Origin: Pedobacter yonginensis
GTDB lineage: Bacteria; Bacteroidota; Bacteroidia; Sphingobacteriales; Sphingobacteriaceae
DNA length: 64,000 nt
Assembly: GCF_003173595.1 (NCBI RefSeq)
Contig: NZ_QGNZ01000004.1
Coordinates: 620,001 to 684,000, forward strand
Direction of reading: 5' to 3'
The stretch's first letter is position 1, and every line of letters starts with the position of its first letter. Both the position numbers and the translations under genes were made by a program. The notes under the pieces are model-generated. The model did not search any database and had not been told where the DNA came from. It saw only the letters and a program-made list of their open reading frames with translations. Shown one piece after another: positions 1-64,000 of the stretch.

Positions 1-937
1 TCCATCCGTGTCCTTCTTCAAAACGTTTGGTTGCGGGCTTGGCAATATCGTGCAGGATGGCTGCCCATCTCAACCATAAATCGTCAGTAGTTTCGCAAAT
101 GTTGTCTAAAACCTCCAAGGTGTGATAGAAATTATCTTTATGGCCTTTTCCCTTAATGATTTCTACACCATAAAGCTGTGCCATTTGAGGGAAAATGATG
201 TGCAATAAACCTGTATCAAAAAGATGTTTAAACCCAATGGATGGTTTTTTTGATAAAATTATCTTATTCAGTTCATCGGTAATTCGCTCTTTTGAAACAA
301 TGCTGATGCGATTTTTCTGCGTTTTAATGGCACTTAATGCAGCCTGATCGATATTAAAATTGAGTTGGCTTGCAAACCTTATGGCCCTCATCATGCGTAA
401 GGGATCATCAGAAAAAGTCACTTCTGGATCGAGCGGAGTACGGATTAACTTATTTTCTAAGTCCTTTATCCCATCAAATGGATCTAAAAGTTCGCCGAAA
501 CGATGGGCATTGAGATTAATGGCTAAAGCATTTATCGTAAAATCCCTTCTGATTTGATCGTCTTCTAAAGTTCCATCTTCAACAATTGGTTTGCGCGAAT
601 CGGAACGATAAGATTCTCTTCTCGCACCAACAAATTCAACTTCTAAATCTCTATACTTAATGTTGGCTGTTCCAAAGTTTTTAAAAACGGCAACCTTAAT
701 GTGCAATTTTTTACCTACCGCCTCGGCATATGCAATTCCTTTTCCAACCACTACAACATCAATATCTTTTGATGGACGCTCTAAAAATAAATCCCGCACA
801 AATCCTCCAATAACATAAGCCTCGGTGTTATTTTGATCTGCTACGGCAGATAAGGTTTGGAATATTGGGTCTTTTAAATGAACTTCTAAATTTCTCAATG
901 GAAATTTCTGACTTTCATTACTGAAGTTAGCTTGCAT
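1..937 (-). CDS. cca: CCA-adding tRNA nucleotidyltransferase, 5' part (cut by window edge)
   Basis: Adds or repairs the 3' CCA of tRNAs in the cytoplasm. I translated about 312 codons from an ATG at 935-937; the frame is open to base 1, so the C-terminus lies outside. The class II nucleotidyltransferase head is clear: IGGFVRD at residues 43-49 and DID at 58-60 (metal-binding acidic pair), followed by a neck region with RRDFTINAL. Near the cut end comes an HD-type motif (ILHDIAKPATK), so this is the HD-domain-containing form common in Bacteroidota. It lies 90 nt downstream of the threonylcarbamoyl-AMP synthase gene on the same strand, so the two tRNA-maturation genes may be co-transcribed. A poly(A) polymerase activity of the same fold cannot be excluded from sequence alone. 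Confidence 0.9.
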   Translation of the reverse strand, partial: MQANFSNESQKFPLRNLEVHLKDPIFQTLSAVADQNNTEAYVIGGFVRDLFLERPSKDIDVVVVGKGIAYAEAVGKKLHIKVAVFKNFGTANIKYRDLEVEFVGARRESYRSDSRKPIVEDGTLEDDQIRRDFTINALAINLNAHRFGELLDPFDGIKDLENKLIRTPLDPEVTFSDDPLRMMRAIRFASQLNFNIDQAALSAIKTQKNRISIVSKERITDELNKIILSKKPSIGFKHLFDTGLLHIIFPQMAQLYGVEIIKGKGHKDNFYHTLEVLDNICETTDDLWLRWAAILHDIAKPATKRFEEGHGW

Positions 938-1027
938 AAAAAGGCAGTTGAATGGACGAAATTAAGAAAAACATTCGATGCTGAGCTGATTTAAGCGTAA
1001 TAAAGCCTGCATTGTACTCAAAGGGAT

Positions 1028-1594
1028 TTATTTCCTTATAAATTCAAATTGACCACCGGGAGAGAGTTTCATAATGGTTGATGGTTTTTTAATCGTACGA
1101 TTTTCTTGTTCAAAATCGATTACTAAATCTACCGCCTCTAAAATCTCTGGGCTTAGATCATCAAAATACCTCGGTGAGGGTTCTCCACTCAAATTTGCTG
1201 AGGTTGAAACAATTGGTTTGCGGAAGCGTTGGATTAAAGGTGTGCAAAAATCATGTTTAACTATGCGAATGCCCACACTACCGTCGGCGTTAATTACATT
1301 CGGAGCTAAGTTTTTGGCACCTGAAAAGATGATGGTCAACGGGTTTTCGGCATATTCGATTAAATCGTATGCAATCTCCGGTACTTCGTTTACGTAGCTC
1401 TGAATCTTATTGTCAACATCTAAGAGCACAATTAGGCTTTTTTCTGCAGGTCTATTTTTAATTTTTAAAAGCTTTTCTACCGCTTCTGCATTGGTAGCAT
1501 CACAGCCTAATCCCCAAATGGTATCTGTTGGATAAAGAATTACGCCACCAGACTTAATTACCTCTAAAGCCTTGTTTATTTCATCTCTAAGCAT
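1028..1594 (-). CDS. tsaC: L-threonylcarbamoyladenylate synthase (YrdC/TsaC type)
   Basis: Makes threonylcarbamoyl-AMP from threonine, bicarbonate and ATP, the first step of the t6A37 modification of ANN-decoding tRNAs. The 188-residue protein is a single YrdC domain: PTDTIWGLG at residues 22-30, KNRP at 46-49 (nucleotide and substrate binding), and STSANLSG near residue 131. It lacks the extra C-terminal domain of long Sua5 proteins, so the short TsaC form fits best. A -7 promoter box (TAACTTTG on the minus strand) ends only 4 nt before the ATG, so the mRNA is probably leaderless. The tRNA nucleotidyltransferase gene follows on the same strand. Confidence 0.9.
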   Translation of the reverse strand: MLRDEINKALEVIKSGGVILYPTDTIWGLGCDATNAEAVEKLLKIKNRPAEKSLIVLLDVDNKIQSYVNEVPEIAYDLIEYAENPLTIIFSGAKNLAPNVINADGSVGIRIVKHDFCTPLIQRFRKPIVSTSANLSGEPSPRYFDDLSPEILEAVDLVIDFEQENRTIKKPSTIMKLSPGGQFEFIRK

Positions 1595-1598
1595 GTTG

Positions 1599-1606
1599 CA
1601 AAGTTA
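1599..1606 (-). promoter_or_regulatory. -7 promoter box for tsaC, next to the start codon
   Basis: Minus-strand TAACTTTG matches the Bacteroidota -7 consensus TAnnTTTG and ends 4 nt before the ATG at 1594. No clear TTTG is seen 19 nt upstream, so the -33 element is weak. Transcription would begin at or very near the A of the start codon. Confidence 0.5.
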
Positions 1607-1787
1607 ATTTAAAAACGATATGTTAAATCATGTAAATGCTTAATAATTTAACATTTAGCTTGAAACATTAAGGCATTTATAAACGTTTTTAGGATAACAA
1701 TCTGATTGTAAAAATTATAGATGTTTCAATCTATTCAGATTTTAAATGGTTATTTTTAATACAGGTTATTTTAAACAACATACACAT

Positions 1788-2345
1788 ATGAAAACAATTA
1801 AAAATTTACTGATGCTTTTTACTGTGGTAATTGCATTAGCAGGTTGTTCTTCACTCCGAACAGCTTCCGACTACGACAAAAACGTCGATCTTAATGCCTA
1901 CAAAACTTACAATTTTTACGATAAGGGAATTGCGAGGGTGAGGTTAAACAATTTAGACAAACGCCGATTAATGGCTGCCGTAGAGGCGCAAATGAATGCT
2001 AAAGGATTTACCAAGTCCGATCGTCCGGATATGCTCGTAAACTTATTCGTAGTGGCTAGGGAAAAAACAGATGTTTATGGCCCAGGTTACTATGGCGGAT
2101 GGGGTTGGGGCGGTGGCTGGGGCTGGCGTTCTCCATTTTGGGGTGGCGGTGGCACCTATGTTAATCAATATATCGAAGGAACCATTATTATTGATTTCTT
2201 AGACCCGAACAAAAAGATTTTATTTTGGCATGGTCAGGGAAGTGGTTTTAACTTAGATAGTTTTACCAAAAGGGAAGAAAGATTAAATACTGGTGTAAAA
2301 GAAATTTTAGACCAATATCCTCCAAATGCAATTGCTGCTAAGTAA
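1788..2345 (+). CDS. DUF4136-type outer-envelope lipoprotein
   Basis: Predicted lipoprotein of 185 residues; function unknown. I start it at the ATG at 1788 rather than the in-frame ATG at 1746, because only the later start gives a clean type II signal peptide (MKTIKNLLML, then lipobox LAGC with the lipidated Cys about residue 20). The mature part resembles DUF4136 proteins: TASDYDKNVDLNAYKTYNF near the N-terminus and a C-terminal segment with an IIDFLDP-like strand and LNTGVKEILDQYPP. In between lies a Gly/Trp/Tyr-rich stretch (about residues 99-120) of unusual low complexity. Its stop overlaps by 8 nt the end of the convergent glycosyltransferase gene. Confidence 0.75.
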   Translation: MKTIKNLLMLFTVVIALAGCSSLRTASDYDKNVDLNAYKTYNFYDKGIARVRLNNLDKRRLMAAVEAQMNAKGFTKSDRPDMLVNLFVVAREKTDVYGPGYYGGWGWGGGWGWRSPFWGGGGTYVNQYIEGTIIIDFLDPNKKILFWHGQGSGFNLDSFTKREERLNTGVKEILDQYPPNAIAAK

Positions 2346-3465
2346 TTGCCGTAGGAAGAAGATTTAAATAGCAATTCATTAATTGCTGAGTGACTACAGG
2401 GCTGTTGAATTTTTGAACAAATTCCAGCCCTTTTTCTTTCATCGTTTTTTGAAGTTTCGAATTGCTAATGATTTGATTTATAGCACCTGCTAATTGATTC
2501 GAATCTGTTGGAGATACATAGATGGAATTCGGCCCACCTGCTTCTTCTAAACAAGAACCTGTTGCCGCAATGGTTGGCACACCAGAATATAGAGCTTCGA
2601 TAATTGGAATCCCAAAGCCTTCGTAAAAAGAAGGGTAAGCAAATATGGATGCCAGTTGATAGATGCCTGGCAAATCAGAGAAAGGGATGTTTTGTAGGAA
2701 TAGGATTCGTTTCCTCAATCCCAATCGGTCAATTTCCTTTTCAACTGTTTTGAAATAGGCCGTTTGCTTTCCAATTACAACCAATTTATAATCTTCCTGA
2801 ACGTCTTTTAAAGCCGTAACGATTAATTTTAAGTTCTTTCTTTCTTCTATCGTGCCTACACTTAAAATGTATTTTTCTGGGAGTTTGTAAGTGGCTTTGA
2901 TTCTACTTAATGTTGATGCATCGAATGGGCTTTTGAAGTGGTCATCGCAACTTTGATAAATCACTTCAATTTTATTGGGTTCAATTTGGTAAAATTCAAT
3001 TAAATCGGCTTTGGTTTTTTCACTTATGGCGATAATTTTATCGGCACGCTTGCAGGCTGATTTACTTTTCCATTCATAAAGTTTGCGATCAATAAATTTA
3101 TAATACTTTGGAAAACGCAGAAAAATTAAGTCGTGAATGGTAACCACAGATTTGATTCTGGTATGCTGAATGGCAAAGGGAATTTCGTGACTTAGGCCGT
3201 GGTAAATTTGAATATCATCCCGAACTAAATCTTTTAGAATGTTTAAGCTACGCCATAAGAAACTACCGTTTTTTGGTAGCGCTAACTTAATGTTTTGGTT
3301 TTGAAGAAAGGTGCTGATTTGCTTGGAAGCCTTCACCTTTGGTGAATAGACAATATATTGATTTTCTGGGTATTGGAATGCTAAACTTTCTATCAACGAT
3401 CGGCTGTAATTGCCCAATCCGGTTAGGTTATTCGCAGCCCTTTTGCCATCGTATCCAATATTCAT
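2338..3465 (-). CDS. Glycosyltransferase family 4 (GT-B fold)
   Basis: Retaining GT-B glycosyltransferase of 375 residues that would transfer a sugar from a nucleotide-sugar to a cell-surface glycan or lipid; donor and acceptor cannot be read from sequence. The N-terminal domain begins with a Gly-rich loop (NNLTGLGNYSRSLIESL) and contains VVTIHDLIFLRFP near residue 120. The C-terminal nucleotide-binding domain has LSVGTIEERKNL around residue 200 and the EGFGIPIIEAL motif (E-x7-E) around residues 283-293. No signal peptide or membrane segment is present, so it acts on the cytoplasmic side. It stands downstream of dapD on the same strand but is separated by that gene's terminator hairpin. Confidence 0.85.
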   Translation of the reverse strand: MNIGYDGKRAANNLTGLGNYSRSLIESLAFQYPENQYIVYSPKVKASKQISTFLQNQNIKLALPKNGSFLWRSLNILKDLVRDDIQIYHGLSHEIPFAIQHTRIKSVVTIHDLIFLRFPKYYKFIDRKLYEWKSKSACKRADKIIAISEKTKADLIEFYQIEPNKIEVIYQSCDDHFKSPFDASTLSRIKATYKLPEKYILSVGTIEERKNLKLIVTALKDVQEDYKLVVIGKQTAYFKTVEKEIDRLGLRKRILFLQNIPFSDLPGIYQLASIFAYPSFYEGFGIPIIEALYSGVPTIAATGSCLEEAGGPNSIYVSPTDSNQLAGAINQIISNSKLQKTMKEKGLEFVQKFNSPVVTQQLMNCYLNLLPTAIT

Positions 3466-3487
3466 ACAGGTTTATTCTGATTAAAAT

Positions 3488-3523
3488 AAAAGGTTTATGG
3501 CTTTCTTTTGCCTTAAACCTTTT
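3488..3523 (-). terminator. Hairpin terminator after dapD
   Basis: A 10-bp stem (AAAAGGTTTA, 3488-3497, with TAAACCTTTT, 3514-3523) is extended by GGC/GCC around a T-rich loop, just downstream of dapD on the minus strand. The minus-strand tail after it is only moderately T-rich, so termination may be partial. Confidence 0.55.
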
Positions 3524-3534
3524 ACCTAAGCCAT

Positions 3535-4353
3535 TTATACGGCTACGTTATTTTCTCTCAACGCATCGTTAAGCGATGTCTTTTTATCTGTGCTTTCTTT
3601 ACGTTTGCCAATAATCAAAGCACATGGTACTTGATATTCGCCAGCTGGGAATTTTTTGGTATAGCTTCCAGGGATTACCACAGAACGTGCAGGAACTATG
3701 CCTTTATATTCTACAGGAGTTGGGCCAGTAACATCAATAATTTTAGTTGATGCGGTTAAAACTACATTGGCGCCTAAAACAACTTCTTTTTCTAATTTAA
3801 CTCCTTCTACTACAATCGCTCTAGAGCCTAAGAAGCAATCATCTTCAATAATTACCGGGGCAGCTTGTACAGGTTCTAAAACACCACCAATACCTACACC
3901 GCCACTTAGGTGAACACGTTTGCCAATTTGTGCACAAGAGCCTACTGTTGCCCAAGTATCTACCATGGTACCTTCATCTACATAAGCACCAATATTTACG
4001 TAAGAAGGCATCATGATTACGCCTTTTGCTAAAAACGAACCGTAACGAGCACTTGCCATTGGCACAACACGTACGCCTGTTGCTTTATAGTCAGTTTTTA
4101 AATCCATTTTATCGTGGTAAACAAATGGGCCACTTTTAATTTCTTTCATCTCGCGAATTGGGAAATATAAAATTACGGCCTTCTTTACCCACTCATTAAT
4201 GCCCCAAGAGTTTAAAACAGGTTCAGCAACGCGAATTTCACCTTTGTCTAAGCCCATTATAACGGCTTCAATGGCTTCGCAATAGTTGCTATATTGTAAA
4301 AGGGTTCTATCTTCCCAAGCGGCTTCAATTAGTTTCTTTAAATCTGAATACAT
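3535..4353 (-). CDS. dapD: Tetrahydrodipicolinate N-succinyltransferase
   Basis: Transfers succinate from succinyl-CoA to 2,3,4,5-tetrahydrodipicolinate in the succinylase branch of diaminopimelate and lysine synthesis, feeding peptidoglycan. The 272-residue length matches DapD. The N-terminal helical part (MYSDLKKLIEAAWEDR) is followed by a left-handed beta-helix with imperfect hexapeptide repeats from about residue 110 to 210 (for example YVNIGAYVDEGTMVDTWATV and GGVGIGGVLEP). Transcribed alone: its own hairpin follows, and the divergent S4-domain gene lies upstream. Confidence 0.95.
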   Translation of the reverse strand: MYSDLKKLIEAAWEDRTLLQYSNYCEAIEAVIMGLDKGEIRVAEPVLNSWGINEWVKKAVILYFPIREMKEIKSGPFVYHDKMDLKTDYKATGVRVVPMASARYGSFLAKGVIMMPSYVNIGAYVDEGTMVDTWATVGSCAQIGKRVHLSGGVGIGGVLEPVQAAPVIIEDDCFLGSRAIVVEGVKLEKEVVLGANVVLTASTKIIDVTGPTPVEYKGIVPARSVVIPGSYTKKFPAGEYQVPCALIIGKRKESTDKKTSLNDALRENNVAV

Positions 4354-4486
4354 GATGTTTTTAAATTTTACGCAAAATAAATCAATTTTTACTTATTAAA
4401 TGGTTAATTGTTTAAATTGTTTTGTTCGCTTCCAATTGTTTACAAGGTATTACAAGCTATCAACACTACATATAGTTCAAATTTGT

Positions 4487-4494
4487 TACTTTTG
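4487..4494 (+). promoter_or_regulatory. -7 promoter box for the S4-domain gene
   Basis: TACTTTTG fits TAnnTTTG and ends 6 nt before the ATG at 4501. It decides the start: the longer frame opening at 4408 would begin upstream of the promoter. No TTTG is present at the expected -33 position. Confidence 0.5.
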
Positions 4495-4500
4495 AATTTT

Positions 4501-4905
4501 ATGGCAGAGACAGAAAAACTTAGAATCGATAAATATTTGTGGGCCATTCGGTTGTTTAAAACCAGAAGTTTGGCAACTGATGCTTGCAAGGCTGGACGGG
4601 TAAAGCTCAATGGGCAAAACCTTAAACCTTCATCAATTGTAAAAGTAGGAGAGGTGTATTCGGTTTCTAAAGGGATTGAAAAGAAAATTATCGAAGTGGT
4701 TGAGCTTTCTTACAACCGAACCGATTCGCCCACGGCATTAACCAAATACAAGGATTTAACACCTGTTGAAGAAACCCAAGCTTTTAAATCGATGTTTCAT
4801 GCCCCAAATTTAAAACGAGATCGTGGAACGGGTAGGCCTACCAAAAAAGATAGGCGAGAAACCGACGATTTAATTGGAGGCTTGTTTGAGGATAATGACG
4901 ACTAA
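4501..4905 (+). CDS. S4-domain RNA-binding protein (Hsp15-like)
   Basis: Small cytoplasmic RNA-binding protein of 134 residues resembling heat-shock protein Hsp15, which binds the 50S subunit carrying stalled nascent chains. The S4 domain occupies about residues 5-70 (LRIDKYLWAIRLFKTRSLA, then GRVKLNG and SIVKVGEVYSV). The C-terminal tail is basic then acidic (RDRGTGRPTKKDRR ... GGLFEDNDD), as in Bacteroidota members of the family. I chose the ATG at 4501 because the S4 domain begins right after it and a -7 promoter box lies directly before it. Role in ribosome rescue is inferred from the family only. Confidence 0.8.
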   Translation: MAETEKLRIDKYLWAIRLFKTRSLATDACKAGRVKLNGQNLKPSSIVKVGEVYSVSKGIEKKIIEVVELSYNRTDSPTALTKYKDLTPVEETQAFKSMFHAPNLKRDRGTGRPTKKDRRETDDLIGGLFEDNDD

Positions 4906-4908
4906 TTT

Positions 4909-5667
4909 CTAGCTTAGAGTTTTCACTGTAGGATTGCTGTTTATGGCATATTGAACGTTAAAATGGCGCATCCTATAACTCATCATAGCGGTTTTACCCA
5001 GTTTTTCTATTAATTTATAGTTGGCTATGGCGCCTACCGCTGCGCCAACAAAAGGCAACATTTGCGCAAGCTTGGCCAAATCAATGTAATCTCTGTATTG
5101 TTGTTGAAAGGTTAACCAATCAAATTCATCGATATTGGTTGGCAATTTATGTGCTTGGTTATCCCAATCTTGCATTTTGATAAACACATTCTTGCTTTCT
5201 TTTTTGCTGGAAAAGGCCAATTGAAAAATATGCAGGATAAATAAGCGCTCGCGATAGTCTTTCACATCGTAACCGTAAACTGCTGCTATATCAAATAGCA
5301 TTTTCATTTTAATACCCAGTAGCAGCGGAAAATCTGCCAGGCTCATTAAAAAGCCGCCTGCACCTGTAATTCCGCCTTCCGCTGCGCCAGTTTTTTTATA
5401 ATTTTCTATTTTTTGCTTCACCAACGCTTCTCGGTGCATCAAGGTTAAATCGGTTATTGGCTTTGATGTGGTAAAGGTTGAACCAAAAAGTACTGCCTTT
5501 ACCATTTGCTTAATGGCTGCGGTTATGGCCTGATGAACTTTATCGGGAATAAAACTGTTAATTTTTTTCTGAACGCCATCCGTAACTTTGCTCAATAGCG
5601 ATGGATTTTGTAGCGTTTTAAACTTCCAAAAATCCAACTCGCTGCTAATCTTTTGTTCGTAGGTCAT
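4909..5667 (-). CDS. EcsC-family protein
   Basis: Protein of 252 residues resembling the EcsC family, whose biochemical function is not settled. The family-like core is the Gly-rich, hydrophobic stretch at about residues 97-122 (TGAGGFLMSLADFPLLLGIK), followed by YGYDVKDYRERLFILHIF and a second hydrophobic Gly/Ala-rich segment (MLPFVGAAVGAIANYKLIEK) near residue 205. The protein is probably membrane-associated through these two segments; no cleavable signal is seen. Its stop is 3 nt from the stop of the convergent S4-domain gene, and the deaminase gene lies 59 nt upstream on the same strand. Confidence 0.75.
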   Translation of the reverse strand: MTYEQKISSELDFWKFKTLQNPSLLSKVTDGVQKKINSFIPDKVHQAITAAIKQMVKAVLFGSTFTTSKPITDLTLMHREALVKQKIENYKKTGAAEGGITGAGGFLMSLADFPLLLGIKMKMLFDIAAVYGYDVKDYRERLFILHIFQLAFSSKKESKNVFIKMQDWDNQAHKLPTNIDEFDWLTFQQQYRDYIDLAKLAQMLPFVGAAVGAIANYKLIEKLGKTAMMSYRMRHFNVQYAINSNPTVKTLS

Positions 5668-5726
5668 ATTATATCATTTAACATTAGACTTTAGAACTTG
5701 GCATTTTGTTTCAAAAAATAGAAATC

Positions 5727-6209
5727 TTAATAATCGATTTTCATTGGTGATTTTTCCCAAAGCTTAAAAGCCTCACTAGCTTCATCTCTGAGCAACTGTA
5801 AAATTGGTAAACTGCGATTGTTCATTGGCTTATCTAACTCGTCGTAAATAAATTTATCGTCGAAACCAATTTTGCCTGCATCGGCTTTGGTATTGCCGTA
5901 ATAAATCATTCCAATTCTCGACCAATAAATTGCCCCTAAGCACATTGGGCAGGGCTCGCAACTGGTGTAAATTACACATCCGTTTAAATCGAAGGTGCCT
6001 AATTCTGTACAGGCCAAGCGTATAGCCGAAACTTCTGCATGTGCTGTAGGATCGTTAGTTGTGGTTACTTTATTTCCCGATTTTGCAATCACCTTTCCAT
6101 CTTTTACCACTACGGCCCCGAAGGGGCCACCTATATTTTCTTTTACATTTTGTTCAGACAGCGCAATGGCCATGCGCATAAATTCTTCGTGTTGTTCCTG
6201 ATCTTTCAT
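5727..6209 (-). CDS. Nucleoside/guanine deaminase (cytidine deaminase-like fold)
   Basis: Zinc-dependent deaminase of 160 residues in the CMP/dCMP deaminase-like superfamily, closest in motif layout to bacterial guanine deaminases (guanine to xanthine). Zinc and catalytic residues are visible: HAE at 57-59 (His ligand, catalytic Glu) and CEPCPMC at 84-90 (Cys87 and Cys90 ligands). The C-terminus ends in a KLWEKSP-type segment with an aromatic end, as in guanine deaminases that swap C-terminal segments in a dimer. tRNA adenosine deaminase (TadA) is the main alternative, but the substrate loop after the PCxxC motif (LGAIYWSRIGMIYYG) favours the free-base enzyme. Confidence 0.8.
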   Translation of the reverse strand: MKDQEQHEEFMRMAIALSEQNVKENIGGPFGAVVVKDGKVIAKSGNKVTTTNDPTAHAEVSAIRLACTELGTFDLNGCVIYTSCEPCPMCLGAIYWSRIGMIYYGNTKADAGKIGFDDKFIYDELDKPMNNRSLPILQLLRDEASEAFKLWEKSPMKIDY

Positions 6210-6233
6210 CTCGCAAATGTTAAAGCAAAAAAA

Positions 6234-6255
6234 ATGCCCCGTTTACGCGGGGCAT
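6234..6255 (-). terminator. Terminator of the OmpH-like gene
   Basis: GC-rich 8-bp stem (ATGCCCCG, 6234-6241, with CGGGGCAT, 6248-6255) and a 6-nt loop, followed on the minus strand by an uninterrupted run of T. It lies about 20 nt after the stop codon of the OmpH-like gene. Confidence 0.85.
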
Positions 6256-6275
6256 GCTTTTAAAATATGTGGTTA

Positions 6276-6872
6276 TTATTTTTTAGTGTAATCTGCGTTT
6301 AAGCCTTTAATTACTTCAGATGTTACATCCAAACTTTCATCAGCAAATAAAATTGCACTGTTTCCTTTTGAGTAGGTTAACACCATTTTATAACCTTTTT
6401 CTTTTGCGTAACCTTTTAGGTAAGCGGCAACTTTATCGTATAATTTTTCGTTTTCTGCAGCTTGTTCGTTTTGCAAAGCACCGCCAGCATTTTGCTGATA
6501 GGTTTGCAATTCTTGTTGCTTACGTGCTAAACGTTCTTCTGTAGCTTTGCGTACATCTGCTGCAAGGGTACCTGCATTTTGCTGATATTGAGCTACTTCT
6601 CTTTGGAAAGCTTGTCCTTTGGCTTGGATATCTGCCTGTGCGTTTTTAGATTTACCTTCAAACTTAACTTTAAGGTCTTTGTAATAATCGTACTTGGTTA
6701 ATAGAGAATCAGAATTTACAAATACGATTTTCTCAGTGGCAGAAACTGCAGCAGTGCTATCTGGTTTTTTTGTTTCAGTAGTTTTAGTGTCTTTGTTTTG
6801 ACATGCAGAAAATGTAGTAATTATAGCTGCTGTTGCTAATAAACCAAAGGTTTTTAAGGTTCTTCTTTCCAT
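6276..6872 (-). CDS. OmpH/Skp-like periplasmic chaperone, predicted lipoprotein
   Basis: Skp-type holdase that would escort unfolded outer-membrane proteins across the periplasm. The protein has 198 residues: an N-terminal signal with a lipobox-like end (FSAC, Cys24), a Thr/Ser/Lys linker, a core start (IVFVNSDSLLTKYDYYKDLK) near residue 48, and a long charged helical tentacle (about residues 65-150, rich in Q, A, E, K) that would form the coiled-coil prongs. The C-terminal strand MVLTYSKGNSAILFADESLD fits the family. The predicted lipid anchor differs from soluble E. coli Skp; Phe at -3 is not ideal for a lipobox, so the anchor is uncertain. Single gene, with its own terminator. Confidence 0.8.
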   Translation of the reverse strand: MERRTLKTFGLLATAAIITTFSACQNKDTKTTETKKPDSTAAVSATEKIVFVNSDSLLTKYDYYKDLKVKFEGKSKNAQADIQAKGQAFQREVAQYQQNAGTLAADVRKATEERLARKQQELQTYQQNAGGALQNEQAAENEKLYDKVAAYLKGYAKEKGYKMVLTYSKGNSAILFADESLDVTSEVIKGLNADYTKK

Positions 6873-7019
6873 TGTTGTTTAATAAATTTTAGCAAACTTA
6901 TATAAATTAGTTTTTATATGCAATTTAAGAGTGGTTAAGGCCGCTAATAGTTTGTAATTCTGCTTTACAATATCATTTGATGGCTTGCCAAGTAGAAGAG
7001 ATTTTCGATTGTAGTCTCA

Positions 7020-8245
7020 GCATCATCCGCGCTGAAAACCTAAAGTCTTTTAAATGTTTTGGAAAGCAGTTGCAGTATTTCATTTTAATGTTCGTCCCGC
7101 CAAACGCTTTACTTCGTGCTCGCTTATGTCGGGTTTAGATGGCGCATTGGTGCTTCTATTAGTGGTATCAAGGCGCAGAAAACAAACACTTGTTAGGTGG
7201 CGAACGGTATAAGTTCATGTGGGGGGCTTGACGAGCACGAGAGGTCTTAATTCGATGCGCAATATTATCCCCGCTGAAAAGCTTGGAACCTAACTTCTTT
7301 TAAATGTTTTGGAAAGCAGTTGCAGTATTTCATTTTAATGTTCGTCCCGCCAAACGCTTTACTTCGTGCTCGCTTATGTCGGGTTTAGATGGCGCATTGG
7401 TGCTTCTATTAGTGGTATCAAGGCGCAGAAAACAAACACTTGTTAGGTGGCGAACGGTATAAGTTCATGTGGGGGGCTTGACGAGCACGAGAGGTCTTAA
7501 TTCGATGCGCAATATTATCCCCGCTGAAAAGCTTGGAACCTAACTTCTTTTAAATGTTTTGGAAAGCAGTTGCAGTATATCATTTTAATGTTCGTCCCGC
7601 CAAACGCTTTACTTCGTGCTCGCTTATGTCGGGTTTAGGTGGCGCATTGGTGCTTCTATTAATGGTGTCAAGGTGCATAAATTAAACGCTTGTTAGGTGG
7701 AGAATGATATGAAAAATCATGTTTGGGGGCTTGCAAAGCATGAGAGATTTTCAAGTATAGTTGGGGCATCATCTTCGGTAAAAGCTTGGAACCTAAACTC
7801 TTTTAAATGTTTTGGAAAGCAGTTGCAGTATTTCATTTTAATGTTCGTCCCGCCAAACGCTTTACTTCGTGCTCGCTTATGTCGGGTTTAGGTGGCGCAT
7901 TGGTGCTTCTATTAATGGTTTAAAGGCGCAGAAAATAAATGCTTTGTTAGGTGGCGAACGGTGTAAAAATCATGTTTTGTGGCGTACCAAGGTTATAAGA
8001 TTTATTAATGCAAAATTGGTGGGTGATGCATCGATTGATGATTCAACGGTTTGCCTATCAATGATTTAGTTGACTGATGCCTTGATGTTTTTGTTTACGG
8101 TTGAGGGGAGGGGATTAAGTTAAAATGAGGTGGTTTTGCTGGCCAAACCCGATTGAAATGGAAAGCGCCCGATTCTTCATCGGGCCTTGTAATGTAAAGC
8201 GGGAGTAACGCCAAATTGAAACACAGGTTTTGCTTTTCAAAAGTT
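7020..8245. repeat. Palindromic repeat locus 1: four 250-bp left arms plus one right arm
   Basis: Fills the gap between the OmpH-like gene and gyrB. A unit with TTTTGGAAAGC then GTCCCGCC and TCGGGTTTA recurs four times; the GGAAAGC box starts at 7061, 7311, 7561 and 7814 (period 250, 250, 253). After the last copy a single right arm follows: AAACCCGATTG (8145-8155), a 7-bp hairpin GCCCGAT/ATCGGGC with loop TCTTC (8167-8185), AGCGGGA (8198-8204) and GCTTTTCAAAA (8232-8242). Three segments of the last left arm pair with it: 7810-7820 with 8232-8242, 7848-7853 with 8199-8204, and 7882-7889 with 8145-8152. No convincing coding frame is present. Confidence 0.85.
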
Positions 8246-8333
8246 CATTTAAACCCTCTAGAAAGCATTTTCTTGCGGATGAATCGGTAGTTCAAAACTT
8301 ATCCACATATTAGTTTAATTGCCAAAATTTGCG

Positions 8334-8341
8334 TATTTTTG
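8334..8341 (+). promoter_or_regulatory. Candidate -7 box for gyrB
   Basis: TATTTTTG matches TAnnTTTG and lies 24 nt before the gyrB ATG. The -33 region has no exact TTTG at 19-nt spacing, so only half of the promoter is supported. Confidence 0.4.
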
Positions 8342-8362
8342 ATACTTATTGTTTCAAATTAA

Positions 8363-10324
<1,962 letters not shown>

Positions 10325-10357
10325 TTGCTAAAACCCCACTGGGCCATCTTAAATATA

Positions 10358-10391
10358 AAAACCTCTTCGAATTCATATTTGAAGAGGTTTT
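10358..10391 (+). terminator. gyrB terminator
   Basis: 11-bp stem (AAAACCTCTTC, 10358-10368, with GAAGAGGTTTT, 10381-10391), 12-nt loop and eight T residues (10388-10395). The A-run on the other side would let it also serve the convergent operon. Confidence 0.9.
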
Positions 10392-10431
10392 TTTTGCTTT
10401 GATTGTTTGTGCTTAAAATTTGATTTCTCTG

Positions 10432-11358
10432 TTAGCTTAGAAAGTTGTCTTCCATTCTGTAGGCAGAAATTACAGCTAATTCGCCATCTTTTCCGCCTTT
10501 GGAATTGCCGTGTTCCATGCCCATAACACCCTTGTAACCTTTCTTATGCAGAAATTTGAAGATGTTTTTGTAATTGATTTCTCCAGTTGTGGGCTCCTTT
10601 CTGCCTGGGTTGTCGCCAATTTGAACGTAGGCAATTTCATCCCAACAACGTTCCATGGTTTTAATGATATCGCCTTCTGTGCGCTGCATGTGGTAAATAT
10701 CATATAAAATTTTGCAAGATGGGCTTTTTACAGCTTTGCAAACGGCATAGGTTTCGTTGGTTTTTTGAAGGAATAGTTCTGGGGTATCGCTTAGGGTTTC
10801 TAAAACCATAATTAAGCCATGAGGTTCGAAAATTTCTGCACCGGCACGCATGGCATCAATTACATTTGCAAACTGATTTCCGTAGGGCAAATTTCGTTCG
10901 TAAAAACCCGGCACCACGGTAAGCCATTTGGCGTTGCATCGTTTTGCAGCCTCTACCGATTTTTTACAGGTTTCGATAAATTTATCTTTAAACTCTTTTT
11001 TGCCCGTTGTTAATGACGTTTTCCAATTGTCGCCACCATCTACCACAAAAACGCCCATACGCATGCCGAGTTTGGAGAGCAAATTGCCTATCTTTTCTTG
11101 TTCCTCTACAGATCTGTTTAAAAAACCATTGTCTTCAATTGATCTGAAACCTTTATCGTACATAAACTGAATCTGATCCAGAAAACCTTTCCCGGCATGG
11201 TTTTCAAACATGCCTTGATGTGGCGCATAATCGAGATTAAAGGTTTTGTCTGCAAGGGAGATGTCTTGTTCGCCTGCAAAACTATTGGTGATGCCTGTTC
11301 CGGCAGTTAAAGCGCCTGCGGTTAACAAGGTGTTTCTGATAAATTCACTTCTCTTCAT
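10432..11358 (-). CDS. Exported hydroxypyruvate isomerase-like TIM-barrel protein
   Basis: 308-residue member of the sugar phosphate isomerase/epimerase (AP endonuclease 2-like TIM barrel) superfamily; its arrangement (MFENHAGKGFLDQIQFMYDKGF, then VLETLSDTP, KILYDIYHMQ, YVQIGDNPGR, GVMGMEHG) resembles hydroxypyruvate isomerases. Metal-ligand candidates are the Glu of VLETL, the Asp/His of YDIYHMQ and the Glu of GMEHG. Unlike cytosolic Hyi it carries an N-terminal export signal (MKRSEFIRNTLLTAGALTAG) that looks like a degenerate Tat signal (KR instead of RR). Last gene of a four-gene operon (30 nt after apbE). Substrate unknown; sugar isomerisation outside the cytoplasm is inferred. Confidence 0.75.
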   Translation of the reverse strand: MKRSEFIRNTLLTAGALTAGTGITNSFAGEQDISLADKTFNLDYAPHQGMFENHAGKGFLDQIQFMYDKGFRSIEDNGFLNRSVEEQEKIGNLLSKLGMRMGVFVVDGGDNWKTSLTTGKKEFKDKFIETCKKSVEAAKRCNAKWLTVVPGFYERNLPYGNQFANVIDAMRAGAEIFEPHGLIMVLETLSDTPELFLQKTNETYAVCKAVKSPSCKILYDIYHMQRTEGDIIKTMERCWDEIAYVQIGDNPGRKEPTTGEINYKNIFKFLHKKGYKGVMGMEHGNSKGGKDGELAVISAYRMEDNFLS

Positions 11359-11388
11359 TTGTTGCGTTTTAATTGGTTGAAAGCCGAT

Positions 11389-12384
11389 TTATTGGATAAT
11401 CATTTTTTTAAAGCCTGTTGTTAAGGTGTCTGCAACCCCTCCATTTTTTGTGTGGTAAACAAAATAGGCCTCGAGATTTTTTCTTTCTTCCACAAATTTT
11501 ATTGCTTCATTTAAGTGCATGCCCATTAAAGCATTGTCGTAGCCATCGGCGGTTATTGCATCATCTGCAAACACGGTAACGCTAATCATTTCATTATTTA
11601 AGGGATAACCGGTTTTAGAATCAATTAAGTGTGATACGCTTCGGTTTCCGCTTTGATGAAATTTTCTATAATTGCCTGAGGTGGTTATGGCACCAAAATT
11701 TAAGGAAGCTATGTGCCTAATTATTGGCGTACCATCGCTATCTGGCCCCTCAATACCAACCCTCATGGGTTTTCCATCGGGCTTCGGTCCTAAAACTCTA
11801 AGTTCGCCACCCAGCTCGGCAATGTAGCTTTTAATGCCTTTTTTATTTAAGTAACTTGCAATAACATCCACACTATAGCCTTGCGCTATTCCGTTCAAAT
11901 CTATTTGTATGCAAGGTTTAGTTTTACTTAAATAGCCTTTTGTTAACGTCAGATTTTTCATCCCTACACAATTTAAAATGGCCTTTATGGCTAAACTATC
12001 AGGCTCAACTCTATTTTCTATTGGTCCGAAGCCCCAGGCCTGTACTAGAGGGGCAACTGTAATATCGAAAATCCCTTTGGTATCTTCATTAATTTGAAAA
12101 CTTCTTTGTAATACCTCGTTTATCAAGGCATCGGTTTTAATTTCTTTTTCGCTGGTATTAAATTGATTGATTAATGAGCCTTTTTTGTACAGAGACATGG
12201 ACAAATCAATTCTATTCAAAATGCTGTCGATATTGGCTTGACTAACTAAACTATCTGTTGCATAATAGGTTATGGTGTAATCTGTTCCTTGAGCAAAGCC
12301 TTTTATCTGGTACTGCCTAATTTCACCCTCATTAGAAAATAAGAGTAAAATAGGCAATAAAAAGAGTAAATGCTTACTGTACAT
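11389..12384 (-). CDS. apbE: FAD:protein FMN transferase
   Basis: Attaches FMN from FAD to Ser/Thr of target flavoproteins on the periplasmic side (for example Na+-NQR or Rnf subunits). 331 residues with a hydrophobic N-terminal signal (residues 4-17). Family motifs are all visible: IDLNGIAQGY at 161-170, ELGGELRVLGPKPDG at 190-204, GAITTSGNYR at 231-240, SHLIDSKTGYP at 251-261, and DDAITADGYDNALM at 274-287 (metal ligands). It sits 15 nt downstream of the Gfo/Idh/MocA gene. No Na+-NQR, Rnf or FMN-bind protein is visible in the window, so its client is unknown. Confidence 0.9.
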   Translation of the reverse strand: MYSKHLLFLLPILLLFSNEGEIRQYQIKGFAQGTDYTITYYATDSLVSQANIDSILNRIDLSMSLYKKGSLINQFNTSEKEIKTDALINEVLQRSFQINEDTKGIFDITVAPLVQAWGFGPIENRVEPDSLAIKAILNCVGMKNLTLTKGYLSKTKPCIQIDLNGIAQGYSVDVIASYLNKKGIKSYIAELGGELRVLGPKPDGKPMRVGIEGPDSDGTPIIRHIASLNFGAITTSGNYRKFHQSGNRSVSHLIDSKTGYPLNNEMISVTVFADDAITADGYDNALMGMHLNEAIKFVEERKNLEAYFVYHTKNGGVADTLTTGFKKMIIQ

Positions 12385-12399
12385 GAATCAAATTTAGCA

Positions 12400-13719
12400 C
12401 TAAATAACTTTGGTTTTTCCAGGCATGGCATAGGGGTACAATCCATTTGAGTCTGGAAGCACTTTGGGCATGGCATCCCAAGCCAAACGATCTGGCATCA
12501 GGCTGTTATCAGCCGCTAAAGCTTCATCCCATTTAATGGTTTGACCTGAATAGGTTGCGTATCGCCCAATTATGCCTGTTAAAGTGGTAGTTGCTCCGTA
12601 GTCGGCATTGGCAAATTTATATTCTCCGTTGGATACGGCTTCAAAAAGCTCATCGTGTTCGGTTTGGTACGGATTTTTGTTTCCCTTGGTATCGTGGCGA
12701 TAAATTTCTCGTCCTTTAGCGTCCCAAATTACCGCTTCGTTGCTTCCAGAAAGGTAGATTTTTCCTTTGGTGCCTTGGAAAGATTCATCAACGCGATTGC
12801 TTGTGCCTTCAAAATGCCTGCATTGACTGTAAATTACTGCACCGTCAGGATAAGTCAGTTCTAGCGCATGATTATCGTAAATTTCACCATAATCTATGCC
12901 CGTTCTCCAAGCGCGGCTACCTGTTCCTTGCACCGAAACGGGGTGTTCGTTTTTAATCCAATTGGCTATATCTAAATTGTGCACATGTTGTTCTACAATA
13001 TGATCGCCACATAGCCAGTTGAAATAATACCAATTGCGCATTTGATATTCCATCTCGGTTTGACCAGCTGTGCGTGGCCGAACCCAAACCCCTCCGCTGT
13101 TCCAATATACCTGACCAGAAACAATATCGCCTATAGCGCCATCATTAATGCGTTTCATGGCTTCGCGATAATTGGTTTGATACCGCCTTTGTAGGCCTAC
13201 CACCACGTTTAGCTTTTTCTTTTTGGCTTCTTCTGCTGCGGCCAACACCCTTCTAATACCAGGGGCATCAACTGCAACGGGTTTTTCCATGAAAATTTGT
13301 TTGCCCTGCTTTACGGCTTCTTCAAAATGGATTGGTCTGAAACCTGGGGGCGTAACCAATAAAACCACATCGGCCAATGGAATTGCTTTTAAATAGGCAT
13401 CAAAGCCCACAAACTGACGTTCTTTTGGAACATCCATTTTAGCTGCAAATTTAGAGCTTAAAGCTTGGTAGCTGCTGTCTAATCGGTCTTGGAAAGCATC
13501 GGCCATAGCCACAAGTTTAATGTTGAACTTTGTGCTTAAAGCCTGAAACGCTGCACCTGTTCCTCGATCGCCGCAACCAATTAGGGCAATCTTGATGGTG
13601 TCTGTGCCAGAGGCATAGGCACTCGCTAGTGGAATACTGCTGATGATTGCGCCACCTGCGAGTAGGGCAGATGCCTTCAAAAAATCTCTTCGTTGTTGGG
13701 TAAGTGGTTCTTTTTCCAT
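12400..13719 (-). CDS. Exported Gfo/Idh/MocA-family oxidoreductase
   Basis: NAD(P)-dependent sugar or sugar-alcohol oxidoreductase of 439 residues. The N-terminus has a twin-arginine signal (QQRRDFLKASALLAGG, residues 8-23), so it should be exported folded with its cofactor. The Rossmann fold follows (IKIALIGCGDRGTGAAFQAL), with the EKPVAVDAPG motif (Lys of EKP is the catalytic-type residue) near residue 145 and the C-terminal alpha/beta domain with GDHIVEQHVHNLDIANW. Bacteroidota have many such proteins acting on glycosides through 3-keto intermediates; that role is inference. Second gene of the operon, 35 nt after the FGE-like gene. Confidence 0.85.
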   Translation of the reverse strand: MEKEPLTQQRRDFLKASALLAGGAIISSIPLASAYASGTDTIKIALIGCGDRGTGAAFQALSTKFNIKLVAMADAFQDRLDSSYQALSSKFAAKMDVPKERQFVGFDAYLKAIPLADVVLLVTPPGFRPIHFEEAVKQGKQIFMEKPVAVDAPGIRRVLAAAEEAKKKKLNVVVGLQRRYQTNYREAMKRINDGAIGDIVSGQVYWNSGGVWVRPRTAGQTEMEYQMRNWYYFNWLCGDHIVEQHVHNLDIANWIKNEHPVSVQGTGSRAWRTGIDYGEIYDNHALELTYPDGAVIYSQCRHFEGTSNRVDESFQGTKGKIYLSGSNEAVIWDAKGREIYRHDTKGNKNPYQTEHDELFEAVSNGEYKFANADYGATTTLTGIIGRYATYSGQTIKWDEALAADNSLMPDRLAWDAMPKVLPDSNGLYPYAMPGKTKVI

Positions 13720-13754
13720 TGTTGTTGGTTTATATTGGTCTTTGTATGTTGCTC

Positions 13755-14714
13755 TTAATAATCTTTTATTGGTGATTTGTTATAGTAGGCATCAATGATT
13801 TCTTTTGATGGAGCTTTTGCTGGCCTTACCAATCTCATTCCGACAAAAGGGGCTTCTGGAAACCACCAATTGCTTTTCGGAATTTGGGGATCGAGCTGTT
13901 TCCAAGATGGGTCGGATGCCAACCTAACCGATGACGTTAAATTTTTTGCCACTTCATCATAAGATCCCCCTCGTACTGAATTTGGATACAATTTTTCGGG
14001 TACGGCTACTGGATTTTTGGTGCTTTTATCGGTTTTGTAAAAATCTGGAAGATATTGATCGTATGTCCATTCAGCTACATTGCCGTGCATATCGTAAATG
14101 CCCCAATTGTTTGGTTTTTTTTGCCCAACGGGATGGGTTTTATTGCCACTGTTTTCTTTAAACCATGCGTAGTCTTTAAGATTGGAAGCATCGTTACCGA
14201 AAGAATAAGCCGTTGTTGTACCTGCTTTACAGGCATATTCCCATTCGGCTTCGGTAGGTAAGCGGTAAAAAATTCCTGTCCTAACGTATAGCCATTTACA
14301 AAATTGAATGGCATTGTATTGCGTCATAGCCAATGCTGGCTGATTTTCTTTTCCCATGCCAAAGGTCATATCGAGATACGGTTTTGTTGGTCGGGTTACG
14401 GCATCTACTTCGGCAGAAATTTTTTCAGTGCTGGCCTTTTGCTCATAATCTCGGTAGAGAAAAGGTTCGAAAAGATCCCAAGTTACTTCGTATTTTCCGA
14501 TCCAAAAGGCATCTAGTTCTACATCATGGATGGGTTGTTCATCAGCTTTGCCCGCTTTACTGCCCATCTTAAATTTACCCGCTGGGATAGCAAGCATTTC
14601 GAAAGTTAATTTTGTCCCGTTAATGTTTTGGGTATAAGATTTTGAATCCTGCTGTGCAAAAACAGGCAAATAGGGTAAAAAGATTAATGCCGAAGCGATT
14701 AATTTCTTGATCAT
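13755..14714 (-). CDS. Formylglycine-generating enzyme-like (SUMF1/EgtB/PvdO) secreted protein
   Basis: 319-residue FGE-sulfatase-domain protein with a Sec signal peptide (MIKKLIASALIFLPYLPVFAQ). The fold signatures are MVAIPAG-like (MLAIPAGKFKMGS), HDVELDAFWIGKYEVTW, RLPTEAEWEYACKAGTTTAY, MHGNVAEWTYD and RGGSYDE. True FGEs oxidise a sulfatase Cys to formylglycine using a Cys pair; I see only scattered Cys here (for example in QFCKWLY and YACKAG) and no sulfatase nearby, so a non-FGE role is likely. First gene of the four-gene operon; a candidate promoter lies about 60 nt upstream. Confidence 0.8.
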   Translation of the reverse strand: MIKKLIASALIFLPYLPVFAQQDSKSYTQNINGTKLTFEMLAIPAGKFKMGSKAGKADEQPIHDVELDAFWIGKYEVTWDLFEPFLYRDYEQKASTEKISAEVDAVTRPTKPYLDMTFGMGKENQPALAMTQYNAIQFCKWLYVRTGIFYRLPTEAEWEYACKAGTTTAYSFGNDASNLKDYAWFKENSGNKTHPVGQKKPNNWGIYDMHGNVAEWTYDQYLPDFYKTDKSTKNPVAVPEKLYPNSVRGGSYDEVAKNLTSSVRLASDPSWKQLDPQIPKSNWWFPEAPFVGMRLVRPAKAPSKEIIDAYYNKSPIKDY

Positions 14715-14773
14715 AATACTTGGTTAGGGATGCTTTTTTAAATGAGCATTTTTGGTTTCTCAATATATAAATA

Positions 14774-14803
14774 CTAAAGTAAATACTCTGATTTTAAATC
14801 AAG
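14774..14803 (-). promoter_or_regulatory. Candidate promoter of the FGE-like/Gfo/apbE/isomerase operon
   Basis: On the minus strand CTTG (14800-14803), 18 nt, then TACTTTAG (14774-14781), one mismatch from TAnnTTTG. It lies 59 nt before the first ATG of the operon. Confidence 0.35.
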
Positions 14804-14859
14804 AAAATTTGTGTAACAATAAAGGTATAATTGACAATTAATCCGGTTAGTAAAAGGAT

Positions 14860-16137
14860 TTATCTCCTATCAGAAGGCTTATTACTGAGATTTACATAAC
14901 CTACTAATGTATCCCAACGAGCGCCGGGCTTGCGGTAATAAACAAAGATTTGGTAACTGTTTTCTGTTTGGAAAAAGGCACCTTCAAAAGGTTTGGTTTC
15001 GATGGTATTGGTGGCTTTATCGAACCAAACATATTCATAATCATATAAGCCCTGTTTTAGCAGGATGTTGCCATAAAATTGTTTCCTGCTGGCATCATAA
15101 AGCAATTTGTTTTCTTTACTTAATGTGTAGTTGTTAAATCTGCCAAGTACATAAGCCTCACCATTTGGGCTTGGCGCTGGGGCATTCAGTGTAAAAAGCA
15201 CACCTGTATATTCTGATTCGGTTCGATCATCGCGGCCGTCGGTATTTCTTATGAAATAATTGCCGTTTTCATCGTATTGGTTTGCAAATGCACTTGTATT
15301 TCGTGGTGCATCTTGAAATAGCATCACATTCACTGATTCATTATCTCTGAAAATATCTTTAACGTTATCTGCTTTGTACCGTAAGCTTCGGGTATCGAAT
15401 TTTCTGAACTCATTCTCGCCCCAAAAATCGTTGGTGGTGAGGTCGTTATATACCAATTGATTTGGTCGGATGAAAGAAGGTTTAGTATTGATTTGGGCAG
15501 TGTTTGGATTAAAATTCTGCATGACTACAGCCTTCACATCTTGGTATGGATTGGCAATCGGAATGCTGTGGTTTATGGTAAAGTTTATTTTCTGCTTGTA
15601 GTTTCGATCTTCAACCTGCATAGAATTGCTTACTTCGGCTGCAACCGCCACCTGACTATCCACTATGTAAAAACGTTGAGAAATGACTGGTTTTTTCAAA
15701 TCGCCATCCTCGTAAACCTTTAGCAAATAGTTACCGCCAATTTTAGGCTGAATCTGGTTATTTGGAAGGGTGAGTTCGTAGTGGGTATATTTTCTGGTGG
15801 TGTTGGATGAGTACCGGTAATTTAGAATTCGATCATCATTGAAACTTTCTAGGTAATCGATGCTTGAAATGCGCGATGGCTGCCAGTCTGCTGTGCAATG
15901 TTCGATGGTGTACCAATAGTTTTTGGTTCCTGCCAATAGATCGTCAAAACCAAATGTTAAGGTTTCGGCAGAATTTAATAAAATGACTGGCAGGCTTTGT
16001 TCTTTATTGCTGTTGTAGCAAAGAACGGTTTTAATATTGGGTAGATAAATTTTGTTTTCGTAAGTAAAGGTTTTATCTGATTGCGCAAAGATTAGGGTAG
16101 GAATGAAAAATAAAATCGTAAATAATATTTTCTGCAT
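14860..16137 (-). CDS. Type IX secretion system plug protein (DUF5103)
   Basis: 425-residue secreted protein with a Sec signal (MQKILFTILFFIPTLIFAQ). The layout matches the DUF5103 family, whose Flavobacterium johnsoniae member was found closing the SprA translocon pore of the type IX secretion system from the periplasm. Recognisable stretches: SAETLTFGFDDLLAGTKNYWYTIEHCTADWQPS near residues 56-88, SIPIANPYQDVKAVVMQNF near 190, and the C-terminal GLYDYEYVWFDK, FFQTENSYQIFVYYRKPGARWD. No T9SS core gene is adjacent, which is usual because these genes are scattered. Single gene. Confidence 0.85.
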   Translation of the reverse strand: MQKILFTILFFIPTLIFAQSDKTFTYENKIYLPNIKTVLCYNSNKEQSLPVILLNSAETLTFGFDDLLAGTKNYWYTIEHCTADWQPSRISSIDYLESFNDDRILNYRYSSNTTRKYTHYELTLPNNQIQPKIGGNYLLKVYEDGDLKKPVISQRFYIVDSQVAVAAEVSNSMQVEDRNYKQKINFTINHSIPIANPYQDVKAVVMQNFNPNTAQINTKPSFIRPNQLVYNDLTTNDFWGENEFRKFDTRSLRYKADNVKDIFRDNESVNVMLFQDAPRNTSAFANQYDENGNYFIRNTDGRDDRTESEYTGVLFTLNAPAPSPNGEAYVLGRFNNYTLSKENKLLYDASRKQFYGNILLKQGLYDYEYVWFDKATNTIETKPFEGAFFQTENSYQIFVYYRKPGARWDTLVGYVNLSNKPSDRR

Positions 16138-16457
16138 GGAATAAATGTACAGAGTAAAAGCCAGAGAAAAAAGGTTGGTGCTGATTTTTGAATTAATTTG
16201 AAGTTTAAAAAGAAACTGATGACTTTATTTTCCTTGCTTCCCCTCAAATTTTTAAGAAAGAGGATGTATCATAAACCAAATTAACTATAGCGGACAAAAT
16301 TTTATTTTGAACCACAAAAGACACAAAAATAACCGTTAAAAAATTCAAAAGCAGAATTTGACTCTTGAATTCGTTATGATTTTGCTACAAAATATTATTT
16401 GTTAACCTCAGACGTAACTTGAATATGATACATTCCCTAATTCTGTCGGCGTTTTGC
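16138..16457. other. 320-nt spacer without a recognisable gene
   Basis: AT-rich spacer upstream of the plug gene and downstream of the ABC-F gene. I see no ORF, tRNA or strong hairpin. A short ACCACAAAAGACACAAAA stretch (from 16311) resembles a dispersed ACCACA/ACACAAA-type repeat, but one copy is not evidence. Confidence 0.4.
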
Positions 16458-18365
16458 TTAACCTTCTAATTCCATAATCTCTCCGGCCAATTCTTCCCAT
16501 CTACTTTGGCTTTTATCCAATTCACTTTTGGTGGCGAGGTAACGTTTATTTGCTTCTGCCAATTTATCGGCCTTACCATAAACATTTTCATCTGCCAGTT
16601 CTGCTTCTATACTTTTAACGTTTTGCTCCAACTCAGCAATTAAAGTTTCAGTTTTTTTCAATTCTTCATTCAACTTTTTGAGCTGATTGGCCGAGTTTGG
16701 AGTCGCTGGTTTTGGTTGCTCTTTTACTTTTTCTGGCATCTGGATTGGAATGGGTTTAGACGCGGGAATTACGCGCTTGCTATTCCATTCTTCATATTCG
16801 GCATAAGTACCCGGGTATTGCTTTATCTGTTCGTTTTCTATAAACCAGATTTTATTGGCTACATTATCTAAGAAGTATCTATCGTGAGAAACCGCGATAA
16901 AGGTACCTTCAAATTGTTGCAATGCCTGTATCAAGATGTTAACCGATTGAATATCCAAGTGGTTGGTCGGCTCATCCAGAATTAAGAAATTTGAATCGGT
17001 AGTTAATGATTTTGCCAATGCCACTCGAGATTTTTCTCCTCCAGAAAGCACTTTAATTTTTTTGAAAACATCATCGCCTGTAAATAAGAAACAACCTAAA
17101 ATGCTTCTCAGCTCTGTATCCGAATGTTTAGGCGCAAAGGCTTGTAATTCCTCTAAAATGGAATTCTCTAGGTGGAGTGATTCCAGTTGATGCTGTGCAA
17201 AGAATGTGGTAGTAACATTGTGGCCGGTTTCGCAAAAGCCTTCAAATTTCTCCGCTCCTGCAATCATTCTCAATAAGGTAGATTTACCTTTACCGTTCGC
17301 GCCAATCAGGGCTATTTTATCTCCTTTTTCAATTACAGCTTCTGCATCCTGCAAAATGTGTACGTTTGGATAATGCTTGGTTGCATGCTCAATGCGCACA
17401 ACATGTCTGCCAGATGGCTTCGTAAACTTAAAGGCGAAGTTAACGGTTGGGTTATCATCGTCCACATCATCTACACGTTCCATTTTGTCTAAAGCCTTCA
17501 TTCGAGACTGGGCCATTTTGGCCTTACTCGCTTTTGCCTTGAAACGTTCAATTAGGCGCTCTTCTTGCTTAATTTTAGCTTGCTGATTTTTAAATTCACC
17601 TTTCTGAATTTCTCCACGAAGTGCTTTTTCTTCAACATAGAAACTGTAGTTACCGGCGTAAACATTTAGTTTTCCCTTGCGAGATTCTACGGTGCGGTTT
17701 ACAATCTTATCCAAGAAATATCTATCGTGAGAAACGATGACAATAGCCCCTTCAAAACCCATCAAATAGTTTTCCAACCATTTAATTGAAGGTAAATCCA
17801 TGTGGTTGGTTGGCTCATCCAGTAATAAAATGTCTGGAGTTTGAAGCAGAATTTTAGCCAACATTACACGCATCCGCCATCCTCCAGAGAATGTATTCAG
17901 CGGGCGTAATTGGTCTGCTGTGCTGAATCCTAAACCTGCTAAAATTTCGTTTGCTCTGTATTCGATGTTGTATCCATCCAAAGCTTCAAATTCTTGCTGT
18001 TTATCGCTCAGTTTATATAAAACTTCTTCGCTATAATCGGTTTCGATTTTTTTAAGCAATTCTTCAATTTCATCGTGCAATTGATTTTGGCGCTCGAAAG
18101 CTTCCATGGCCACATGCAAAATGCTATGATGAGAATCGTATGAAAGTAAATCCTGATTCAAGTAACCGATTTTCAGGTCTTTAGACATAGAAACCGTACC
18201 GGAGGTAGGGGCATACTCGCCAACAATTATTTTTAAAAGTGTAGATTTTCCCGTCCCGTTGGCTCCAATTAATCCGGCTCTATCGCCTGGTTTGATGTGC
18301 CAATTTGCTTCGTCGTATAAGGCTCTGGAGCCAATAAGGAATGTTAAATTATTTATTGAAATCAT
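16458..18365 (-). CDS. ABC-F family ATPase
   Basis: Soluble twin-cassette ATPase of 635 residues without membrane segments; ABC-F proteins act on the ribosomal E-site to relieve stalls or protect against antibiotics. Cassette 1 has Walker A GANGTGKSTLL near residue 35, signature FSGGWRMRVMLAK and Walker B DILLLDEPTNHMD. A charged linker with KAKMAQSRMKALDKMERV follows. Cassette 2 has GANGKGKSTLL, LSGGEKSRVALAK and FLILDEPTNHLD. The C-terminal extension (about residues 550-635) is a charged coiled coil (LKKLNEELKKTETLIAELE), as in YheS/Uup-like members. A -7 promoter box sits 8 nt before the ATG. The substrate ribosome state is not deducible. Confidence 0.9.
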   Translation of the reverse strand: MISINNLTFLIGSRALYDEANWHIKPGDRAGLIGANGTGKSTLLKIIVGEYAPTSGTVSMSKDLKIGYLNQDLLSYDSHHSILHVAMEAFERQNQLHDEIEELLKKIETDYSEEVLYKLSDKQQEFEALDGYNIEYRANEILAGLGFSTADQLRPLNTFSGGWRMRVMLAKILLQTPDILLLDEPTNHMDLPSIKWLENYLMGFEGAIVIVSHDRYFLDKIVNRTVESRKGKLNVYAGNYSFYVEEKALRGEIQKGEFKNQQAKIKQEERLIERFKAKASKAKMAQSRMKALDKMERVDDVDDDNPTVNFAFKFTKPSGRHVVRIEHATKHYPNVHILQDAEAVIEKGDKIALIGANGKGKSTLLRMIAGAEKFEGFCETGHNVTTTFFAQHQLESLHLENSILEELQAFAPKHSDTELRSILGCFLFTGDDVFKKIKVLSGGEKSRVALAKSLTTDSNFLILDEPTNHLDIQSVNILIQALQQFEGTFIAVSHDRYFLDNVANKIWFIENEQIKQYPGTYAEYEEWNSKRVIPASKPIPIQMPEKVKEQPKPATPNSANQLKKLNEELKKTETLIAELEQNVKSIEAELADENVYGKADKLAEANKRYLATKSELDKSQSRWEELAGEIMELEG

Positions 18366-18373
18366 TTCGGCTG

Positions 18374-18381
18374 CAAAAGTA
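18374..18381 (-). promoter_or_regulatory. -7 promoter box of the ABC-F gene
   Basis: Minus-strand TACTTTTG matches TAnnTTTG and ends 8 nt before the ATG at 18365, giving an almost leaderless mRNA. No clear -33 TTTG. Confidence 0.45.
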
Positions 18382-18515
18382 CGAAATTTAAAGGCTTTTT
18401 TTAGGTGGAAAGTGAAATAGGTTTAATGGAATTTTTACTTCCTTTTTATCTTCATAAGCACCCCGAAATTTTTACATTTCTTCCTAGAAACTGAAGCTGA
18501 AAGCATAAAATTAAA

Positions 18516-18546
18516 TTTGGATTCTATAAAAATCTATCTACCTTTG
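18516..18546 (+). promoter_or_regulatory. Promoter of the Rrf2 regulator gene
   Basis: TTTG (18516-18519), exactly 19 nt, then TACCTTTG (18539-18546): a full match to the Bacteroidota -33/-7 arrangement, 24 nt before the ATG. Confidence 0.75.
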
Positions 18547-18570
18547 TACTGTAACAAATAAAATTACAGA

Positions 18571-18981
18571 ATGAACAACAGCCGATTTCCCATTTCTTTG
18601 CACATTCTCACTTTGCTAGACGATGCTAAGGGGGCGGTTGTGAGCTCAGAATATTTGGCTGGAAGCATTAATATTAATCCTGTTTTGGTTCGTAAAGAAA
18701 TCATGAATTTACGCAAGCATGGTTTTGTAGATAGCAAGGAAGGGAAAGGTGGTGGATCTTATTTGGCTAAAAATGCGATTGATATCAATCTTGGTGAGGT
18801 GTACCTTGCTGTAAGAAACCATCATCTGCTCGGGCAAAGCAAAAATGAACCGAACCCAAAATGCCCAATTGGTCGTCAAATTAACCAGCACTTGGATACC
18901 CTTTACAGCGATGCGGAAAGCGCCTTAATTAAAAATCTATCCAGTCAAACCTTGGCAGATTTTACTTCGAAGTTCCAATAA
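18571..18981 (+). CDS. Rrf2-family transcriptional regulator (YwnA-like)
   Basis: 136-residue winged-helix regulator. The N-terminal DNA-binding part is typical (SLHILTLLDD, SSEYLAGSININPVLVRKEIMNLRKHGFV, then the wing EGKGGGSYLA). Rrf2 proteins of the IscR/NsrR type need three Cys for an Fe-S cluster; only one Cys (PKCPIG, residue 97) is present here, so this one should sense something else, as in the YwnA/CymR-like branch. The next gene, 64 nt downstream, encodes an NAD(P)-binding protein like Bacillus YwnB, which is also paired with ywnA. Probable autoregulated two-gene unit, driven by the promoter at 18516-18546. Confidence 0.85.
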   Translation: MNNSRFPISLHILTLLDDAKGAVVSSEYLAGSININPVLVRKEIMNLRKHGFVDSKEGKGGGSYLAKNAIDINLGEVYLAVRNHHLLGQSKNEPNPKCPIGRQINQHLDTLYSDAESALIKNLSSQTLADFTSKFQ

Positions 18982-19015
18982 AAATTTTTAAACAAAACTG
19001 TCATAAAATATATTA

Positions 19016-19048
19016 CAATTAAAATTCAATTAAAATTCAATTAAAATG
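19016..19048 (+). repeat. Three 11-bp direct repeats running into a start codon
   Basis: CAATTAAAATT occurs at 19016 and 19027, and the third copy from 19038 ends CAATTAAAATG, so its last three bases are the ATG of the next gene. The whole ribosome-binding region of that gene is built from the repeat. Confidence 0.85.
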
Positions 19049-19696
19049 AAAGTAGCATTAATAGGCGCCTCAGGATTTGTTGGCAAAGCACTCTTAACCG
19101 AATTGGTTAGTCGTGGAAATGAAGTAATCGCAATAGCCCGCGATATTGATAAAATTGAAAGCGAAGACAAAAAAGTAACCAAAGTTGCTGTTGATGTAAT
19201 GGATACCGTTAAATTAATAGCCGCGTTACAAGGCGCTGACGCGGTGATTAGTGCATTTAACCCAGGATGGAGCAATCCAAATCTTTATGAGGAAACACTC
19301 GGGGGCGCAGAGGCCATACATAAAGCAGTTAAAGCTTCTGGCCTGAAACGTTATATATTTATTGGGGGTGCAGGCACTTTGCAGATTGATGGCAAGCAAC
19401 TTGTAGATGGCCCTCAATTTCCGAAAGAGATTTATCCTGGAGCATCTGCCGTAAGAGATTATTTTAAGGTTTTAAAACAAGAAAAGGAACTGGATTGGTT
19501 GTTTTTTAGTCCGGCGATTGAAATGCACCCTGGCATTACGGTTGGTCGTACAGGTAAGTATCGCTTGGGAAAAACTTCTCCTGTTTTTAATGAGGATGGT
19601 CGTTCCATTTTATCTGTCGAAGATTTGTCGATCGTTTTGGCTGATGAGCTGGAAAATAACGCACACCACCAGGAGCAATTTACAGCTGCCTACTAA
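19046..19696 (+). CDS. NAD(P)-binding atypical SDR / NmrA-like protein (YwnB-like)
   Basis: 216-residue Rossmann-fold protein of the atypical short-chain dehydrogenase group (NAD(P)H-binding, NmrA-like). The dinucleotide motif is at the N-terminus: MKVALIGASGFVGKALL, with GASGFVG in place of GxxGxxG. VISAFNPGW follows near residue 67 and YIFIGGAGTLQIDG near 108; the catalytic YxxxK of classical SDRs is not obvious, so it may be a redox sensor or quinone/flavin reductase. It pairs with the upstream Rrf2 regulator, which probably controls it. Translation starts inside an 11-bp tandem repeat. Confidence 0.8.
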   Translation: MKVALIGASGFVGKALLTELVSRGNEVIAIARDIDKIESEDKKVTKVAVDVMDTVKLIAALQGADAVISAFNPGWSNPNLYEETLGGAEAIHKAVKASGLKRYIFIGGAGTLQIDGKQLVDGPQFPKEIYPGASAVRDYFKVLKQEKELDWLFFSPAIEMHPGITVGRTGKYRLGKTSPVFNEDGRSILSVEDLSIVLADELENNAHHQEQFTAAY

Positions 19697-19776
19697 ACAA
19701 AAATGAACAGATTAGAATAAATATGGCAAAATGTGAGGGGGCAATTGCGGAATATACCTTTATCCTTCTTTCCATC

Positions 19777-19806
19777 TTTACATTTTCCATATTTTATTTA
19801 TCTTCG
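19777..19806 (+). promoter_or_regulatory. Candidate promoter of pyrD
   Basis: TTTA (19777-19780), 18 nt, then TATCTTCG (19799-19806), one mismatch from TAnnTTTG. The box ends 4 nt before the ATG at 19811, which supports that start over the longer frame beginning at 19733. Confidence 0.4.
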
Positions 19807-19810
19807 TTGC

Positions 19811-20839
19811 ATGTATCGCCTTATTAAACCAATATTCTTCAAATTTGATCCTGAAAACGTTCATTATTTCGTTGTCAAGCGGTTAAAATGGTTTAATGAT
19901 AAATTTCCACTCGGCAAAACCATCATTAGAAGTAGTTTCGATGTTCACATCAAGGGTTTGGAGAGAGAGGTTTTTGGGATTAAGTTTCGAAATCCTGTTG
20001 GCTTAGCCGCAGGTTTTGATAAAAATGGTGAGTATGTGGAAGCGCTTAGCAATCTCGGCTTTGGTTTTATTGAGGTTGGTACCGTTACTCCGATGCCCCA
20101 GCCAGGGAATGATAAACCCCGAATGTTCCGTTTGCCAAATGATGAGGCCCTGATTAATCGGATGGGTTTCAATAATAAAGGGGTTGATGTGATGGCAGAG
20201 CGCCTGCGACTACTAAAAGATAAGCATCCTGATATTGTTGTTGGTGGAAACATCGGTAAAAATAAAGCCACCCCTAACGAAGATGCGGTTAGTGATTACA
20301 TCAAATGTTTCGATCGGCTTTTTGATGTTGTTGATTATTTCGTGGTGAATGTAAGTTCGCCCAACACACCTGGTTTGCGAGCATTGCAAGAAAAAGAACC
20401 ACTTAAAAAAATCTTGAATACCCTTCAGCAACGTAACCGTAAAAATGATATTGCTCGTCCGATTTTATTGAAAATAGCCCCCGATTTAACGGATGCTCAA
20501 CTAGATGATATTATTGAGATTGTTGCGGAAACGGGGATTGCAGGAATCATTGCTACCAATACCACGATTAGTAGAGATAACCTCACAACGGAGAAAAATT
20601 TGGTCGAGGAGATGGGTGGTTTGAGTGGTAAGCCTGTAAAAGAGCGTTCAACAGAAGTGATCAAATATCTTTCAGAAAAATCGAATAGAGCCTTTCCAAT
20701 TATTGGCGTTGGGGGAATCCACTCTGCTCAGGATGCTCAAGATAAACTTAATGCTGGTGCGAGTTTGGTTCAGTTGTACACAGGTTTTATTTATGAAGGG
20801 CCTGGGTTGATTAAGCAAATCTGCAAAAGTTTGGTTTAG
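19811..20839 (+). CDS. pyrD: Dihydroorotate dehydrogenase (quinone), class 2
   Basis: Oxidises dihydroorotate to orotate with FMN, passing electrons to quinone; fourth step of pyrimidine synthesis, at the inner face of the membrane. From the ATG at 19811 the protein has 342 residues, the normal size. The N-terminal amphipathic helices ([22 protein letters not shown]) mark class 2. FMN/substrate motifs: [16 protein letters not shown] near residue 55, [29 protein letters not shown] (catalytic Ser region), [27 protein letters not shown] and [11 protein letters not shown]. The upstream 26-codon extension lacks family similarity, and a candidate promoter lies inside it. Confidence 0.92.
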
Positions 20840-20874
20840 AGTGTTTTAGGTGGATTACTGATTGTTGTGTTGTG

Positions 20875-21195
20875 GGAGATTTTAGTTCTATTTTGCTTAG
20901 GTCATCAAGGGTTAATGCTTAAAAAAAATTTTTCCCGCAGATTAACACAGATCAGGTAGCGCAGATTAGGCAGATTTTAGTTTTCTTTTGCTTAGGTCAT
21001 TAAGGGTTAATGCTTATCAAAATTTTTCCCGCAGATTAACACAGATCAGGTAGCGCAGATTAGGCAGATTTTAGTTTTTCTTGCTTAGGTTATTAAGGGT
21101 TAATGTTTATCAAAATTTTTCCCGCAGATAAACGCAGATTCATTACCTCAGGTTAACACAGATCAGGTAGCGCAGATTAACACAGATTTGGCCGA
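20875..21195. repeat. Tandem array of about 94 bp units (CCCGCAGATTAACACAGAT type)
   Basis: Non-coding array between convergent pyrD and the AlkD-like gene. CCCGCAGAT begins at 20934, 21028 and 21121 (periods 94 and 93). Each unit ends in a run of GCAGATTA/ACACAGAT words followed by TTTTAGTT, CTTAGGTCAT and AAGGGTTAATG. The last copy is shortened and partly rearranged. I see no coding frame and no inverted arms. It fills nearly the whole 438-nt gap. Confidence 0.85.
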
Positions 21196-21277
21196 TTTTA
21201 ATTTTGGATTTATCTAGCGAAAATGTTTGGGATTTTGCGAATGTAAATAAGGTGTTTTCTAAGATTTTAAGCTTTCT

Positions 21278-21943
21278 CTATTTTTGTCTTCTTACCATTT
21301 CATTTATCCAAATAGGTGCAAAGGGAGAGGTGCAGCCTTTTGAAACGGGGTAATCGCAATAAATTCCAAGTTTTTCACCAATAGATAATGCTCTCGCTCG
21401 GTGATTTGGATGGTGGATGCCAATTTGTGCTAAAGTTGTGTTCATCGTCCATTGAACTTCTGGTGCCGCACTTGGCATTTCCGCTTCTAGGCGATCCAAA
21501 ATAGCGGCGATGTTTATACCTTCTGGTTGTCTGGCAATTCGTCCACTCATTAAACTCCAGCCAGCACGGGCAAGCATTTTGTCGTCAGAGTCCATCCACC
21601 GCGCTCTAAATTGTTCATTATCGGGATATTCTTTAATGATGTAATTGTATAACCAATCAGCCGCCCAAGCAAATGATTCGGATGATACCATATCTTCAAC
21701 ATCTTTGGGGGATAAATCCTTCGCTTTGAGTATCAAAATGGCCAGCAATCTGGCATCAATGTTTTCTGTTTTCCAAAGTTGGAGCGCTAAGGTTTGATTG
21801 GATTTTATTTTCTTCGCCAGAACTCGAATGTCGCCCATCTTGACGCCGTAGAGATTTTCTCTAGCTCCATTTTTTAAATGTTGTTTACGGACTTTTTCGT
21901 CTGCAAGTGATTTAAGTGTGGATATGGTTTCTTGAAGATTCAT
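21278..21943 (-). CDS. DNA alkylation repair protein (AlkD-like HEAT repeat)
   Basis: 221-residue all-helical protein of the AlkC/AlkD family; AlkD excises N3/N7-alkylated purines without flipping the base. Visible family stretches are GVKMGDIRVLAKKIK near residue 33, LWKTENIDARLLAILILK near 57, SFAWAADWLYNYIIKEYP near 90 and ARAGWSLMSGRIA near 125 (HEAT-like helices). The C-terminal part (YPVSKGCTSPFAPIWINEM) is typical of the Bacteroidota subgroup. Whether it has true glycosylase activity or only binds DNA is not clear from sequence. Single gene. Confidence 0.8.
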   Translation of the reverse strand: MNLQETISTLKSLADEKVRKQHLKNGARENLYGVKMGDIRVLAKKIKSNQTLALQLWKTENIDARLLAILILKAKDLSPKDVEDMVSSESFAWAADWLYNYIIKEYPDNEQFRARWMDSDDKMLARAGWSLMSGRIARQPEGINIAAILDRLEAEMPSAAPEVQWTMNTTLAQIGIHHPNHRARALSIGEKLGIYCDYPVSKGCTSPFAPIWINEMVRRQK

Positions 21944-21993
21944 ACCAGATAAATTTTATGCTATAAATTTATTGAAATTCTGGGCACAAAAAA

Positions 21994-22022
21994 AAAGCAT
22001 CCTGTGATCAATAGGATGCTTT
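21994..22022 (-). terminator. Terminator of the tRNA-Cys/small ORF unit
   Basis: 10-bp stem (AAAGCATCCT, 21994-22003, with AGGATGCTTT, 22013-22022), 9-nt loop, followed on the minus strand by at least eight T residues. Confidence 0.9.
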
Positions 22023-22043
22023 AAATCTTAAGAAGATTAAAAA

Positions 22044-22214
22044 CTATTTTGCCAAAGCAGCTAAAACAGCGTTGTTTTTAGCCAATTGGTCGTTTTTAGG
22101 TTGTGCAGAGCGACTTCCTAACTCGATGTTAGTTGCTCTTTTTAAAAAATCTACATCTTGTTGAGCAAAGTTTTTATTTCTTCTGTCTTTTCTTTTTAAT
22201 CTGGTAACTGCCAT
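22044..22214 (-). CDS. Small basic protein, 56 residues, downstream of tRNA-Cys
   Basis: Short ORF that I translated directly: it starts MAVTRLKRKDRRNKNF and ends NAVLAALAK. The N-terminal 15 residues contain seven Lys/Arg, suggesting nucleic-acid or ribosome binding; the rest is polar with TNIELGSRSAQPKN. I believe similar short proteins occur across Sphingobacteriaceae, but I cannot assign a function. The ATG lies 33 nt after the 3' end of tRNA-Cys on the same strand with no promoter box between, and a strong terminator follows 21 nt after the stop. Base composition and codon use look like neighbouring genes, so I consider it real. Confidence 0.75.
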   Translation of the reverse strand: MAVTRLKRKDRRNKNFAQQDVDFLKRATNIELGSRSAQPKNDQLAKNNAVLAALAK

Positions 22215-22247
22215 GGTAATAACCTTTTATAATTTTATTTGTACAAA

Positions 22248-22321
22248 TGGAGGTCGAGAGCGGATTCGAACCGCTGTAGAAGGTTTTGCAGACCTCTGCC
22301 TAGCCACTCGGCCACTCGACC
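22248..22321 (-). tRNA. tRNA-Cys (GCA), CCA encoded
   Basis: Read on the minus strand: acceptor GGTCGAG (22315-22321) pairs with CTCGACC (22252-22258), discriminator U as expected for tRNA-Cys, then CCA in the genome (22248-22250). The anticodon loop is CTGCAAA with anticodon GCA, closed by AGGT/ACCT. The T-arm is GCGG-TTCGAAT-CCGC. A perfect promoter lies upstream. Confidence 0.95.
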
Positions 22322-22336
22322 TTGAATTCAAGGGTG

Positions 22337-22367
22337 CAAAAATAGCAATTAATACTTACCTAGCAAA
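22337..22367 (-). promoter_or_regulatory. Promoter of tRNA-Cys and the small basic protein
   Basis: On the minus strand TTTG (22364-22367), exactly 19 nt, then TATTTTTG (22337-22344): full consensus match, ending 15 nt before the tRNA 5' end. Confidence 0.85.
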
Positions 22368-22389
22368 TATAAATGAATAAATATACCTT

Positions 22390-23136
22390 TTAATTTTTAA
22401 CTCGCACTAGTTCAGCGCAAAAAATTGCAGCACTAACGGCTACGTTTAAAGATTCGGCTGCTCCAACTCTAGGAATGGTGACAGGTTGATTAATTTTTTT
22501 TATCACATCATCAGAAATCCCCTTTCCCTCGTTTCCTAAAATAATTAGTCCCTCGTTGCCCCAATTGGTTTGGTAAATAGATTGACCATCCAAAAGTGCT
22601 CCGAAAACTGGAATGTCGTTTTCATCCAGTAGTTCATTTAAATCTTCGTAATAGATGTTTATTCTCGCCAATGAACCCATGGTGGCTTGTACGGTTTTTG
22701 GATTGTAGGCCTCTACACAGTCTTCAGAGCAGATGATATTTTTAAATCCAAACCAATCTGCTGTTCTTATAATCGTACCCATATTTCCTGGATCCTGAAC
22801 CCCATCAAGCACGAGTGAAAACTGATTTTTAAGCGCTTGATGATTTATTTTTTCCTTTTTAGGGATATAAACCAAAGCTATTAAGCCTTGTGGCGCTTGT
22901 AATGTACTAATCTTGCCTAATTCAGCGTTGTTTACCTCAAATAAGTTTATATTTGCTGGCAATTTGGGTAACAAAATGTATTGTTCACTTGTATAGAAGA
23001 GGCTGTGAATTTTGAAGCTCGATTGTATAAATTCTTTAAATGATTTTATACCTTCAACCAGAAACAATCCATGCTCTTTGCGATATTTTTTTTGATGTAA
23101 CGATTTAACAAAACTGATCTGAGATTTTGAAAGCAT
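22390..23136 (-). CDS. TrmH/SpoU-family RNA 2'-O-methyltransferase
   Basis: 248-residue SPOUT methyltransferase that would methylate a ribose 2'-OH in rRNA or tRNA using SAM. N-terminal substrate-binding domain (KSQISFVKSLHQKKYRKEHG, then LFLVEGIKSFKEF) is the SpoU_sub_bind type. The knotted catalytic domain has LDGVQDPGNMGTIIRTADWFG (motif 1), LIILGNEGKGISDDV (motif 2) and IPRVGAAESLNVAVSAAIF (motif 3). Target nucleotide unknown. The start codon overlaps by 10 nt the 5' end of the divergent TamL gene. Confidence 0.88.
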   Translation of the reverse strand: MLSKSQISFVKSLHQKKYRKEHGLFLVEGIKSFKEFIQSSFKIHSLFYTSEQYILLPKLPANINLFEVNNAELGKISTLQAPQGLIALVYIPKKEKINHQALKNQFSLVLDGVQDPGNMGTIIRTADWFGFKNIICSEDCVEAYNPKTVQATMGSLARINIYYEDLNELLDENDIPVFGALLDGQSIYQTNWGNEGLIILGNEGKGISDDVIKKINQPVTIPRVGAAESLNVAVSAAIFCAELVRVKN

Positions 23137-25553
23137 ACAAATACTTAATAAATATTAAACTGAAAAGCCCTGCAATATTACTATTTATTATTGTGTTAAT
23201 GCAGGCATGTTCATCAACAAAATACATCGCAGATTATCAATCTATCGTTAAGAAAGTTACGATTGATAGTATAGACAAGAAATTTGAGGAGCAAGCCTAC
23301 AATTATGTTCAAAAAGACATCCGACCAGCTTCTGCATTTAGCATAAACGTTCCGCTTTACAATTTATTCAATACGAAAGATGGTCGTTATAAAACGAATA
23401 ACATTAAACCCTTTGGTACGCCGCCTGCTATTTTAGACAGCACTTTGGTCGAAATTTCCCGTACTCAAATCCAAAAATTTTTAAAAAGCAAGGGCTATTT
23501 TCAAGCTCAGGTTACTTCTGATATTAAAGTTAAAGACAAAAAGGCGGAGGTGAATTTTACAGCTAAGCCTGGGCCTGCTTATGTTGTTGATCGATTATCG
23601 AACTCGATTCCCAATGCAAAGATTAAACAACTATATGATGCCAATAAGCCTGGATTAACACATCTTCGGGAGGGGATGCAGTATGATGAGGATTCTTTGA
23701 GTTACGAACGGGAGCAGATTCACAGAGTGATGAAAGAGAATGGGTATTTTTATTTCCTTCGTCCGTATGTTAATTTCGATGTAGTTGGCGCTGAAGCTTC
23801 TTCGAAAACAAACAAAGTTGATTTAAGGTTGAATGTTACTGATCCTGAAAAAGGGCAGCATAGGCAATACAACATTGGAACCACCTACCTCGTTATTGCG
23901 CCAAGTCCTGATGGTTTTCCAGATTCATTGCGAAATTATGTGAGCAGAGATACTTCGGGCGGATTGTCTTTTACGGATTTATCAAAGCGATACCGAAGAA
24001 ATCCCATAACCCGGTACGATTTTTTAAAGCAAGGCGATCTGTATGACATTCGCAACGAGAATTTAACCTACGATCGTTTGTATGAGCTGAATGTTTTTAA
24101 GAATGTAAAAATCACTTATTTCAACAGAGACAGTACATCGAACAAAATAAACCCAATCATTCAGTTGATTCCTCAGAAGGTAATGAGCAACCGTGTTGAG
24201 GGAGAGGTGCCCTTTAATGGTGGTACGATTGGATTTAACTTAAGTAATACCTATACCAATAACAATTTGTTTAGAGGTGCAGAGCGGTTTGAACTTCAAC
24301 TTAAAGGTGGTTTGCAATCTCGAATTGGAAATGGTACTTCGCCTTTTAAAGACATTTACCAACGCGATTTTTCCATTAGTGCCAGTATAACTGTGCCTCG
24401 TTTGATGATTCCTTTTTATAATCCCACTTTAGGTGGGAATGGAATGCCGCATACAACATTTTCTTCAAGCTACATTTATGCTTTGCAACAGGATATTTCT
24501 GTGAGGCGTATTTTCATCAACTCTATCACTTACGATTGGTTTGAAACCAAATCTAAACTGCACTCCTTTACCCCGTTGAATTTTGAGTATAGATTTGGTA
24601 ACCTATTTGATGGTGTGGATGCAACTACGGTTTTAAACAACTTGTATTATGCTGCGCTATTGGCTCGGAAAGATTTAACCTTGGGCATGAAGTACAACTA
24701 TTCTTTAAATGCCGATAAGTTAAGTCAGTTTAGAACCTTTGTTTACCTAAGAGCGGGAATGGATATTGCAGGCAACCTCCTTCAGGGCATATCAAAACTT
24801 ACAGGTGCAAAAAATGATCCCTCAAATAATGATCCAGCGAAGATTTTCGGTTTGCCGTTCAATCAATATGTTCGTCCTGAGGTAGATTTGAGGTGGTACA
24901 AATCTTTAGGTGGAGAGAAACAGTTCATTGCTCGCTTAAATACGGGTATTGCTTATGCCTATGGAAACTCGGTAATTACGGGTATCCCCTTCGAAAAGCT
25001 ATTTTTTGCTGGTGGATCTAGTGGTATTCGGGCATGGCAGGCTAGAACTATCGGACCTGGAAATTACAACAGGGATGTACTGCCTAGTGATTTGTTAAGA
25101 AAATCACTTTTTGGACTGGATCAGTTGGGTGAGTTTAAAATAGAAACCAATTTTGAATATCGATTTACGCTCGCCAAAAAATTCTTTGGTGCTACATTAA
25201 AAGGGGCTACTTTTATTGATGCGGGTAACGTTTGGAATGTAAGCAAAACAACCTCTACTGATGCAAATGGAGCGACTACCACAAACGAGGCTACTTTATT
25301 TAAGTTGAGTAAGCTGGCTCAGCAAGTGGCAATAGGTACAGGGTTTGGTTTAAGGTATGATGTTCAATATTTTGTTTTCAGATTTGATATTGGCTTAAAA
25401 CTTAAAGACCCTCAATTCTCTGGTTCGGAACAATGGGTGATTGGAAAATTTCTTTCTGGAGCGCGTGATTTTAAAAATAAATACAATCTCACACATGCGC
25501 CTGATACTTACCGATTTATACAATATAATTTCGGTATCGGGATGCCTTTCTAA
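23127..25553 (+). CDS. tamL: Lipoprotein BamA-like outer-membrane protein (TamL)
   Basis: 808-residue Omp85-family protein, the Bacteroidota lipid-anchored counterpart of TamA, thought to work with TamB in outer-membrane protein assembly or lipid traffic. A signal sequence ends in a lipobox (LMQACSS, Cys about 28). POTRA-like modules follow: SRTQIQKFLKSKGYFQAQV near 110-130, VHRVMKENGYFYFLRPYV near 215, NLTYDRLYELNVFKNVKITYF near 310. The C-terminal 16-strand barrel has the Omp85 motif region FFAGGSSGIRAWQARTIGPG near residue 628. No upstream ATG gives this signal, so TTG at 23127 is taken as the start; it overlaps the divergent methyltransferase start. Confidence 0.85.
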   Translation: MKAYKYLINIKLKSPAILLFIIVLMQACSSTKYIADYQSIVKKVTIDSIDKKFEEQAYNYVQKDIRPASAFSINVPLYNLFNTKDGRYKTNNIKPFGTPPAILDSTLVEISRTQIQKFLKSKGYFQAQVTSDIKVKDKKAEVNFTAKPGPAYVVDRLSNSIPNAKIKQLYDANKPGLTHLREGMQYDEDSLSYEREQIHRVMKENGYFYFLRPYVNFDVVGAEASSKTNKVDLRLNVTDPEKGQHRQYNIGTTYLVIAPSPDGFPDSLRNYVSRDTSGGLSFTDLSKRYRRNPITRYDFLKQGDLYDIRNENLTYDRLYELNVFKNVKITYFNRDSTSNKINPIIQLIPQKVMSNRVEGEVPFNGGTIGFNLSNTYTNNNLFRGAERFELQLKGGLQSRIGNGTSPFKDIYQRDFSISASITVPRLMIPFYNPTLGGNGMPHTTFSSSYIYALQQDISVRRIFINSITYDWFETKSKLHSFTPLNFEYRFGNLFDGVDATTVLNNLYYAALLARKDLTLGMKYNYSLNADKLSQFRTFVYLRAGMDIAGNLLQGISKLTGAKNDPSNNDPAKIFGLPFNQYVRPEVDLRWYKSLGGEKQFIARLNTGIAYAYGNSVITGIPFEKLFFAGGSSGIRAWQARTIGPGNYNRDVLPSDLLRKSLFGLDQLGEFKIETNFEYRFTLAKKFFGATLKGATFIDAGNVWNVSKTTSTDANGATTTNEATLFKLSKLAQQVAIGTGFGLRYDVQYFVFRFDIGLKLKDPQFSGSEQWVIGKFLSGARDFKNKYNLTHAPDTYRFIQYNFGIGMPF

Positions 25554-25641
25554 CAGATTTAATCGATGGAGTTGAGCTTTATCTTATTTAGGTTAACGCC
25601 ATTAATAGAGCGTTGCAATTGAATATTGATTTAAAATAGCA

Positions 25642-26172
25642 TCAAAATAGATTTTTCAATCCGTCAAATATACTTTCGAAAAAGGTTGCTAAGTTTAGTC
25701 CGCTGCTGTGGTTGAAGTAAACGAATACTAAAAATGCAATTACAACAAAAATAATCAGCTTCCTAAAAGCAAATGCGATAATAACCAACACAATCGGGAT
25801 GATAAAAAGCCACAAACTGTTGATGGGATAGGGGGTTAAATCGGCTTCTTTTTTATACACATATACCAACTTACTGTGCGTACCGCTATCGTTTTGATGC
25901 TTGATGTAAACGAACGTTGATTTAGCAATTGGGAGCTGCAAAACGGCTATCCCATCGTTAAATTTTAGGCTTTGGGTAAAGCCACTAACGCTGAAGGTGT
26001 AGATCCCGTTAATTTTTTCATTTGGGTTGTTTAAAGAATCGGCGGAGATAATGGCCAGCTTACTGTTCTTAAGTAGATTTTCTTTTACCAAAAAATTATT
26101 AATGGCAGCGGTTTGTGCCGAAGCAAAAAATCCGCTTAAACATAAAATGGATAGTAGAAGTATTCGTTTCAT
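25642..26172 (-). CDS. Secreted-then-membrane hypothetical protein coupled to the patatin gene
   Basis: 176 residues, not recognised as a named family. A Sec signal (MKRILLLSILCLSGFFASAQ) leads to an exported domain of about 95 residues (beta-rich, for example GIYTFSVSGFTQSLKFNDG, then TFVYIKHQNDSGTHSKLVYVY), then two closely spaced hydrophobic helices (about residues 120-137 and 138-153) and a short amphipathic tail. This looks like an extracytoplasmic domain anchored at its C-terminus. The start overlaps the stop of the patatin-barrel gene by 4 nt, implying translational coupling and a shared task. Confidence 0.6.
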   Translation of the reverse strand: MKRILLLSILCLSGFFASAQTAAINNFLVKENLLKNSKLAIISADSLNNPNEKINGIYTFSVSGFTQSLKFNDGIAVLQLPIAKSTFVYIKHQNDSGTHSKLVYVYKKEADLTPYPINSLWLFIIPIVLVIIAFAFRKLIIFVVIAFLVFVYFNHSSGLNLATFFESIFDGLKNLF

Positions 26173-28487
26173 TCGATAGAACGTTTATTATAAATTAAGT
26201 AGCCAATATGCAATAATACACCATTTCTTTTTACTGCATCGTTATATAAGTTATAACTTAAGCTTACAGGGCCTACTGGCGTATGGTAAACCAAGCCGGC
26301 TGTGGCTGCATAACGCAGTTTAGTAATTGCTTTTGTATAATCTACATCCTGGAAGTTATTCAATTCAAATTCTTTGTGGGGTAAAAATAAATAACCCTCT
26401 AATCTAAAATCTAAATTTTTTCTAAAATTATAAATATTTTTAATTCCGCCGGCAAGGTAAGTTGTGGCCCTAAATCGATCAAGAAAAAGCGAACGGCTAT
26501 CTTGCAGGGGATAAAATGCGGGGGCTACCAAAAGGGTAGAGTAGTAGGTGCTAAATAAGGGCTGATTTGAAATCACGCCCTCCACCAAATATCCAAGCGT
26601 ATATCTGTTTAAATGTAAAAAATAATTTTCTTGGGTGAGCTTAATGCTTCCCCAATGGCGGATATGGCTGGATTCTGGAACCTTTGGATAACCAGGGGTG
26701 TTGCGGAAAATGTTTCCTGGATCATAATTTTCCCTTCCTGTGGTATAATTAAAACTCAACGAGAAGCTTTGACCATTCGTTGCATATTGTTTTCGATTGA
26801 GGGAGTTTTTCTCGAGTTTTACTGATCCTCTAAAGCCGTTAAAATTTGTTTCGTCCAGTAAATCGCCAACGGCGAAAGTATTGTTGGGGCTGTATCGGTC
26901 GCTGTTGTTTATAAAAGTAGAGTGAAGAACAATTTTAGTATTGTAGTTTAATGGCAAGCCCACCATCAAATCTATTTTTCTGTCAGATTGTTCTATGTAA
27001 ATCGGGCGGGGGTTTTCGATGAAAATCTGGCTGGTATTATAGTAGTTCCAATGGTTATAAGTAAGTTCTGCAGCCAAAAATAATGGGAGCTTTGTTGGAT
27101 AATCTACTCGGCCATTAACTTGTACCGATTCGTAAAAGCGGCCAGAGTAAAAACTTGTGCCAAAAGTATATGCCTTTCTATTGAGGAAATTGTATTCGGC
27201 ACCGAGAAAAACATTGCTAATTGGGCGGGTAGAAATGTTGCCGCCTACGCCCAGTTTAAAGCTTTTTTTGGGTTGGGCCACGACTTGAAAAGTATAACTA
27301 TCCGTTGCGGCTTGGTAGGATATTCTGGGATATACAGTTTCAAAGGTTTGATCGGCTACCAACTTGTAATATCCTCGCTTAATATCTTGAAGATTAAAGG
27401 TTTCCTTGTCGCTTTTGAAAAGTCTTTCGATGTATTTTTTTTGTTGACTGTTTACGCCGCTCACGGTTACGTTGCTAAAAACGAGTTCAGGTTTTTGACT
27501 ATTGAATTTCGCCCTACGCTTGGCAAGTTCTTCATCGCTTACTCTTTTGCTGATTAGCGCTTTTATTCTTGGCATATCTGCCATGGTGGCGTTATAACCT
27601 TTTTGTATCAACTCTTCAACAGGACTGAAATTGGTAACGCTATAATTGGTTAAGTCGGGTTGAATGTAAATTCCGTTTTTTCCAATCATTGTAGAGTCTG
27701 ATTTAGAAAGGAACATAAATACCAGAAAACGATTCATCAATCGATCATCGTTGTTTTTGGGATATTCGTTGTAGGTTTTTGACGAAACATTTGCACCAAT
27801 CACATAGTCGGGCTTAAACTCTTTCTCCATCACATCCGCAGGGAAGTTGTTGTAAAGTCCGCCATCGAAAACATATTGTCCGTCTAATTTTATTGGTCTG
27901 TAAATTATTGGAACTGTCATGGTGGCACGTACGGCTTCGGCTAAACTCCCTTTGCTTACGGTGATGCTTTTTTGTGAGAGCACATCTGCAACCATACATC
28001 TGAAGGGTACAAACAGATTATCGAAGTTATCCTTAGATGCTGCGGAAGCCTGTGAAAAAAGTTCTAAAAAGGCGAAATTTAAGGGGATATCGTTAATTAA
28101 ATTAGAGCGGAAAGTAAAATGGAAGCCTGTATCAATTACAACTTTAGCATTGAGCATAGAGGCGTTAGCCTCGTTTTTTTGGAAGTAATAGGTGTAATCG
28201 CTTGTATAACGACCATTCACCCAATTTTGGAAATCGTTGCTTAGTGCAATTTTTTCGATCTGATCTGGAGAATAACCTGCGGCATACATGGCTCCGACTA
28301 TGCCACCCATTGATGTTCCGGTGATGTAATCTATCGGAATGTGGTTTTCTTCTAGTGCCTTTAGCGTACCAATATGAGCCAAACCTTTGGCGCCGCCTCC
28401 ACTAAAAACAAGGCCAACCTTCTGCGCCTGCAATTGGTTACAGCACAACACGAATAGGATCAGCAAATATCTTTTAAAAGTAAACAC
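26169..28487 (-). CDS. Patatin-like phospholipase fused to an outer-membrane barrel (PlpD-like)
   Basis: 772-residue protein in three parts. After a signal (MFTFKRYLLILFVLCCNQLQAQ) comes a patatin domain with oxyanion Gly-rich loop SGGGAKGLAHIG (29-40), nucleophile GTSMGG (Ser59) and the catalytic Asp in DGG near residue 206. A POTRA-like module follows (VTVSGVNSQQKKYIERLFK near 340), then a C-terminal BamA/Omp85-type barrel ending in GLVYHTPVGPVSLSYNLY. The order matches PlpD of Pseudomonas, a type Vd autotransporter, except that here the lipase should remain at the cell surface or in the periplasm. Likely function: phospholipid cleavage at the envelope. Coupled to the next gene by a 4-nt overlap. 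Confidence 0.88.
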   Translation of the reverse strand: MFTFKRYLLILFVLCCNQLQAQKVGLVFSGGGAKGLAHIGTLKALEENHIPIDYITGTSMGGIVGAMYAAGYSPDQIEKIALSNDFQNWVNGRYTSDYTYYFQKNEANASMLNAKVVIDTGFHFTFRSNLINDIPLNFAFLELFSQASAASKDNFDNLFVPFRCMVADVLSQKSITVSKGSLAEAVRATMTVPIIYRPIKLDGQYVFDGGLYNNFPADVMEKEFKPDYVIGANVSSKTYNEYPKNNDDRLMNRFLVFMFLSKSDSTMIGKNGIYIQPDLTNYSVTNFSPVEELIQKGYNATMADMPRIKALISKRVSDEELAKRRAKFNSQKPELVFSNVTVSGVNSQQKKYIERLFKSDKETFNLQDIKRGYYKLVADQTFETVYPRISYQAATDSYTFQVVAQPKKSFKLGVGGNISTRPISNVFLGAEYNFLNRKAYTFGTSFYSGRFYESVQVNGRVDYPTKLPLFLAAELTYNHWNYYNTSQIFIENPRPIYIEQSDRKIDLMVGLPLNYNTKIVLHSTFINNSDRYSPNNTFAVGDLLDETNFNGFRGSVKLEKNSLNRKQYATNGQSFSLSFNYTTGRENYDPGNIFRNTPGYPKVPESSHIRHWGSIKLTQENYFLHLNRYTLGYLVEGVISNQPLFSTYYSTLLVAPAFYPLQDSRSLFLDRFRATTYLAGGIKNIYNFRKNLDFRLEGYLFLPHKEFELNNFQDVDYTKAITKLRYAATAGLVYHTPVGPVSLSYNLYNDAVKRNGVLLHIGYLIYNKRSIE

Positions 28488-28513
28488 CCCTAAAAATAGG
28501 GTTTTCTTTTAAA

Positions 28514-28981
28514 TTAGTTTAATATGAGGATGTTGTATGTTAAAAATGATGCAAAACTTACCCAAAGTATGTAGGGAATAAATAGGTATCCAGCCCTTTT
28601 ATCGATTTTGTAAAACATAACTGCATTCACTACAATTACAATCAACATTAAAATAATCTCTGCCAATGCGAAACCAATTTCATGTAAATAGAAAAAAATA
28701 AACGACCAGGCCAGGTTTAAAATGAGTTGGATTAGATAGATGGCAACCGTTCTTGGAAAGTGCACAATTTCTTTACGCTTAAGCCAAACCAAATAGGCTG
28801 CAATTCCGATTAAGATGTATAAGGTTGTCCAAACCGGTGCGAATAACCAATTCGGCGGATTAAATGAAGGCTTATTTAAGGTTGGATACCAAACTTTAAC
28901 AGATTGTGCCGTTGCTAAACCACCCAATGCACCAATGCTTAGGGTTAATGCCAGGTTTAAAATAAATGCCAAGAATTTCAT
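28514..28981 (-). CDS. TspO/MBR-family membrane protein
   Basis: 155-residue five-helix membrane protein of the TspO/peripheral benzodiazepine receptor family, which binds porphyrins and responds to oxidative or light stress. Signature stretches: LGGLATAQSVKVWYPTLNKPSFNPPNWLF region near residues 20-50 (Trp/Pro-rich loop), WTTLYILIGIAAYLVW, and NLAWSFIFFYLHEIGFALAEI in helix 3 and 4. The loop between helices 1 and 2 keeps the Pro and Trp residues typical of the family. It lies 26 nt upstream of the patatin gene on the same strand and may belong to that transcript. Confidence 0.9.
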   Translation of the reverse strand: MKFLAFILNLALTLSIGALGGLATAQSVKVWYPTLNKPSFNPPNWLFAPVWTTLYILIGIAAYLVWLKRKEIVHFPRTVAIYLIQLILNLAWSFIFFYLHEIGFALAEIILMLIVIVVNAVMFYKIDKRAGYLFIPYILWVSFASFLTYNILILN

Positions 28982-29023
28982 ACCGCTAATTTGAGTTTAA
29001 ACAACGAGAAAACCTAAAGTTTT

Positions 29024-30373
29024 CTACCTTCCGATACTAGGTACTACGCCTAAACTCTCACTATCGTCGTTTCCAACGCTTTGAACTGCAAAAAGATAAT
29101 TGTCTTTGCTGTAGGGTACCCTAAGTTCTGTTGCTTTAGTAAAAAATTTCTTTTCCCAAACAGGGCTGCTGGTTTCTCGCATTAAAACGTAGTAGCCCTT
29201 TGCCATTCCATTTAAAGGTGCTTTCCAATACAGCAAGGTAGAATTGCTCAAGTTTTTCACATCAACCTTAACTTCTGTAGGGGCTGACGGTGCCTTTGAT
29301 AGGTTTGCAAGTACCGCAATATTTACAGCTGTGTTTTTTCGGAGGTATTCAAAATCCATAAACTCTTGTAAATCGCCGTATTTAATGCCATTCTCTGTTC
29401 TCAAATCTTGGTGCTGGTGATCGAAATTTTCGTTCATCTCTGTAATTCTAACGGCTGTAAATCCATTCTCTACAAAAGGTGTATGATCCCCTCCACGTAG
29501 AAAGCGGTCGTTTCTATAAATTAATTTTACTTCGAGTTGATCTACATAACGTTCGCCAATTTCTTTAACGTAACGGCCTAACTGTCTGCTTTTTCCATCA
29601 TTTTCTAATCCAAACTGACGAATGCTTTTTGCGTTCTTTTCGAGCTCGAAACTTGGCAAGCCTTCGCTAAACACTCTTAATTTGGTGTTGTCAATAATCA
29701 GCGTTTCACTACTGTTGTTGCTTCCAATCATGTCGTTATTTAACATGGCATCAATGTTCCAACCTTCTTTTTTGGCCTTCATTGCCATATAACCAGATCC
29801 CAATAAAGATTGTTCTTCGCCGCTTACGGCAACAAAAATGATGGTCGCAGCAAATTTATATTGACTCATTATTCTAGCGGCTTCAATAACACCAGCAACT
29901 CCACTTCCATCATCATTAGCGCCTGGGGCATCGCTGGTTCTATTCATCACATCCGTAACACGGCTATCTAAATGTCCGCTCACCACATACACCCTTTTAT
30001 CGTTTGCATCCGTCCCCTTTAAAATGGCCACTGCATTGCCTAGAAGAATATCTTTATCAACTCTCTTTCCGTCGGCTTTTAGCGTTACGGTATCTAAAAA
30101 TGCGGTTAATCTGCCATCACCTTGTTTTGCAAACTGATTAAACTTGCTAAGTACCCAGTTTCTGGCCGCACCGATTCCTTTTGTTTTGCTTTTGATGTCG
30201 CTGATGGTGCTCCTTGTTCCAAAAGATACCATTTTAGAAATGTAGGATTTCAAAGAGTCGGGCTGAACGGCCTTAACCATTTTCTCAATTTCAGTATTGC
30301 GATTGACAATCGTTTGAGCTTTAACGGTTAATCCTAAAGCAAGTAAAATGATGAGGGAGTAAATTTTTTTCAT
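29024..30373 (-). CDS. M28-family secreted aminopeptidase with C-terminal beta domain
   Basis: 449-residue zinc peptidase. Sec signal (MKKIYSLIILLALGLTVKAQ), a helical pro-region with RNWVLSKFNQFAKQG near 92, then the M28 core: metal-binding VSGHLDSR (His/Asp) near residue 128, GANDDGSGVAG (bridging Asp) near 150, and VSGEEQSLLGS (catalytic Glu and ligand Glu) near 186; later RGGDHTPFVENGF supplies the last His. Residues from about 355 look like a fibronectin type III-type domain (SAPTEVKVDVKNLSNSTLLYW). Expected to act on peptides in the periplasm or outside the cell. Single gene. Confidence 0.88.
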   Translation of the reverse strand: MKKIYSLIILLALGLTVKAQTIVNRNTEIEKMVKAVQPDSLKSYISKMVSFGTRSTISDIKSKTKGIGAARNWVLSKFNQFAKQGDGRLTAFLDTVTLKADGKRVDKDILLGNAVAILKGTDANDKRVYVVSGHLDSRVTDVMNRTSDAPGANDDGSGVAGVIEAARIMSQYKFAATIIFVAVSGEEQSLLGSGYMAMKAKKEGWNIDAMLNNDMIGSNNSSETLIIDNTKLRVFSEGLPSFELEKNAKSIRQFGLENDGKSRQLGRYVKEIGERYVDQLEVKLIYRNDRFLRGGDHTPFVENGFTAVRITEMNENFDHQHQDLRTENGIKYGDLQEFMDFEYLRKNTAVNIAVLANLSKAPSAPTEVKVDVKNLSNSTLLYWKAPLNGMAKGYYVLMRETSSPVWEKKFFTKATELRVPYSKDNYLFAVQSVGNDDSESLGVVPSIGR

Positions 30374-30462
30374 GTTTCCGAATAAGAATACTAATGTATT
30401 GATTCATCTTAATGAATTTATGCATAAAATTAGGTTAACTGTAACAATTTAAACATAAAAAA

Positions 30463-30486
30463 GCCTTTCGAATTCAATCGAAAGGC
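30463..30486 (-). terminator. Terminator of the M16-like gene
   Basis: 8-bp stem (GCCTTTCG, 30463-30470, with CGAAAGGC, 30479-30486) and 8-nt loop, followed on the minus strand by six T residues; 27 nt after the stop. Confidence 0.85.
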
Positions 30487-30512
30487 CAATGATATATAAG
30501 GAAGACAACTTA

Positions 30513-31139
30513 CTATTTTGAAAGCGATGCAATGGTATTGTACTCTCCTTTGCTCCAGTTTCCAAATGCTTTTTTTGCTGAGTTTTTGGCGTCATTTAAA
30601 TTCACATCACCAGCAATGGTTAAATAAGTTTTATCTGGCGTAATGCTGTTGTAAAAATCTTGAACATCAGATAAAGACAAGGCATTGATGGATTTCTCCG
30701 TTACGGTTTGATCGTAATCATAATCCTGAAGCTTTAAGCTTGTTAGAAGTTTAGCTTTAGCTAGATTAAAGGTATTCTGATTAATCTGTGCATGTTCAAT
30801 GTATGAAGCAAATGCAGCTAAATCGGCATCCAAATCCGTGCGAGTAGTAGATTGCTTTCCGCTTTGATCTTTAAAACTGATGTGTGTATTTTTTTGAACA
30901 CCCACGTTAAACACTGCATTCAACAATTCTACCACACCATCTTTTTTATTTGGAAATGCTTTTGCATTTAAGGTGAAGCTTGAGAAGGCCTTTTCCGATC
31001 GACTATTTTCGGAAACAATGATGGTCATACCGTTTTTTAACTTAAAATTAATGGGCTCTTTATAACCATTTTGTGCATTAGTATATAGAGATGATAGTAG
31101 AATTAGAGCAGATAATAGGGTTGTTTTTAGCTTGTACAT
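30513..31139 (-). CDS. Reduced M16-like (insulinase-type) secreted protein without catalytic motif
   Basis: 208 residues with a Sec signal (MYKLKTTLLSALILLSSLYTNAQ). The start of the mature protein, EPINFKLKNGMTIIVSEN, is like the first strand of M16 peptidases, and the C-terminal half (LAKAKLLTSLKLQDYDYDQTV, then LSLSDVQDFYNSITPDKTYLTIAGDV) is like the end of an M16 domain. Between them the zinc motif HxxEH and about 150 residues of the usual domain are missing, although the frame is intact. It is therefore either an inactive partner subunit or the product of an in-frame deletion. A terminator hairpin follows. Confidence 0.65.
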   Translation of the reverse strand: MYKLKTTLLSALILLSSLYTNAQNGYKEPINFKLKNGMTIIVSENSRSEKAFSSFTLNAKAFPNKKDGVVELLNAVFNVGVQKNTHISFKDQSGKQSTTRTDLDADLAAFASYIEHAQINQNTFNLAKAKLLTSLKLQDYDYDQTVTEKSINALSLSDVQDFYNSITPDKTYLTIAGDVNLNDAKNSAKKAFGNWSKGEYNTIASLSK

Positions 31140-31377
31140 TCGTGTTTTAATATGTTATATCCAATTTAATTTTCAGCAAAATTAGGCTTGCGATTTGGTT
31201 AAGCCCATGGTAGAGAGATATAAAGGCATAAACAATAGTTGAATGCGGTAATATACGGGTTGGATTATTTGGTGGTTTTTAAAAATTGGAAATTTATTCA
31301 TTTTGTTCATTAGTAGAATATCTAAAAGTTTCTCAATAGGTTGTATTAGATTTAATTCGGAAATAGTTGAAAGCTAG

Positions 31378-32079
31378 ATGAACTGCCTCATAGTTGATGA
31401 TGATATAATTTGTAGAAGTGTGATTAAACACTTGGTTACGTTTGAGGAATCGCTTAACCTGGTTGCCGAATGTAAAAATGCGAATGAAGCCTACCAATGC
31501 ATTGAGACCAATAAAATTGATCTCATTTTTTTAGATGTGGAAATGCCAGGGATCTCTGGGATAGAGTTGGTTAAAGGCCTTGGGCAAACCAAACCATTAA
31601 TCATTTTTATTAGCTCTAAGAAAGACTATGCGGCCGAAGCATTTGATTTGAATGTTGTGGATTATATTACAAAACCTGTTTCACCCGATCGCTTTTTACG
31701 TTCGGTTATTAAGGCAAAAAGCCTTTACAAACACAAGAACAGTGCTTTTTTTTTAGGATTGAGGAAAGATGAATTTATTTTCATAAGGGATTCTAATGTA
31801 ATAAGACGTATTAAGTTAAATGATATCTGTTACCTGGAGGCACAGGGTGATTATGTTAAAATTTATTTGGTGGATAAAATTCATTCCATTCATTCTTCCT
31901 TAAAATCAGTAGAAGATAAATTACCTGCCGACACTTTCTCCAGGGTGCATCGGTCATTTATTGTTAACCTAAGCAAAATAGATACTGTAGAAGGCAGCAC
32001 GTTGGTTATAAACAAAAACTTCGTTCCAGTTTCTGATGCTTACCGTTCAGCCTTAAATAAAAGGTTGCACATACTTTAA
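31378..32079 (+). CDS. LytTR-family response regulator
   Basis: 233-residue two-domain regulator. Receiver domain: DDD at 7-9, phosphoacceptor Asp53 in FLDVEMPG, Ser near 77 (FISSK) and Lys in YITKPVSP near 102. C-terminal LytTR DNA-binding domain from about residue 135: RRIKLNDICYLEAQGDYVKI, then TFSRVHRSFIVNLSKI and VPVSDAYRSALNKRL. Such regulators usually bind direct repeats at target promoters in response to a LytS/His_kinase partner; none is adjacent. The next gene, a second receiver protein, follows after 26 nt and is likely in the same transcript. Confidence 0.9.
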   Translation: MNCLIVDDDIICRSVIKHLVTFEESLNLVAECKNANEAYQCIETNKIDLIFLDVEMPGISGIELVKGLGQTKPLIIFISSKKDYAAEAFDLNVVDYITKPVSPDRFLRSVIKAKSLYKHKNSAFFLGLRKDEFIFIRDSNVIRRIKLNDICYLEAQGDYVKIYLVDKIHSIHSSLKSVEDKLPADTFSRVHRSFIVNLSKIDTVEGSTLVINKNFVPVSDAYRSALNKRLHIL

Positions 32080-32105
32080 AATAAACCTTATTTAAAAATG
32101 TTATT

Positions 32106-32906
32106 ATGATCTGTGAAAAAGAAAATTTGAAAAACGACGTTCAAAATAACTCTATTGATTTATTGTTGGTAGAAGACAATCCCATCAATCAAAAACTATT
32201 TGCTTATTACTTTAAAGAATACTTGGTGAGTTATGATGTTGTAAGTGATGGTTTTGAAGCCATTGAAAAACTTAGAAAACAAAAATATAAGCTTATTTTA
32301 TTGGATATTGAGCTACCAATAAAGGATGGTTACAATACCGCTCAAGAAATTAGAGAGGTTTTAAATATAGATACCCCAATTGTGGCAATAACATCGCACG
32401 AGATTGACGAGGTGAAAGATCAATGTTTTGAAACGGGTATGGATGCCTGTTTTTCCAAGCCCATAAGTAAGCTGGAGTTAGTGGCTGTGCTTTCGCAGTT
32501 TCTACCTCAAGAAATCTTTACTCAGGCAGCCTCCAAACAGCAAAAAATCAATAAAGTTCCAGAATACCGAACTATAGATTTTGACTATTTGAAGCAAATT
32601 AGCATGGGCGATAAAGTGTTTGAGAAGCGATTAACAGAACAATTCTGCGAAAAGATTTCTGAAAATTTAAACAAGTTAGATGAGTGTTTGGTAAACGAAA
32701 ATGTGGCAGAACTGAAATTTGTGGCGCACCAAATGCACTCCACTATTTTTATCATGGGTATGCGTTCAAAACTTGGCGCTCATTTAGATGCCATAGAAAG
32801 AAAAGCCCTAAATTTCGAACAGCTTAAAGCACGAGTTGGAATTATCAGTTTAGTTTGTAAAAGGGCTAGGGATGAGGCGAGAGAATTTTTAGCATCTGCG
32901 GGTTAG
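32106..32906 (+). CDS. Receiver-HPt phosphorelay protein
   Basis: 266-residue protein with an N-terminal receiver (acidic E23-D24, phosphoacceptor Asp67 in LLDIELPIKDG, Lys118 in FSKPIS) and a C-terminal histidine phosphotransfer domain (about residues 155-266) with His208 in VAHQMHSTIF. It has no DNA-binding domain, so it is likely an intermediate in a multistep phosphorelay, passing phosphate between a hybrid kinase and a final regulator such as the LytTR protein encoded just upstream. Such domains usually occur inside hybrid kinases; a detached receiver-HPt module is less common. Gene spacing is 26 nt. Confidence 0.85.
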   Translation: MICEKENLKNDVQNNSIDLLLVEDNPINQKLFAYYFKEYLVSYDVVSDGFEAIEKLRKQKYKLILLDIELPIKDGYNTAQEIREVLNIDTPIVAITSHEIDEVKDQCFETGMDACFSKPISKLELVAVLSQFLPQEIFTQAASKQQKINKVPEYRTIDFDYLKQISMGDKVFEKRLTEQFCEKISENLNKLDECLVNENVAELKFVAHQMHSTIFIMGMRSKLGAHLDAIERKALNFEQLKARVGIISLVCKRARDEAREFLASAG

Positions 32907-33009
32907 TTGTTCTTAGTCATCTGAAATTCAATTGTTTATAATTTTTTCATTTTGTATTTCTTATTGCTATATTTATTATGATGATTTAATCTAAAATATT
33001 TGATGGATT

Positions 33010-33273
33010 ATGACAGGCAAAAAAAAAGGATTAAGAATTTTTAATCCATCTCTAACAAACAGTATCATTAACCTTCAAAAGAATGGTTACAGTTACGATT
33101 TTCACAAAGTAGATAATGATTATCTTTTATGTTTGCAAAATAATCTCCGGTTTTCTGCAAAGCATTTAATTATAAAGGCGATTGAGTTGTCTAAGAAATC
33201 GGCCAAAGGTTTGCACACCATAGAAACCTCAACAGGGGAAAGAGGACTGCTTTTAACTGAGGTTGATTTTTAA
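33010..33273 (+). CDS. Small hypothetical protein, 87 residues
   Basis: Not recognised with certainty. The sequence has NLQKNGYSYDFHKVDNDYLL followed by AKHLIIKAIELSKKSAKG and TIETSTGERGLLL. The pattern xxLxxxGYxYDF with a downstream strand recalls small Bacteroidota proteins that databases label phosphoribosylpyrophosphate synthetase without good reason; I regard the match as weak. No signal or membrane segment. It lies 104 nt after the phosphorelay gene and just upstream of the acetyltransferase-like gene. Confidence 0.55.
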   Translation: MTGKKKGLRIFNPSLTNSIINLQKNGYSYDFHKVDNDYLLCLQNNLRFSAKHLIIKAIELSKKSAKGLHTIETSTGERGLLLTEVDF

Positions 33274-33304
33274 ATCCAAAATTCGATTTTTCATAAAAAT
33301 TAAG

Positions 33305-33601
33305 ATGGCAGAAATAAAATTTGAAACCTTTCCGAATGAGCCGAGTGCATTCAATTTATATCTTGAAGAAGTAAAAATCGGAGAAATGATTGTCGAAATA
33401 AGTGGTGATGATTTAACAGTTTACCACACAGAGGTAGATGAGGATCAATCGGGAAATGGATATGCAGGCCAACTGCTTGCTGAGATGGTTGCCTATGCCA
33501 GAGCACAGAACCTTAAAGTAATTCCATTATGTCCCTACGTTCATGCCCAATTTAATCGTCATCCAGATTTATACGCCGATATTTGGAAAAAAGAAAATTA
33601 G
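33305..33601 (+). CDS. Small GNAT-like N-acetyltransferase (YidJ/Gcn5-related)
   Basis: 98-residue protein from the ATG at 33305; the longer frame from 33263 overlaps the previous gene and adds a non-conserved basic stretch. It resembles short GNAT-related proteins with a reduced acetyl-CoA fold: a strand pair (FNLYLEEVKIGEMIVEISGDDL), HTEVDEDQSGNGYAGQLLAEMV (the acetyl-CoA loop, with G-N-G-Y-A-G in place of R/QxxGxG/A) and VIPLCPYVHAQFNRHPDL. Substrate unknown. A rho-independent terminator follows 20 nt after the stop. Confidence 0.75.
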   Translation: MAEIKFETFPNEPSAFNLYLEEVKIGEMIVEISGDDLTVYHTEVDEDQSGNGYAGQLLAEMVAYARAQNLKVIPLCPYVHAQFNRHPDLYADIWKKEN

Positions 33602-33621
33602 CTTATACCCATATCTATTTG

Positions 33622-33652
33622 AAATCTCCAATCTACGTCAGGTTGGAGATTT
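33622..33652 (+). terminator. Terminator after the GNAT-like gene
   Basis: 10-bp stem (AAATCTCCAA, 33622-33631, with TTGGAGATTT, 33643-33652), 11-nt loop and eight T residues. Confidence 0.9.
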
Positions 33653-33734
33653 TTTTTGCTCAACTATTTTTTGCTTGGAAAATAATTTTTTGGCTGTAAT
33701 GATTATATTTATCCTACACACAAATGGAATAATT

Positions 33735-34376
33735 ATGAATTTTAAACGCAATTTCTTGCTCATTTTAGCGATGGGCATAGGGCTCATGGCGAGCGCGCAA
33801 AGCTTTTCTTCAGTTAATGTGGGGAACTCAAACTACAAGCTTGGCATCCAATCTGTAAATATTGATGTAAATGGTTGCACAGTAACACTGAATTTAAATG
33901 GTGAAATTTTAGATGTTTACCCAGCTCGGCAAGCCATAAAATATTACGGCAGATTTGATGGAATTGATAAACAAGGTAAACTTAAATCGATAGGCAGCAT
34001 TATCTTTGATTATTATGATCAATTCAGTTCCACGGAAATTCAAGGCAAAATCAAATCAATTAATGATTTAAACATAACTTATTACGACCGGTTTCAGGAT
34101 GCGAATGAACTAGGGAAAATTAAATCCCTAGGCAATACCCTTATAAGCTATTACGACCGCTTTGACCGCGAAGAAAAGATTGGTAAGGTGAAATCAATCG
34201 ATGGAATGGGTGTCGATTATTTCGATCGATTTTCAGAGGACGAACTTATCGGAAATGTTAAATCGATAGGTGATGTTATTTTCAGTTATTTTGACAGATA
34301 CGACGGTGAGGACAGACTTGGGCAATTGAAACAAGTGTCGGGAGATGATAACCGAATAATTGTGGGCATTTATTAA
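33735..34376 (+). CDS. Secreted protein with six exact 23-residue repeats
   Basis: 213 residues from the ATG at 33735; this start gives a proper Sec signal (MNFKRNFLLILAMGIGLMASAQ), whereas the longer frame from 33543 runs through the previous gene and its terminator. After a short beta-like N-terminal part, a motif Y-[YF]-D-R-F...G-[KN]-[LIV]-K-S-[IL]-G recurs with its first Tyr at residues 70, 93, 116, 139, 162 and 185: six copies, each exactly 23 residues apart. Each copy would form about two strands, giving a small beta-solenoid or stacked hairpins. No family recognised; function unknown. Likely an envelope or secreted binding protein. Confidence 0.8.
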   Translation: MNFKRNFLLILAMGIGLMASAQSFSSVNVGNSNYKLGIQSVNIDVNGCTVTLNLNGEILDVYPARQAIKYYGRFDGIDKQGKLKSIGSIIFDYYDQFSSTEIQGKIKSINDLNITYYDRFQDANELGKIKSLGNTLISYYDRFDREEKIGKVKSIDGMGVDYFDRFSEDELIGNVKSIGDVIFSYFDRYDGEDRLGQLKQVSGDDNRIIVGIY

Positions 34377-34498
34377 GGCGGATATAGATTAACTCACATT
34401 TTTTGCTCTTAACATTTTTCCTGATAAATTAGGTAAAACGTTTAACCTACATTATCTTGCAATAGAATTTTTGATCTAACCTAAATACATCATCCGAA

Positions 34499-36577
34499 AT
34501 GAGAAGATTTCTTTTATGGCTTCTATTAGTCAATGTTCAGTTTGTATATGCCCAGGTTCCAGTAGATTTATCGCGCTTAAAGAAAAATGGATCAAAAATT
34601 TTTATAAATAAGAAGCTCATCACCGTGACTTGGCCAACGGGGCAAAAAACTATCGGGAAAATGATTTTAGATCTTGATCAAGATAAGCCTTTGTTCAATC
34701 GCATTTTGTTAAACCAAAATGGCGATTTTAAGGTGGTTGCGCGAAACCTTGACCCAGCTTTCATACTTCGAGTTGGAAAGAGAACGCTTAGTGCATCAAG
34801 TGGTGGCTGGGACGTGTTTTTTGATAAAGTACCTTCGAAACCTTACACCACCAACCTCATCAAATTTGATAAACGTAAAGCTTCTGTGGAAACAAATGGC
34901 TCAAGAACGATAATCAAGATCTCTCAGCTTCAATCCCAGAGCTTTAGTGGTGACTTGGAAATTACCTTGTTTAACGGTAGCCCGCTATTTAACGTAGCAG
35001 CTGTAGTTTCTACAACGGCAGATTCTACCGCCATTTTGTACGATGCAGGCTTAACCAGTAAAACCGATGTTTGGGGAAGCATTGCTTGGTCTGATGTGAA
35101 AAAGAAAATTCAATTTGCAAAACCTTCACTAACAGATGAGAGCAAAAATTTGGAAGTTAAATATCGTACCGTAATTGGAGAGAATGAAGGCGGTAGTTTA
35201 GCCTTATTTCCAGCGCCGCATCAATACTTTTACCCTTTGGATGAAGCCTTCAACCTCAAATTTACATGGTATGGAAGCCACTATTTGAACCTAGTACCAG
35301 GGTTTGGTATTGGTATTCGCCAAGATCCACTGGGCGATAAACGTTATGTACCATGGTTCAATGCAAAACCCAATACAAAGCAACGATTAAATTTTTTCTG
35401 CCTAATTTCTACCAAAAAAGCCGAAGCAACATTAAACGAAGTTAAGCAGTTTACGCATAACGATACCTATGCGCCGCTACAGGGATATAAAACGATGGCA
35501 AGTCATTTTCATAATGAATTTATTTCTGACGTGGCACTTAGTGGCAAACCCGTTCCAGAAAAACCTGAGTTTGTAGAAGTATTAAAAAATGCAGGCTTGA
35601 ATATTGTAAAGCTTGCGGAGTTTCATGGACCTGGCCATCCTAAAGGTCCAGACAGTACACGTTTGAAAGAATTAAACTCGCTATTTGAACAAACACGGCG
35701 TTTATCTGATCCTAATTTTCTGCTCTTACCAGGCGAAGAAGCAAATAATTTTTATGGTGGCCATTGGCTTGCTTTGTTTCCAAAACCGATTTATTGGATA
35801 ATGTCTAGAAAAGACAATACGCCATTTCAAGTAAATGATAGTAAGTATGGGGAAGTATATCACGTTGGTAATCAAGATGAAATGCTGAAATTATTAGAGC
35901 AAGAAAAGGGATTGGCCTGGGTAGCTCATGCCCGTACAAAGGCATCAACGGGTTATCCTGATCGATATAAAGATGAGGCTTTCTTTAAGTCGGATACCTA
36001 TATGGGTGCCGCTTGGAAAGCGATTCCCGCAGACCTCTCTCTGCCCACTCTAAGTAAGCGTGTACTTGATTTAATGGATGATATGGCCAATTGGGGCTTA
36101 AAAAAGCATGTCATTTCTGAAGCAGATATTTTTACCATTACCGAACAGAATGAGATGTATGCGCATTTAAATGTAAATTACCTTCAAATGGATAAACTTC
36201 CACGATATGAAGATGGATGGCAACCCGTTTTAGATGTAATTAAAAATGGAAGATTTTTTGTATCAACGGGGGAGGTACTCATCCCAAAATTTAACATCAA
36301 TGGCAAACCAGCTGGAACGGTTTTAAAACTCAATCCCCTAGCTAAGGCAATGGTTAATATAGAACTTAATTGGACTTTTCCGCTCAATTATCTAGAAATC
36401 ATTTCTGGCGACGGAAATAAAGTATATCGCGAACGGATAAGTTTAAATCAGACTCAAGCATTTGGAAAGCAAAACTTTAGTTTGCCCATTAACTTAAAGG
36501 GCAAAACCTGGGTACGGGTTGAAGCCTGGGATATTGCTGCAAATGGTGCTTTTACACAAATGGTATGGTTAGAATAA
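34499..36577 (+). CDS. Secreted PHP/CehA-McbA-like metallohydrolase
   Basis: 692-residue secreted protein (signal MRRFLLWLLLVNVQFVYAQ). The first about 320 residues are beta-rich (LEITLFNGSPLFNVAAVV; GSLALFPAPHQYFYPLDEAF). From about residue 335 a PHP-like metal site is visible: HFHNE, EFHGPGHP, LLPGEEAN, GHWLALFP, VAHAR and SEADIF; these His/Glu/Asp clusters occur in the order expected for PHP phosphoesterases of the CehA/McbA type. A final domain (about 595-692) is beta-sandwich-like (PKFNINGKPAGTVLKLN). Substrate unknown; phosphoester, carbamate and ester cleavage are known in the superfamily. It appears to be a single-gene unit. Confidence 0.65.
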   Translation: MRRFLLWLLLVNVQFVYAQVPVDLSRLKKNGSKIFINKKLITVTWPTGQKTIGKMILDLDQDKPLFNRILLNQNGDFKVVARNLDPAFILRVGKRTLSASSGGWDVFFDKVPSKPYTTNLIKFDKRKASVETNGSRTIIKISQLQSQSFSGDLEITLFNGSPLFNVAAVVSTTADSTAILYDAGLTSKTDVWGSIAWSDVKKKIQFAKPSLTDESKNLEVKYRTVIGENEGGSLALFPAPHQYFYPLDEAFNLKFTWYGSHYLNLVPGFGIGIRQDPLGDKRYVPWFNAKPNTKQRLNFFCLISTKKAEATLNEVKQFTHNDTYAPLQGYKTMASHFHNEFISDVALSGKPVPEKPEFVEVLKNAGLNIVKLAEFHGPGHPKGPDSTRLKELNSLFEQTRRLSDPNFLLLPGEEANNFYGGHWLALFPKPIYWIMSRKDNTPFQVNDSKYGEVYHVGNQDEMLKLLEQEKGLAWVAHARTKASTGYPDRYKDEAFFKSDTYMGAAWKAIPADLSLPTLSKRVLDLMDDMANWGLKKHVISEADIFTITEQNEMYAHLNVNYLQMDKLPRYEDGWQPVLDVIKNGRFFVSTGEVLIPKFNINGKPAGTVLKLNPLAKAMVNIELNWTFPLNYLEIISGDGNKVYRERISLNQTQAFGKQNFSLPINLKGKTWVRVEAWDIAANGAFTQMVWLE

Positions 36578-36584
36578 TTGGTGG

Positions 36585-36845
36585 TTAGGATAGCTCTAGC
36601 ATTTTTTCAGCTGCAATATCCTGAATAATGTTTTCTACGTTTTGAATGAATGCATTTTTGCCATAATTCCAAGTTTGAGGAGAAGCCATATTTTCGATAA
36701 TGTTCTCAATTTCTCCATCAGATGCATTGACCAAATTTTTGAACTCTCTAACCAAACTGTAAGAATCCATATCGCCAAAACCCCTAAGTTGTTTAACCTT
36801 TCTTAAAAAGGAACTCATTTTGCTTATGTTGTCTGAACTTTCCAT
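36585..36845 (-). CDS. Small hypothetical protein, 86 residues
   Basis: Not recognised. The 86-residue protein is predicted mostly helical and acidic (SSFLRKVKQLRGFGDMDSYSL is not repeated elsewhere in the window; LVNASDGEIENIIENMASP and IIQDIAAEKMLELS follow). No signal peptide or membrane helix. It is convergent with the preceding hydrolase gene, with only 7 nt between the stops, and its codon use looks ordinary. No terminator hairpin separates the two ends. Confidence 0.55.
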   Translation of the reverse strand: MESSDNISKMSSFLRKVKQLRGFGDMDSYSLVREFKNLVNASDGEIENIIENMASPQTWNYGKNAFIQNVENIIQDIAAEKMLELS

Positions 36846-36958
36846 GCGTTAAAAGTCCTATTTATCTCTAATTAATACTACGGTAATTTTACCCTATTGT
36901 TCTTGGTAACATGAATGTGACTTAATGTTAAGCGAAAGTTGAATCTGCTCAATTGGCG

Positions 36959-36991
36959 AAAAAAAAAGGAACGAGCTAACAAGCCCGTTCC
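36959..36991 (-). terminator. Terminator on the minus strand in the 340-nt spacer
   Basis: Stem GGAACG/CGTTCC (36968-36973 with 36986-36991) plus GCT/AGC (36975-36977 with 36982-36984) and an AACA loop; on the minus strand it is followed by nine T residues (36959-36967). It lies about 195 nt after the response-regulator stop, more than expected for that gene, and could end a separate small transcript. Confidence 0.85.
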
Positions 36992-37038
36992 ATCTAAACC
37001 CCTTACATGCGCTCAAACATGAAGGAATTACAAAAGTA
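36960..37038 (-). ncRNA. Candidate small RNA or very short leader transcript
   Basis: A minus-strand -7 box TACTTTTG (37031-37038) is followed after about 65 nt by the strong terminator at 36959-36991. The RNA between would be about 65-70 nt and contains a five-codon frame (MFERM) and no longer ORF. No good -33 TTTG is found at 19-nt spacing, so this may instead be part of the 3' region of the response-regulator mRNA. Confidence 0.3.
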
Positions 37039-37185
37039 ACAAACAGATTTATAATTGGTTTTGAAATTTGCTTAGGCCAATACTAAAATTGTGTAAATAA
37101 ATTCCTGTCATCTTAGAAATTAATTTAATAGGAAACTACCCCCAATCCAATATTTGTTGAAGTGTATTTCTTTAAGGTATAATGA

Positions 37186-37548
37186 TCAACCCACCATTTG
37201 TTTTTTTACACGGCAGATGAAATCGTATATATCAAAAGGCTTTTTAATAAAGTCGTCTGCTTGGCATGCTCTACTCATGGCCGAAAGATCGCCTGAGGCA
37301 GACATAATGATTACTGGGAGATGCACGGTTGCAGGATCCGATCTCAGTTCTTTGCACAGGTCTAAACCATTTCCATCCGGAAGCGATACATCGAAGATAA
37401 GCGCATCGGGCCTAACTTTTGAAATCTGTGCTCTAAAACCAGCAGCATCAGCAAATGAACATACGGTATATTTTTCACTTTGAAGAAGGAACTCTAACAT
37501 CTCTCGGATCTCATCATTGTCTTCAACAATCATAATTTGTTTCGGCAT
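37186..37548 (-). CDS. Single-domain response regulator (CheY-like)
   Basis: 120-residue receiver domain with no output domain. Acidic pocket ED at 9-10, phosphoacceptor Asp53 in IFDVSLPDG, Ser/Thr in IIMSASGD near residue 83 and Lys in FIKKPFDIYDF near 106. It would act by protein-protein contact or as a phosphate sink. On the minus strand it is downstream of the hybrid kinase and Rcp1-like regulator, but 1.35 kb of palindromic repeat array separates them, so co-transcription is doubtful. Confidence 0.88.
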   Translation of the reverse strand: MPKQIMIVEDNDEIREMLEFLLQSEKYTVCSFADAAGFRAQISKVRPDALIFDVSLPDGNGLDLCKELRSDPATVHLPVIIMSASGDLSAMSRACQADDFIKKPFDIYDFICRVKKQMVG

Positions 37549-37691
37549 AAGAGGTTATATTTAAGTTAGTATTACAAACATATAAAATCGATTTAGTTTT
37601 TAAATGTTAATCCGTAATTAATTGATTTATTGATGATTATTATTCTAAAAAGGTGTGTGATTTGGCATTAGAAAGGCGGTGTATGTTACAA

Positions 37692-38878
37692 TTGTTTCCG
37701 CTCAAAGCATGTATTCAAAATTTGGAGAGCAGTTGCAGTGCCTGTCGGTTTTTGCCGTCCCACTTTCCATTACGCCATGAAGAATGGCTTCATTACAATC
37801 GGGTCTATTTTACTTCTGTTTGATGTGCTTGGCATAGGCATCTTCCCAAACAGTGTTAACGATTGTTTCACTGTTGGTTGATGTGTTACCCAAATGATTA
37901 TTAAACCAATTGCCCAAATGGCTATTTGGAAAAGCCTGCCTTTCTAAACCGTATTGAAGCGGTATCCCCCGATTTTTTCAATCGGGGATTTAGCGGAAAG
38001 GCGGACTGCGGTGAGCGAAGAAGCAGCACAGCACCTTTCCAAAATAAAAGAAATAACTTCTGTGTGGCTGATCCAACCAAATAAACTTGTCTCCGCTCAA
38101 AGCATGTATTCGAAATTTGGAGAGCAGTTGCAGTGCCTGTCGGTTTCTACTGTCCCGCTTTCCATTACGCCATGAAAAATGGCTTCATTACAATCAGGTC
38201 TATTTTACTTCTGTTTGATGTGCTTGGCATAGGCATCTTCCCAAACAGTGTTAACGATTGTTTGAGTGTTGGTTGATGTGTTACCCAAATGATTATTAAA
38301 CCAATTGCCCAATGGCTATTTGTAGAAGTCTGCGTTTCTAAACCGTATTGAAGCGGTATCCCTGATTTTTTCAATCGGGGATTTAGCGGAAAGACGGACT
38401 GCGGTGAGCGAAGAAGCAGTGCAGCACCTTTCCAAATTGGAAAAAATAATTTCGGTGTGGCTGATCTAAGGAAATAAACTTGCCTCCACTCAAAGCATGT
38501 ATTCAAAACTTGGAGAGCAGTTGCAATGCCTGTCGGTTTCTACTGTCCCGCTTTCCATTACGCCATGAAGAATGGCTTCATTACAATCGGGTCTATTTTA
38601 CTTCTGTTTGATGTGCTTGGCATAGGCATCTTCCCAAACAGTGTTAACGATTGTTTGAGTGTTTGAGGGGTTCCCCAAATGATTATTAAACCAATAGCCC
38701 AATGGCTATTTGTAAAAGCCTGCGTTCCTAAACCGTATTGAAGCGGTATCCCCCGATTTTTTCAATCGGGGATTTAGCGGAAAGACGGACTGCGGCGAGC
38801 GATGAAGCAGTACAGCACCTTTCCAAAATAAAAGAAATAATTTCTGTGTGGCTTATCCAATCAAATAAATAGCCTTCG
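37692..38878. repeat. Palindromic repeat locus 2: three units of about 394 bp
   Basis: Three tandem copies between two response-regulator genes. TTTGGAGAGC starts at 37721 and 38116, with CTTGGAGAGC at 38509 (periods 395, 393). Each unit has GTCCCGCTTTCC-like sequence 17 nt after the CAGT that closes the first box, then ATCGGGTCTA; later AAACCGTATTG (37946-37956 in copy 1), an 8-bp hairpin CCCCGATT/AATCGGGG with loop TTTTC (37967-37986), GGAAAGGCGGAC, and CCTTTCCAAAA. In copy 2 the hairpin has a C-to-T change that would give a G-U pair. First copy starts GTCCCAC instead of GTCCCGC. Short frames inside are not conserved between copies. Confidence 0.85.
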
Positions 38879-38904
38879 AAAGCTAAAATGTGTGAAGCAA
38901 GCTT

Positions 38905-40524
38905 CTATTTTTGCTGCGGCAGTGTAAACCAGAAGGTTGAGCCGGAACCGAGTTGGCTTTCTACGCCAATTTCGCCTTGATGCGAACGAATGATTTCGCC
39001 GCAAATGAAAAGGCCTAAGCCAAGGCCACTATAACTGCTCCCGCTGGTGTCAACCCGATAATAGCGATCAAAAAGATGACGGAGGTTTTCCGGCCTGATG
39101 CCTGGGCCATTATCTTTCACAGAAATTTTAATCTTCTCTGCTTGCTTTTCAATATGCACCTGAATTTCGAAGGATAGTGGCGCGTATTTTACGGCATTAT
39201 CTACAAAATTTGTGATTACCTGACCTATCCTAACCGGATCAGCCTCAATTTCTATATCAAGATCGCCAGAAAGTTTAACCGCATAACGCCCTTCGGTGTT
39301 TAGATGCTTGAATCCATCGCAAACGATTTCTGCTAAAGGTATTTTCCTTTTGCTGATGTGCAGTTGCCCTTCGCTTGCCATACCGGCATTGAGGAGGTCT
39401 TCAATCAATACGTTTACTTTCTCTAAGCTCTTGTTTGCAGAGTTTACCAGTGCAGGGATGCGTGCAGAATTGCTCTCTTTAATCTTATCTAAAAGTTGAA
39501 GGGATAGTTTTAAGCTGGTGATTGGGGTTTTAAGTTCGTGGCTTGCAATGCTTATAAAATCATCTTTTTGCTGTTGCAATAAACGAAGCTCCTGAATATC
39601 GGTAGCCGTACCAATCCAAATTTGGTTGGCTTGCGAACCTTTTTCGATGGGCATAAGTCGCACCAGATGCCAGCGGTAAACGCCATCGCCGCGGCGTATG
39701 CGCACTTGAAACTCTCCCCCTAAACCATCGGCAAGGATGGCGCCAAATAGCCTGAAAGATGTTTTTAAATCTTCATGGTGAATGAGGCGATTGATCATTT
39801 TCGGACCAGTTTGCTTTTCGGAAAAACCGGTATAGTCTGACCATCTGCGATTGATGAAAATCATTTTTCCTTGATGGGTATTGGTCCATGCGATTTGTGG
39901 AATGGTTTCCATCATGCTTCTAAACTGACTTTCGCTATCTTCTAAAGATTTTGTGCGTGTGCTCACTCGCTCTTCCAGCTCTGCGTTGAGCAGGTGAAGT
40001 TCGGCGTTAATGGCTTTAACCTTTTCTTTTTCATCTTGCAGCAGCCTATTTGAATTTAGCAACTCTTCTTTACGTTTCCTTAATCTGGCAGAAAGTATAG
40101 CCAAATCTAAGGCATGCTGCTCGGCTTCTCTTTTTTCGTCGGCCTCTCTAATAGCACGTGATATTTTGGAAGGCAAAGTGGGTAGGCTGTTTTTAGAAAC
40201 GTAATCGGTAACGCCTTCTTTGATTAGTTCGACAACATTTTCTTCGCCAATAATGCCTGATATGATGATAAATGGAATGTGTGAGAAATTTGTCTGTTTC
40301 ATACGGAATGCACTCACCGCGTCAAAAGCGGGTAGTGCATAATCTGAAAGAATAAGCTGAGGCAAAAAATCTGTTAGTGCCTCTTCGTAACGCTCTCGAT
40401 TAGAAACAATGCGAATATCAAAAAGTAAACCCGATTTTTTGAGCACGCGACAAATCAGATCGGCGTCTGTATCGCTATCTTCCAGCAGAAGAATGCGTAA
40501 TATCGGGTGAATTAGCGTTGACAT
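38905..40524 (-). CDS. Receiver-PAS-histidine kinase (reversed hybrid kinase)
   Basis: 539-residue soluble sensor kinase with the receiver at the N-terminus: LLLEDSDTD (14-20), Asp61 in LSDYALPAF, Lys in YVSKNS. A coiled-coil linker (about 130-195, ending LNAELEERVSTRTKSLE) is followed by one PAS domain (about 200-315; WTNTHQGKMIFINRRWSDYTG). The HisKA H-box is FISIASHELKTPITSLKL (His about 325), and the HATPase has NFVDNAVKYA, KDNGPGIRP and GLGLGLFICGEIIR. No membrane segment, so it senses a cytoplasmic signal and may itself be controlled by phosphorylation of the receiver. Its ATG shares one base with the stop of the upstream regulator gene (TAATG), implying coupling. Confidence 0.9.
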   Translation of the reverse strand: MSTLIHPILRILLLEDSDTDADLICRVLKKSGLLFDIRIVSNRERYEEALTDFLPQLILSDYALPAFDAVSAFRMKQTNFSHIPFIIISGIIGEENVVELIKEGVTDYVSKNSLPTLPSKISRAIREADEKREAEQHALDLAILSARLRKRKEELLNSNRLLQDEKEKVKAINAELHLLNAELEERVSTRTKSLEDSESQFRSMMETIPQIAWTNTHQGKMIFINRRWSDYTGFSEKQTGPKMINRLIHHEDLKTSFRLFGAILADGLGGEFQVRIRRGDGVYRWHLVRLMPIEKGSQANQIWIGTATDIQELRLLQQQKDDFISIASHELKTPITSLKLSLQLLDKIKESNSARIPALVNSANKSLEKVNVLIEDLLNAGMASEGQLHISKRKIPLAEIVCDGFKHLNTEGRYAVKLSGDLDIEIEADPVRIGQVITNFVDNAVKYAPLSFEIQVHIEKQAEKIKISVKDNGPGIRPENLRHLFDRYYRVDTSGSSYSGLGLGLFICGEIIRSHQGEIGVESQLGSGSTFWFTLPQQK

Positions 40525-40964
40525 TAGGTTGAGGGTTGATTAAGAATCATCCAATATAAGCCCAACTCTTTTATCGATTGAAAAAATTTATCGCTATCTA
40601 CAGGCTTAACAATATAACTGTTTGCGCCCAAAGCAAAACATTGCTCAATATCTGGCCCCTCGTTGGAGGACGTAAGCATCACAATCGGAACGGATTTCAA
40701 ATCCACATCAGATTTTAGTTTTTCCAAAACCTGTATGCCAGATACCTTGGGCATTTTAACGTCCAATAAAATTAGTTTCGGTAGGTCTTTTAAAGATCGG
40801 GAAACGTAAGTACCTCTGCAATAAATAAAGTCTAATGCTTCTGCACCATCAATCACGTGGTGAAGTTTATTGGTAAAGCCACTTTTTTTAAGTGCTCTGA
40901 TGGTTAAGGCTGCATCGTCTCGGCTATCTTCAACAAAAAGGATTTCTACATTATTGTAATTCAT
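40524..40964 (-). CDS. Rcp1-type response regulator
   Basis: 146-residue stand-alone receiver of the type associated with phytochrome-like kinases: ILFVEDSRDDAALTIRALKK at the N-terminus (acidic E12-D13), Asp68 in ILLDVKMPKVSG, Thr in MLTSSNEGPDIEQC near 97 and Lys in YIVKPVDSDKF near 119. The order in this group is: small coiled-coil kinase (40984-42039), then this regulator 19 nt later, then the hybrid kinase overlapping by one base. This suggests that the kinase upstream phosphorylates this regulator, or that the three form a relay. Confidence 0.9.
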   Translation of the reverse strand: MNYNNVEILFVEDSRDDAALTIRALKKSGFTNKLHHVIDGAEALDFIYCRGTYVSRSLKDLPKLILLDVKMPKVSGIQVLEKLKSDVDLKSVPIVMLTSSNEGPDIEQCFALGANSYIVKPVDSDKFFQSIKELGLYWMILNQPST

Positions 40965-40983
40965 ATTTTAATTTTTTAATGTG

Positions 40984-42039
40984 TTAAGCCTTGCGAAGGC
41001 TGAAATAAAAGCAAGCACCTTCTCCAAGCACAGAGGTTGCCCATACATTGCCATTGTGGCGAATGATCACTTTATGCACAATGGCCAGCCCAATTCCTGT
41101 TCCTTCAAACTCATCCTGAGAATGCAGGCGCTGAAAAACCCCGAAAAGTTTGTCGTAATATTGCATATCGAAGCCTGCACCATTGTCTTTTATGTAGTAT
41201 GTAACCGCATTGCCTGTAGTTGTAGAGCCGATTTGGATTTTTGGATTTGGCTTGTGTCCGCTGTATTTAACTGCATTTGAGATGAGATTAATCCAAACTT
41301 GCCTAATTAGCGACTTATCTCCCAAAGCAGGGGGGAGTTTTTTGATTTCAAATTTTTGATTATTCTTTCCGCTTGATGTAATAAACTCGCCCAGAACAGA
41401 TTCTAAAAGTTCGTTCATATTAATCGCAGAAAGCGACACCTCTTTTCTGCCCAATTTAGAAAAGGCGAGTAGATCATCAATGAGTAAACCCATCTTTTTT
41501 GAGTTGCTGATGATGGCGTCCAAAACCTGATTTCCATCTTCATCAAAACTTTCTGAGTAATCTTCGAGCAGGATTTTGGTATATCCGTTTATTGCCCGGA
41601 TTGGTGCCCTTAAATCATGCGATACAGAATAAGAAAAGGATTCTAATTCTTTATTGGCCAATTGCAATTGTGCGGTGCGCTCTACAACTTTTTGTTCGAG
41701 TTCATCGTTCAACTTGCGAATATTGTCTTGTGCTTTCTTAAGTTCTTTGTTTGTGGCAATCAACTCTTTAGCTCGTTTTTCTTTTTCGCGGTTTTGAAAA
41801 GCAAGTTCTTTATTTGCAAGTACAAGTTCTTTGGCACGCTTTTCCTTTTCCTCATTTTGGAAGAGCAGTTCGCGGTTGGCCAAAATTAGCTCCTCTGCAC
41901 GTTTTTCTTTTTCGGCGTTTTGAAAGGCAATTTCATGCTTGGCAATGTCGAGCTCAGTCGCGCTATTCTCTTTTTCCTCATTTTGGAAAGCAATTTCACG
42001 CTTGGCAATAATTAGCTGATCAGAGTCGTTTTTTTTCAT
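40984..42039 (-). CDS. Histidine kinase with 21-residue coiled-coil repeats, no classical sensor domain
   Basis: 351-residue soluble kinase. The first about 100 residues consist of a repeated unit of exactly 21 residues (three heptads), for example LANRELLFQNEEKEKRAKEL, present in four full copies and a partial fifth. A linker LNDELEQKVVERTAQLQLANK follows, then the HisKA H-box FSYSVSHDLRAPIRAINGY, and a HATPase with NLISNAVKYSG, KDNGAGFDMQYYDKLF and GTGIGLAIVHK, as in phytochrome-type kinases. There is no PAS, GAF or membrane segment, so the signal likely arrives through protein contacts with the coiled coil. First gene of the three-gene kinase/regulator unit. Confidence 0.88.
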   Translation of the reverse strand: MKKNDSDQLIIAKREIAFQNEEKENSATELDIAKHEIAFQNAEKEKRAEELILANRELLFQNEEKEKRAKELVLANKELAFQNREKEKRAKELIATNKELKKAQDNIRKLNDELEQKVVERTAQLQLANKELESFSYSVSHDLRAPIRAINGYTKILLEDYSESFDEDGNQVLDAIISNSKKMGLLIDDLLAFSKLGRKEVSLSAINMNELLESVLGEFITSSGKNNQKFEIKKLPPALGDKSLIRQVWINLISNAVKYSGHKPNPKIQIGSTTTGNAVTYYIKDNGAGFDMQYYDKLFGVFQRLHSQDEFEGTGIGLAIVHKVIIRHNGNVWATSVLGEGACFYFSLRKA

Positions 42040-42311
42040 AAATTTCTGCTCAGCGGCTTAAAATAAGAGGGGGGTTAAACCAAACAGAATGATGGGGAAT
42101 AGGCTGTCTGGCCAATGTATAAAGCTAACATAATAATACTCATTATAAGCATATTCTTTGGTATTAATCGGGCTAGGTATGTAACTATATCAATACCATG
42201 TCTTAATCCGCGCCAAACCGAGCAATTAGCGAAATGAAGGTTAGTGAGCAAGCAATCGTTGCTTGGCTAAATTTTATAAAAACCTTTAGCGTTAAATATG
42301 GTTGTAGATGC

Positions 42312-42791
42312 ATGGAAAATCTAAATCTTCTTATCATTCCAGCAGCTAGAAAAGGCGAATTGGAAGTTATCAAAGAGCTCATCAACAGGAATGTAGATTT
42401 GAACTATAGAGATGAAAAAGGCTATACGGCTTTAATTATTGCCTGCTACAACAATCAATTGGAGGCCGCAAGATTACTTATCGATGCTGGGGCTGATTTG
42501 GATGCTGCTGATGCCGGGGGAAATACTGCACTGATGGGCGTATCATTCAAAGGATATATAGAAATTGCTAAGCTATTGATTGATAAAGGCGCAAACTTAA
42601 ACTTACAGCATGGCAATGGTGGTACTGCACTGATGTTCGCAGCCATGTTCGGGCGGAATGATGTGTTGAAACTATTGTTGGATGCCGGTGCAGATCCGTC
42701 AATTTTGGATGTTAAAGGCAAAACAGCGGCAGAATTTGCGGCTTTACAAGGAAATGAAATTGGATTACAAATACTGAGCACTCCAGCTTAG
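42312..42791 (+). CDS. Ankyrin-repeat protein
   Basis: 159 residues from the ATG at 42312 (an in-frame ATG at 42234 would add 26 residues without repeat character). Four to five ankyrin repeats: ARKGELEVIKELINRNVDLNYRDEK region, GYTALIIACYNNQLEAARLL, GNTALMGVSFKGYIEIAKLL, GGTALMFAAMFGRNDVLKLL, and a C-terminal cap with GKTAAEFAALQGNEIG. No signal peptide, so it is a cytoplasmic protein-binding module; partner unknown. In several bacteria small ankyrin proteins sit next to catalase genes; here the catalase gene is directly convergent, but they share only the terminator. Confidence 0.85.
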   Translation: MENLNLLIIPAARKGELEVIKELINRNVDLNYRDEKGYTALIIACYNNQLEAARLLIDAGADLDAADAGGNTALMGVSFKGYIEIAKLLIDKGANLNLQHGNGGTALMFAAMFGRNDVLKLLLDAGADPSILDVKGKTAAEFAALQGNEIGLQILSTPA

Positions 42792-42839
42792 TTGATGGCA
42801 TAAGTTTATAATCTTTTTGATTGGTTAATTTTCAATCAA

Positions 42840-42878
42840 AAAAAAACTGAAGACCTTTAAAAAGTCTTCAGTTTTTTT
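42840..42878. terminator. Bidirectional terminator between ankyrin and catalase genes
   Basis: AAAAAACTGAAGAC (42841-42854) pairs perfectly with GTCTTCAGTTTTTT (42864-42877); A-run on the left and T-run on the right make it work in both directions for the two convergent genes. Confidence 0.92.
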
Positions 42879-42884
42879 GTGCCC

Positions 42885-45077
42885 TTATGCAGGGATTTTT
42901 CGTGGATTTTCGCGTTCCCAAAATCGGTGCATACCAATCATCTTGATAAACGTTTTGGTTAAACTGCTGGCATGATCGCCAACAATTATTCCTTCTCGTA
43001 AAACAGTTTCCTCTTCATAATCAGCAGGAAGTTTTTTAAAGAAGTAAGTTGATTCCAAAACTTGCAATGCACCTTCATCTGCCGCTATGGCTTTACAGTG
43101 CTTGAAAGCCTCATTTAGAAAATGTATGGCATCTGCCTCAGCTTCTAGTGTTGCTACTGAATTTCCACCTGCAGGTACATACACAGCATCATACAATACC
43201 GAAGCAGCGGTAAGCAGGCTTTCGTCAACCGAAATTTTCTTATTTTCTTCGGAAATAATCTCACCCAATTTAGGAGCGATGATGTGAACCACTGCACCTT
43301 CTGCAATGAGTGCATCTTTAACCGAGCTTAATGATTTCTCATTTACACCATCGGCTGCAAGAATGGCGATTTTTCTGGTTTTAATTGTATCCTTTACCGT
43401 ATGTGCCATGCTCAAGGCATCAGATGTTGCCAAGCTTCCTTTCGGATTGGTTGAAGCATACTCTGCTCTATCACCATCCGCTGGAATGCTATTATTTAGA
43501 TCTTCTAAAGCAATTTTTGGAATATGCAATCCTAAAGCATAAGCCACTTCGCCTGCAAGGCCCTTATCAATTTGTGCAAGTACGGCAAGCATACGCTCCC
43601 TTATCGCCACCGATTTTACCTTTCCGAGTTCAAAACTCAATGCATCGGTGATGTGATTTTTTTCTGGATCGCTTTGAGAATTAAAGAATAAGCGTGCCTG
43701 TGAGAAATGATCGAAGAAACTTCTGCTTCTTGCGCGAATCTTTTTGGCATCAATGCGTTCGTTGTAACTTACAAAGCCACCCTCTGCTGCTTTAGCTTGT
43801 TGTGGATCGTTGTTGGCAATGGCATTTGGGCCATAACTTGTTTTTCCTCTGTTGATGGTTTGTCTCATATAGCCGTCTCGCTGGTTATTGGCTACAGGCA
43901 CAACAGGTCGATTTATCGGAATTTCATGGAAATTTGGACCGCCTAAGCGAATAAGCTGTGTATCGGTATAGGAGAACAATCTACCTTGTAAAAGCGGATC
44001 ATTTGTAAAATCTATTCCTGGTACGATATGACCAACATGGAATGCAACCTGTTCTGTTTCTGAAAAGAAATTCTCAGGGTTACGGTTAAGGGTCATCTTG
44101 CCGATGCGTTGTACAGGTACAAGTTCTTCAGGAATCAACTTTGTTGGGTCCAATAAGTCAAATTCGAATTTAAACTCATCTGCCTCAGGTACAATTTGAA
44201 CACCGAGTTCCCATTCTGGGAATGCACCAGCCTCAATGGCATCCCATAAGTCTCTTCTATGAAAGTCTGGGTCTTTTCCAGAAATGTTTTGTGCCTCATC
44301 CCAAGCTACGGAATGAACGCCAAGGAGTGGTTTCCAATGAAATTTCACAAAACTGGCAACACCTTCTGTATTTACAAACCTAAATGTGTGCACACCGAAA
44401 CCTTCCATCATTCTGTAACTGCGTGGAAGTGCGCGATCGCTCATGGCCCACATCACCATGTGTGATGATTCTGGCATTTGTGAGATGAAATCCCAAAATG
44501 TATCATGCGCCGAAGCCGCCTGAGGCATTTCATTATCTGGCTCTGGCTTTACTGCATGGATAAGATCGGGAAACTTAATGGCATCCTGAATAAAAAATAC
44601 AGGCATGTTGTTTCCTACAAGGTCGAAATTTCCTTCTTGGGTGTAAAACTTTACGGCGAAGCCGCGTACATCTCTAGCAAGATCGCTTGATCCCCTTGAG
44701 CCAGCAACAGTAGAAAAACGGACAAATACTGGTGTTTCAGCTCCTGGATCACATAAGAAGGCAGCTTTTGTCCATTCAGACATATCTTCATATACCTTAA
44801 ATGTTCCATGTGCTGCTGATCCTCTTGCGTGCACTATTCTTTCTGGAATACGCTCGTGGTCAAAATGTGTAATTTTTTCCCTTAAAATAAAATCTTCCAA
44901 TAAAGTAGCACCTCTATCGCCAGCCTTAAGTGAATTCTGATCATCATTGATTTTCAATCCATGATTTGTGGTCATGAATTGTCCGCTTGAATCGGCAACG
45001 AATGATTCCAATTGATTTGTTTTATCATTTTCCTGCTGAGCAGGTGCTTTACTTTTTTCTGATGTTTTTTTAGCCAT
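42885..45077 (-). CDS. katE: Large-subunit monofunctional catalase (HPII/KatE type)
   Basis: Haem catalase that splits hydrogen peroxide. From the ATG at 45077 it has 730 residues, the size of clade 2 catalases. The 20-codon extension to 45137 overlaps the upstream gene and was not used. Visible: distal His region IPERIVHARGSAAHGTF, Asn region FDLVGNNMPVFFIQD, haem pocket segment LLQGRLFSYTDTQLIRLG (the proximal Tyr is the Y of FSYTDT), NYGPNAI-like motif (SYGPNAIANNDP), and a C-terminal DJ-1/PfpI-like domain from about residue 580 (KIAILAADGVNEKSLSSV, then AVYVPAGGNS). Lies 16 nt downstream of the ferritin-like gene; likely one stress-induced operon. Confidence 0.93.
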   Translation of the reverse strand: MAKKTSEKSKAPAQQENDKTNQLESFVADSSGQFMTTNHGLKINDDQNSLKAGDRGATLLEDFILREKITHFDHERIPERIVHARGSAAHGTFKVYEDMSEWTKAAFLCDPGAETPVFVRFSTVAGSRGSSDLARDVRGFAVKFYTQEGNFDLVGNNMPVFFIQDAIKFPDLIHAVKPEPDNEMPQAASAHDTFWDFISQMPESSHMVMWAMSDRALPRSYRMMEGFGVHTFRFVNTEGVASFVKFHWKPLLGVHSVAWDEAQNISGKDPDFHRRDLWDAIEAGAFPEWELGVQIVPEADEFKFEFDLLDPTKLIPEELVPVQRIGKMTLNRNPENFFSETEQVAFHVGHIVPGIDFTNDPLLQGRLFSYTDTQLIRLGGPNFHEIPINRPVVPVANNQRDGYMRQTINRGKTSYGPNAIANNDPQQAKAAEGGFVSYNERIDAKKIRARSRSFFDHFSQARLFFNSQSDPEKNHITDALSFELGKVKSVAIRERMLAVLAQIDKGLAGEVAYALGLHIPKIALEDLNNSIPADGDRAEYASTNPKGSLATSDALSMAHTVKDTIKTRKIAILAADGVNEKSLSSVKDALIAEGAVVHIIAPKLGEIISEENKKISVDESLLTAASVLYDAVYVPAGGNSVATLEAEADAIHFLNEAFKHCKAIAADEGALQVLESTYFFKKLPADYEEETVLREGIIVGDHASSLTKTFIKMIGMHRFWERENPRKIPA

Positions 45078-45093
45078 GGTGTTTGCCTCAGTT

Positions 45094-45648
45094 TTATGCC
45101 TCTTCGGCAGCTTTGTAATTAATTTCGTTTTCTGCAATGTCGGTTAGCTTGCCATCCGCTAATTTTTCTTCGGCCAGGGTTTGCTCTAAAATATCGGCAA
45201 TCTCGGTTAGGCCAAGCGTTGTTGCCAATTGATACAGGCCACCGTAACTTGCAATTTCATAGTGCTCAACTTTTTGCGAAGCAAGAATAATTCCTACGTC
45301 TCGCGTTGCGGTACCTGCTTCGGTTTCCTCAACAATGCCTTCACCTTCTTTAGTAATGCCTTCCATTGCATCGCATTTTTTTGCAATTGCCTTTTCACCG
45401 AGAAGTTCGAAAACCTGTTCAAGTCTTTGAACGTGAACTTTTGTTTCTTCTAGGTGGGAAGTTATCGCATCTTTAAGTTCTGGTGCCGTAGCAGCTGAAA
45501 TCATTTTAGGAAGCGTTTTTACCAAATGGTTTTCTGCCCAATAAAGATCAGCTATTGAGTCCTTAAAGAGTTCGCTCAGCGCGGGTGCATCTTGTTGGTT
45601 TGTTTTACTGGCAAATTTTGGGCTACCGCCATTTTCTTGATTTTTCAT
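45094..45648 (-). CDS. YciE/YciF-type ferritin-like protein (DUF892)
   Basis: 184-residue four-helix-bundle protein of the DUF892/YciF group, related to ferritins and induced by stress in enterobacteria. Helix motifs: LSELFKDSIADLYWAENHLVKTLPKM near 24-48, LKDAITSHLEETKVHVQRLEQVFELLGEKA near 57-85 (E and ExxH metal-ligand candidates), and KVEHYEIASYGGLYQLATTLG near 130. The N-terminal extension (residues 1-20) is polar. It shares a transcript with the catalase gene. The iron-storage or peroxide-coupled ferroxidase role is inferred from the family. Confidence 0.88.
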   Translation of the reverse strand: MKNQENGGSPKFASKTNQQDAPALSELFKDSIADLYWAENHLVKTLPKMISAATAPELKDAITSHLEETKVHVQRLEQVFELLGEKAIAKKCDAMEGITKEGEGIVEETEAGTATRDVGIILASQKVEHYEIASYGGLYQLATTLGLTEIADILEQTLAEEKLADGKLTDIAENEINYKAAEEA

Positions 45649-45848
45649 AATGTATCTTTAGCTGTTGGTTTTACAACCCACGTTTTTAAGATAAAGTTTT
45701 GCATAAATTCATTTAAATGCATTCTTGATACAAATACTTAAAATACAGTAAAAACCACGGCGTATTAAAACCTATTGAAGGCGATTAATACCCAAAAGAA
45801 ATAACAAAAAAATTAGCGATTTTACAGGCAATCCCTAATGGAATAATC

Positions 45849-47333
45849 TTAGTCTGCCGTCCAAGCCGACACCGAGCCAGCCCCACAGTAAAATTCGCCC
45901 CAACCATTTTCATCAATCACTACCTCTTTATCAATTACATTTAAACGATCGCGGAAAACCCTGCCTGCAAAAGCAGCGCCCACTTCCATTTTTTTGAAGC
46001 CATCAGAGCCATTTGATAATAGAACTGCTATACCTGATCCAGGTTTTTCTTCCGCGCCATCAACCGTCCAGCCGATGCAATTTGGATGGTCAAAATAATC
46101 TCTTTGATTGCCGTAAACATTATTTTTACGCAGACCGAGCATGGTTTGTATTTCAGGCACGGCCTCTAATTTAATTTCGTGCTTTTCACCATCATTACCT
46201 TCGTCACAATAGCTTGCTCCATATAAATCTGGATAAAAAATGCAGGGATAACCGGTTGCTCTAAGCAAAATCATCGCATAGGCTAAAGGTCTAAACCAAT
46301 ATTCAACGGTTTGCTCTAATGATTGTAGGGGCTGGGTATCGTGGTTTTCTACTAGGGTTACCGCAAGTTCTGGGCGTACTGAAACTAAAGTATCTTGAAA
46401 AATAGTAGCTAAATCGAAATCTGAACCCTGTTTAGAAGCTGTAGAAAAGTTGGCCTGCAAACAGGCATCAAAAAGCGACATTCGGCCCTGAGTAGCCTCG
46501 ATGTATTGCAATAAAGCATCCAACTGTCCTGGCGACCAATATTCGCCAACAGTAAAGAGTTCTTTACCTGTTACCGAGCGGATATGATCCAGCCAATCGT
46601 TAAAAAATTCAGCCGGCATGTGTTTGATGGCATCCAACCTAAAGCCATCAAAGCCTGTAGTTTCATGATACCATTCTACCCATCTTTTAAGTTCCTCAAC
46701 TACATTTGGATTTCTAAAATCTATATCAGAAAGCATTAAGTAATCATAATTGCCATTTTCTGTATCTAATACATCCTGCCAACCTTCTCCATATTCGGTT
46801 TGTATGCTAAAAATGGCACTTTCACCAGTTCGGTCATCATAATCTACGCCTGTAAAACACTGAAAATCCCATTGAAATTCTGAGTATTTTCCATTTCTGC
46901 CAGGAAAGGTAAATTTGGTATAGGCTTCAATGGGGTATGGATCAGAAATAAATTCATTTCGATTATCAGGATTTACCTTCCGCACCATTACCTCCTCTGT
47001 CTCATCTCCACCACCCATGTGGTTGAGCACAATATCTACATAAACTTGTATGCCAGCGGCCTGAACGGCAGCTACAGCTTCAATCAGTTCTTGCTTGGTG
47101 CCATATTTGGTGGCAATGCTGCCCTTTTGATCAAATTCTCCTAGGTCGTAACGGTCATAAACATCGTAGCCCGTAGATTGCCCTCCATCCATACCTTTGT
47201 GTGCCGGAGGAATCCATAAAGTATCAATCCCAAATGTTTTAAGCTCATTAGCCTCGGTTATCATTTTTTTCCATAAGCTTCCATCGGCAGGATAGTACCA
47301 CTGAAAATACTGCAACATTGTAAAATTTTCCAT
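45849..47333 (-). CDS. Cytoplasmic alpha-amylase (GH13, AmyA-like)
   Basis: 494-residue alpha-amylase without signal peptide, closest in layout to cytoplasmic GH13 subfamily 5 amylases. The (beta/alpha)8 barrel begins MLQYFQWYYPADGSLWK. Conserved regions: VDIVLNHMGGGDE (region I), GFRLDAIKHMP (catalytic Asp nucleophile), FTVGEYWSPG (catalytic Glu) and TLVENHDTQPLQS (transition-state Asp). The C-terminal beta domain ends in KEVVIDENGWGEFYCGAGSVSAW. It would hydrolyse intracellular glycogen or maltodextrins. No other glycogen gene is near; it may be part of a stress/storage response with the catalase operon downstream on the same strand, separated by 200 nt. Confidence 0.92.
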   Translation of the reverse strand: MENFTMLQYFQWYYPADGSLWKKMITEANELKTFGIDTLWIPPAHKGMDGGQSTGYDVYDRYDLGEFDQKGSIATKYGTKQELIEAVAAVQAAGIQVYVDIVLNHMGGGDETEEVMVRKVNPDNRNEFISDPYPIEAYTKFTFPGRNGKYSEFQWDFQCFTGVDYDDRTGESAIFSIQTEYGEGWQDVLDTENGNYDYLMLSDIDFRNPNVVEELKRWVEWYHETTGFDGFRLDAIKHMPAEFFNDWLDHIRSVTGKELFTVGEYWSPGQLDALLQYIEATQGRMSLFDACLQANFSTASKQGSDFDLATIFQDTLVSVRPELAVTLVENHDTQPLQSLEQTVEYWFRPLAYAMILLRATGYPCIFYPDLYGASYCDEGNDGEKHEIKLEAVPEIQTMLGLRKNNVYGNQRDYFDHPNCIGWTVDGAEEKPGSGIAVLLSNGSDGFKKMEVGAAFAGRVFRDRLNVIDKEVVIDENGWGEFYCGAGSVSAWTAD

Positions 47334-47500
47334 ATTCTATTTTCTAGTTACGACTTTGGTTGTAGATCGTAATTGCCATACAACATCATGAGCAATCAAA
47401 AAGTTTGCATCAAGCATCGAATAGAAAATCAATGTTCGTTATTGGTTCAAGAAAGCAATAATTGGAGCAGTGGGAATTTATTGAGAGGGCTAGAAAAGAA

Positions 47501-47540
47501 AAACGAGACAAAGATTATGGATTAACCTAATGTCTCGTTT
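47501..47540 (-). terminator. Terminator of tRNA-Arg
   Basis: Perfect 10-bp stem (AAACGAGACA, 47501-47510, with TGTCTCGTTT, 47531-47540) with a 20-nt loop directly after the tRNA 3' end on the minus strand, followed by a T-rich stretch. Confidence 0.75.
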
Positions 47541-47541
47541 G

Positions 47542-47613
47542 TGTTCCCGACGAGATTCGAACTCATATCGATGGTACCGGAAACCATAATTCTATCCATT
47601 GAACTACGGGAAC
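47542..47613 (-). tRNA. tRNA-Arg (CCG)
   Basis: Minus strand: acceptor GTTCCCG (47607-47613) pairs with CGGGAAC (47543-47549), discriminator A. Anticodon stem ATGGT/ACCAT closes a loop TTCCGGT with anticodon CCG. The T-arm is CGAG-TTCGAAT-CTCG. CCA is not encoded (next bases CAC), unlike the tRNA-Cys gene in this window. Confidence 0.95.
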
Positions 47614-47620
47614 GGCGGTG

Positions 47621-47628
47621 CAAATATA
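47621..47628 (-). promoter_or_regulatory. -7 box of tRNA-Arg
   Basis: Minus-strand TATATTTG matches TAnnTTTG and ends 7 nt before the tRNA 5' end. No TTTG is found 19 nt upstream. Confidence 0.5.
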
Positions 47629-47874
47629 GAAAATCCTAAACTTAGTTTATGGTAATATCTAAGCAAAAATTAAGTTTATTGCAGCTGATGCAAACAAGCT
47701 TTCGCATTCTCTGTTAATTTAGCTCCCATGGAGGAATCAAATGGTTGGGGAGGATCCAAATAAACCTCATTTGTCTCAAATTGTAGTTGATGTAAATGGA
47801 AGAAAAAAAATCTTGTTTCGAACATAGGCTGATGTTTCAGAAGAAGCTAAAAATTAGTCATAGGGCAATCAAAA

Positions 47875-47905
47875 TTGGCTTTTTAAAAATAAAAGCGCAC
47901 CTTTG
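47875..47905 (+). promoter_or_regulatory. Candidate promoter of mgtE
   Basis: TTGG (47875-47878), exactly 19 nt, then CACCTTTG (47898-47905); one change from TTTG and one from TAnnTTTG. It leaves an untranslated leader of about 45 nt. The rest of the 614-nt spacer (47334-47953) holds the tRNA and only short unconvincing frames such as 47741-47827. Confidence 0.4.
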
Positions 47906-47953
47906 CGAACCGTTTATAAAGGTTTAGGCATGTAATAAAAAAAATAGTTGTTT

Positions 47954-49330
47954 ATGGAAGAATTGGTTGTAGAAGAGGTTCAGGAACTGCTTGAAAAAGA
48001 GAACGATAAGGCTTTAAAGCGATATCTGGATGAACTGAATATCTCTGATGTAGAACAACTGATTGATGAGCTTCCCCAGTACGCAGCCAAATTCATCGAA
48101 ACCATTTCTCTAAATCGGGCGGTAAATGTTTTTCGGATTCTTGATTTCCCTACTCAGGAGCGAATCATCAAAAAACTTTCAGGCAACAAGCTCAATCAAA
48201 TCATCAAAGATCTTCCCCCTGATGATCGAACGGCACTTTTTAGCGAGCTTAAAGGCGATGTTGTAAAAAAGATGATTACGCTTCTGCCACCAGAAGAACG
48301 TAAAGAATCACTTGCACTTTTAGGCTACAAAGAAGATAGTATCGGGCGGTTAATGACACCCGATTACATCGCCGTAAAGCCAGAATGGTCTATCACCCGA
48401 GTGCTGGCACACATTAGGCGGTATGGAAAAAATTCGGAAACCATTGATGTAGTTTATGTTATCAATAAAGATGGCGTGCTTTTGGATGATATTCGAATCC
48501 GTGAGGTTTTGCTCGCCGATCCGGATGCTATAATTGGCGAGTTAACCGATAAACGTTTTATCGCCTTAAAAGCCAACGACCCGCAGGAAGACGCCATTAA
48601 TATCTTCCGTATGAATAACCGCGTGGCTTTGCCCGTGGTAGATGAAAACAACATTCTCTTAGGTATTGTAACCGTTGATGATATTTTATGGATTGCCAAC
48701 GAAGAATATACAGAAGATATGCATAAAATTGGTGGTTCGGCCGCTTTGGATGAACCCTATTTAGATACTTCGATTTTCAATTTGGTTAGAAAGCGTGTGG
48801 GTTGGCTGGCCATTTTAATGATCGGCGAAATGCTAACCGCTACAGCCATGGGCTTTTTCGAAGGTCAAATTCATAAAGCCACCGTATTGGCGCTATTTAT
48901 CCCATTAATCATTTCTTGTGGCGGCAACAGCGGTTCACAGGCCTCAACCCTAATCATTCAAGCGATGGCACTTGGAGAAGTAACCATTAAAGATTGGTGG
49001 CTAGTGATGCGTAGAGAAATTACCTCGGGCTTTTTACTGGGTATATGCTTGGGGGTGATTGGCTTTTTGCGCATTTTGGTTTGGCATGTTGCAGCACCTA
49101 ACGTATATGGCGAACATTGGATCCTCATAGCCGCCACCATTAGCGTTTCTTTAGTTTTTGTGGTGTTATGGGGCTCTTTAAGTGGCTCTATGCTACCCGT
49201 TTTGCTTAAAAAACTGGGCGCCGATCCAGCAACTTCATCTGCGCCATTTGTTGCAACGCTTGTAGATGTTACCGGCCTAATTATCTATTTCAGCTTTGCA
49301 GTTTTATTTTTGAAAGGCGTTTTACTATAA
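47954..49330 (+). CDS. mgtE: Magnesium transporter
   Basis: Inner-membrane Mg2+ channel of 458 residues from the ATG at 47954 (a TTG two codons earlier is less likely). Domain order is that of MgtE: N-terminal helical N domain (about 1-125, LPQYAAKFIETISLNRAVNVF, EERKESLALLGY), tandem CBS domains (about 130-255; RLMTPDYIAVKP, VALPVVDENNILLGIVTVDD), plug helix, then five membrane helices (about 285-455) with the filter-lining GGNSGSQASTLIIQAMALGE near residue 325. Mg2+ binding to the cytoplasmic N and CBS domains closes the pore in studied members. The HAD hydrolase gene follows after 9 nt. Confidence 0.95.
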   Translation: MEELVVEEVQELLEKENDKALKRYLDELNISDVEQLIDELPQYAAKFIETISLNRAVNVFRILDFPTQERIIKKLSGNKLNQIIKDLPPDDRTALFSELKGDVVKKMITLLPPEERKESLALLGYKEDSIGRLMTPDYIAVKPEWSITRVLAHIRRYGKNSETIDVVYVINKDGVLLDDIRIREVLLADPDAIIGELTDKRFIALKANDPQEDAINIFRMNNRVALPVVDENNILLGIVTVDDILWIANEEYTEDMHKIGGSAALDEPYLDTSIFNLVRKRVGWLAILMIGEMLTATAMGFFEGQIHKATVLALFIPLIISCGGNSGSQASTLIIQAMALGEVTIKDWWLVMRREITSGFLLGICLGVIGFLRILVWHVAAPNVYGEHWILIAATISVSLVFVVLWGSLSGSMLPVLLKKLGADPATSSAPFVATLVDVTGLIIYFSFAVLFLKGVLL

Positions 49331-49339
49331 CTCACATCC

Positions 49340-49960
49340 ATGGAAAACCAAAAGAAAATTACAACCTTATTTACCGATATCGGCGGCGTTTTATTAACCA
49401 ATGGCTGGGACAGACAAGCGAGGGGAGAGGCTGCGGTACTTTTCAATCTTGATTCTGTTGATTTGGAAGAACGCCATCACCTTACTTTTGACACTTATGA
49501 GGTAGGGAAGTTAACCCTAAATGAATATTTGGAAAGAATTGTGTTTTTCGAAGCGCGCAGCTTTAGCTACGATGATTTTAAAGAATTTATGTTCAAAAAA
49601 TCATTGCCTTATCCTGAAATGATTGCGCTCATTTGCGATTTGAAAAAGAAATATAATTTAAAAGTGGCCGTAATTAGTAATGAAGGGAGGGAGCTTAATC
49701 AGTATCGAATCAATACCTTTAAACTCAATGAGTTTGTCGATTTTTTTGTTTCCTCAAGCTTTGTTCATTTCCGCAAACCCGATGCAGATATTTTTAAGGT
49801 TGCTATCGATATTTCTCAAAGTGACGTGGCAACCAGTTTGTATATTGATGATCGGATGCTCTTTGTACAAGTAGCAGAAGGTTTGGGGCTAAAAGGCATA
49901 CATCATACGAGTTACGAAGACACCAAGATACAGTTGGCTGCTTTTGGTTTGGAAGTTTAA
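49340..49960 (+). CDS. HAD-family phosphatase (subfamily IA)
   Basis: 206-residue haloacid dehalogenase-like hydrolase. Motif I is TLFTDIGGVLLTNGW (first Asp nucleophile; the second acid position is a Gly, so general acid is lacking in the usual place, as in some epoxide-hydrolase-like members). Motif II Ser in VAVISNEGREL, motif III Lys in FRKPDADIF, motif IV ending YIDDRMLFVQVAEGLGLKG. The alpha-helical cap is small (C1 type). Substrate unknown. It starts 9 nt after mgtE and is probably co-transcribed; a 30-bp repeat array follows its stop. Confidence 0.82.
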   Translation: MENQKKITTLFTDIGGVLLTNGWDRQARGEAAVLFNLDSVDLEERHHLTFDTYEVGKLTLNEYLERIVFFEARSFSYDDFKEFMFKKSLPYPEMIALICDLKKKYNLKVAVISNEGRELNQYRINTFKLNEFVDFFVSSSFVHFRKPDADIFKVAIDISQSDVATSLYIDDRMLFVQVAEGLGLKGIHHTSYEDTKIQLAAFGLEV

Positions 49961-49994
49961 GCCAAGGACTGTCTGGGTTTTGAGTGAAGCAATG

Positions 49995-50168
49995 ATTGGA
50001 TTTTGAATGAATGAGTTTTGAATGATTGGATTTTGAATGAATGAGTTTTGAATGATTGAATTTTGAATGAATGAGTTTTGAATGATTGAATTTTGAATGA
50101 ATGAGTTTTGAATGATTGAATTTTGAATGTTGGAGCAAATTGCCGGTTTCATTCAAAATTCAATCATT
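49995..50168. repeat. 30-bp tandem repeat ending in a 19-bp inverted copy
   Basis: A 30-bp unit (starting ATTGGATTTT/ATTGAATTTT) recurs at 49995, 50025, 50055, 50085 and partly 50115; each unit is itself two related halves around TTTTGAATG. After the last copy, AATGATTGAATTTTGAATG (50111-50129) meets its exact reverse complement at 50150-50168, with a 20-nt loop. The long hairpin lies between two convergent genes and could stop transcription from both sides. Confidence 0.9.
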
Positions 50169-50205
50169 CATTAATTAGCTAATTTTCTCCTAGCTGATGG
50201 GTAGG

Positions 50206-51300
50206 TTAAACATTAAACCTAAAGTGCATAATGTCTCCATCTTCAACAATGTAGGTTTTACCTTCAACACCTAATTTACCTGCATCTTTACAGGCATTTT
50301 CAGATCCTAGGGTTACAAAGTCGTTGTATTTTATAACTTCAGCACGAATAAAACCTTTCTCAAAATCGGTATGGATTACGCCTGCGGCCTGTGGTGCTGT
50401 AAAACCTTTGGTAATGGTCCAGGCTCTAACCTCTTGTACACCAGCAGTAAAGTAGGTATAAAGGTTTAATAATTTATATGCAGCACGAATCAATTTATTT
50501 ACGCCAGATTCAGTTAAACCCAAATCAGCTAAAAATTCTTGACGTTCTTCATAGCTGTCCAGTTCAGCAATTTCCGATTCAATTTTCGCAGAAATTACTA
50601 AAACTTCCGCATTTTCATCGGCAACATTTGCCTTAACCAAATCAACGTATTTATTGCCGTTAATAACCGAAGCTTCATCAACATTACAAACGTACATTAC
50701 TGGTTTTTGGGTTAATAAACCCAAATCTTCAATATAGTCGAAATCATCCTGAGGAAGTGGTGCCGTACGAATTGATCTGCCACTTTCTAAATGAGCCTTT
50801 ACAACGGTCAAAATTTCAAAAGTGCGCTTAGCATCTTTATCGGTTTTAGCCATTTTTTCTACTTTCTGAATGCGCTTGTCAACTGTATCCAAATCCTTCA
50901 GCTGTAATTCTGTATCAATAATTTCTCTATCGCGAATTGGATCTACGGAACCATCAACATGAATCACATTGCCATCATCAAAACAACGTAAAACATGGAT
51001 TATTGCATTTGTAGCGCGGATATTCCCCAAAAATTGATTACCTAAGCCTTCTCCCTTTGATGCACCTTTAACTAAGCCAGCAATATCAACAATCTCAATT
51101 GTATTCGGTTGCACTTTATTCGGCTTAACCAGTTCAGCAAGTTTCGTCAATCGGTCATCAGGTACGGTAATTACCCCCACATTTGGCTCAATTGTACAAA
51201 ACGGAAAGTTGGCCGCTTGTGCTTTCGCATTTGATAAACAGTTAAAAAGTGTCGATTTTCCAACATTTGGTAAACCCACTATACCACATTGTAATGCCAT
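50206..51300 (-). CDS. ychF: Ribosome-associated GTPase-family ATPase YchF
   Basis: 364-residue Obg-family P-loop protein that prefers ATP; linked to ribosome binding and to oxidative-stress responses. G1 GLPNVGKSTLFN (residues 8-19), G3 DIAGLVKGASKGEGLGNQFL near 70, and the altered G4 NVDEAS near 207 that gives ATP preference. A coiled-coil arm (RIQKVEKMAKTDKDAK) and a C-terminal TGS domain (TAGVQEVRAWTITKGFTAPQAAG, ending GDIMHFRFNV) complete the family layout. Single gene, divergent from a small membrane protein gene. Confidence 0.95.
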   Translation of the reverse strand: MALQCGIVGLPNVGKSTLFNCLSNAKAQAANFPFCTIEPNVGVITVPDDRLTKLAELVKPNKVQPNTIEIVDIAGLVKGASKGEGLGNQFLGNIRATNAIIHVLRCFDDGNVIHVDGSVDPIRDREIIDTELQLKDLDTVDKRIQKVEKMAKTDKDAKRTFEILTVVKAHLESGRSIRTAPLPQDDFDYIEDLGLLTQKPVMYVCNVDEASVINGNKYVDLVKANVADENAEVLVISAKIESEIAELDSYEERQEFLADLGLTESGVNKLIRAAYKLLNLYTYFTAGVQEVRAWTITKGFTAPQAAGVIHTDFEKGFIRAEVIKYNDFVTLGSENACKDAGKLGVEGKTYIVEDGDIMHFRFNV

Positions 51301-51457
51301 TTATATTTTAAAATTATTTAATTTACGATTAAAAACCCCACCTGTCACCTTTCTTAAAGTCGGCAAAGATAAGCTTTTAAAACCTTTATTTAAATCCTTT
51401 CGCTTGTATGAAATTGATATTTTATCTAAGTTTAACCCAAATTATAGATTTAAGGTT

Positions 51458-51919
51458 ATGGAAGATTTAGAACAAGACGTTCCTCAAGAAGTAAAATTAG
51501 TGGTTACCGAAGAAATGCGCAGCTACATTTACGAAATTACAAAATGGAGCAAGTTCTTATCCATCATTGGCTTTATCTTATCAGCACTTTTGATTTTAGG
51601 CTCTTTAAGCATTGGTGCCGCGGTAAACGCTAATCCAGCCATGCTAAATCAATTAGGCCCGCTAGCCAGTATTGGTGGAATTGGCTTAACCATCATGTAC
51701 TTCGTTATTGCACTTATCTATTTCTACCCAAGCTTATTATTGTTTCGATTTTCAAATAAAGGCAAGCATGCCGTTTTATATGGGGAGCAGGAGAGCTTAA
51801 ATGAAGCCATGCTTAACATGAAATCGTTGTTTAAGTTTTGGGGCATCATGACAATCGCAATTATATTTCTTTATTTCCTCATGATTTTCATCGTGGGTGC
51901 AAGCCTGGCTATGAAATAG
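51458..51919 (+). CDS. Small membrane protein (DUF5362-like)
   Basis: 153 residues from the ATG at 51458; the longer frame from 51209 runs antisense through ychF and is not credible. A polar N-terminus (MEDLEQDVPQEVKLVVTEEM) is followed by membrane segments at about residues 34-54 (FLSIIGFILSALLILGSLSI), 72-98 (GGIGLTIMYFVIALIYFYP) and 128-150 (MTIAIIFLYFLMIFIVGASL). It looks like the DUF5362 family of Bacteroidota, but I am not certain. Function unknown. Confidence 0.65.
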   Translation: MEDLEQDVPQEVKLVVTEEMRSYIYEITKWSKFLSIIGFILSALLILGSLSIGAAVNANPAMLNQLGPLASIGGIGLTIMYFVIALIYFYPSLLLFRFSNKGKHAVLYGEQESLNEAMLNMKSLFKFWGIMTIAIIFLYFLMIFIVGASLAMK

Positions 51920-52061
51920 TTAGCCTAAGCCCTAAAGCAGCACATTTTTATTGTTAGTTGAGATAGATGTTAAACGCGCTCAATTCAGCTAAATCGATTT
52001 ATTTTTAAGCGCTCGGAAATGGATTAATGCTGTAATGCCAGCAAATTAGAACTCATACAAA

Positions 52062-52090
52062 AAAGCCTTTGTGGTTTAAACAAAGGCTTT
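52062..52090 (-). terminator. Terminator of the DUF3276 gene
   Basis: 10-bp stem (AAAGCCTTTG, 52062-52071, with CAAAGGCTTT, 52081-52090) and 9-nt loop, followed on the minus strand by six T residues; 19 nt after the stop codon. Confidence 0.9.
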
Positions 52091-52108
52091 ATATAGAAAT
52101 TTATAAAC

Positions 52109-52432
52109 TTAGAAAGAAAAATCATCATTTGTTTTAGCGCTATGTTCTCCATTTTCAGAATATTCATAACGTTTTTCAACAACATCTTGGTGAGTTTTAA
52201 TGTATTCAACAGTTTCTGTTAAGCCTTCAGCAAATTTCTCGAAATCTTCTTTGTATAAAAAGATTTTATGTTTTACGAATACCCCGTCTTCTAATCTTTT
52301 CTTGCTCTCGGTAACTGTTAAATAATAATCACCCGAACGAGTAGCCTTCACGTCGAAAAAATAAGTTCTCTTACCTGCTCTTACTTTCTTTGAAAAAACT
52401 TCTTCTCTCTCTTTGTTGTCGAATTCTCCCAT
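52109..52432 (-). CDS. PUR-domain nucleic-acid-binding protein (DUF3276)
   Basis: 107 residues from the ATG at 52432; the 20-codon extension to 52492 has no family similarity. DUF3276 proteins of Bacteroidota carry a PUR (Pur-alpha-like) fold that binds single-stranded DNA or RNA. Visible: EEVFSKKVRAGKRTYFFDVKAT (first strands), GDYYLTVTESKKRLED, HKIFLYKEDFEKFAEGL and the acidic tail with YSENGEHSAKTNDD. Likely an RNA or ssDNA-binding regulator; target unknown. Single gene with its own terminator. Confidence 0.85.
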   Translation of the reverse strand: MGEFDNKEREEVFSKKVRAGKRTYFFDVKATRSGDYYLTVTESKKRLEDGVFVKHKIFLYKEDFEKFAEGLTETVEYIKTHQDVVEKRYEYSENGEHSAKTNDDFSF

Positions 52433-52510
52433 GGTTGGTATTGATGTTGGTTTTTGGTTTCGGTAAATATAAAGCAAATATTTAAAGTTCAAAATAGTAT
52501 TTAACAGAAT

Positions 52511-54301
52511 TTAAATACTTCTGCTTTCTTCTTCTAAAAGTTGGTTGTTATACATCTCTGTGTAGGCGCCATTTAGGCTAAGTAATTGGTGGTGTGTGCC
52601 TTGTTCGATAATTTTGCCCTCATCAAGCACCAAAATCTTATCTGCATTTTTAATCGTCGAAATTCTGTGCGCAATCAAAATACTCGTTTTTCCAAGCATA
52701 ATTTCACCTAGATTTTGCAAAATTTCTTCTTCCGTTTTGGTATCAACCGCTGAGAGACAATCGTCGAAAATTAAAATTTTTGGCGATTTGATTAGTGCTC
52801 TTGCGATGGATACCCGTTGCTTTTGCCCGCCTGAAAGCGTAATCCCACGTTCACCCAGCATGGTTTCAAAGCGTTCTTCAAAATCCATTATGTTGTGGTA
52901 CACCGAGGCATTTTTTGCGGCATCAAACACTTGCTCATCCGTAACTTCATCTAAACCAAAGGCAATATTATTTTTTATGCTATCCGAAAAAAGAAAAACT
53001 TCTTGGGGCACGAAGCCAATCTGCCCACGATAATTTTTTAAGTTCAGATTAGTTAGATCCTTTCCATCAATCTTAATTTGTCCATCTTGAACATCGTACA
53101 TGCGCATAATTAAATTGGCCAAGGTAGATTTACCTGAACCTGTTTTGCCAATAATGGCTACAAATTCGCCGTTTTTAATTTCGAAATTTACGTTTTTCAA
53201 AGCAACAATGCCCGTATCAGGGTAAGTGAAACTTACGTTTTCAAAGCTAATGTTGCCCTGTAAATCAAATGTTTCGCTTTGTTTAGATTGAATATCAGAA
53301 GGAATATCCAAAAACTCATTAATCCTTTTTTGTGAAGCTGCAGCCCTTTGAATTAGAGAGGTTACCCAGCCCAGCATCGTTACCGGGAAGGTAAGTTGGT
53401 TGATGTAAATAATGAATTCTGCAATGTTGCCAGCCGTAATGCTGCCATTCATCACTTGGATTCCGCCGATATAAATGGTTAGTATCGTGCTTAAACCAAT
53501 TAGTAGAAGCATGGTTGGGTAAAATAAGGCCGATACCCTAACCAAGCTCATCGAGTCTCTCTTATAAGCTGTGCTTTGTACTTCGAAGATTTCTCTGGTA
53601 TAATCTTCTCTAACATAAGATTTTATAATCCTGATGCCCGAAAAACGTTCTTGCACAAAAGTGGATAAATCGGATAAACGTTCTTGAATTTTTCCGCTTT
53701 TTTTAAAAATTAATGTATTTACATAATAAATAATCACCACTAAAAAGGGAAGTGGCAATAAGCAATAGGTAGCCAGTTTAGAATTCACATCAAACATCGA
53801 CCAAATAATTAATACCGATAAAACGAAGGTATTAATGGTGTACATAATGGCTGGCCCTACATACATCCTTACCCGGTTTACATCTTCTGTAGCTCGGTTC
53901 ATTAAGTCGCCCGTGTTGTTGCGGCGATAAAAGCCCAAACTCAGTTCTTGGTAGTGCTGGTAAATATCGTTTTTCATATCAAACTCGATATGCCTAGACA
54001 TCAATATGATGGTTTGACGCATGAAAAAAAGAAATAATCCACGCAATATATAGAGCGCAATAACCAATAAGCCGAAATAGAGCAAATTGCTGCTAAAGAT
54101 GCTGTAAATGATTTCTTGCCGATCAAAGCCCTGAAAAAGATTGTAAATCTGAATGTTTTCGGTAATTAAATCTACCGCATAACCAATAACCTGGGCAGGC
54201 ACAACGCCAAAAATGTTAGATATGACAACGAAAATACTTCCAGGGATAATCCACCATTTATATTTTAGAAAATACTTATTTAATCTGCTCAGATGTTTCA
54301 T
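52511..54301 (-). CDS. ABC exporter, fused permease and ATPase (MsbA-like)
   Basis: 596-residue half-transporter that would work as a homodimer. Six membrane helices lie in about residues 15-315 (for example WWIIPGSIFVVISNIFGVVP). The ATPase has Walker A GKTGSGKSTLA near 375, Q-loop FVPQEVFLFSD, signature LSGGQKQRVSIARAL near 480 and Walker B ILIFDDCLSAVD (ending DCLSAVD, with Asp in place of the usual catalytic Glu after Walker B: D-D-C rather than D-E-P/A). MsbA-like lipid A or multidrug export is possible; substrate is not readable. A -7 promoter box ends 6 nt before the ATG. Divergent from repeat locus 3 and the leucine dehydrogenase gene. Confidence 0.9.
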   Translation of the reverse strand: MKHLSRLNKYFLKYKWWIIPGSIFVVISNIFGVVPAQVIGYAVDLITENIQIYNLFQGFDRQEIIYSIFSSNLLYFGLLVIALYILRGLFLFFMRQTIILMSRHIEFDMKNDIYQHYQELSLGFYRRNNTGDLMNRATEDVNRVRMYVGPAIMYTINTFVLSVLIIWSMFDVNSKLATYCLLPLPFLVVIIYYVNTLIFKKSGKIQERLSDLSTFVQERFSGIRIIKSYVREDYTREIFEVQSTAYKRDSMSLVRVSALFYPTMLLLIGLSTILTIYIGGIQVMNGSITAGNIAEFIIYINQLTFPVTMLGWVTSLIQRAAASQKRINEFLDIPSDIQSKQSETFDLQGNISFENVSFTYPDTGIVALKNVNFEIKNGEFVAIIGKTGSGKSTLANLIMRMYDVQDGQIKIDGKDLTNLNLKNYRGQIGFVPQEVFLFSDSIKNNIAFGLDEVTDEQVFDAAKNASVYHNIMDFEERFETMLGERGITLSGGQKQRVSIARALIKSPKILIFDDCLSAVDTKTEEEILQNLGEIMLGKTSILIAHRISTIKNADKILVLDEGKIIEQGTHHQLLSLNGAYTEMYNNQLLEEESRSI

Positions 54302-54307
54302 ATTTTA

Positions 54308-54315
54308 CAAACTTA
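54308..54315 (-). promoter_or_regulatory. -7 box of the ABC exporter gene
   Basis: Minus-strand TAAGTTTG matches TAnnTTTG and ends 6 nt before the ATG at 54301. No clear -33 element. Confidence 0.45.
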
Positions 54316-54397
54316 GATAAATTTGTTATTTCGAGCCACATAAATATCCATGTAAGGCCGTGGTAGGAGGCTCAGATACCATAAAAATTTATCTTAC

Positions 54398-54885
54398 ATT
54401 AATCTTTATTGGGGCATCTGTTGCGAAACGAATAATTTTTTGGAAATGAACGTTCAGTAATGCTCTTGGTCATGCAGTCCCGCTCTCCGTTTCAATTCCT
54501 GCTCGCTCGCATTAATCTTTATTGGGGCATCTGTTGCGAAACGAATAATTTTTTGGAAATGAACGTTCAGTAATGCTTTTGGTTATGCAGTCCCGCTCTC
54601 CGTTTTAATCCCTGGTCGCTCTCATTAATTTTTATTTAGCCTTCTGTTGCGAAACAAATAATTTTTTGGAAATGAACGTTCAGTAATGCTTTTGGTTATG
54701 CAGTCCCGCTCTCTGCTTTACTCCGTTTCACTTCGTGCTCGCTCCGATCGGGTTTAATAACAACGATGCTATATTGCAATAGCCGTGAATCATAAACCCG
54801 ATTGCACGAATGCCAATTTTTTTCAAATTGGCAGCAGTAAAAGCGGGACAGGTGTTTCAGATGAAAAGCTGAACGTTCATTTCCT
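54398..54885. repeat. Palindromic repeat locus 3: three 113-bp left arms plus one right arm
   Basis: Left arms start at 54398, 54511 and 54624 (period exactly 113), each with TTTTGGAAATGAACGTTCAG and GTCCCGCT. The last one continues to ATCGGGTTTA (54747-54756). Then come an apical hairpin GCTAT/ATAGC (54768-54783), TAAACCCGAT (54793-54802), an 8-bp hairpin GCCAATTT/AAATTGGC with loop TTTTC (54812-54832), AGCGGGAC (54843-54850) and CTGAACGTTCATTTCC (54870-54885). Three nested arms pair perfectly: 54668-54683 with 54870-54885 (16 bp), 54703-54710 with 54843-54850 (8 bp), and 54747-54756 with 54793-54802 (10 bp). It lies between divergent genes. Confidence 0.92.
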
Positions 54886-55012
54886 AATCATTTTTACAAC
54901 AATAAGATAATAGCCCCTGCACTTGGCGAACAAATTTTGTTATTGTTTATTTTAATGCGTGTATTAACGGTTTTTATTTTTAATTTTGCGACAAGTTAGC
55001 CGAACATACAAT

Positions 55013-56101
55013 ATGCCAGCAAGTTCTTCGTCAGATATTTCAATTTTAGATCAGTTAAGTGCCTATGGGCACAAAAAATTGGTTTATTGTAATGATCCTG
55101 ACACAGGTTTAAAAGCAATTATTGCCATTCACGATACGACTTTAGGACCTGCTTTGGGCGGTACACGCATGTGGAGCTACGCCACCGAGGCTGAGGCTTT
55201 ACAAGATGCTTTGCGTTTATCGAGAGGCATGACTTACAAAGCAGCCATTACCGGTTTAAATTTGGGTGGTGGTAAAGGCGTAATCATCGGCGATTCTAGA
55301 AAAGACAAAACTGAAACTTTAATGCGCAGCTATGGCAGGTTTATTAAAAACTTGAATGGCGAATTTATTACGGCAGAAGAAATGGGAACCAACACCCGCG
55401 ACATGGAATTTATCCGTATGGAAACCAATCATGTTACGGGCGTGCCAGAATCGATAGGTGGTGCCGGAAATCCAGCTCCATTTACAGCGCAAGGGGTTTA
55501 TTTAGGCATCAAAGCCAGTGTTAAAGAGGTTTTTGGTACTGATATGTTGGCTGGCAGAACCATTGTAGTACAAGGAATTGGCAATGTTGGCGAACACCTT
55601 GTTGCTTTGCTTAGAAAAGAAAATGCTGAAGTGTTAATAAGCGACATTAACCAAGAGCAATTAACCTACGTTGCCCGTAAATACAAGGCGAAAACCATAG
55701 AAGCAGATAAAATTTTTGGAATTGATGCCGATGTGTATGCTCCATGTGCAATGGGTGCTACAGTAAATAGCAAAACGATTGAAAAAATGAAATTTGCCAT
55801 TATAGCGGGTTCGGCAAACAACCAATTAAAAGATGAAGTTGCAGATAGCGAGTTGCTTTTAAAAAAGGGAATTTTATTTGCACCAGATTATTTAATTAAC
55901 GCTGGTGGATTAATATCCTGCTATTCTGAGCTAACGGGTTTTGGAAAAAAGCGTACCGTACAGCTAACAGAAAACATTTATGATGCAACCCGTAATGTTA
56001 TCAAATTAAGTAAAACAGATCATATACCAACCAATATCGCCGCAAACCGAATTGCTGAAAAACGGATCGAAGATGTTAAAAAAATTAAATCGTCATATTA
56101 A
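55013..56101 (+). CDS. Glu/Leu/Phe/Val dehydrogenase (leucine dehydrogenase type)
   Basis: 362 residues from the ATG at 55013 (a TTG nine codons earlier falls next to a -7-like TAATTTTG box). NAD-dependent oxidative deamination of a branched-chain amino acid is the likely reaction. Substrate domain: GPALGGTRMWSY near 45, catalytic Lys regions LSRGMTYKAAITGLNLGGGKGVI near 75-97. Dinucleotide domain: VQGIGNVGEHLVALL (GxGNVG) near 190. The 362-residue length fits leucine rather than glutamate dehydrogenase (about 440). Feeds branched-chain 2-oxo acids for degradation or iso-fatty-acid synthesis. Confidence 0.88.
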   Translation: MPASSSSDISILDQLSAYGHKKLVYCNDPDTGLKAIIAIHDTTLGPALGGTRMWSYATEAEALQDALRLSRGMTYKAAITGLNLGGGKGVIIGDSRKDKTETLMRSYGRFIKNLNGEFITAEEMGTNTRDMEFIRMETNHVTGVPESIGGAGNPAPFTAQGVYLGIKASVKEVFGTDMLAGRTIVVQGIGNVGEHLVALLRKENAEVLISDINQEQLTYVARKYKAKTIEADKIFGIDADVYAPCAMGATVNSKTIEKMKFAIIAGSANNQLKDEVADSELLLKKGILFAPDYLINAGGLISCYSELTGFGKKRTVQLTENIYDATRNVIKLSKTDHIPTNIAANRIAEKRIEDVKKIKSSY

Positions 56102-56149
56102 ATTAATTATTAAAATAGGTTTTCAAAAACCACACTCGTTCTTACATTC

Positions 56150-57100
56150 ATGTTAAATAGAAGGCACTTAAGAATCAAAGCTTTGCAAAATATTTTTGCT
56201 TGGCAAATGGCAGACAAGAAAGACATTAAAGGTGATTTAAAAACTTTAATGCAAAGCATCGATAGCGTGTACGAAATGTACATCTGGATGATATCGCTCA
56301 TGGTAGAAGTTACCGAGTTTACGGCAAACGATGCTGCGGAGCGTGCAAACAAGCACATTAAAACGGCAGATGATTTAAATCCAAATTTAAAGCTACTGCA
56401 CAATAGGTTTAGTGTATTGATGCAGCAAAATCCCGAGTATGTATCGGCGATAAAAAAATACAAAGTAGATTGGGGTTTCGATCCAGAAATTCGTAAAACA
56501 GTTTACAATTCCCTAAAAACATCACAAGAATATGCAGCGTATCTTGCTGATCCGAACGAAAGTTTAGAATCATCAAAAGATATTATCAAATATATTTTTA
56601 GAAAAATTATTCTAAAAAATCAGGCTATTATTCAGGTTTTTGAAGAAAAATTTATCAATTGGCAGGTAGATCATGAAGTGATGAAAGGCATGGTGGCCAA
56701 AACACTGAAAAACTTTACTTCAGAAGATCCATTTAAAAATAAGCTAACCGAAATTAGCGCAGATTGGATTGAAGATAGCAAGTTTGTGCAGGATTTGTTT
56801 GTTTATACATTGCAAAATGATGCTAAGTATCAAGAAATGATTGCCGAAAGAACAAAAAATTGGGAATCAGAACGTATTGCATTAATGGATACCATTTTAA
56901 TGAAAATGGCGATTTGCGAACTTCTAAACTTCCCATCTATCCCGGTTAAGGTAACCATCAACGAATATTTGGAGTTATCAAAAGATTACAGTACACCGAA
57001 AAGTAACTCCTTTATAAATGGTATTTTGGACAAAATTTTAGGCGATCTTAAAAAAACCAATACCATTAAGAAAATCGGTCGTGGGTTAATTGAAGAATAA
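56150..57100 (+). CDS. nusB: Transcription antitermination/ribosome biogenesis protein NusB, long form
   Basis: 316 residues, about twice E. coli NusB; the long form is normal in Bacteroidota. The N-terminal part (LNRRHLRIKALQNIFAWQM, then a helical region to about 205) precedes the recognisable NusB-like C-terminal core: IEDSKFVQDLFVYTLQND near 208, NWESERIALMDTILMKMAICELL near 242 and FPSIPVKVTINEYLELSKDYSTPKS near 262, ending NGILDKIL. With NusE (S10) it binds boxA RNA in rRNA leaders. It begins a tight cluster with DUF1573, yajC, YbbR-like and coaE genes. Confidence 0.9.
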   Translation: MLNRRHLRIKALQNIFAWQMADKKDIKGDLKTLMQSIDSVYEMYIWMISLMVEVTEFTANDAAERANKHIKTADDLNPNLKLLHNRFSVLMQQNPEYVSAIKKYKVDWGFDPEIRKTVYNSLKTSQEYAAYLADPNESLESSKDIIKYIFRKIILKNQAIIQVFEEKFINWQVDHEVMKGMVAKTLKNFTSEDPFKNKLTEISADWIEDSKFVQDLFVYTLQNDAKYQEMIAERTKNWESERIALMDTILMKMAICELLNFPSIPVKVTINEYLELSKDYSTPKSNSFINGILDKILGDLKKTNTIKKIGRGLIEE

Positions 57101-57160
57101 AAATTGAATTGGTTTTCTGCTTTTATCGCAGAAAATCAACTCCTTTTAAAATATATTTCT

Positions 57161-57607
57161 ATGAAAAAAATATTCATCCTTGCTATTGCTTCATTAACAT
57201 TTGTGGCGTGTCGCAATGCAAATACCAATAATCCTGAGGCCTCAACGGTTTCGGTAGGCAACGATACAACAAGCAAGATTGCATCACCAAATGCACCTGT
57301 TATGACATTCGAACGCGATATCTTCGATTTCGGAAAAATAAAACAAGGCGAATTAGTGCAACACAATTTCAAGTTTAAAAACACAGGTAAAAGTCCATTA
57401 ATCGTATCAAACGCAACGGCAACTTGCGGCTGTACAGTTCCACAGGTTCCGGGAGAACCAATTTTACCGGGCAAAGAAGGATCGATAAAGGTTGTTTTTA
57501 ACAGTACAGGTAAAATGGATATGCAAGATAAGGTGATTACAATTACCTCAAATGCAAATCCTACCATCAATAAAGTGCATTTAGTAGGTGAGGTGCTTAC
57601 AAAATAA
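57161..57607 (+). CDS. DUF1573-family lipoprotein
   Basis: 148 residues from the ATG at 57161; upstream in-frame codons back to 57104 do not give a signal. Signal with lipobox-like end (LTFVACRNAN, Cys17). The mature part is one DUF1573 Ig-like beta-sandwich: FERDIFDFGKIKQGELVQHNF, then KNTGKSPLIVSNATATCGCTVPQVP (the conserved Cys-Gly-Cys) and VVFNSTGKMDMQDKVITITSN. Such proteins are abundant in Bacteroidota but without settled function. It lies between nusB and yajC in the usual order for this phylum. Confidence 0.88.
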   Translation: MKKIFILAIASLTFVACRNANTNNPEASTVSVGNDTTSKIASPNAPVMTFERDIFDFGKIKQGELVQHNFKFKNTGKSPLIVSNATATCGCTVPQVPGEPILPGKEGSIKVVFNSTGKMDMQDKVITITSNANPTINKVHLVGEVLTK

Positions 57608-57665
57608 TCAATCCGTAATGGGCAATTTTTATTGCTCTAATTTTTAAATCAAAAAATAAACAAAA

Positions 57666-57977
57666 ATGATATCAACAGTAATTTTACAAGCAGCAGGTGG
57701 TGGTATGTTGGGTACGGTGGTACCAATGGTATTAATCATGGTGGTTTTCTACTTCTTCATGATTCGCCCGCAAGTTAAAAAAGCAAAAGATCACAAAAAG
57801 TTAGTGGCCGAATTGGGTAAAGGCGATAAAATCATTACCACAGCGGGCATCCACGGCAAAATTATAGACTTAAACGAAACCACTTTCTTAATCGAGGTAG
57901 AAAGCGGTGCAAAAATTCGTTTTGATAAATCGGCTGTATCTTTAGATGCAACAAAAGCCGTTACGCCTAAAGCATAA
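57666..57977 (+). CDS. yajC: Sec translocon accessory subunit YajC
   Basis: 103 residues: one N-terminal membrane helix (MLGTVVPMVLIMVVFYFFMI, about residues 14-33), the hallmark RPQVKKAKDHKKLVAELGKGD, then a soluble beta domain (IITTAGIHGKIIDLNETTFLIEVE). YajC joins SecDF at the SecYEG channel. Here it stands apart from secDF, as is common in Bacteroidota. A terminator hairpin follows. Confidence 0.95.
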   Translation: MISTVILQAAGGGMLGTVVPMVLIMVVFYFFMIRPQVKKAKDHKKLVAELGKGDKIITTAGIHGKIIDLNETTFLIEVESGAKIRFDKSAVSLDATKAVTPKA

Positions 57978-57997
57978 TTCCAATAAATTTACAAATT

Positions 57998-58021
57998 AAG
58001 GCTACTCAAATGGGTAGCCTT
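57998..58021 (+). terminator. Hairpin terminator after yajC
   Basis: 8-bp stem (AAGGCTAC, 57998-58005, with GTAGCCTT, 58014-58021), 8-nt loop and a short T-rich tail. Tail is weak, so read-through into the YbbR-like gene is possible. Confidence 0.7.
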
Positions 58022-58173
58022 TCTTATTTACAGTTGATGAACAAATTGAAGCCTTAGCAGTACCTATCACAATAGACAAAACCTAGGAGATTTGTTTTTT
58101 TGCCTGTTTAGTTTTGTACATTTGGCTATATTGTTGTTGCTAATATTCGATTTGCTGTTCACATTTATTTATT

Positions 58174-59121
58174 ATGCCCTTTATTAAGTTAACCAAAATA
58201 GAGAAAAGACGTGTTTTAAGCTTGCTGGCCTGCCTAGTGTTGGCGGTTGGGGCGTGGCTTTTTATGGCTTTAAATAATAAATATGTTTATACCGCAAAGA
58301 CGGTATTGATTTATAAAAATTTTCCCCAAAAGCGTGCCTTTCATCCATTGCAGTCGGATACGGTTGATTTGCAAGTAGAAGGAACGGGTTGGCAATTGCT
58401 ATTTGCTCGACTTAGAATAAACCCTCAATCCATCTCTGTAAGTTTAAATCAGCTTAACACCAAAGAATTTGTTGTATTTTCTGATCAGCTATATAATGTA
58501 AATAAGCAATTGGAAAGTTCTCAAAAAGTAATTTCAGTTAAGCCAGATACTTTATATTTCGATTTTACCAAAAGAACAGTAAAGCGTGTGCCAATCAAAT
58601 TGGTTCAAAAAGTAGCATTTGTAAAGCAATATGGCATATCCAGCGAGATACTGCTCAATCCAAAATTTGTAACCGTTACCGGACCAATAGAAGAATTGGA
58701 GAAAATAGACTCATGGTCAACAGATACACTAAAACTAAGCAATGTACAAAGCAGTGCAAAGGCTAGGGTTTGGATGCAACACAGTACACATAAAAATGTT
58801 AGTATTTTTCCATCATCGGTAGAAGTAAAATTGCCGGTGGATGAATTTACAGAGAAAACCGTTGAAGTGCCTTTAAAGATTGTTAACAATAGAAATTACA
58901 ACAGCATTAAACTTTATCCAAAAAAAGTTAAGGTAACCTTTTTGGTTGCACTAAGTAATTTTGCGCAGGTGGACGAGGGTTTCATTACCGCCACTGTAGA
59001 TGCAGATGAATGGCAGAACTTACACCACAATCAGTTTACCGTAAAAATAACCCAGTTTCCGAATTACTGTAAACTCATCAGCACATATCCTTCAAAAGTA
59101 GATTTTATTATAGAAAAATAA
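58174..59121 (+). CDS. YbbR/CdaR-like protein
   Basis: 315-residue membrane-anchored protein: one N-terminal helix (about residues 14-32, RVLSLLACLVLAVGAWLFM), then tandem YbbR-like repeats on the outside (for example VDLQVEGTGWQLLFARLRI near 70, PKFVTVTGPIEELEKIDS near 165, TVEVPLKIVNNRNYNSIKLYPKKVKVTFLV near 230). In firmicutes such proteins regulate the c-di-AMP synthase CdaA; no cdaA gene is adjacent here, and the Bacteroidota role is unknown. It ends in an ATG-sharing overlap with coaE (last base of the stop is the A of the coaE start). Confidence 0.8.
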   Translation: MPFIKLTKIEKRRVLSLLACLVLAVGAWLFMALNNKYVYTAKTVLIYKNFPQKRAFHPLQSDTVDLQVEGTGWQLLFARLRINPQSISVSLNQLNTKEFVVFSDQLYNVNKQLESSQKVISVKPDTLYFDFTKRTVKRVPIKLVQKVAFVKQYGISSEILLNPKFVTVTGPIEELEKIDSWSTDTLKLSNVQSSAKARVWMQHSTHKNVSIFPSSVEVKLPVDEFTEKTVEVPLKIVNNRNYNSIKLYPKKVKVTFLVALSNFAQVDEGFITATVDADEWQNLHHNQFTVKITQFPNYCKLISTYPSKVDFIIEK

Positions 59122-59732
59122 TGTATAAAGTTGGCATAACTGGGGGGATTGGAAGTGGCAAAACAACTGTTTGCAAGGTATTTGAAGTACTGGGAATTCC
59201 GGTTTTTTACGCAGATACCGTTGCGAAAGAAATCATGGTTGAAGATGTACTTTTGATAGCAGGCATAAAAGATACCTTTGGTAGCGAGAGCTATTTTGAA
59301 GATGGAAAACTGAATAATAAACACCTAGCAGGTATTGTTTTCAAAGATGAGGCCGCATTGGCTAAATTGAATGCGCTCGTTCATCCCGCAGTTTTCAGGG
59401 CCTATGATGTTTGGGAAAGTCAAATTCCCAGCAATGTTCCATATACCTTAAAAGAGGCGGCCTTGCTATTCGAAAGTCAATCTTACAAGATGTGTGATAC
59501 ATCCATTCTCGTAACCGCTCCATTACAAACTAAATTGGATAGAGTAATGCTTCGAGATGGGGTTTCTGCCGAGCAGGTGAAGGCTAGGATGGACAAGCAG
59601 CTATCTGACGAAGAAAAAATGAAGATGGCCAATCATTTTATCGTTAACGATGAGGAACATTCTATTATCGAGCAAGTTATGATGCTGCATCGAGCGTTTT
59701 TAGACGCGGCTAGCCATTTCAAAAAATCTTGA
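59121..59732 (+). CDS. coaE: Dephospho-CoA kinase
   Basis: Phosphorylates the ribose 3'-OH of dephospho-CoA with ATP, the last step of CoA synthesis. 203 residues: P-loop GGIGSGKTTVCKVF (residues 8-21), IPVFYADTVAKEIM (substrate Asp) near 31, VHPAVFRAYDVWE near 88, KEAALLFES near 111 and the lid region RVMLRDGVSAEQVKARMDKQLSDEEKMK near 139, followed by ADHFIVND-like NHFIVNDE. It starts one base before the end of the YbbR-like gene. Confidence 0.95.
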   Translation: MYKVGITGGIGSGKTTVCKVFEVLGIPVFYADTVAKEIMVEDVLLIAGIKDTFGSESYFEDGKLNNKHLAGIVFKDEAALAKLNALVHPAVFRAYDVWESQIPSNVPYTLKEAALLFESQSYKMCDTSILVTAPLQTKLDRVMLRDGVSAEQVKARMDKQLSDEEKMKMANHFIVNDEEHSIIEQVMMLHRAFLDAASHFKKS

Positions 59733-59813
59733 TTGCACTCCATTTTTTATCCCATCAATTATTATAACCATGTGTGTTTCTTCAAGACGCAACTCTACAA
59801 ATAAATCCCCTTT

Positions 59814-60755
59814 ATGATTTTAGATGATTTTATTACCATTACTCCAACCGGATTGTATTGTGTTTATGGCGATTTTTATTTAGATCCTCAACAGCCTGTT
59901 CAACAGGCGGTGGTATCTCATGCACATGGAGATCATGCAATAGGGGGAAGTGCTAATGTATATTGCACAAAACCTACAGAAACGTTTATGAAACACCGCT
60001 ACCGCAAATTTGCGGCTGTAGATTTTCATACCAAAGCGTATCATCAAAGTTTTAAAATTAAAGATGTTACCATCTCGTTTTATCCAGCAGGGCATATTTT
60101 GGGTTCTGCCCAGGTGATGATGGAATATCAAGGCACGAAATACCTTTACACCGGCGATTATAAAATAGAACCGGATTCAACTTGCGAAGCTTTTGAATTT
60201 GTTAAGGCCGATGTTTTAATTACGGAAAGCACATTTGCAAAACCACAAACCAAACATCCAGATCCTGCTGAAGAGATTAAGAAACTAAACGCAACATCCG
60301 CAAACATTATGTTGGGCGCTTATGCTTTGGGAAAAAGCCAACGAATGATTCAATTAATTAACCAATATTGTCCAACCAGAAATATTATGATTCATTTTAG
60401 CATTATGCCCTTTGTTAAAATTTACGAAGATTATGGCGTAAAGCTAGGCACGTACAAAATGTACGATAGAAAAGTAATGAAGAACAATTCTGAAAACCAG
60501 GTTTATATTGTTCCACCGATGGTGTTTCACAGTTACCACAAGGCGATAAATGTTGTAAGGGCTTTTGCTTCTGGGTGGGAAAACTTACAGCAACAAAATG
60601 GAATTTCGCTTTATATTTCTGACCATGCCGATTGGGATGCAATTTTAGAAACCATAGAAAAAGTACAACCCAGCCAGGTTTGGACATTACATGGTGACGG
60701 TAGAGCCCTAAAGGAGTATTTTGGTGGTAAATTGGAAGTTAAAATTTTAAATTGA
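59814..60755 (+). CDS. Ligase-associated DNA exonuclease (MBL fold)
   Basis: 313-residue metallo-beta-lactamase-fold nuclease. Metal motif SHAHGDHAIGG (HxHxDH at 36-41), then PAGHILGSAQVMMEY near 91 and LYTGDYKIEPDSTCEAFEFVKADVLITEST near 110. The C-terminal part includes HFSIMPFVKIYEDYG and ISDHADWDAILETIEKVQPSQVWTLHG (last His). The start (LDDFITITPTGLYCVYGDFYLDP) is that of the ligase-associated exonuclease group, normally encoded beside an ATP-dependent DNA ligase and a helicase. Neither partner is next to it here. Confidence 0.85.
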   Translation: MILDDFITITPTGLYCVYGDFYLDPQQPVQQAVVSHAHGDHAIGGSANVYCTKPTETFMKHRYRKFAAVDFHTKAYHQSFKIKDVTISFYPAGHILGSAQVMMEYQGTKYLYTGDYKIEPDSTCEAFEFVKADVLITESTFAKPQTKHPDPAEEIKKLNATSANIMLGAYALGKSQRMIQLINQYCPTRNIMIHFSIMPFVKIYEDYGVKLGTYKMYDRKVMKNNSENQVYIVPPMVFHSYHKAINVVRAFASGWENLQQQNGISLYISDHADWDAILETIEKVQPSQVWTLHGDGRALKEYFGGKLEVKILN

Positions 60756-60838
60756 TAAATCGGTTTACAACAAATTTGTAATGAGCTTGTTAGGTAATCT
60801 ACGGCCCGCGATGTAACAGCATAATTCGTTTATTGAAC

Positions 60839-60982
60839 ATGAAAGAAGGAGAGGATTTTTATTTTAACGAAGATGGTTTTATGGTTTTTACAGAAGCCTA
60901 CCACTTAAAGCGTGGCTATTGTTGTAAAAACAAATGCAAGCATTGTCCGTGGGGATATGGTAAAGAAAAAGAGAAGAAATAG
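60839..60982 (+). CDS. Small Cys-rich protein (DUF5522-like), 47 residues
   Basis: I translated this short ORF directly: MKEGEDFYFNEDGFMVFTEA, then YHLKRGYCCKNKCKHCPWGY, ending GKEKEKK. Four Cys in the pattern CC-x3-C-x2-C plus a nearby His form a likely zinc or iron-sulphur knuckle. It matches the small DUF5522 family. The pattern FTxAYHLKRGYCCxxxCxHCPW is too specific to be chance. It starts 83 nt after the exonuclease stop and may be co-transcribed. Function unknown. Confidence 0.85.
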   Translation: MKEGEDFYFNEDGFMVFTEAYHLKRGYCCKNKCKHCPWGYGKEKEKK

Positions 60983-61135
60983 CTTTTCACACCTTGCAAC
61001 AACAAATTGGGTATTTGGCTAATTGCTAGCATAAATCGATTTTTGTAATTTAGAGAAGCATTTTCATAACCATACCTCAAAACCTTCTTAAACGCATAAA
61101 ATAAGTAAATTAAACCATCCAAATCCTCGCTCCCT

Positions 61136-62326
61136 ATGAGATTCAGAATTTTTATTTGCTCCGTATTTCTAACTCTTTCTATATCTACATTCGCACAGGT
61201 TATCAAACGACTTGATGGAAGCCAAATTCCTGCAGATAGTTTGCACAAAAAAATTGAATACTTAATGCAAACCGCAAATGTATCAGGTGTGGCCATTTCT
61301 GTATTTAATAACAATAAATCTGCTTATACTGAAACGTTTGGCTTTGCGGATGTGCCCAAAAAAATTCCTTTCCAATCCTCTTCGGTGATGTATGGAGCTT
61401 CATTTGCCAAAACCGTTTTTGCATATATCGTAATGCAGCTGGTGCAGGAAAAAGTGATTGACCTCGACAAGCCTCTTGTAGATTATCTGAAAAAGCCTTT
61501 AACAGCTTATAAGATAGAAGGTTGGAGGAGAGGTTATCAAGATCTTATCCAAGATAATCGGTATAAAGTGATAACCGCTCGCATGTGTCTTACCCATACT
61601 ACAGGTTTTCCAAATTGGCGCTGGTTTGAACCCGATAAAAAACTTAAATTTAAGTTTGATCCAGGCACACGATATAGCTATTCGGGAGAGGGACTTTACC
61701 TACTACAGTTCGTTATCGAGCAGATTACTGGAAAGGACTATGAGACCATCTCTCAGGAAAGGGTTTTCAAGCCATTTAATATGATAAATACGAGTCAGGT
61801 TTGGCAAGCACGTTTCGATGACAATATATGTTATGGACACAATGCAAAGGGCGAAACTTACGAACTCATGAAGTGGAAAGAAGCCAGTGCAGGTGGTTCT
61901 ATGAGTACCACTTTGGCTGATTTTACAAAATTCTATTTTGCATTGATTAGTGGTGAAGGTCTCTCACAAAAGATTTTTAAGGCCATGACAAGTCAACAAA
62001 TTCGAATCAGATCCAAAAGTCAGTTTGGGCCATTAGCAATTGTAGATGGACCCGATAATGACAATATTGATTTAGGTTATGGATTAGGTGTTGGCGTGTT
62101 TAAAACGCCTTACGGAAGGGCATTTTTTAAAGAAGGACATGATGATGGTTGGGGACACTATTCGGTTTGCTTTCCAGATAAAAAGATTGCGATTGTAATT
62201 ATGACCAACAACGACAATGGTGAAAGTATATTTAAAGAGTTATTAGCTTACGCCATTGGAGACACCTTTACGCCATGGCAATGGGAAAATTATGTACCTT
62301 ATAATCAAAAAAATAGCAAAAATTAA
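61136..62326 (+). CDS. Secreted serine hydrolase (class C beta-lactamase/esterase family)
   Basis: 396 residues with a Sec signal (MRFRIFICSVFLTLSISTFAQ). Penicillin-binding-protein fold of the AmpC/DD-peptidase/esterase group: SxxK at Ser89-Lys92 in YGASFAKTVF, Tyr182 in RYSYSGEGLYLL (the Y-x-N position is Y-S-G, typical of esterase or peptidase members rather than lactamases), and GHDDGWGHYS in the place of the KTG/HxG box near residue 340. Substrate not deducible: D-Ala peptides, esters and beta-lactams all possible, with ester or peptide more likely. Single gene. Confidence 0.85.
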   Translation: MRFRIFICSVFLTLSISTFAQVIKRLDGSQIPADSLHKKIEYLMQTANVSGVAISVFNNNKSAYTETFGFADVPKKIPFQSSSVMYGASFAKTVFAYIVMQLVQEKVIDLDKPLVDYLKKPLTAYKIEGWRRGYQDLIQDNRYKVITARMCLTHTTGFPNWRWFEPDKKLKFKFDPGTRYSYSGEGLYLLQFVIEQITGKDYETISQERVFKPFNMINTSQVWQARFDDNICYGHNAKGETYELMKWKEASAGGSMSTTLADFTKFYFALISGEGLSQKIFKAMTSQQIRIRSKSQFGPLAIVDGPDNDNIDLGYGLGVGVFKTPYGRAFFKEGHDDGWGHYSVCFPDKKIAIVIMTNNDNGESIFKELLAYAIGDTFTPWQWENYVPYNQKNSKN

Positions 62327-62458
62327 AGGGGCTAATAAGTTTAAGGTGATCAATGTGAATAAGATTGTTCATTCGTCTTTATTAAAGGTTTGAAAATTGG
62401 GCTTTCCAAAAAATATCCAAATATTTATGGAATGGTAAATACTGAACATCATGTATAT

Positions 62459-62812
62459 ATGAAAAAATACGTTCCATTTTTATTGCTCCTCACCTGTATC
62501 ATTACTTTAATCACTAACCAAGCTTATTCTCAACAGCCTGTAAAGAAGATACCACCGAGTTTTGTAACGAAGATCCCATCTGGGCCTTGGTGTCTTGTTT
62601 TGATCAACAACCATCATTATAGCATAGAAGCTAGATTAATTGATAGTTTGATTAAGCCAAAATCGATCAAATCTTTAAAAGTTGAAAAAGACGCTGCCGC
62701 GGCTGCCATATATGGGTACAGGGCAGGAAATGGGTTGGTGCTTATTGAAATTCATAGGCGATATTGGAAATCAGAATTTCCCCGGTTGAAACCCTATCTT
62801 CAAAATCTTTAA
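62459..62812 (+). CDS. Free-standing secreted TonB-plug-like peptide
   Basis: 117 residues from the ATG at 62459, giving a Sec signal (MKKYVPFLLLLTCIITLITN). The mature part contains KSIKSLKVEKDAAAAAIYG followed by YRAGNGLVLIEI, which matches the end of the SusC/TonB receptor plug domain (SxEVLKDAAAAAIYGSRAANGVVLI). No barrel or receptor follows; the protein ends 31 residues later. Similar plug signatures occur in Bacteroidota outside receptors, for example on BlaR1-type peptidases. Function unknown; a TonB-box-free plug could bind a TonB complex component. Confidence 0.7.
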   Translation: MKKYVPFLLLLTCIITLITNQAYSQQPVKKIPPSFVTKIPSGPWCLVLINNHHYSIEARLIDSLIKPKSIKSLKVEKDAAAAAIYGYRAGNGLVLIEIHRRYWKSEFPRLKPYLQNL

Positions 62813-62901
62813 AACATAAATCCCAATAATTTTATTATCATTGTTACAGCCCGTTTATTTATTAAGATAAAATCCCTTCCCAACCTTTGGACTTAAATAA
62901 C

Positions 62902-63399
62902 ATGCACACGAACATCCTCACGGCTAAATTAGATCAAAACGCTCAGCTATTTTTTAACGGGTTGCGGAAAGAACATTTTCCTGTAGAACGAAACTTTCTT
63001 GATGCCCACCTTACGCTCTTCCATAAGTTACCTCATATTCCCAATATTGAAGAGGTAGTTGAATCCATTACCCATTCAAAATTTAATGCTGTTGTAGAGC
63101 GTTTGCAAAGCACCGGGAGAGGAGTTGCTTATTTCATCCAAAGTAATGAACTTTCCGCTTTGCGCCACCAATTGGTCAAGGCTTTTCAAGAACATTTAAG
63201 TCCGCAGGATTTGCAAGGCTTTAGGCCACACATCACCATTCAAAATAAGGTCAGCCCAGAAGAGGCAAAGGCTTTGTTAAACGAATTAAATCAAACGTTT
63301 AAGCCTTTTGAAATTTCAATAGAAGGACTTGATTTGTGGCACTATCTTGATGGACCTTGGCAACATTATCGCTCGTTCCCGTTCATGGAAAATAAATAA
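62902..63399 (+). CDS. 2'-5' RNA ligase-like protein (2H phosphoesterase)
   Basis: 165 residues from the ATG at 62902 (a TTG five codons earlier is weaker). Two-histidine phosphoesterase fold with both catalytic motifs: HLT at 36-38 (DAHLTLFHKL) and HIT at 110-112 (FRPHITIQNK). The spacing of about 74 residues between motifs fits the ThpR/LigT group. Reported activities of the fold are 2'-5' RNA ligation and cyclic phosphodiester hydrolysis; which applies is unknown. Single gene between a plug-like peptide and the convergent photolyase-like gene. Confidence 0.85.
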   Translation: MHTNILTAKLDQNAQLFFNGLRKEHFPVERNFLDAHLTLFHKLPHIPNIEEVVESITHSKFNAVVERLQSTGRGVAYFIQSNELSALRHQLVKAFQEHLSPQDLQGFRPHITIQNKVSPEEAKALLNELNQTFKPFEISIEGLDLWHYLDGPWQHYRSFPFMENK

Positions 63400-63429
63400 T
63401 ATACCACTATAATTTGAATAGGATTAAGG

Positions 63430-64000
63430 TTATAAATCTTCTAGATGATTTAGGTAGCAGTTGGCACGTGTTAAAATCGCCTCCTTGTTCGCAGGCGCCA
63501 TCTTATCCCATAAGCGATACACAGTGGAAAGCCTAAAATTTAGACTTAGCTTTTCGCGATGAAGATCATGGAAATTCCAATACAGACTGTTAAACGGACA
63601 AGCATTATCTTCTGTCTTTTTGCTTCGGTCATAATGGCAATTTTCACAATAATTGCTTTGCTTATGAATGTAGTTGGCACTTCCGGTATAAGGTTTTGAA
63701 CCAATGATGCCACCATCAGCATATTGACTCATTCCTCTGGTATTGGTAATTTCTACCCATTGAATGGCATCAATATAAATCCCCAAATACCAGAAGTCAA
63801 CCTCATCGGGATGAATACCGGCCAGCAGAGCGAAGTTTCCCGTAATCATCAGTCGCTGGATGTGGTGGGCATAAGCATGTTCCAACGATTGGCTAATACT
63901 ATGCTTCAAACAGTTCATTTTTGTCTTACCTGTCCAATACCAATTTGGCAATTTTCTTTGGTGGTCGAAATAGTTCAATTTCTCAAAATCGGGCATTTTG
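63430..64000 (-). CDS. Photolyase/cryptochrome-related protein, C-terminal part (cut by window edge)
   Basis: The frame is open past base 64000 (codon before the internal Met at 63996 is Lys), so only the last about 190 residues are present. They match the catalytic C-terminal region of deoxyribodipyrimidine photolyase-related proteins of the FeS-BCP/CryPro group: RLMITGNFALLAG, DEVDFWYLGIYIDAIQWVE, GMSQYADGGIIGSKPYTGS and a Cys cluster (YCENCHYDRSKKTEDNACPFN) that ligands a 4Fe-4S cluster with a more upstream Cys. These repair (6-4) photoproducts or act as light sensors. Ends near the 2'-5' ligase-like gene with 30 nt between stops. Confidence 0.88.
   Translation of the reverse strand, partial: KMPDFEKLNYFDHQRKLPNWYWTGKTKMNCLKHSISQSLEHAYAHHIQRLMITGNFALLAGIHPDEVDFWYLGIYIDAIQWVEITNTRGMSQYADGGIIGSKPYTGSANYIHKQSNYCENCHYDRSKKTEDNACPFNSLYWNFHDLHREKLSLNFRLSTVYRLWDKMAPANKEAILTRANCYLNHLEDL

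What the first reader, a model, noticed from the sequence alone, without database searches (positions are those of the whole stretch)
54398..54885. A repeat family with conserved pairing but divergent sequence: possible structured RNA or palindromic element (locus 3 is the clearest)
Seen: three nested perfect arm pairs (16, 10 and 8 bp) plus two hairpins make about 218 nt fold as one long hairpin (54668-54885). Loci 1 and 2 in this window keep the same order of boxes and the same 17-18 nt spacing between the CAGT and GTCCCGC boxes. The paired sequences nonetheless change together: the outer arm is GGAAATGAACGTTCAG here but TTTTGGAAAGC in locus 1, each with its own complement, and the right-arm hairpin is GCCAATTT, GCCCGAT or CCCCGATT with matching partners and a TTTTC/TCTTC loop. 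Such covariation points to a selected structure. Inference: a new family of structured RNA, or a non-autonomous palindromic element of the REP/MITE kind. I know no named family with these boxes.
Basis: partly seen in the sequence, partly recalled or inferred. Interest (0 to 1): 0.88.

Follow-up and report, generated by a model that had tools for sequence, protein, structure and literature searches.

The report
Mobile hairpin repeat labelled Flavo-1 RNA
The folded repeat is real, but its building block is an already catalogued and unexplained motif called Flavo-1, which here looks like a many-copy jumping DNA hairpin of Bacteroidota rather than an ordinary small RNA gene; what moves it is not known.

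Summary
In detail: 54668-54885 folds at -90.9 kcal/mol (z -9.3), and loci 1 and 2 share its anatomy. It is not nameless: halves of loci 1 and 2 match Rfam Flavo-1 (RF01705) above threshold; locus 3 matches weakly (24.8 bits). Each element is two Flavo-1 units head to head inside inverted arms. The own genome has 83 matches at E<=1, 47 over cut-off, many in tandem. Spread is patchy: 26 of 40 genomes of the genus, 44 of 296 of the phylum. The orthologous spacer is filled in some relatives, short in others. Box pairs covary on both sides. In the variable stem, deviations on the Rfam strand are G-T 21, A-C 3, which suggests that folding of one strand, RNA or single-stranded DNA, is selected. Orientation follows neither replication nor, overall, transcription. 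Best reading: a non-autonomous mobile repeat, REP/BIME-like in behaviour. The mover was not found. RAYT/Y1 transposases co-occur with it within the genus, but rarely lie beside Flavo-1 (1 of 46 loci), those read carry other repeats, and two Flavo-1-rich genomes show none.

The parts
54397..54735 (+). locus 3: three tandem copies (113 nt each) of flank + left outer arm + left half
   Evidence: the repeat finder family D5, 100/95/82%
54668..54884 (+). locus 3: complete head-to-head element, folds as one long hairpin
   Evidence: fold of 54668-54885 -90.9 kcal/mol, z -9.3; arms 54668-54683 / 54869-54884
54698..54759 (-). locus 3 left Flavo-1 unit
   Evidence: RF01705 24.8 bits, E 0.0079, model 1-76, below the gathering score of 42
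54793..54849 (+). locus 3 right unit with terminal hairpin 54812-54832; identified by boxes and pairing only
   Evidence: boxes TAAACCCGAT and AGCGGGAC; no Flavo-1 hit here at E<=10
7037..8039 (+). locus 1: four tandem copies (250 nt) carrying the left half (TTTTGGAAAGCA arm, GTCCCGCC box, CGGGTTTA box)
   Evidence: the repeat finder D1, positions
8137..8210 (+). locus 1 right half = Flavo-1 unit
   Evidence: RF01705 44 bits, E 3.6e-06, over the gathering score
8231..8242 (+). locus 1 right outer arm TGCTTTTCAAAA
   Evidence: complement of 7057-7068 with one mismatch
37572..38869 (+). locus 2: three tandem units of about 393 nt
   Evidence: the repeat finder D2 and D4
37752..37810 (-). locus 2 unit 1, left Flavo-1
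   Evidence: 31.4 bits
37942..38011 (+). locus 2 unit 1, right Flavo-1
   Evidence: 45.3 bits
38147..38205 (-). locus 2 unit 2, left Flavo-1
   Evidence: 37.3 bits
38336..38404 (+). locus 2 unit 2, right Flavo-1
   Evidence: 44.9 bits
38540..38598 (-). locus 2 unit 3, left Flavo-1
   Evidence: 40.0 bits
38726..38795 (+). locus 2 unit 3, right Flavo-1
   Evidence: 46.1 bits

Best explanation
Locus 3 is one copy of a high-copy, non-autonomous mobile repeat whose building block is the motif that Rfam files as Flavo-1 'RNA'. In this genus copies are often composites: two Flavo-1 units head to head around a short linker, inside longer inverted outer arms, often multiplied in tandem; in the genomes of g24 (Flavobacterium-like) the units that I read stand alone, about 84 nt. 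Shown: repetition, intergenic placement, patchy distribution, filled and short versions of one orthologous spacer, two-sided covariation, and an excess of G-T over A-C deviations in the variable stem on one strand. Inferred: one definite strand, exposed as single-stranded DNA, folds into the hairpin and is recognised and moved in trans by an enzyme that was not identified; tandem arrays then grow by slippage at the hairpin.
For: 83 Flavo-1 matches in the own genome at E<=1, 47 over the cut-off (150 of 1024 candidates scored); 5 of 14 control genomes ring at E<=1 but none over the cut-off. 52 distinct loci: 46 between ORFs, 4 overlapping ORFs of only 90-179 aa, 2 at contig ends; none inside a longer gene. 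Units of about 200 bp shared at 85-91% between unrelated loci. Patchy spread: 26 of 40 genomes of the genus, 44 of 296 of the phylum. One orthologous spacer: Flavo-1-like copies in 7 of 24 genomes compared, short spacers in G003, G005, G008, G010, G021 (elements recognised by eye). Covariation in 193 distinct units: L-17/R16 Watson-Crick in 187 with all four pair types, L-16/R15 188, L-13/R12 183, L-8/R7 173; shuffled means 109, 116, 84, 79. Variable stem, 233 units: WC 2513, G-T 21, A-C 3, other 12; in the 103 of them found by DNA pattern 16 to 1, that is 11 units to 1 (binomial p 0.006). No fixed orientation to transcription overall (44 sense, 60 antisense) or replication (59 to 55 over four genomes).
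Against: No enzyme found: no transposase or recombinase was recognised in the recurrent neighbour clusters of 161 loci, and I saw no copy with a gene between the halves, though no systematic search for one was made. No excision, target-site duplication or extrachromosomal form was shown. No match in plasmids (two queries) or phages (one query), none in viral contigs for one exact pattern. Several copies in g24 sit at the same place in different genomes, so they are at least partly old and vertically inherited. The G-T excess does not extend to all box columns: over the nine in-register columns with more than 60% Watson-Crick it is G-T 16, A-C 59, of which 54 come from L-4/R3 and L-19/R18. Units of the two Flavobacterium-like sets lie more often antisense than sense (53 to 31, p 0.02). 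G-T wobble fits RNA as well as single-stranded DNA.
Confidence: 0.55

Rival explanations
1. A REP/BIME family proper: the repeats are moved by one of the genome's RAYT/Y1 (HUH) transposases acting in trans.
For: Within the genus, Flavo-1 and Y1_Tnp occur together: both 24, Flavo-1 only 2 (G038, G039), Y1 only 1 (G006, an 83-aa frame), neither 13, of 40 genomes. A RAYT profile also finds Y1-like proteins in G038; a second RAYT profile finds none in the 14 Flavo-1-free genomes of the genus. G015, nested among Flavo-1-free genomes, has 2 Flavo-1 matches and 1 Y1. Head-to-head dimers and tandem clusters are typical of REPs (PMC3733652, passages). PMC6006769 reports that a Bacteroidetes subclass (2.6) is flanked by atypical structures with copies elsewhere (passages and section 25).
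Against: Of 46 loci brought in by Y1/RAYT searches (a few of them doubtful fragments) only one, L073, has a Flavo-1 match within about 1.5 kb; L044, L045, L063 and L067, read by eye, carry other repeats. On a 25-genome tree the presence of Flavo-1 needs only 2 changes, so the co-occurrence may be shared ancestry. G192 and G138, each with 15 Flavo-1 matches (the scoring cap), have no Y1 by PF01797 or by either profile. In the phylum 36 of 44 genomes with Flavo-1 and 174 of 252 without have Y1, though PF01797 misses some RAYTs.
Confidence: 0.2
2. A structured RNA (small RNA or cis element) that has been spread as a repeat; the RNA is what is selected.
For: Strong covariation and G-T excess in the stem on the Rfam strand, like the 83 to 37 of unidirectional terminator-like hairpins in the same DNA. 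PMC2864571 lists Flavo-1 as 'probably' an RNA (table entry). Units of the genus set lie somewhat more often sense than antisense (13 to 7, p 0.26).
Against: No fixed orientation to genes: 44 sense, 60 antisense, 25 convergent, 30 divergent of 159 classed units. PMC9723704 (passage): in F. [quoted passage not shown] Dozens of matches per genome in some members of the genus and none in others.
Confidence: 0.2
3. A MITE of a classical DDE transposase: the inverted arms are the transposase ends and the hairpin is incidental.
For: Long inverted outer arms in the composites; solo units often read TTAGGAGC...GGGGCTAA, with partly matching ends (by eye).
Against: Covariation throughout the inner stem is not expected if only the ends matter; no parental element seen among neighbours. 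No DDE family was searched for.
Confidence: 0.15
4. Chromosomal protein-binding or terminator-like palindromes kept by host function, not mobile.
For: Intergenic and in several cases at the same place in different g24 genomes. The box columns alone do not show a clean strand asymmetry.
Against: All-or-none spread within one genus; subfamilies at unrelated loci; a symmetric duplex site would give no G-T/A-C asymmetry in the stem; divergent gene pairs are as common around it as convergent ones (30 and 25).
Confidence: 0.1

Closest known systems
Rfam RF01705 Flavo-1 (PMC2864571, passages)
   Same: Same boxes, same pairing scheme, score over the gathering threshold for the right halves of loci 1 and 2.
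   Different: Rfam files it as an sRNA gene of 76 positions; here units occur head to head in larger palindromes, in tandem, in dozens per genome and without fixed orientation. Locus 3 itself scores below threshold.
REP / BIME elements with RAYT transposases (PMC3733652 passages; PMC6006769 passages and one section)
   Same: High copy, extragenic, hairpin, solo or head-to-head dimers, tandem clusters, patchy spread.
   Different: Matches run from 36 to 134 nt, mostly 58 or more, instead of 20-40 bp; internal-loop architecture and a variable terminal stem; found beside 1 of 46 Y1 loci.
MITEs (general knowledge)
   Same: Short, non-coding, inverted ends, many copies.
   Different: No parental transposon or target duplication shown; covariation throughout the hairpin.
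Integron attC sites (recalled, no call)
   Same: Folded single strand with conserved boxes, unpaired positions and a variable terminal structure.
   Different: No cassette array noticed, no fixed place behind genes, box sequences differ; no integrase test was made.

Membership tests
Rfam Flavo-1 (RF01705) | covariance-model score at or above 42 bits | tested here: met
   Right halves of loci 1 and 2: 44 to 46.1 bits; left halves of locus 2 31.4-40 bits, below it.
Rfam Flavo-1 (RF01705) | the same score for the reported locus 3 itself | tested here: not met
   Left half 24.8 bits, E 0.0079; right half no Flavo-1 hit. It is placed here by boxes, anatomy and likeness to scoring copies, not by score.
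Rfam Flavo-1 (RF01705) | consensus pairing supported by covariation | tested here: met
   193 distinct units; some in-register columns are mostly G-A.
REP/BIME (RAYT-dependent) | many extragenic hairpin copies | tested here: met
REP/BIME (RAYT-dependent) | unit of 20-40 bp | tested here: not met
   Matches run from 36 to 134 nt, mostly 58 or more.
REP/BIME (RAYT-dependent) | same repeat beside a RAYT gene | tested here: not met
   1 of 46 loci from Y1/RAYT searches.
REP/BIME (RAYT-dependent) | repeat present only with a RAYT in the genome | tested here: inconclusive
   Near-perfect in the genus but few independent changes; G192 and G138 lack a detectable Y1.
MITE | terminal inverted repeats | tested here: met
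   16-bp perfect outer arms in locus 3.
MITE | target-site duplication and a parental transposon | tested here: inconclusive
   Orthologous spacers too diverged; no parent recognised among neighbours.
RNA gene | discrete transcript from the model strand | not testable with these tools
   No RNA data; the only published statement seen is a passage of PMC9723704.
Integron attC | cognate integrase and gene cassettes | not tested
   Resemblance only.

The most novel reading that the evidence does not exclude
Flavo-1 units are the folded single-stranded DNA substrate of a still unknown mobilisation system of Bacteroidota, distinct from RAYT/REP and from integrons: the hairpin strand with its G-A-rich internal loops and a freely replaceable terminal stem is what the enzyme reads, so sequence can drift while structure is kept.
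Probability: 0.23. Interest if true: 0.8.

Novelty: new variant of a known kind. Interest (0 to 1): 0.55.

Why it matters
A family listed since 2010 as a probable small RNA of unknown function would change class to a mobile repeat; surveys that count it among abundant sRNA families (PMC9029176, passages) would be counting repeats. It also offers a test from sequence alone: the balance of G-T and A-C deviations in a stem hints whether one strand is folded. Because related genomes are either rich in the element or free of it, the enzyme that moves it could be sought by comparing gene content.

Tried and rejected
Wobble test, first version: over the whole best hairpin it gave G-T 12, A-C 24, which seemed to speak against RNA. 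By inspection many of the A-C cells came from a constant bulged C at the ATC|C...G|AT junction, so the count was discarded and repeated anchored on the variable stem. In one search, 42 of 275 distinct units had no anchored stem and were dropped (35 own, 4 genus, 3 genome contigs).

Wobble in the boxes: at five covarying pairs it is G-T 16, A-C 2, but this was a choice of pairs; over all nine in-register columns with more than 60% Watson-Crick it is 16 to 59.

RAYT as mover: PF01797 alone first suggested support, then rejection; a RAYT profile showed that PF01797 misses RAYTs in G256, G272 and G038, so rejection was softened to 'not supported'. Searches (14 genomes; 26 genomes) covered chosen genomes only; the first profile was not run on the Flavo-1-free genomes.

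Enzyme hunt by neighbours: 566 ORFs around 161 loci; the printed clusters with three or more loci look like housekeeping genes, judged by reading one sequence each, without a family search.

Replication bias: my first sorting by eye gave 26 of 41 for G260 alone and 61 to 52 for four genomes; with explicit boundaries it is 24 of 41 and 59 to 55. Boundaries rest on 4 to 20 samples per genome. G335 was left out because its skew is too weak.

Gene context: own-genome counts co-directional 30, convergent 10, divergent 6 were close to the window's adjacent ORF pairs 38, 9, 9. In one search, 25 units at an edge and 21 overlapping an ORF, of 205, were not classed.

Not done: R-scape, DDE-transposase or integrase families, metagenome scan, a search for copies with a gene between the halves, a phage search with the locus 3 element.

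Full report
What is there. The reported hairpin is exact and far from chance: 54668-54885 folds at -90.9 kcal/mol, z -9.3, 0 of 200 shuffles as low, with arms at the positions listed. The 339 bases 54397-54735 are three direct copies of 113 nt. Locus 1 is four copies of 250 nt (7037-8039) that carry the left half, followed by one right half; locus 2 is three whole units of about 393 nt. In locus 3 the element lies between divergent ORFs: one starting at 54301 on the minus strand and one at 54986 on the plus strand; I call them an ABC transporter and a leucine-dehydrogenase-like gene from recall of the protein sequences.

It has a name. Rfam finds Flavo-1 (RF01705) over its gathering score in the right halves of loci 1 and 2. 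A more permissive scan of locus 2 finds six units in three head-to-head pairs, three of them over the gathering score. The left half of locus 3 matches the whole Flavo-1 model at 24.8 bits, below threshold; its right half is not matched. So the element is [outer arm][Flavo-1, minus strand][linker][Flavo-1, plus strand][outer arm].

It is a repeat of the whole genome. The own genome holds 83 matches at E<=1, 47 over the cut-off, with 150 of 1024 candidates scored; 5 of 14 control genomes ring at E<=1, none over the cut-off. The pattern GTCCCGCTNTNCNNTNC occurs 13 times, its reversed control 0 times. The 79 matches with E below 0.01 fall into 52 distinct loci, which I fetched. By simple ORF calling 30 lie between co-directional, 10 between convergent and 6 between divergent ORFs; 4 overlap ORFs of 90-179 aa and 2 are at contig ends. 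Units of about 200 bp are shared at 85-91% between unrelated loci. In the genus 26 of 40 genomes have matches at E<=0.001, 24 over the cut-off, up to 89 per genome, which is the scoring cap. In the phylum it is 44 of 296, 36 over the cut-off (stricter filters, 15 candidates scored per genome). In the g24 genomes, which I call Flavobacterium-like because their units look like those of the named Flavobacterium loci, the units read by eye are solo, about 84 nt: TTAGGAGCTATTTCCCGC ... GGGGCTAA.

Filled and short sites. The spacer of locus 3 was sought in 41 genomes and compared in 24 of the 25 loci L075-L099, one lacking a flank. Seven, own included, hold Flavo-1-like elements there, recognised by eye; G003, G005, G008, G010 and G021 have 4-157 bp between the aligned genes. 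The other twelve are more distant and have 115-526 bp, in which I saw no Flavo-1 boxes. On the tree the seven form two groups, each supported at 100/100, inside a larger clade whose order is not resolved. The copies differ so much between genomes that they may be separate insertions or one old insertion that drifted; borders and target duplication could not be read.

Structure is selected. In 193 distinct units the boxes pair in a single register: L-17/R16 Watson-Crick in 187 (CG 139, GC 22, TA 17, AT 9; 109 expected from shuffling), L-16/R15 188 (116), L-13/R12 183 (TA 90, AT 85, GC 7, CG 1; 84), L-8/R7 173 plus 11 G-T (79), L-18/R17 182 (159). Columns L-5/R4, L-7/R6, L-10/R9, L-12/R11 and L-15/R14 are G-A in 124 to 149 of 193, so the hairpin has G-A-rich internal loops on the Rfam strand. 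Shuffling ignores relatedness and some off-register column pairs also exceed it, so the z values are not probabilities; but all four Watson-Crick types at one pair cannot come from one ancestral change. At one site with the same flank (L115 in G224, L238 in G276) the terminal stem differs in both arms, GTGTCTCGTT/AACGAGACAC against GTGCCG/CGGCAC.

One strand seems to be folded. In the variable terminal stem of 233 units the deviations are G-T 21, A-C 3, other 12 against 2513 Watson-Crick pairs, read on the Rfam strand. In the 103 units found by exact DNA pattern, where no RNA model chose the hits, they are 16 to 1, in 11 units against 1 (binomial p 0.006 by units). A duplex palindrome would show equal numbers, because a G-T on one strand is an A-C on the other. 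As a control, 229 terminator-like hairpins in the same DNA gave 83 to 37 when unidirectional and 15 to 21 when bidirectional. Against this: the box columns do not show the asymmetry as a whole. At the five covarying pairs it is 16 to 2, but over the nine in-register columns with more than 60% Watson-Crick it is 16 to 59, 54 of the 59 from L-4/R3 and L-19/R18. Some units are orthologous, so the counts are not fully independent. An earlier, unanchored count (G-T 12, A-C 24) was inflated by a constant bulge and is withdrawn.

RNA or DNA? Orientation to flanking co-directional genes is 44 sense and 60 antisense (p 0.14): genus 13 and 7, Flavobacterium-like sets 31 and 53 (p 0.02), so the two groups lean opposite ways. 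Orientation to replication is 59 to 55 over G260, G224, G111 and G157. PMC9723704 (passage) says that Flavo-1 hits in F. psychrophilum lie indistinctly in sense or antisense of transcribed regions and that many are outside them, though several 5' transcribed regions coincide with hits; PMC2864571 (passage) lists the motif as probably an RNA and not cis-regulatory; PMC9029176 (passages) names it among abundant sRNA families without a function. I prefer single-stranded DNA as the selected molecule; this is inference.

What moves it? Two Y1 transposases were found in the own genome; both have other repeats around them and no Flavo-1. Of 46 loci from Y1/RAYT searches (L044-L074 and L386-L400) one, L073, has a Flavo-1 match, of 37.3 bits. 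Within the genus the two co-occur in 24 of 40 genomes, with 2 and 1 exceptions and 13 lacking both; G038 is resolved by a better profile. The Flavo-1 pattern needs only two changes on a 25-genome tree. G192 and G138 are rich in Flavo-1 and gave no Y1 with PF01797 at E<=0.001, with a 7-sequence RAYT profile at E<=1, or with a 5-sequence profile of another RAYT type at E<=0.01. No other enzyme was recognised as recurrent next to 161 loci. Plasmids (two queries) and phages (one query) gave no match, and one exact pattern gave none in viral contigs. The mover is unknown.

Literature. Searches: 'Flavo-1 RNA' 0 papers; 'Flavo-1' with Bacteroidetes and motif 2; 'Flavo-1' 3; 'RF01705' 4; repeat, MITE, REP and RAYT combinations with Flavobacterium, Bacteroidetes or Pedobacter. 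In the listings and passages read I saw no statement that Flavo-1 is a mobile repeat; two of the four RF01705 papers (PMC3765529, PMC7682815) were seen only as listings, and papers outside the held library were not searched. RepRanger (PMC12306157, passage) tabulates two Flavobacterium species with many predicted REP sequences; 'Rfam' does not occur in its text. PMC6006769 (passages and section 25) describes atypical structures flanking a Bacteroidetes RAYT subclass; PMC3733652 (passages) describes head-to-head REP dimers and tandem clusters.

Verdict. Real, already named, and probably misunderstood: a Flavo-1 composite, most likely a mobile hairpin repeat read as a single strand. Novelty lies in the composite anatomy, the strand test and the change of class; the mechanism of movement is open.

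Noticed in passing
L045:740-2500 (own genome C10) and L063:850-2468 (G011): RAYT genes embedded in arrays of their own repeats (GTCGGGATTTGCAATCCCGAC type; CATCTAGCGCAAGTCTTAGCGCC type), unrelated to Flavo-1.
   Followed up: partly
L044:1957-2275 (own genome C1): A second Y1 transposase of 155 aa followed by repeats of the type ATGGGTAGCCCCTACGGGGCAT.
   Followed up: no
window 49976-50170: Tandem 15-nt repeats (AATGATTGAATTTTG / AATGAATGAGTTTTG) that end in a perfect inverted copy of 23 nt (50148-50170).
   Followed up: no
window 20888-21179: Three tandem copies about 93-94 nt apart containing CCCGCAGATTAACACAGATCAGGTAGCGCAGATTA or a variant of it.
   Followed up: no
L186, L202, L204 and similar in L123, terminal loops: The terminal hairpin of some Flavo-1 units contains another repeat-like sequence (CCTGAGCGTAGTCGAAG; in L123 CATTGAGCGTAGTCGAAATG), as if one repeat had entered another.
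   Followed up: no
L115 and L238 (same flank in G224 and G276); L106 and L110 (G272 and G196): At the same site the terminal stem differs between genomes in both arms while the boxes stay: stem replacement or template switching.
   Followed up: partly
own genome C1:1366128-1366850: Several copies similar to the left half of locus 3 (82-86% identity), spaced about 155 nt apart; not examined further.
   Followed up: no
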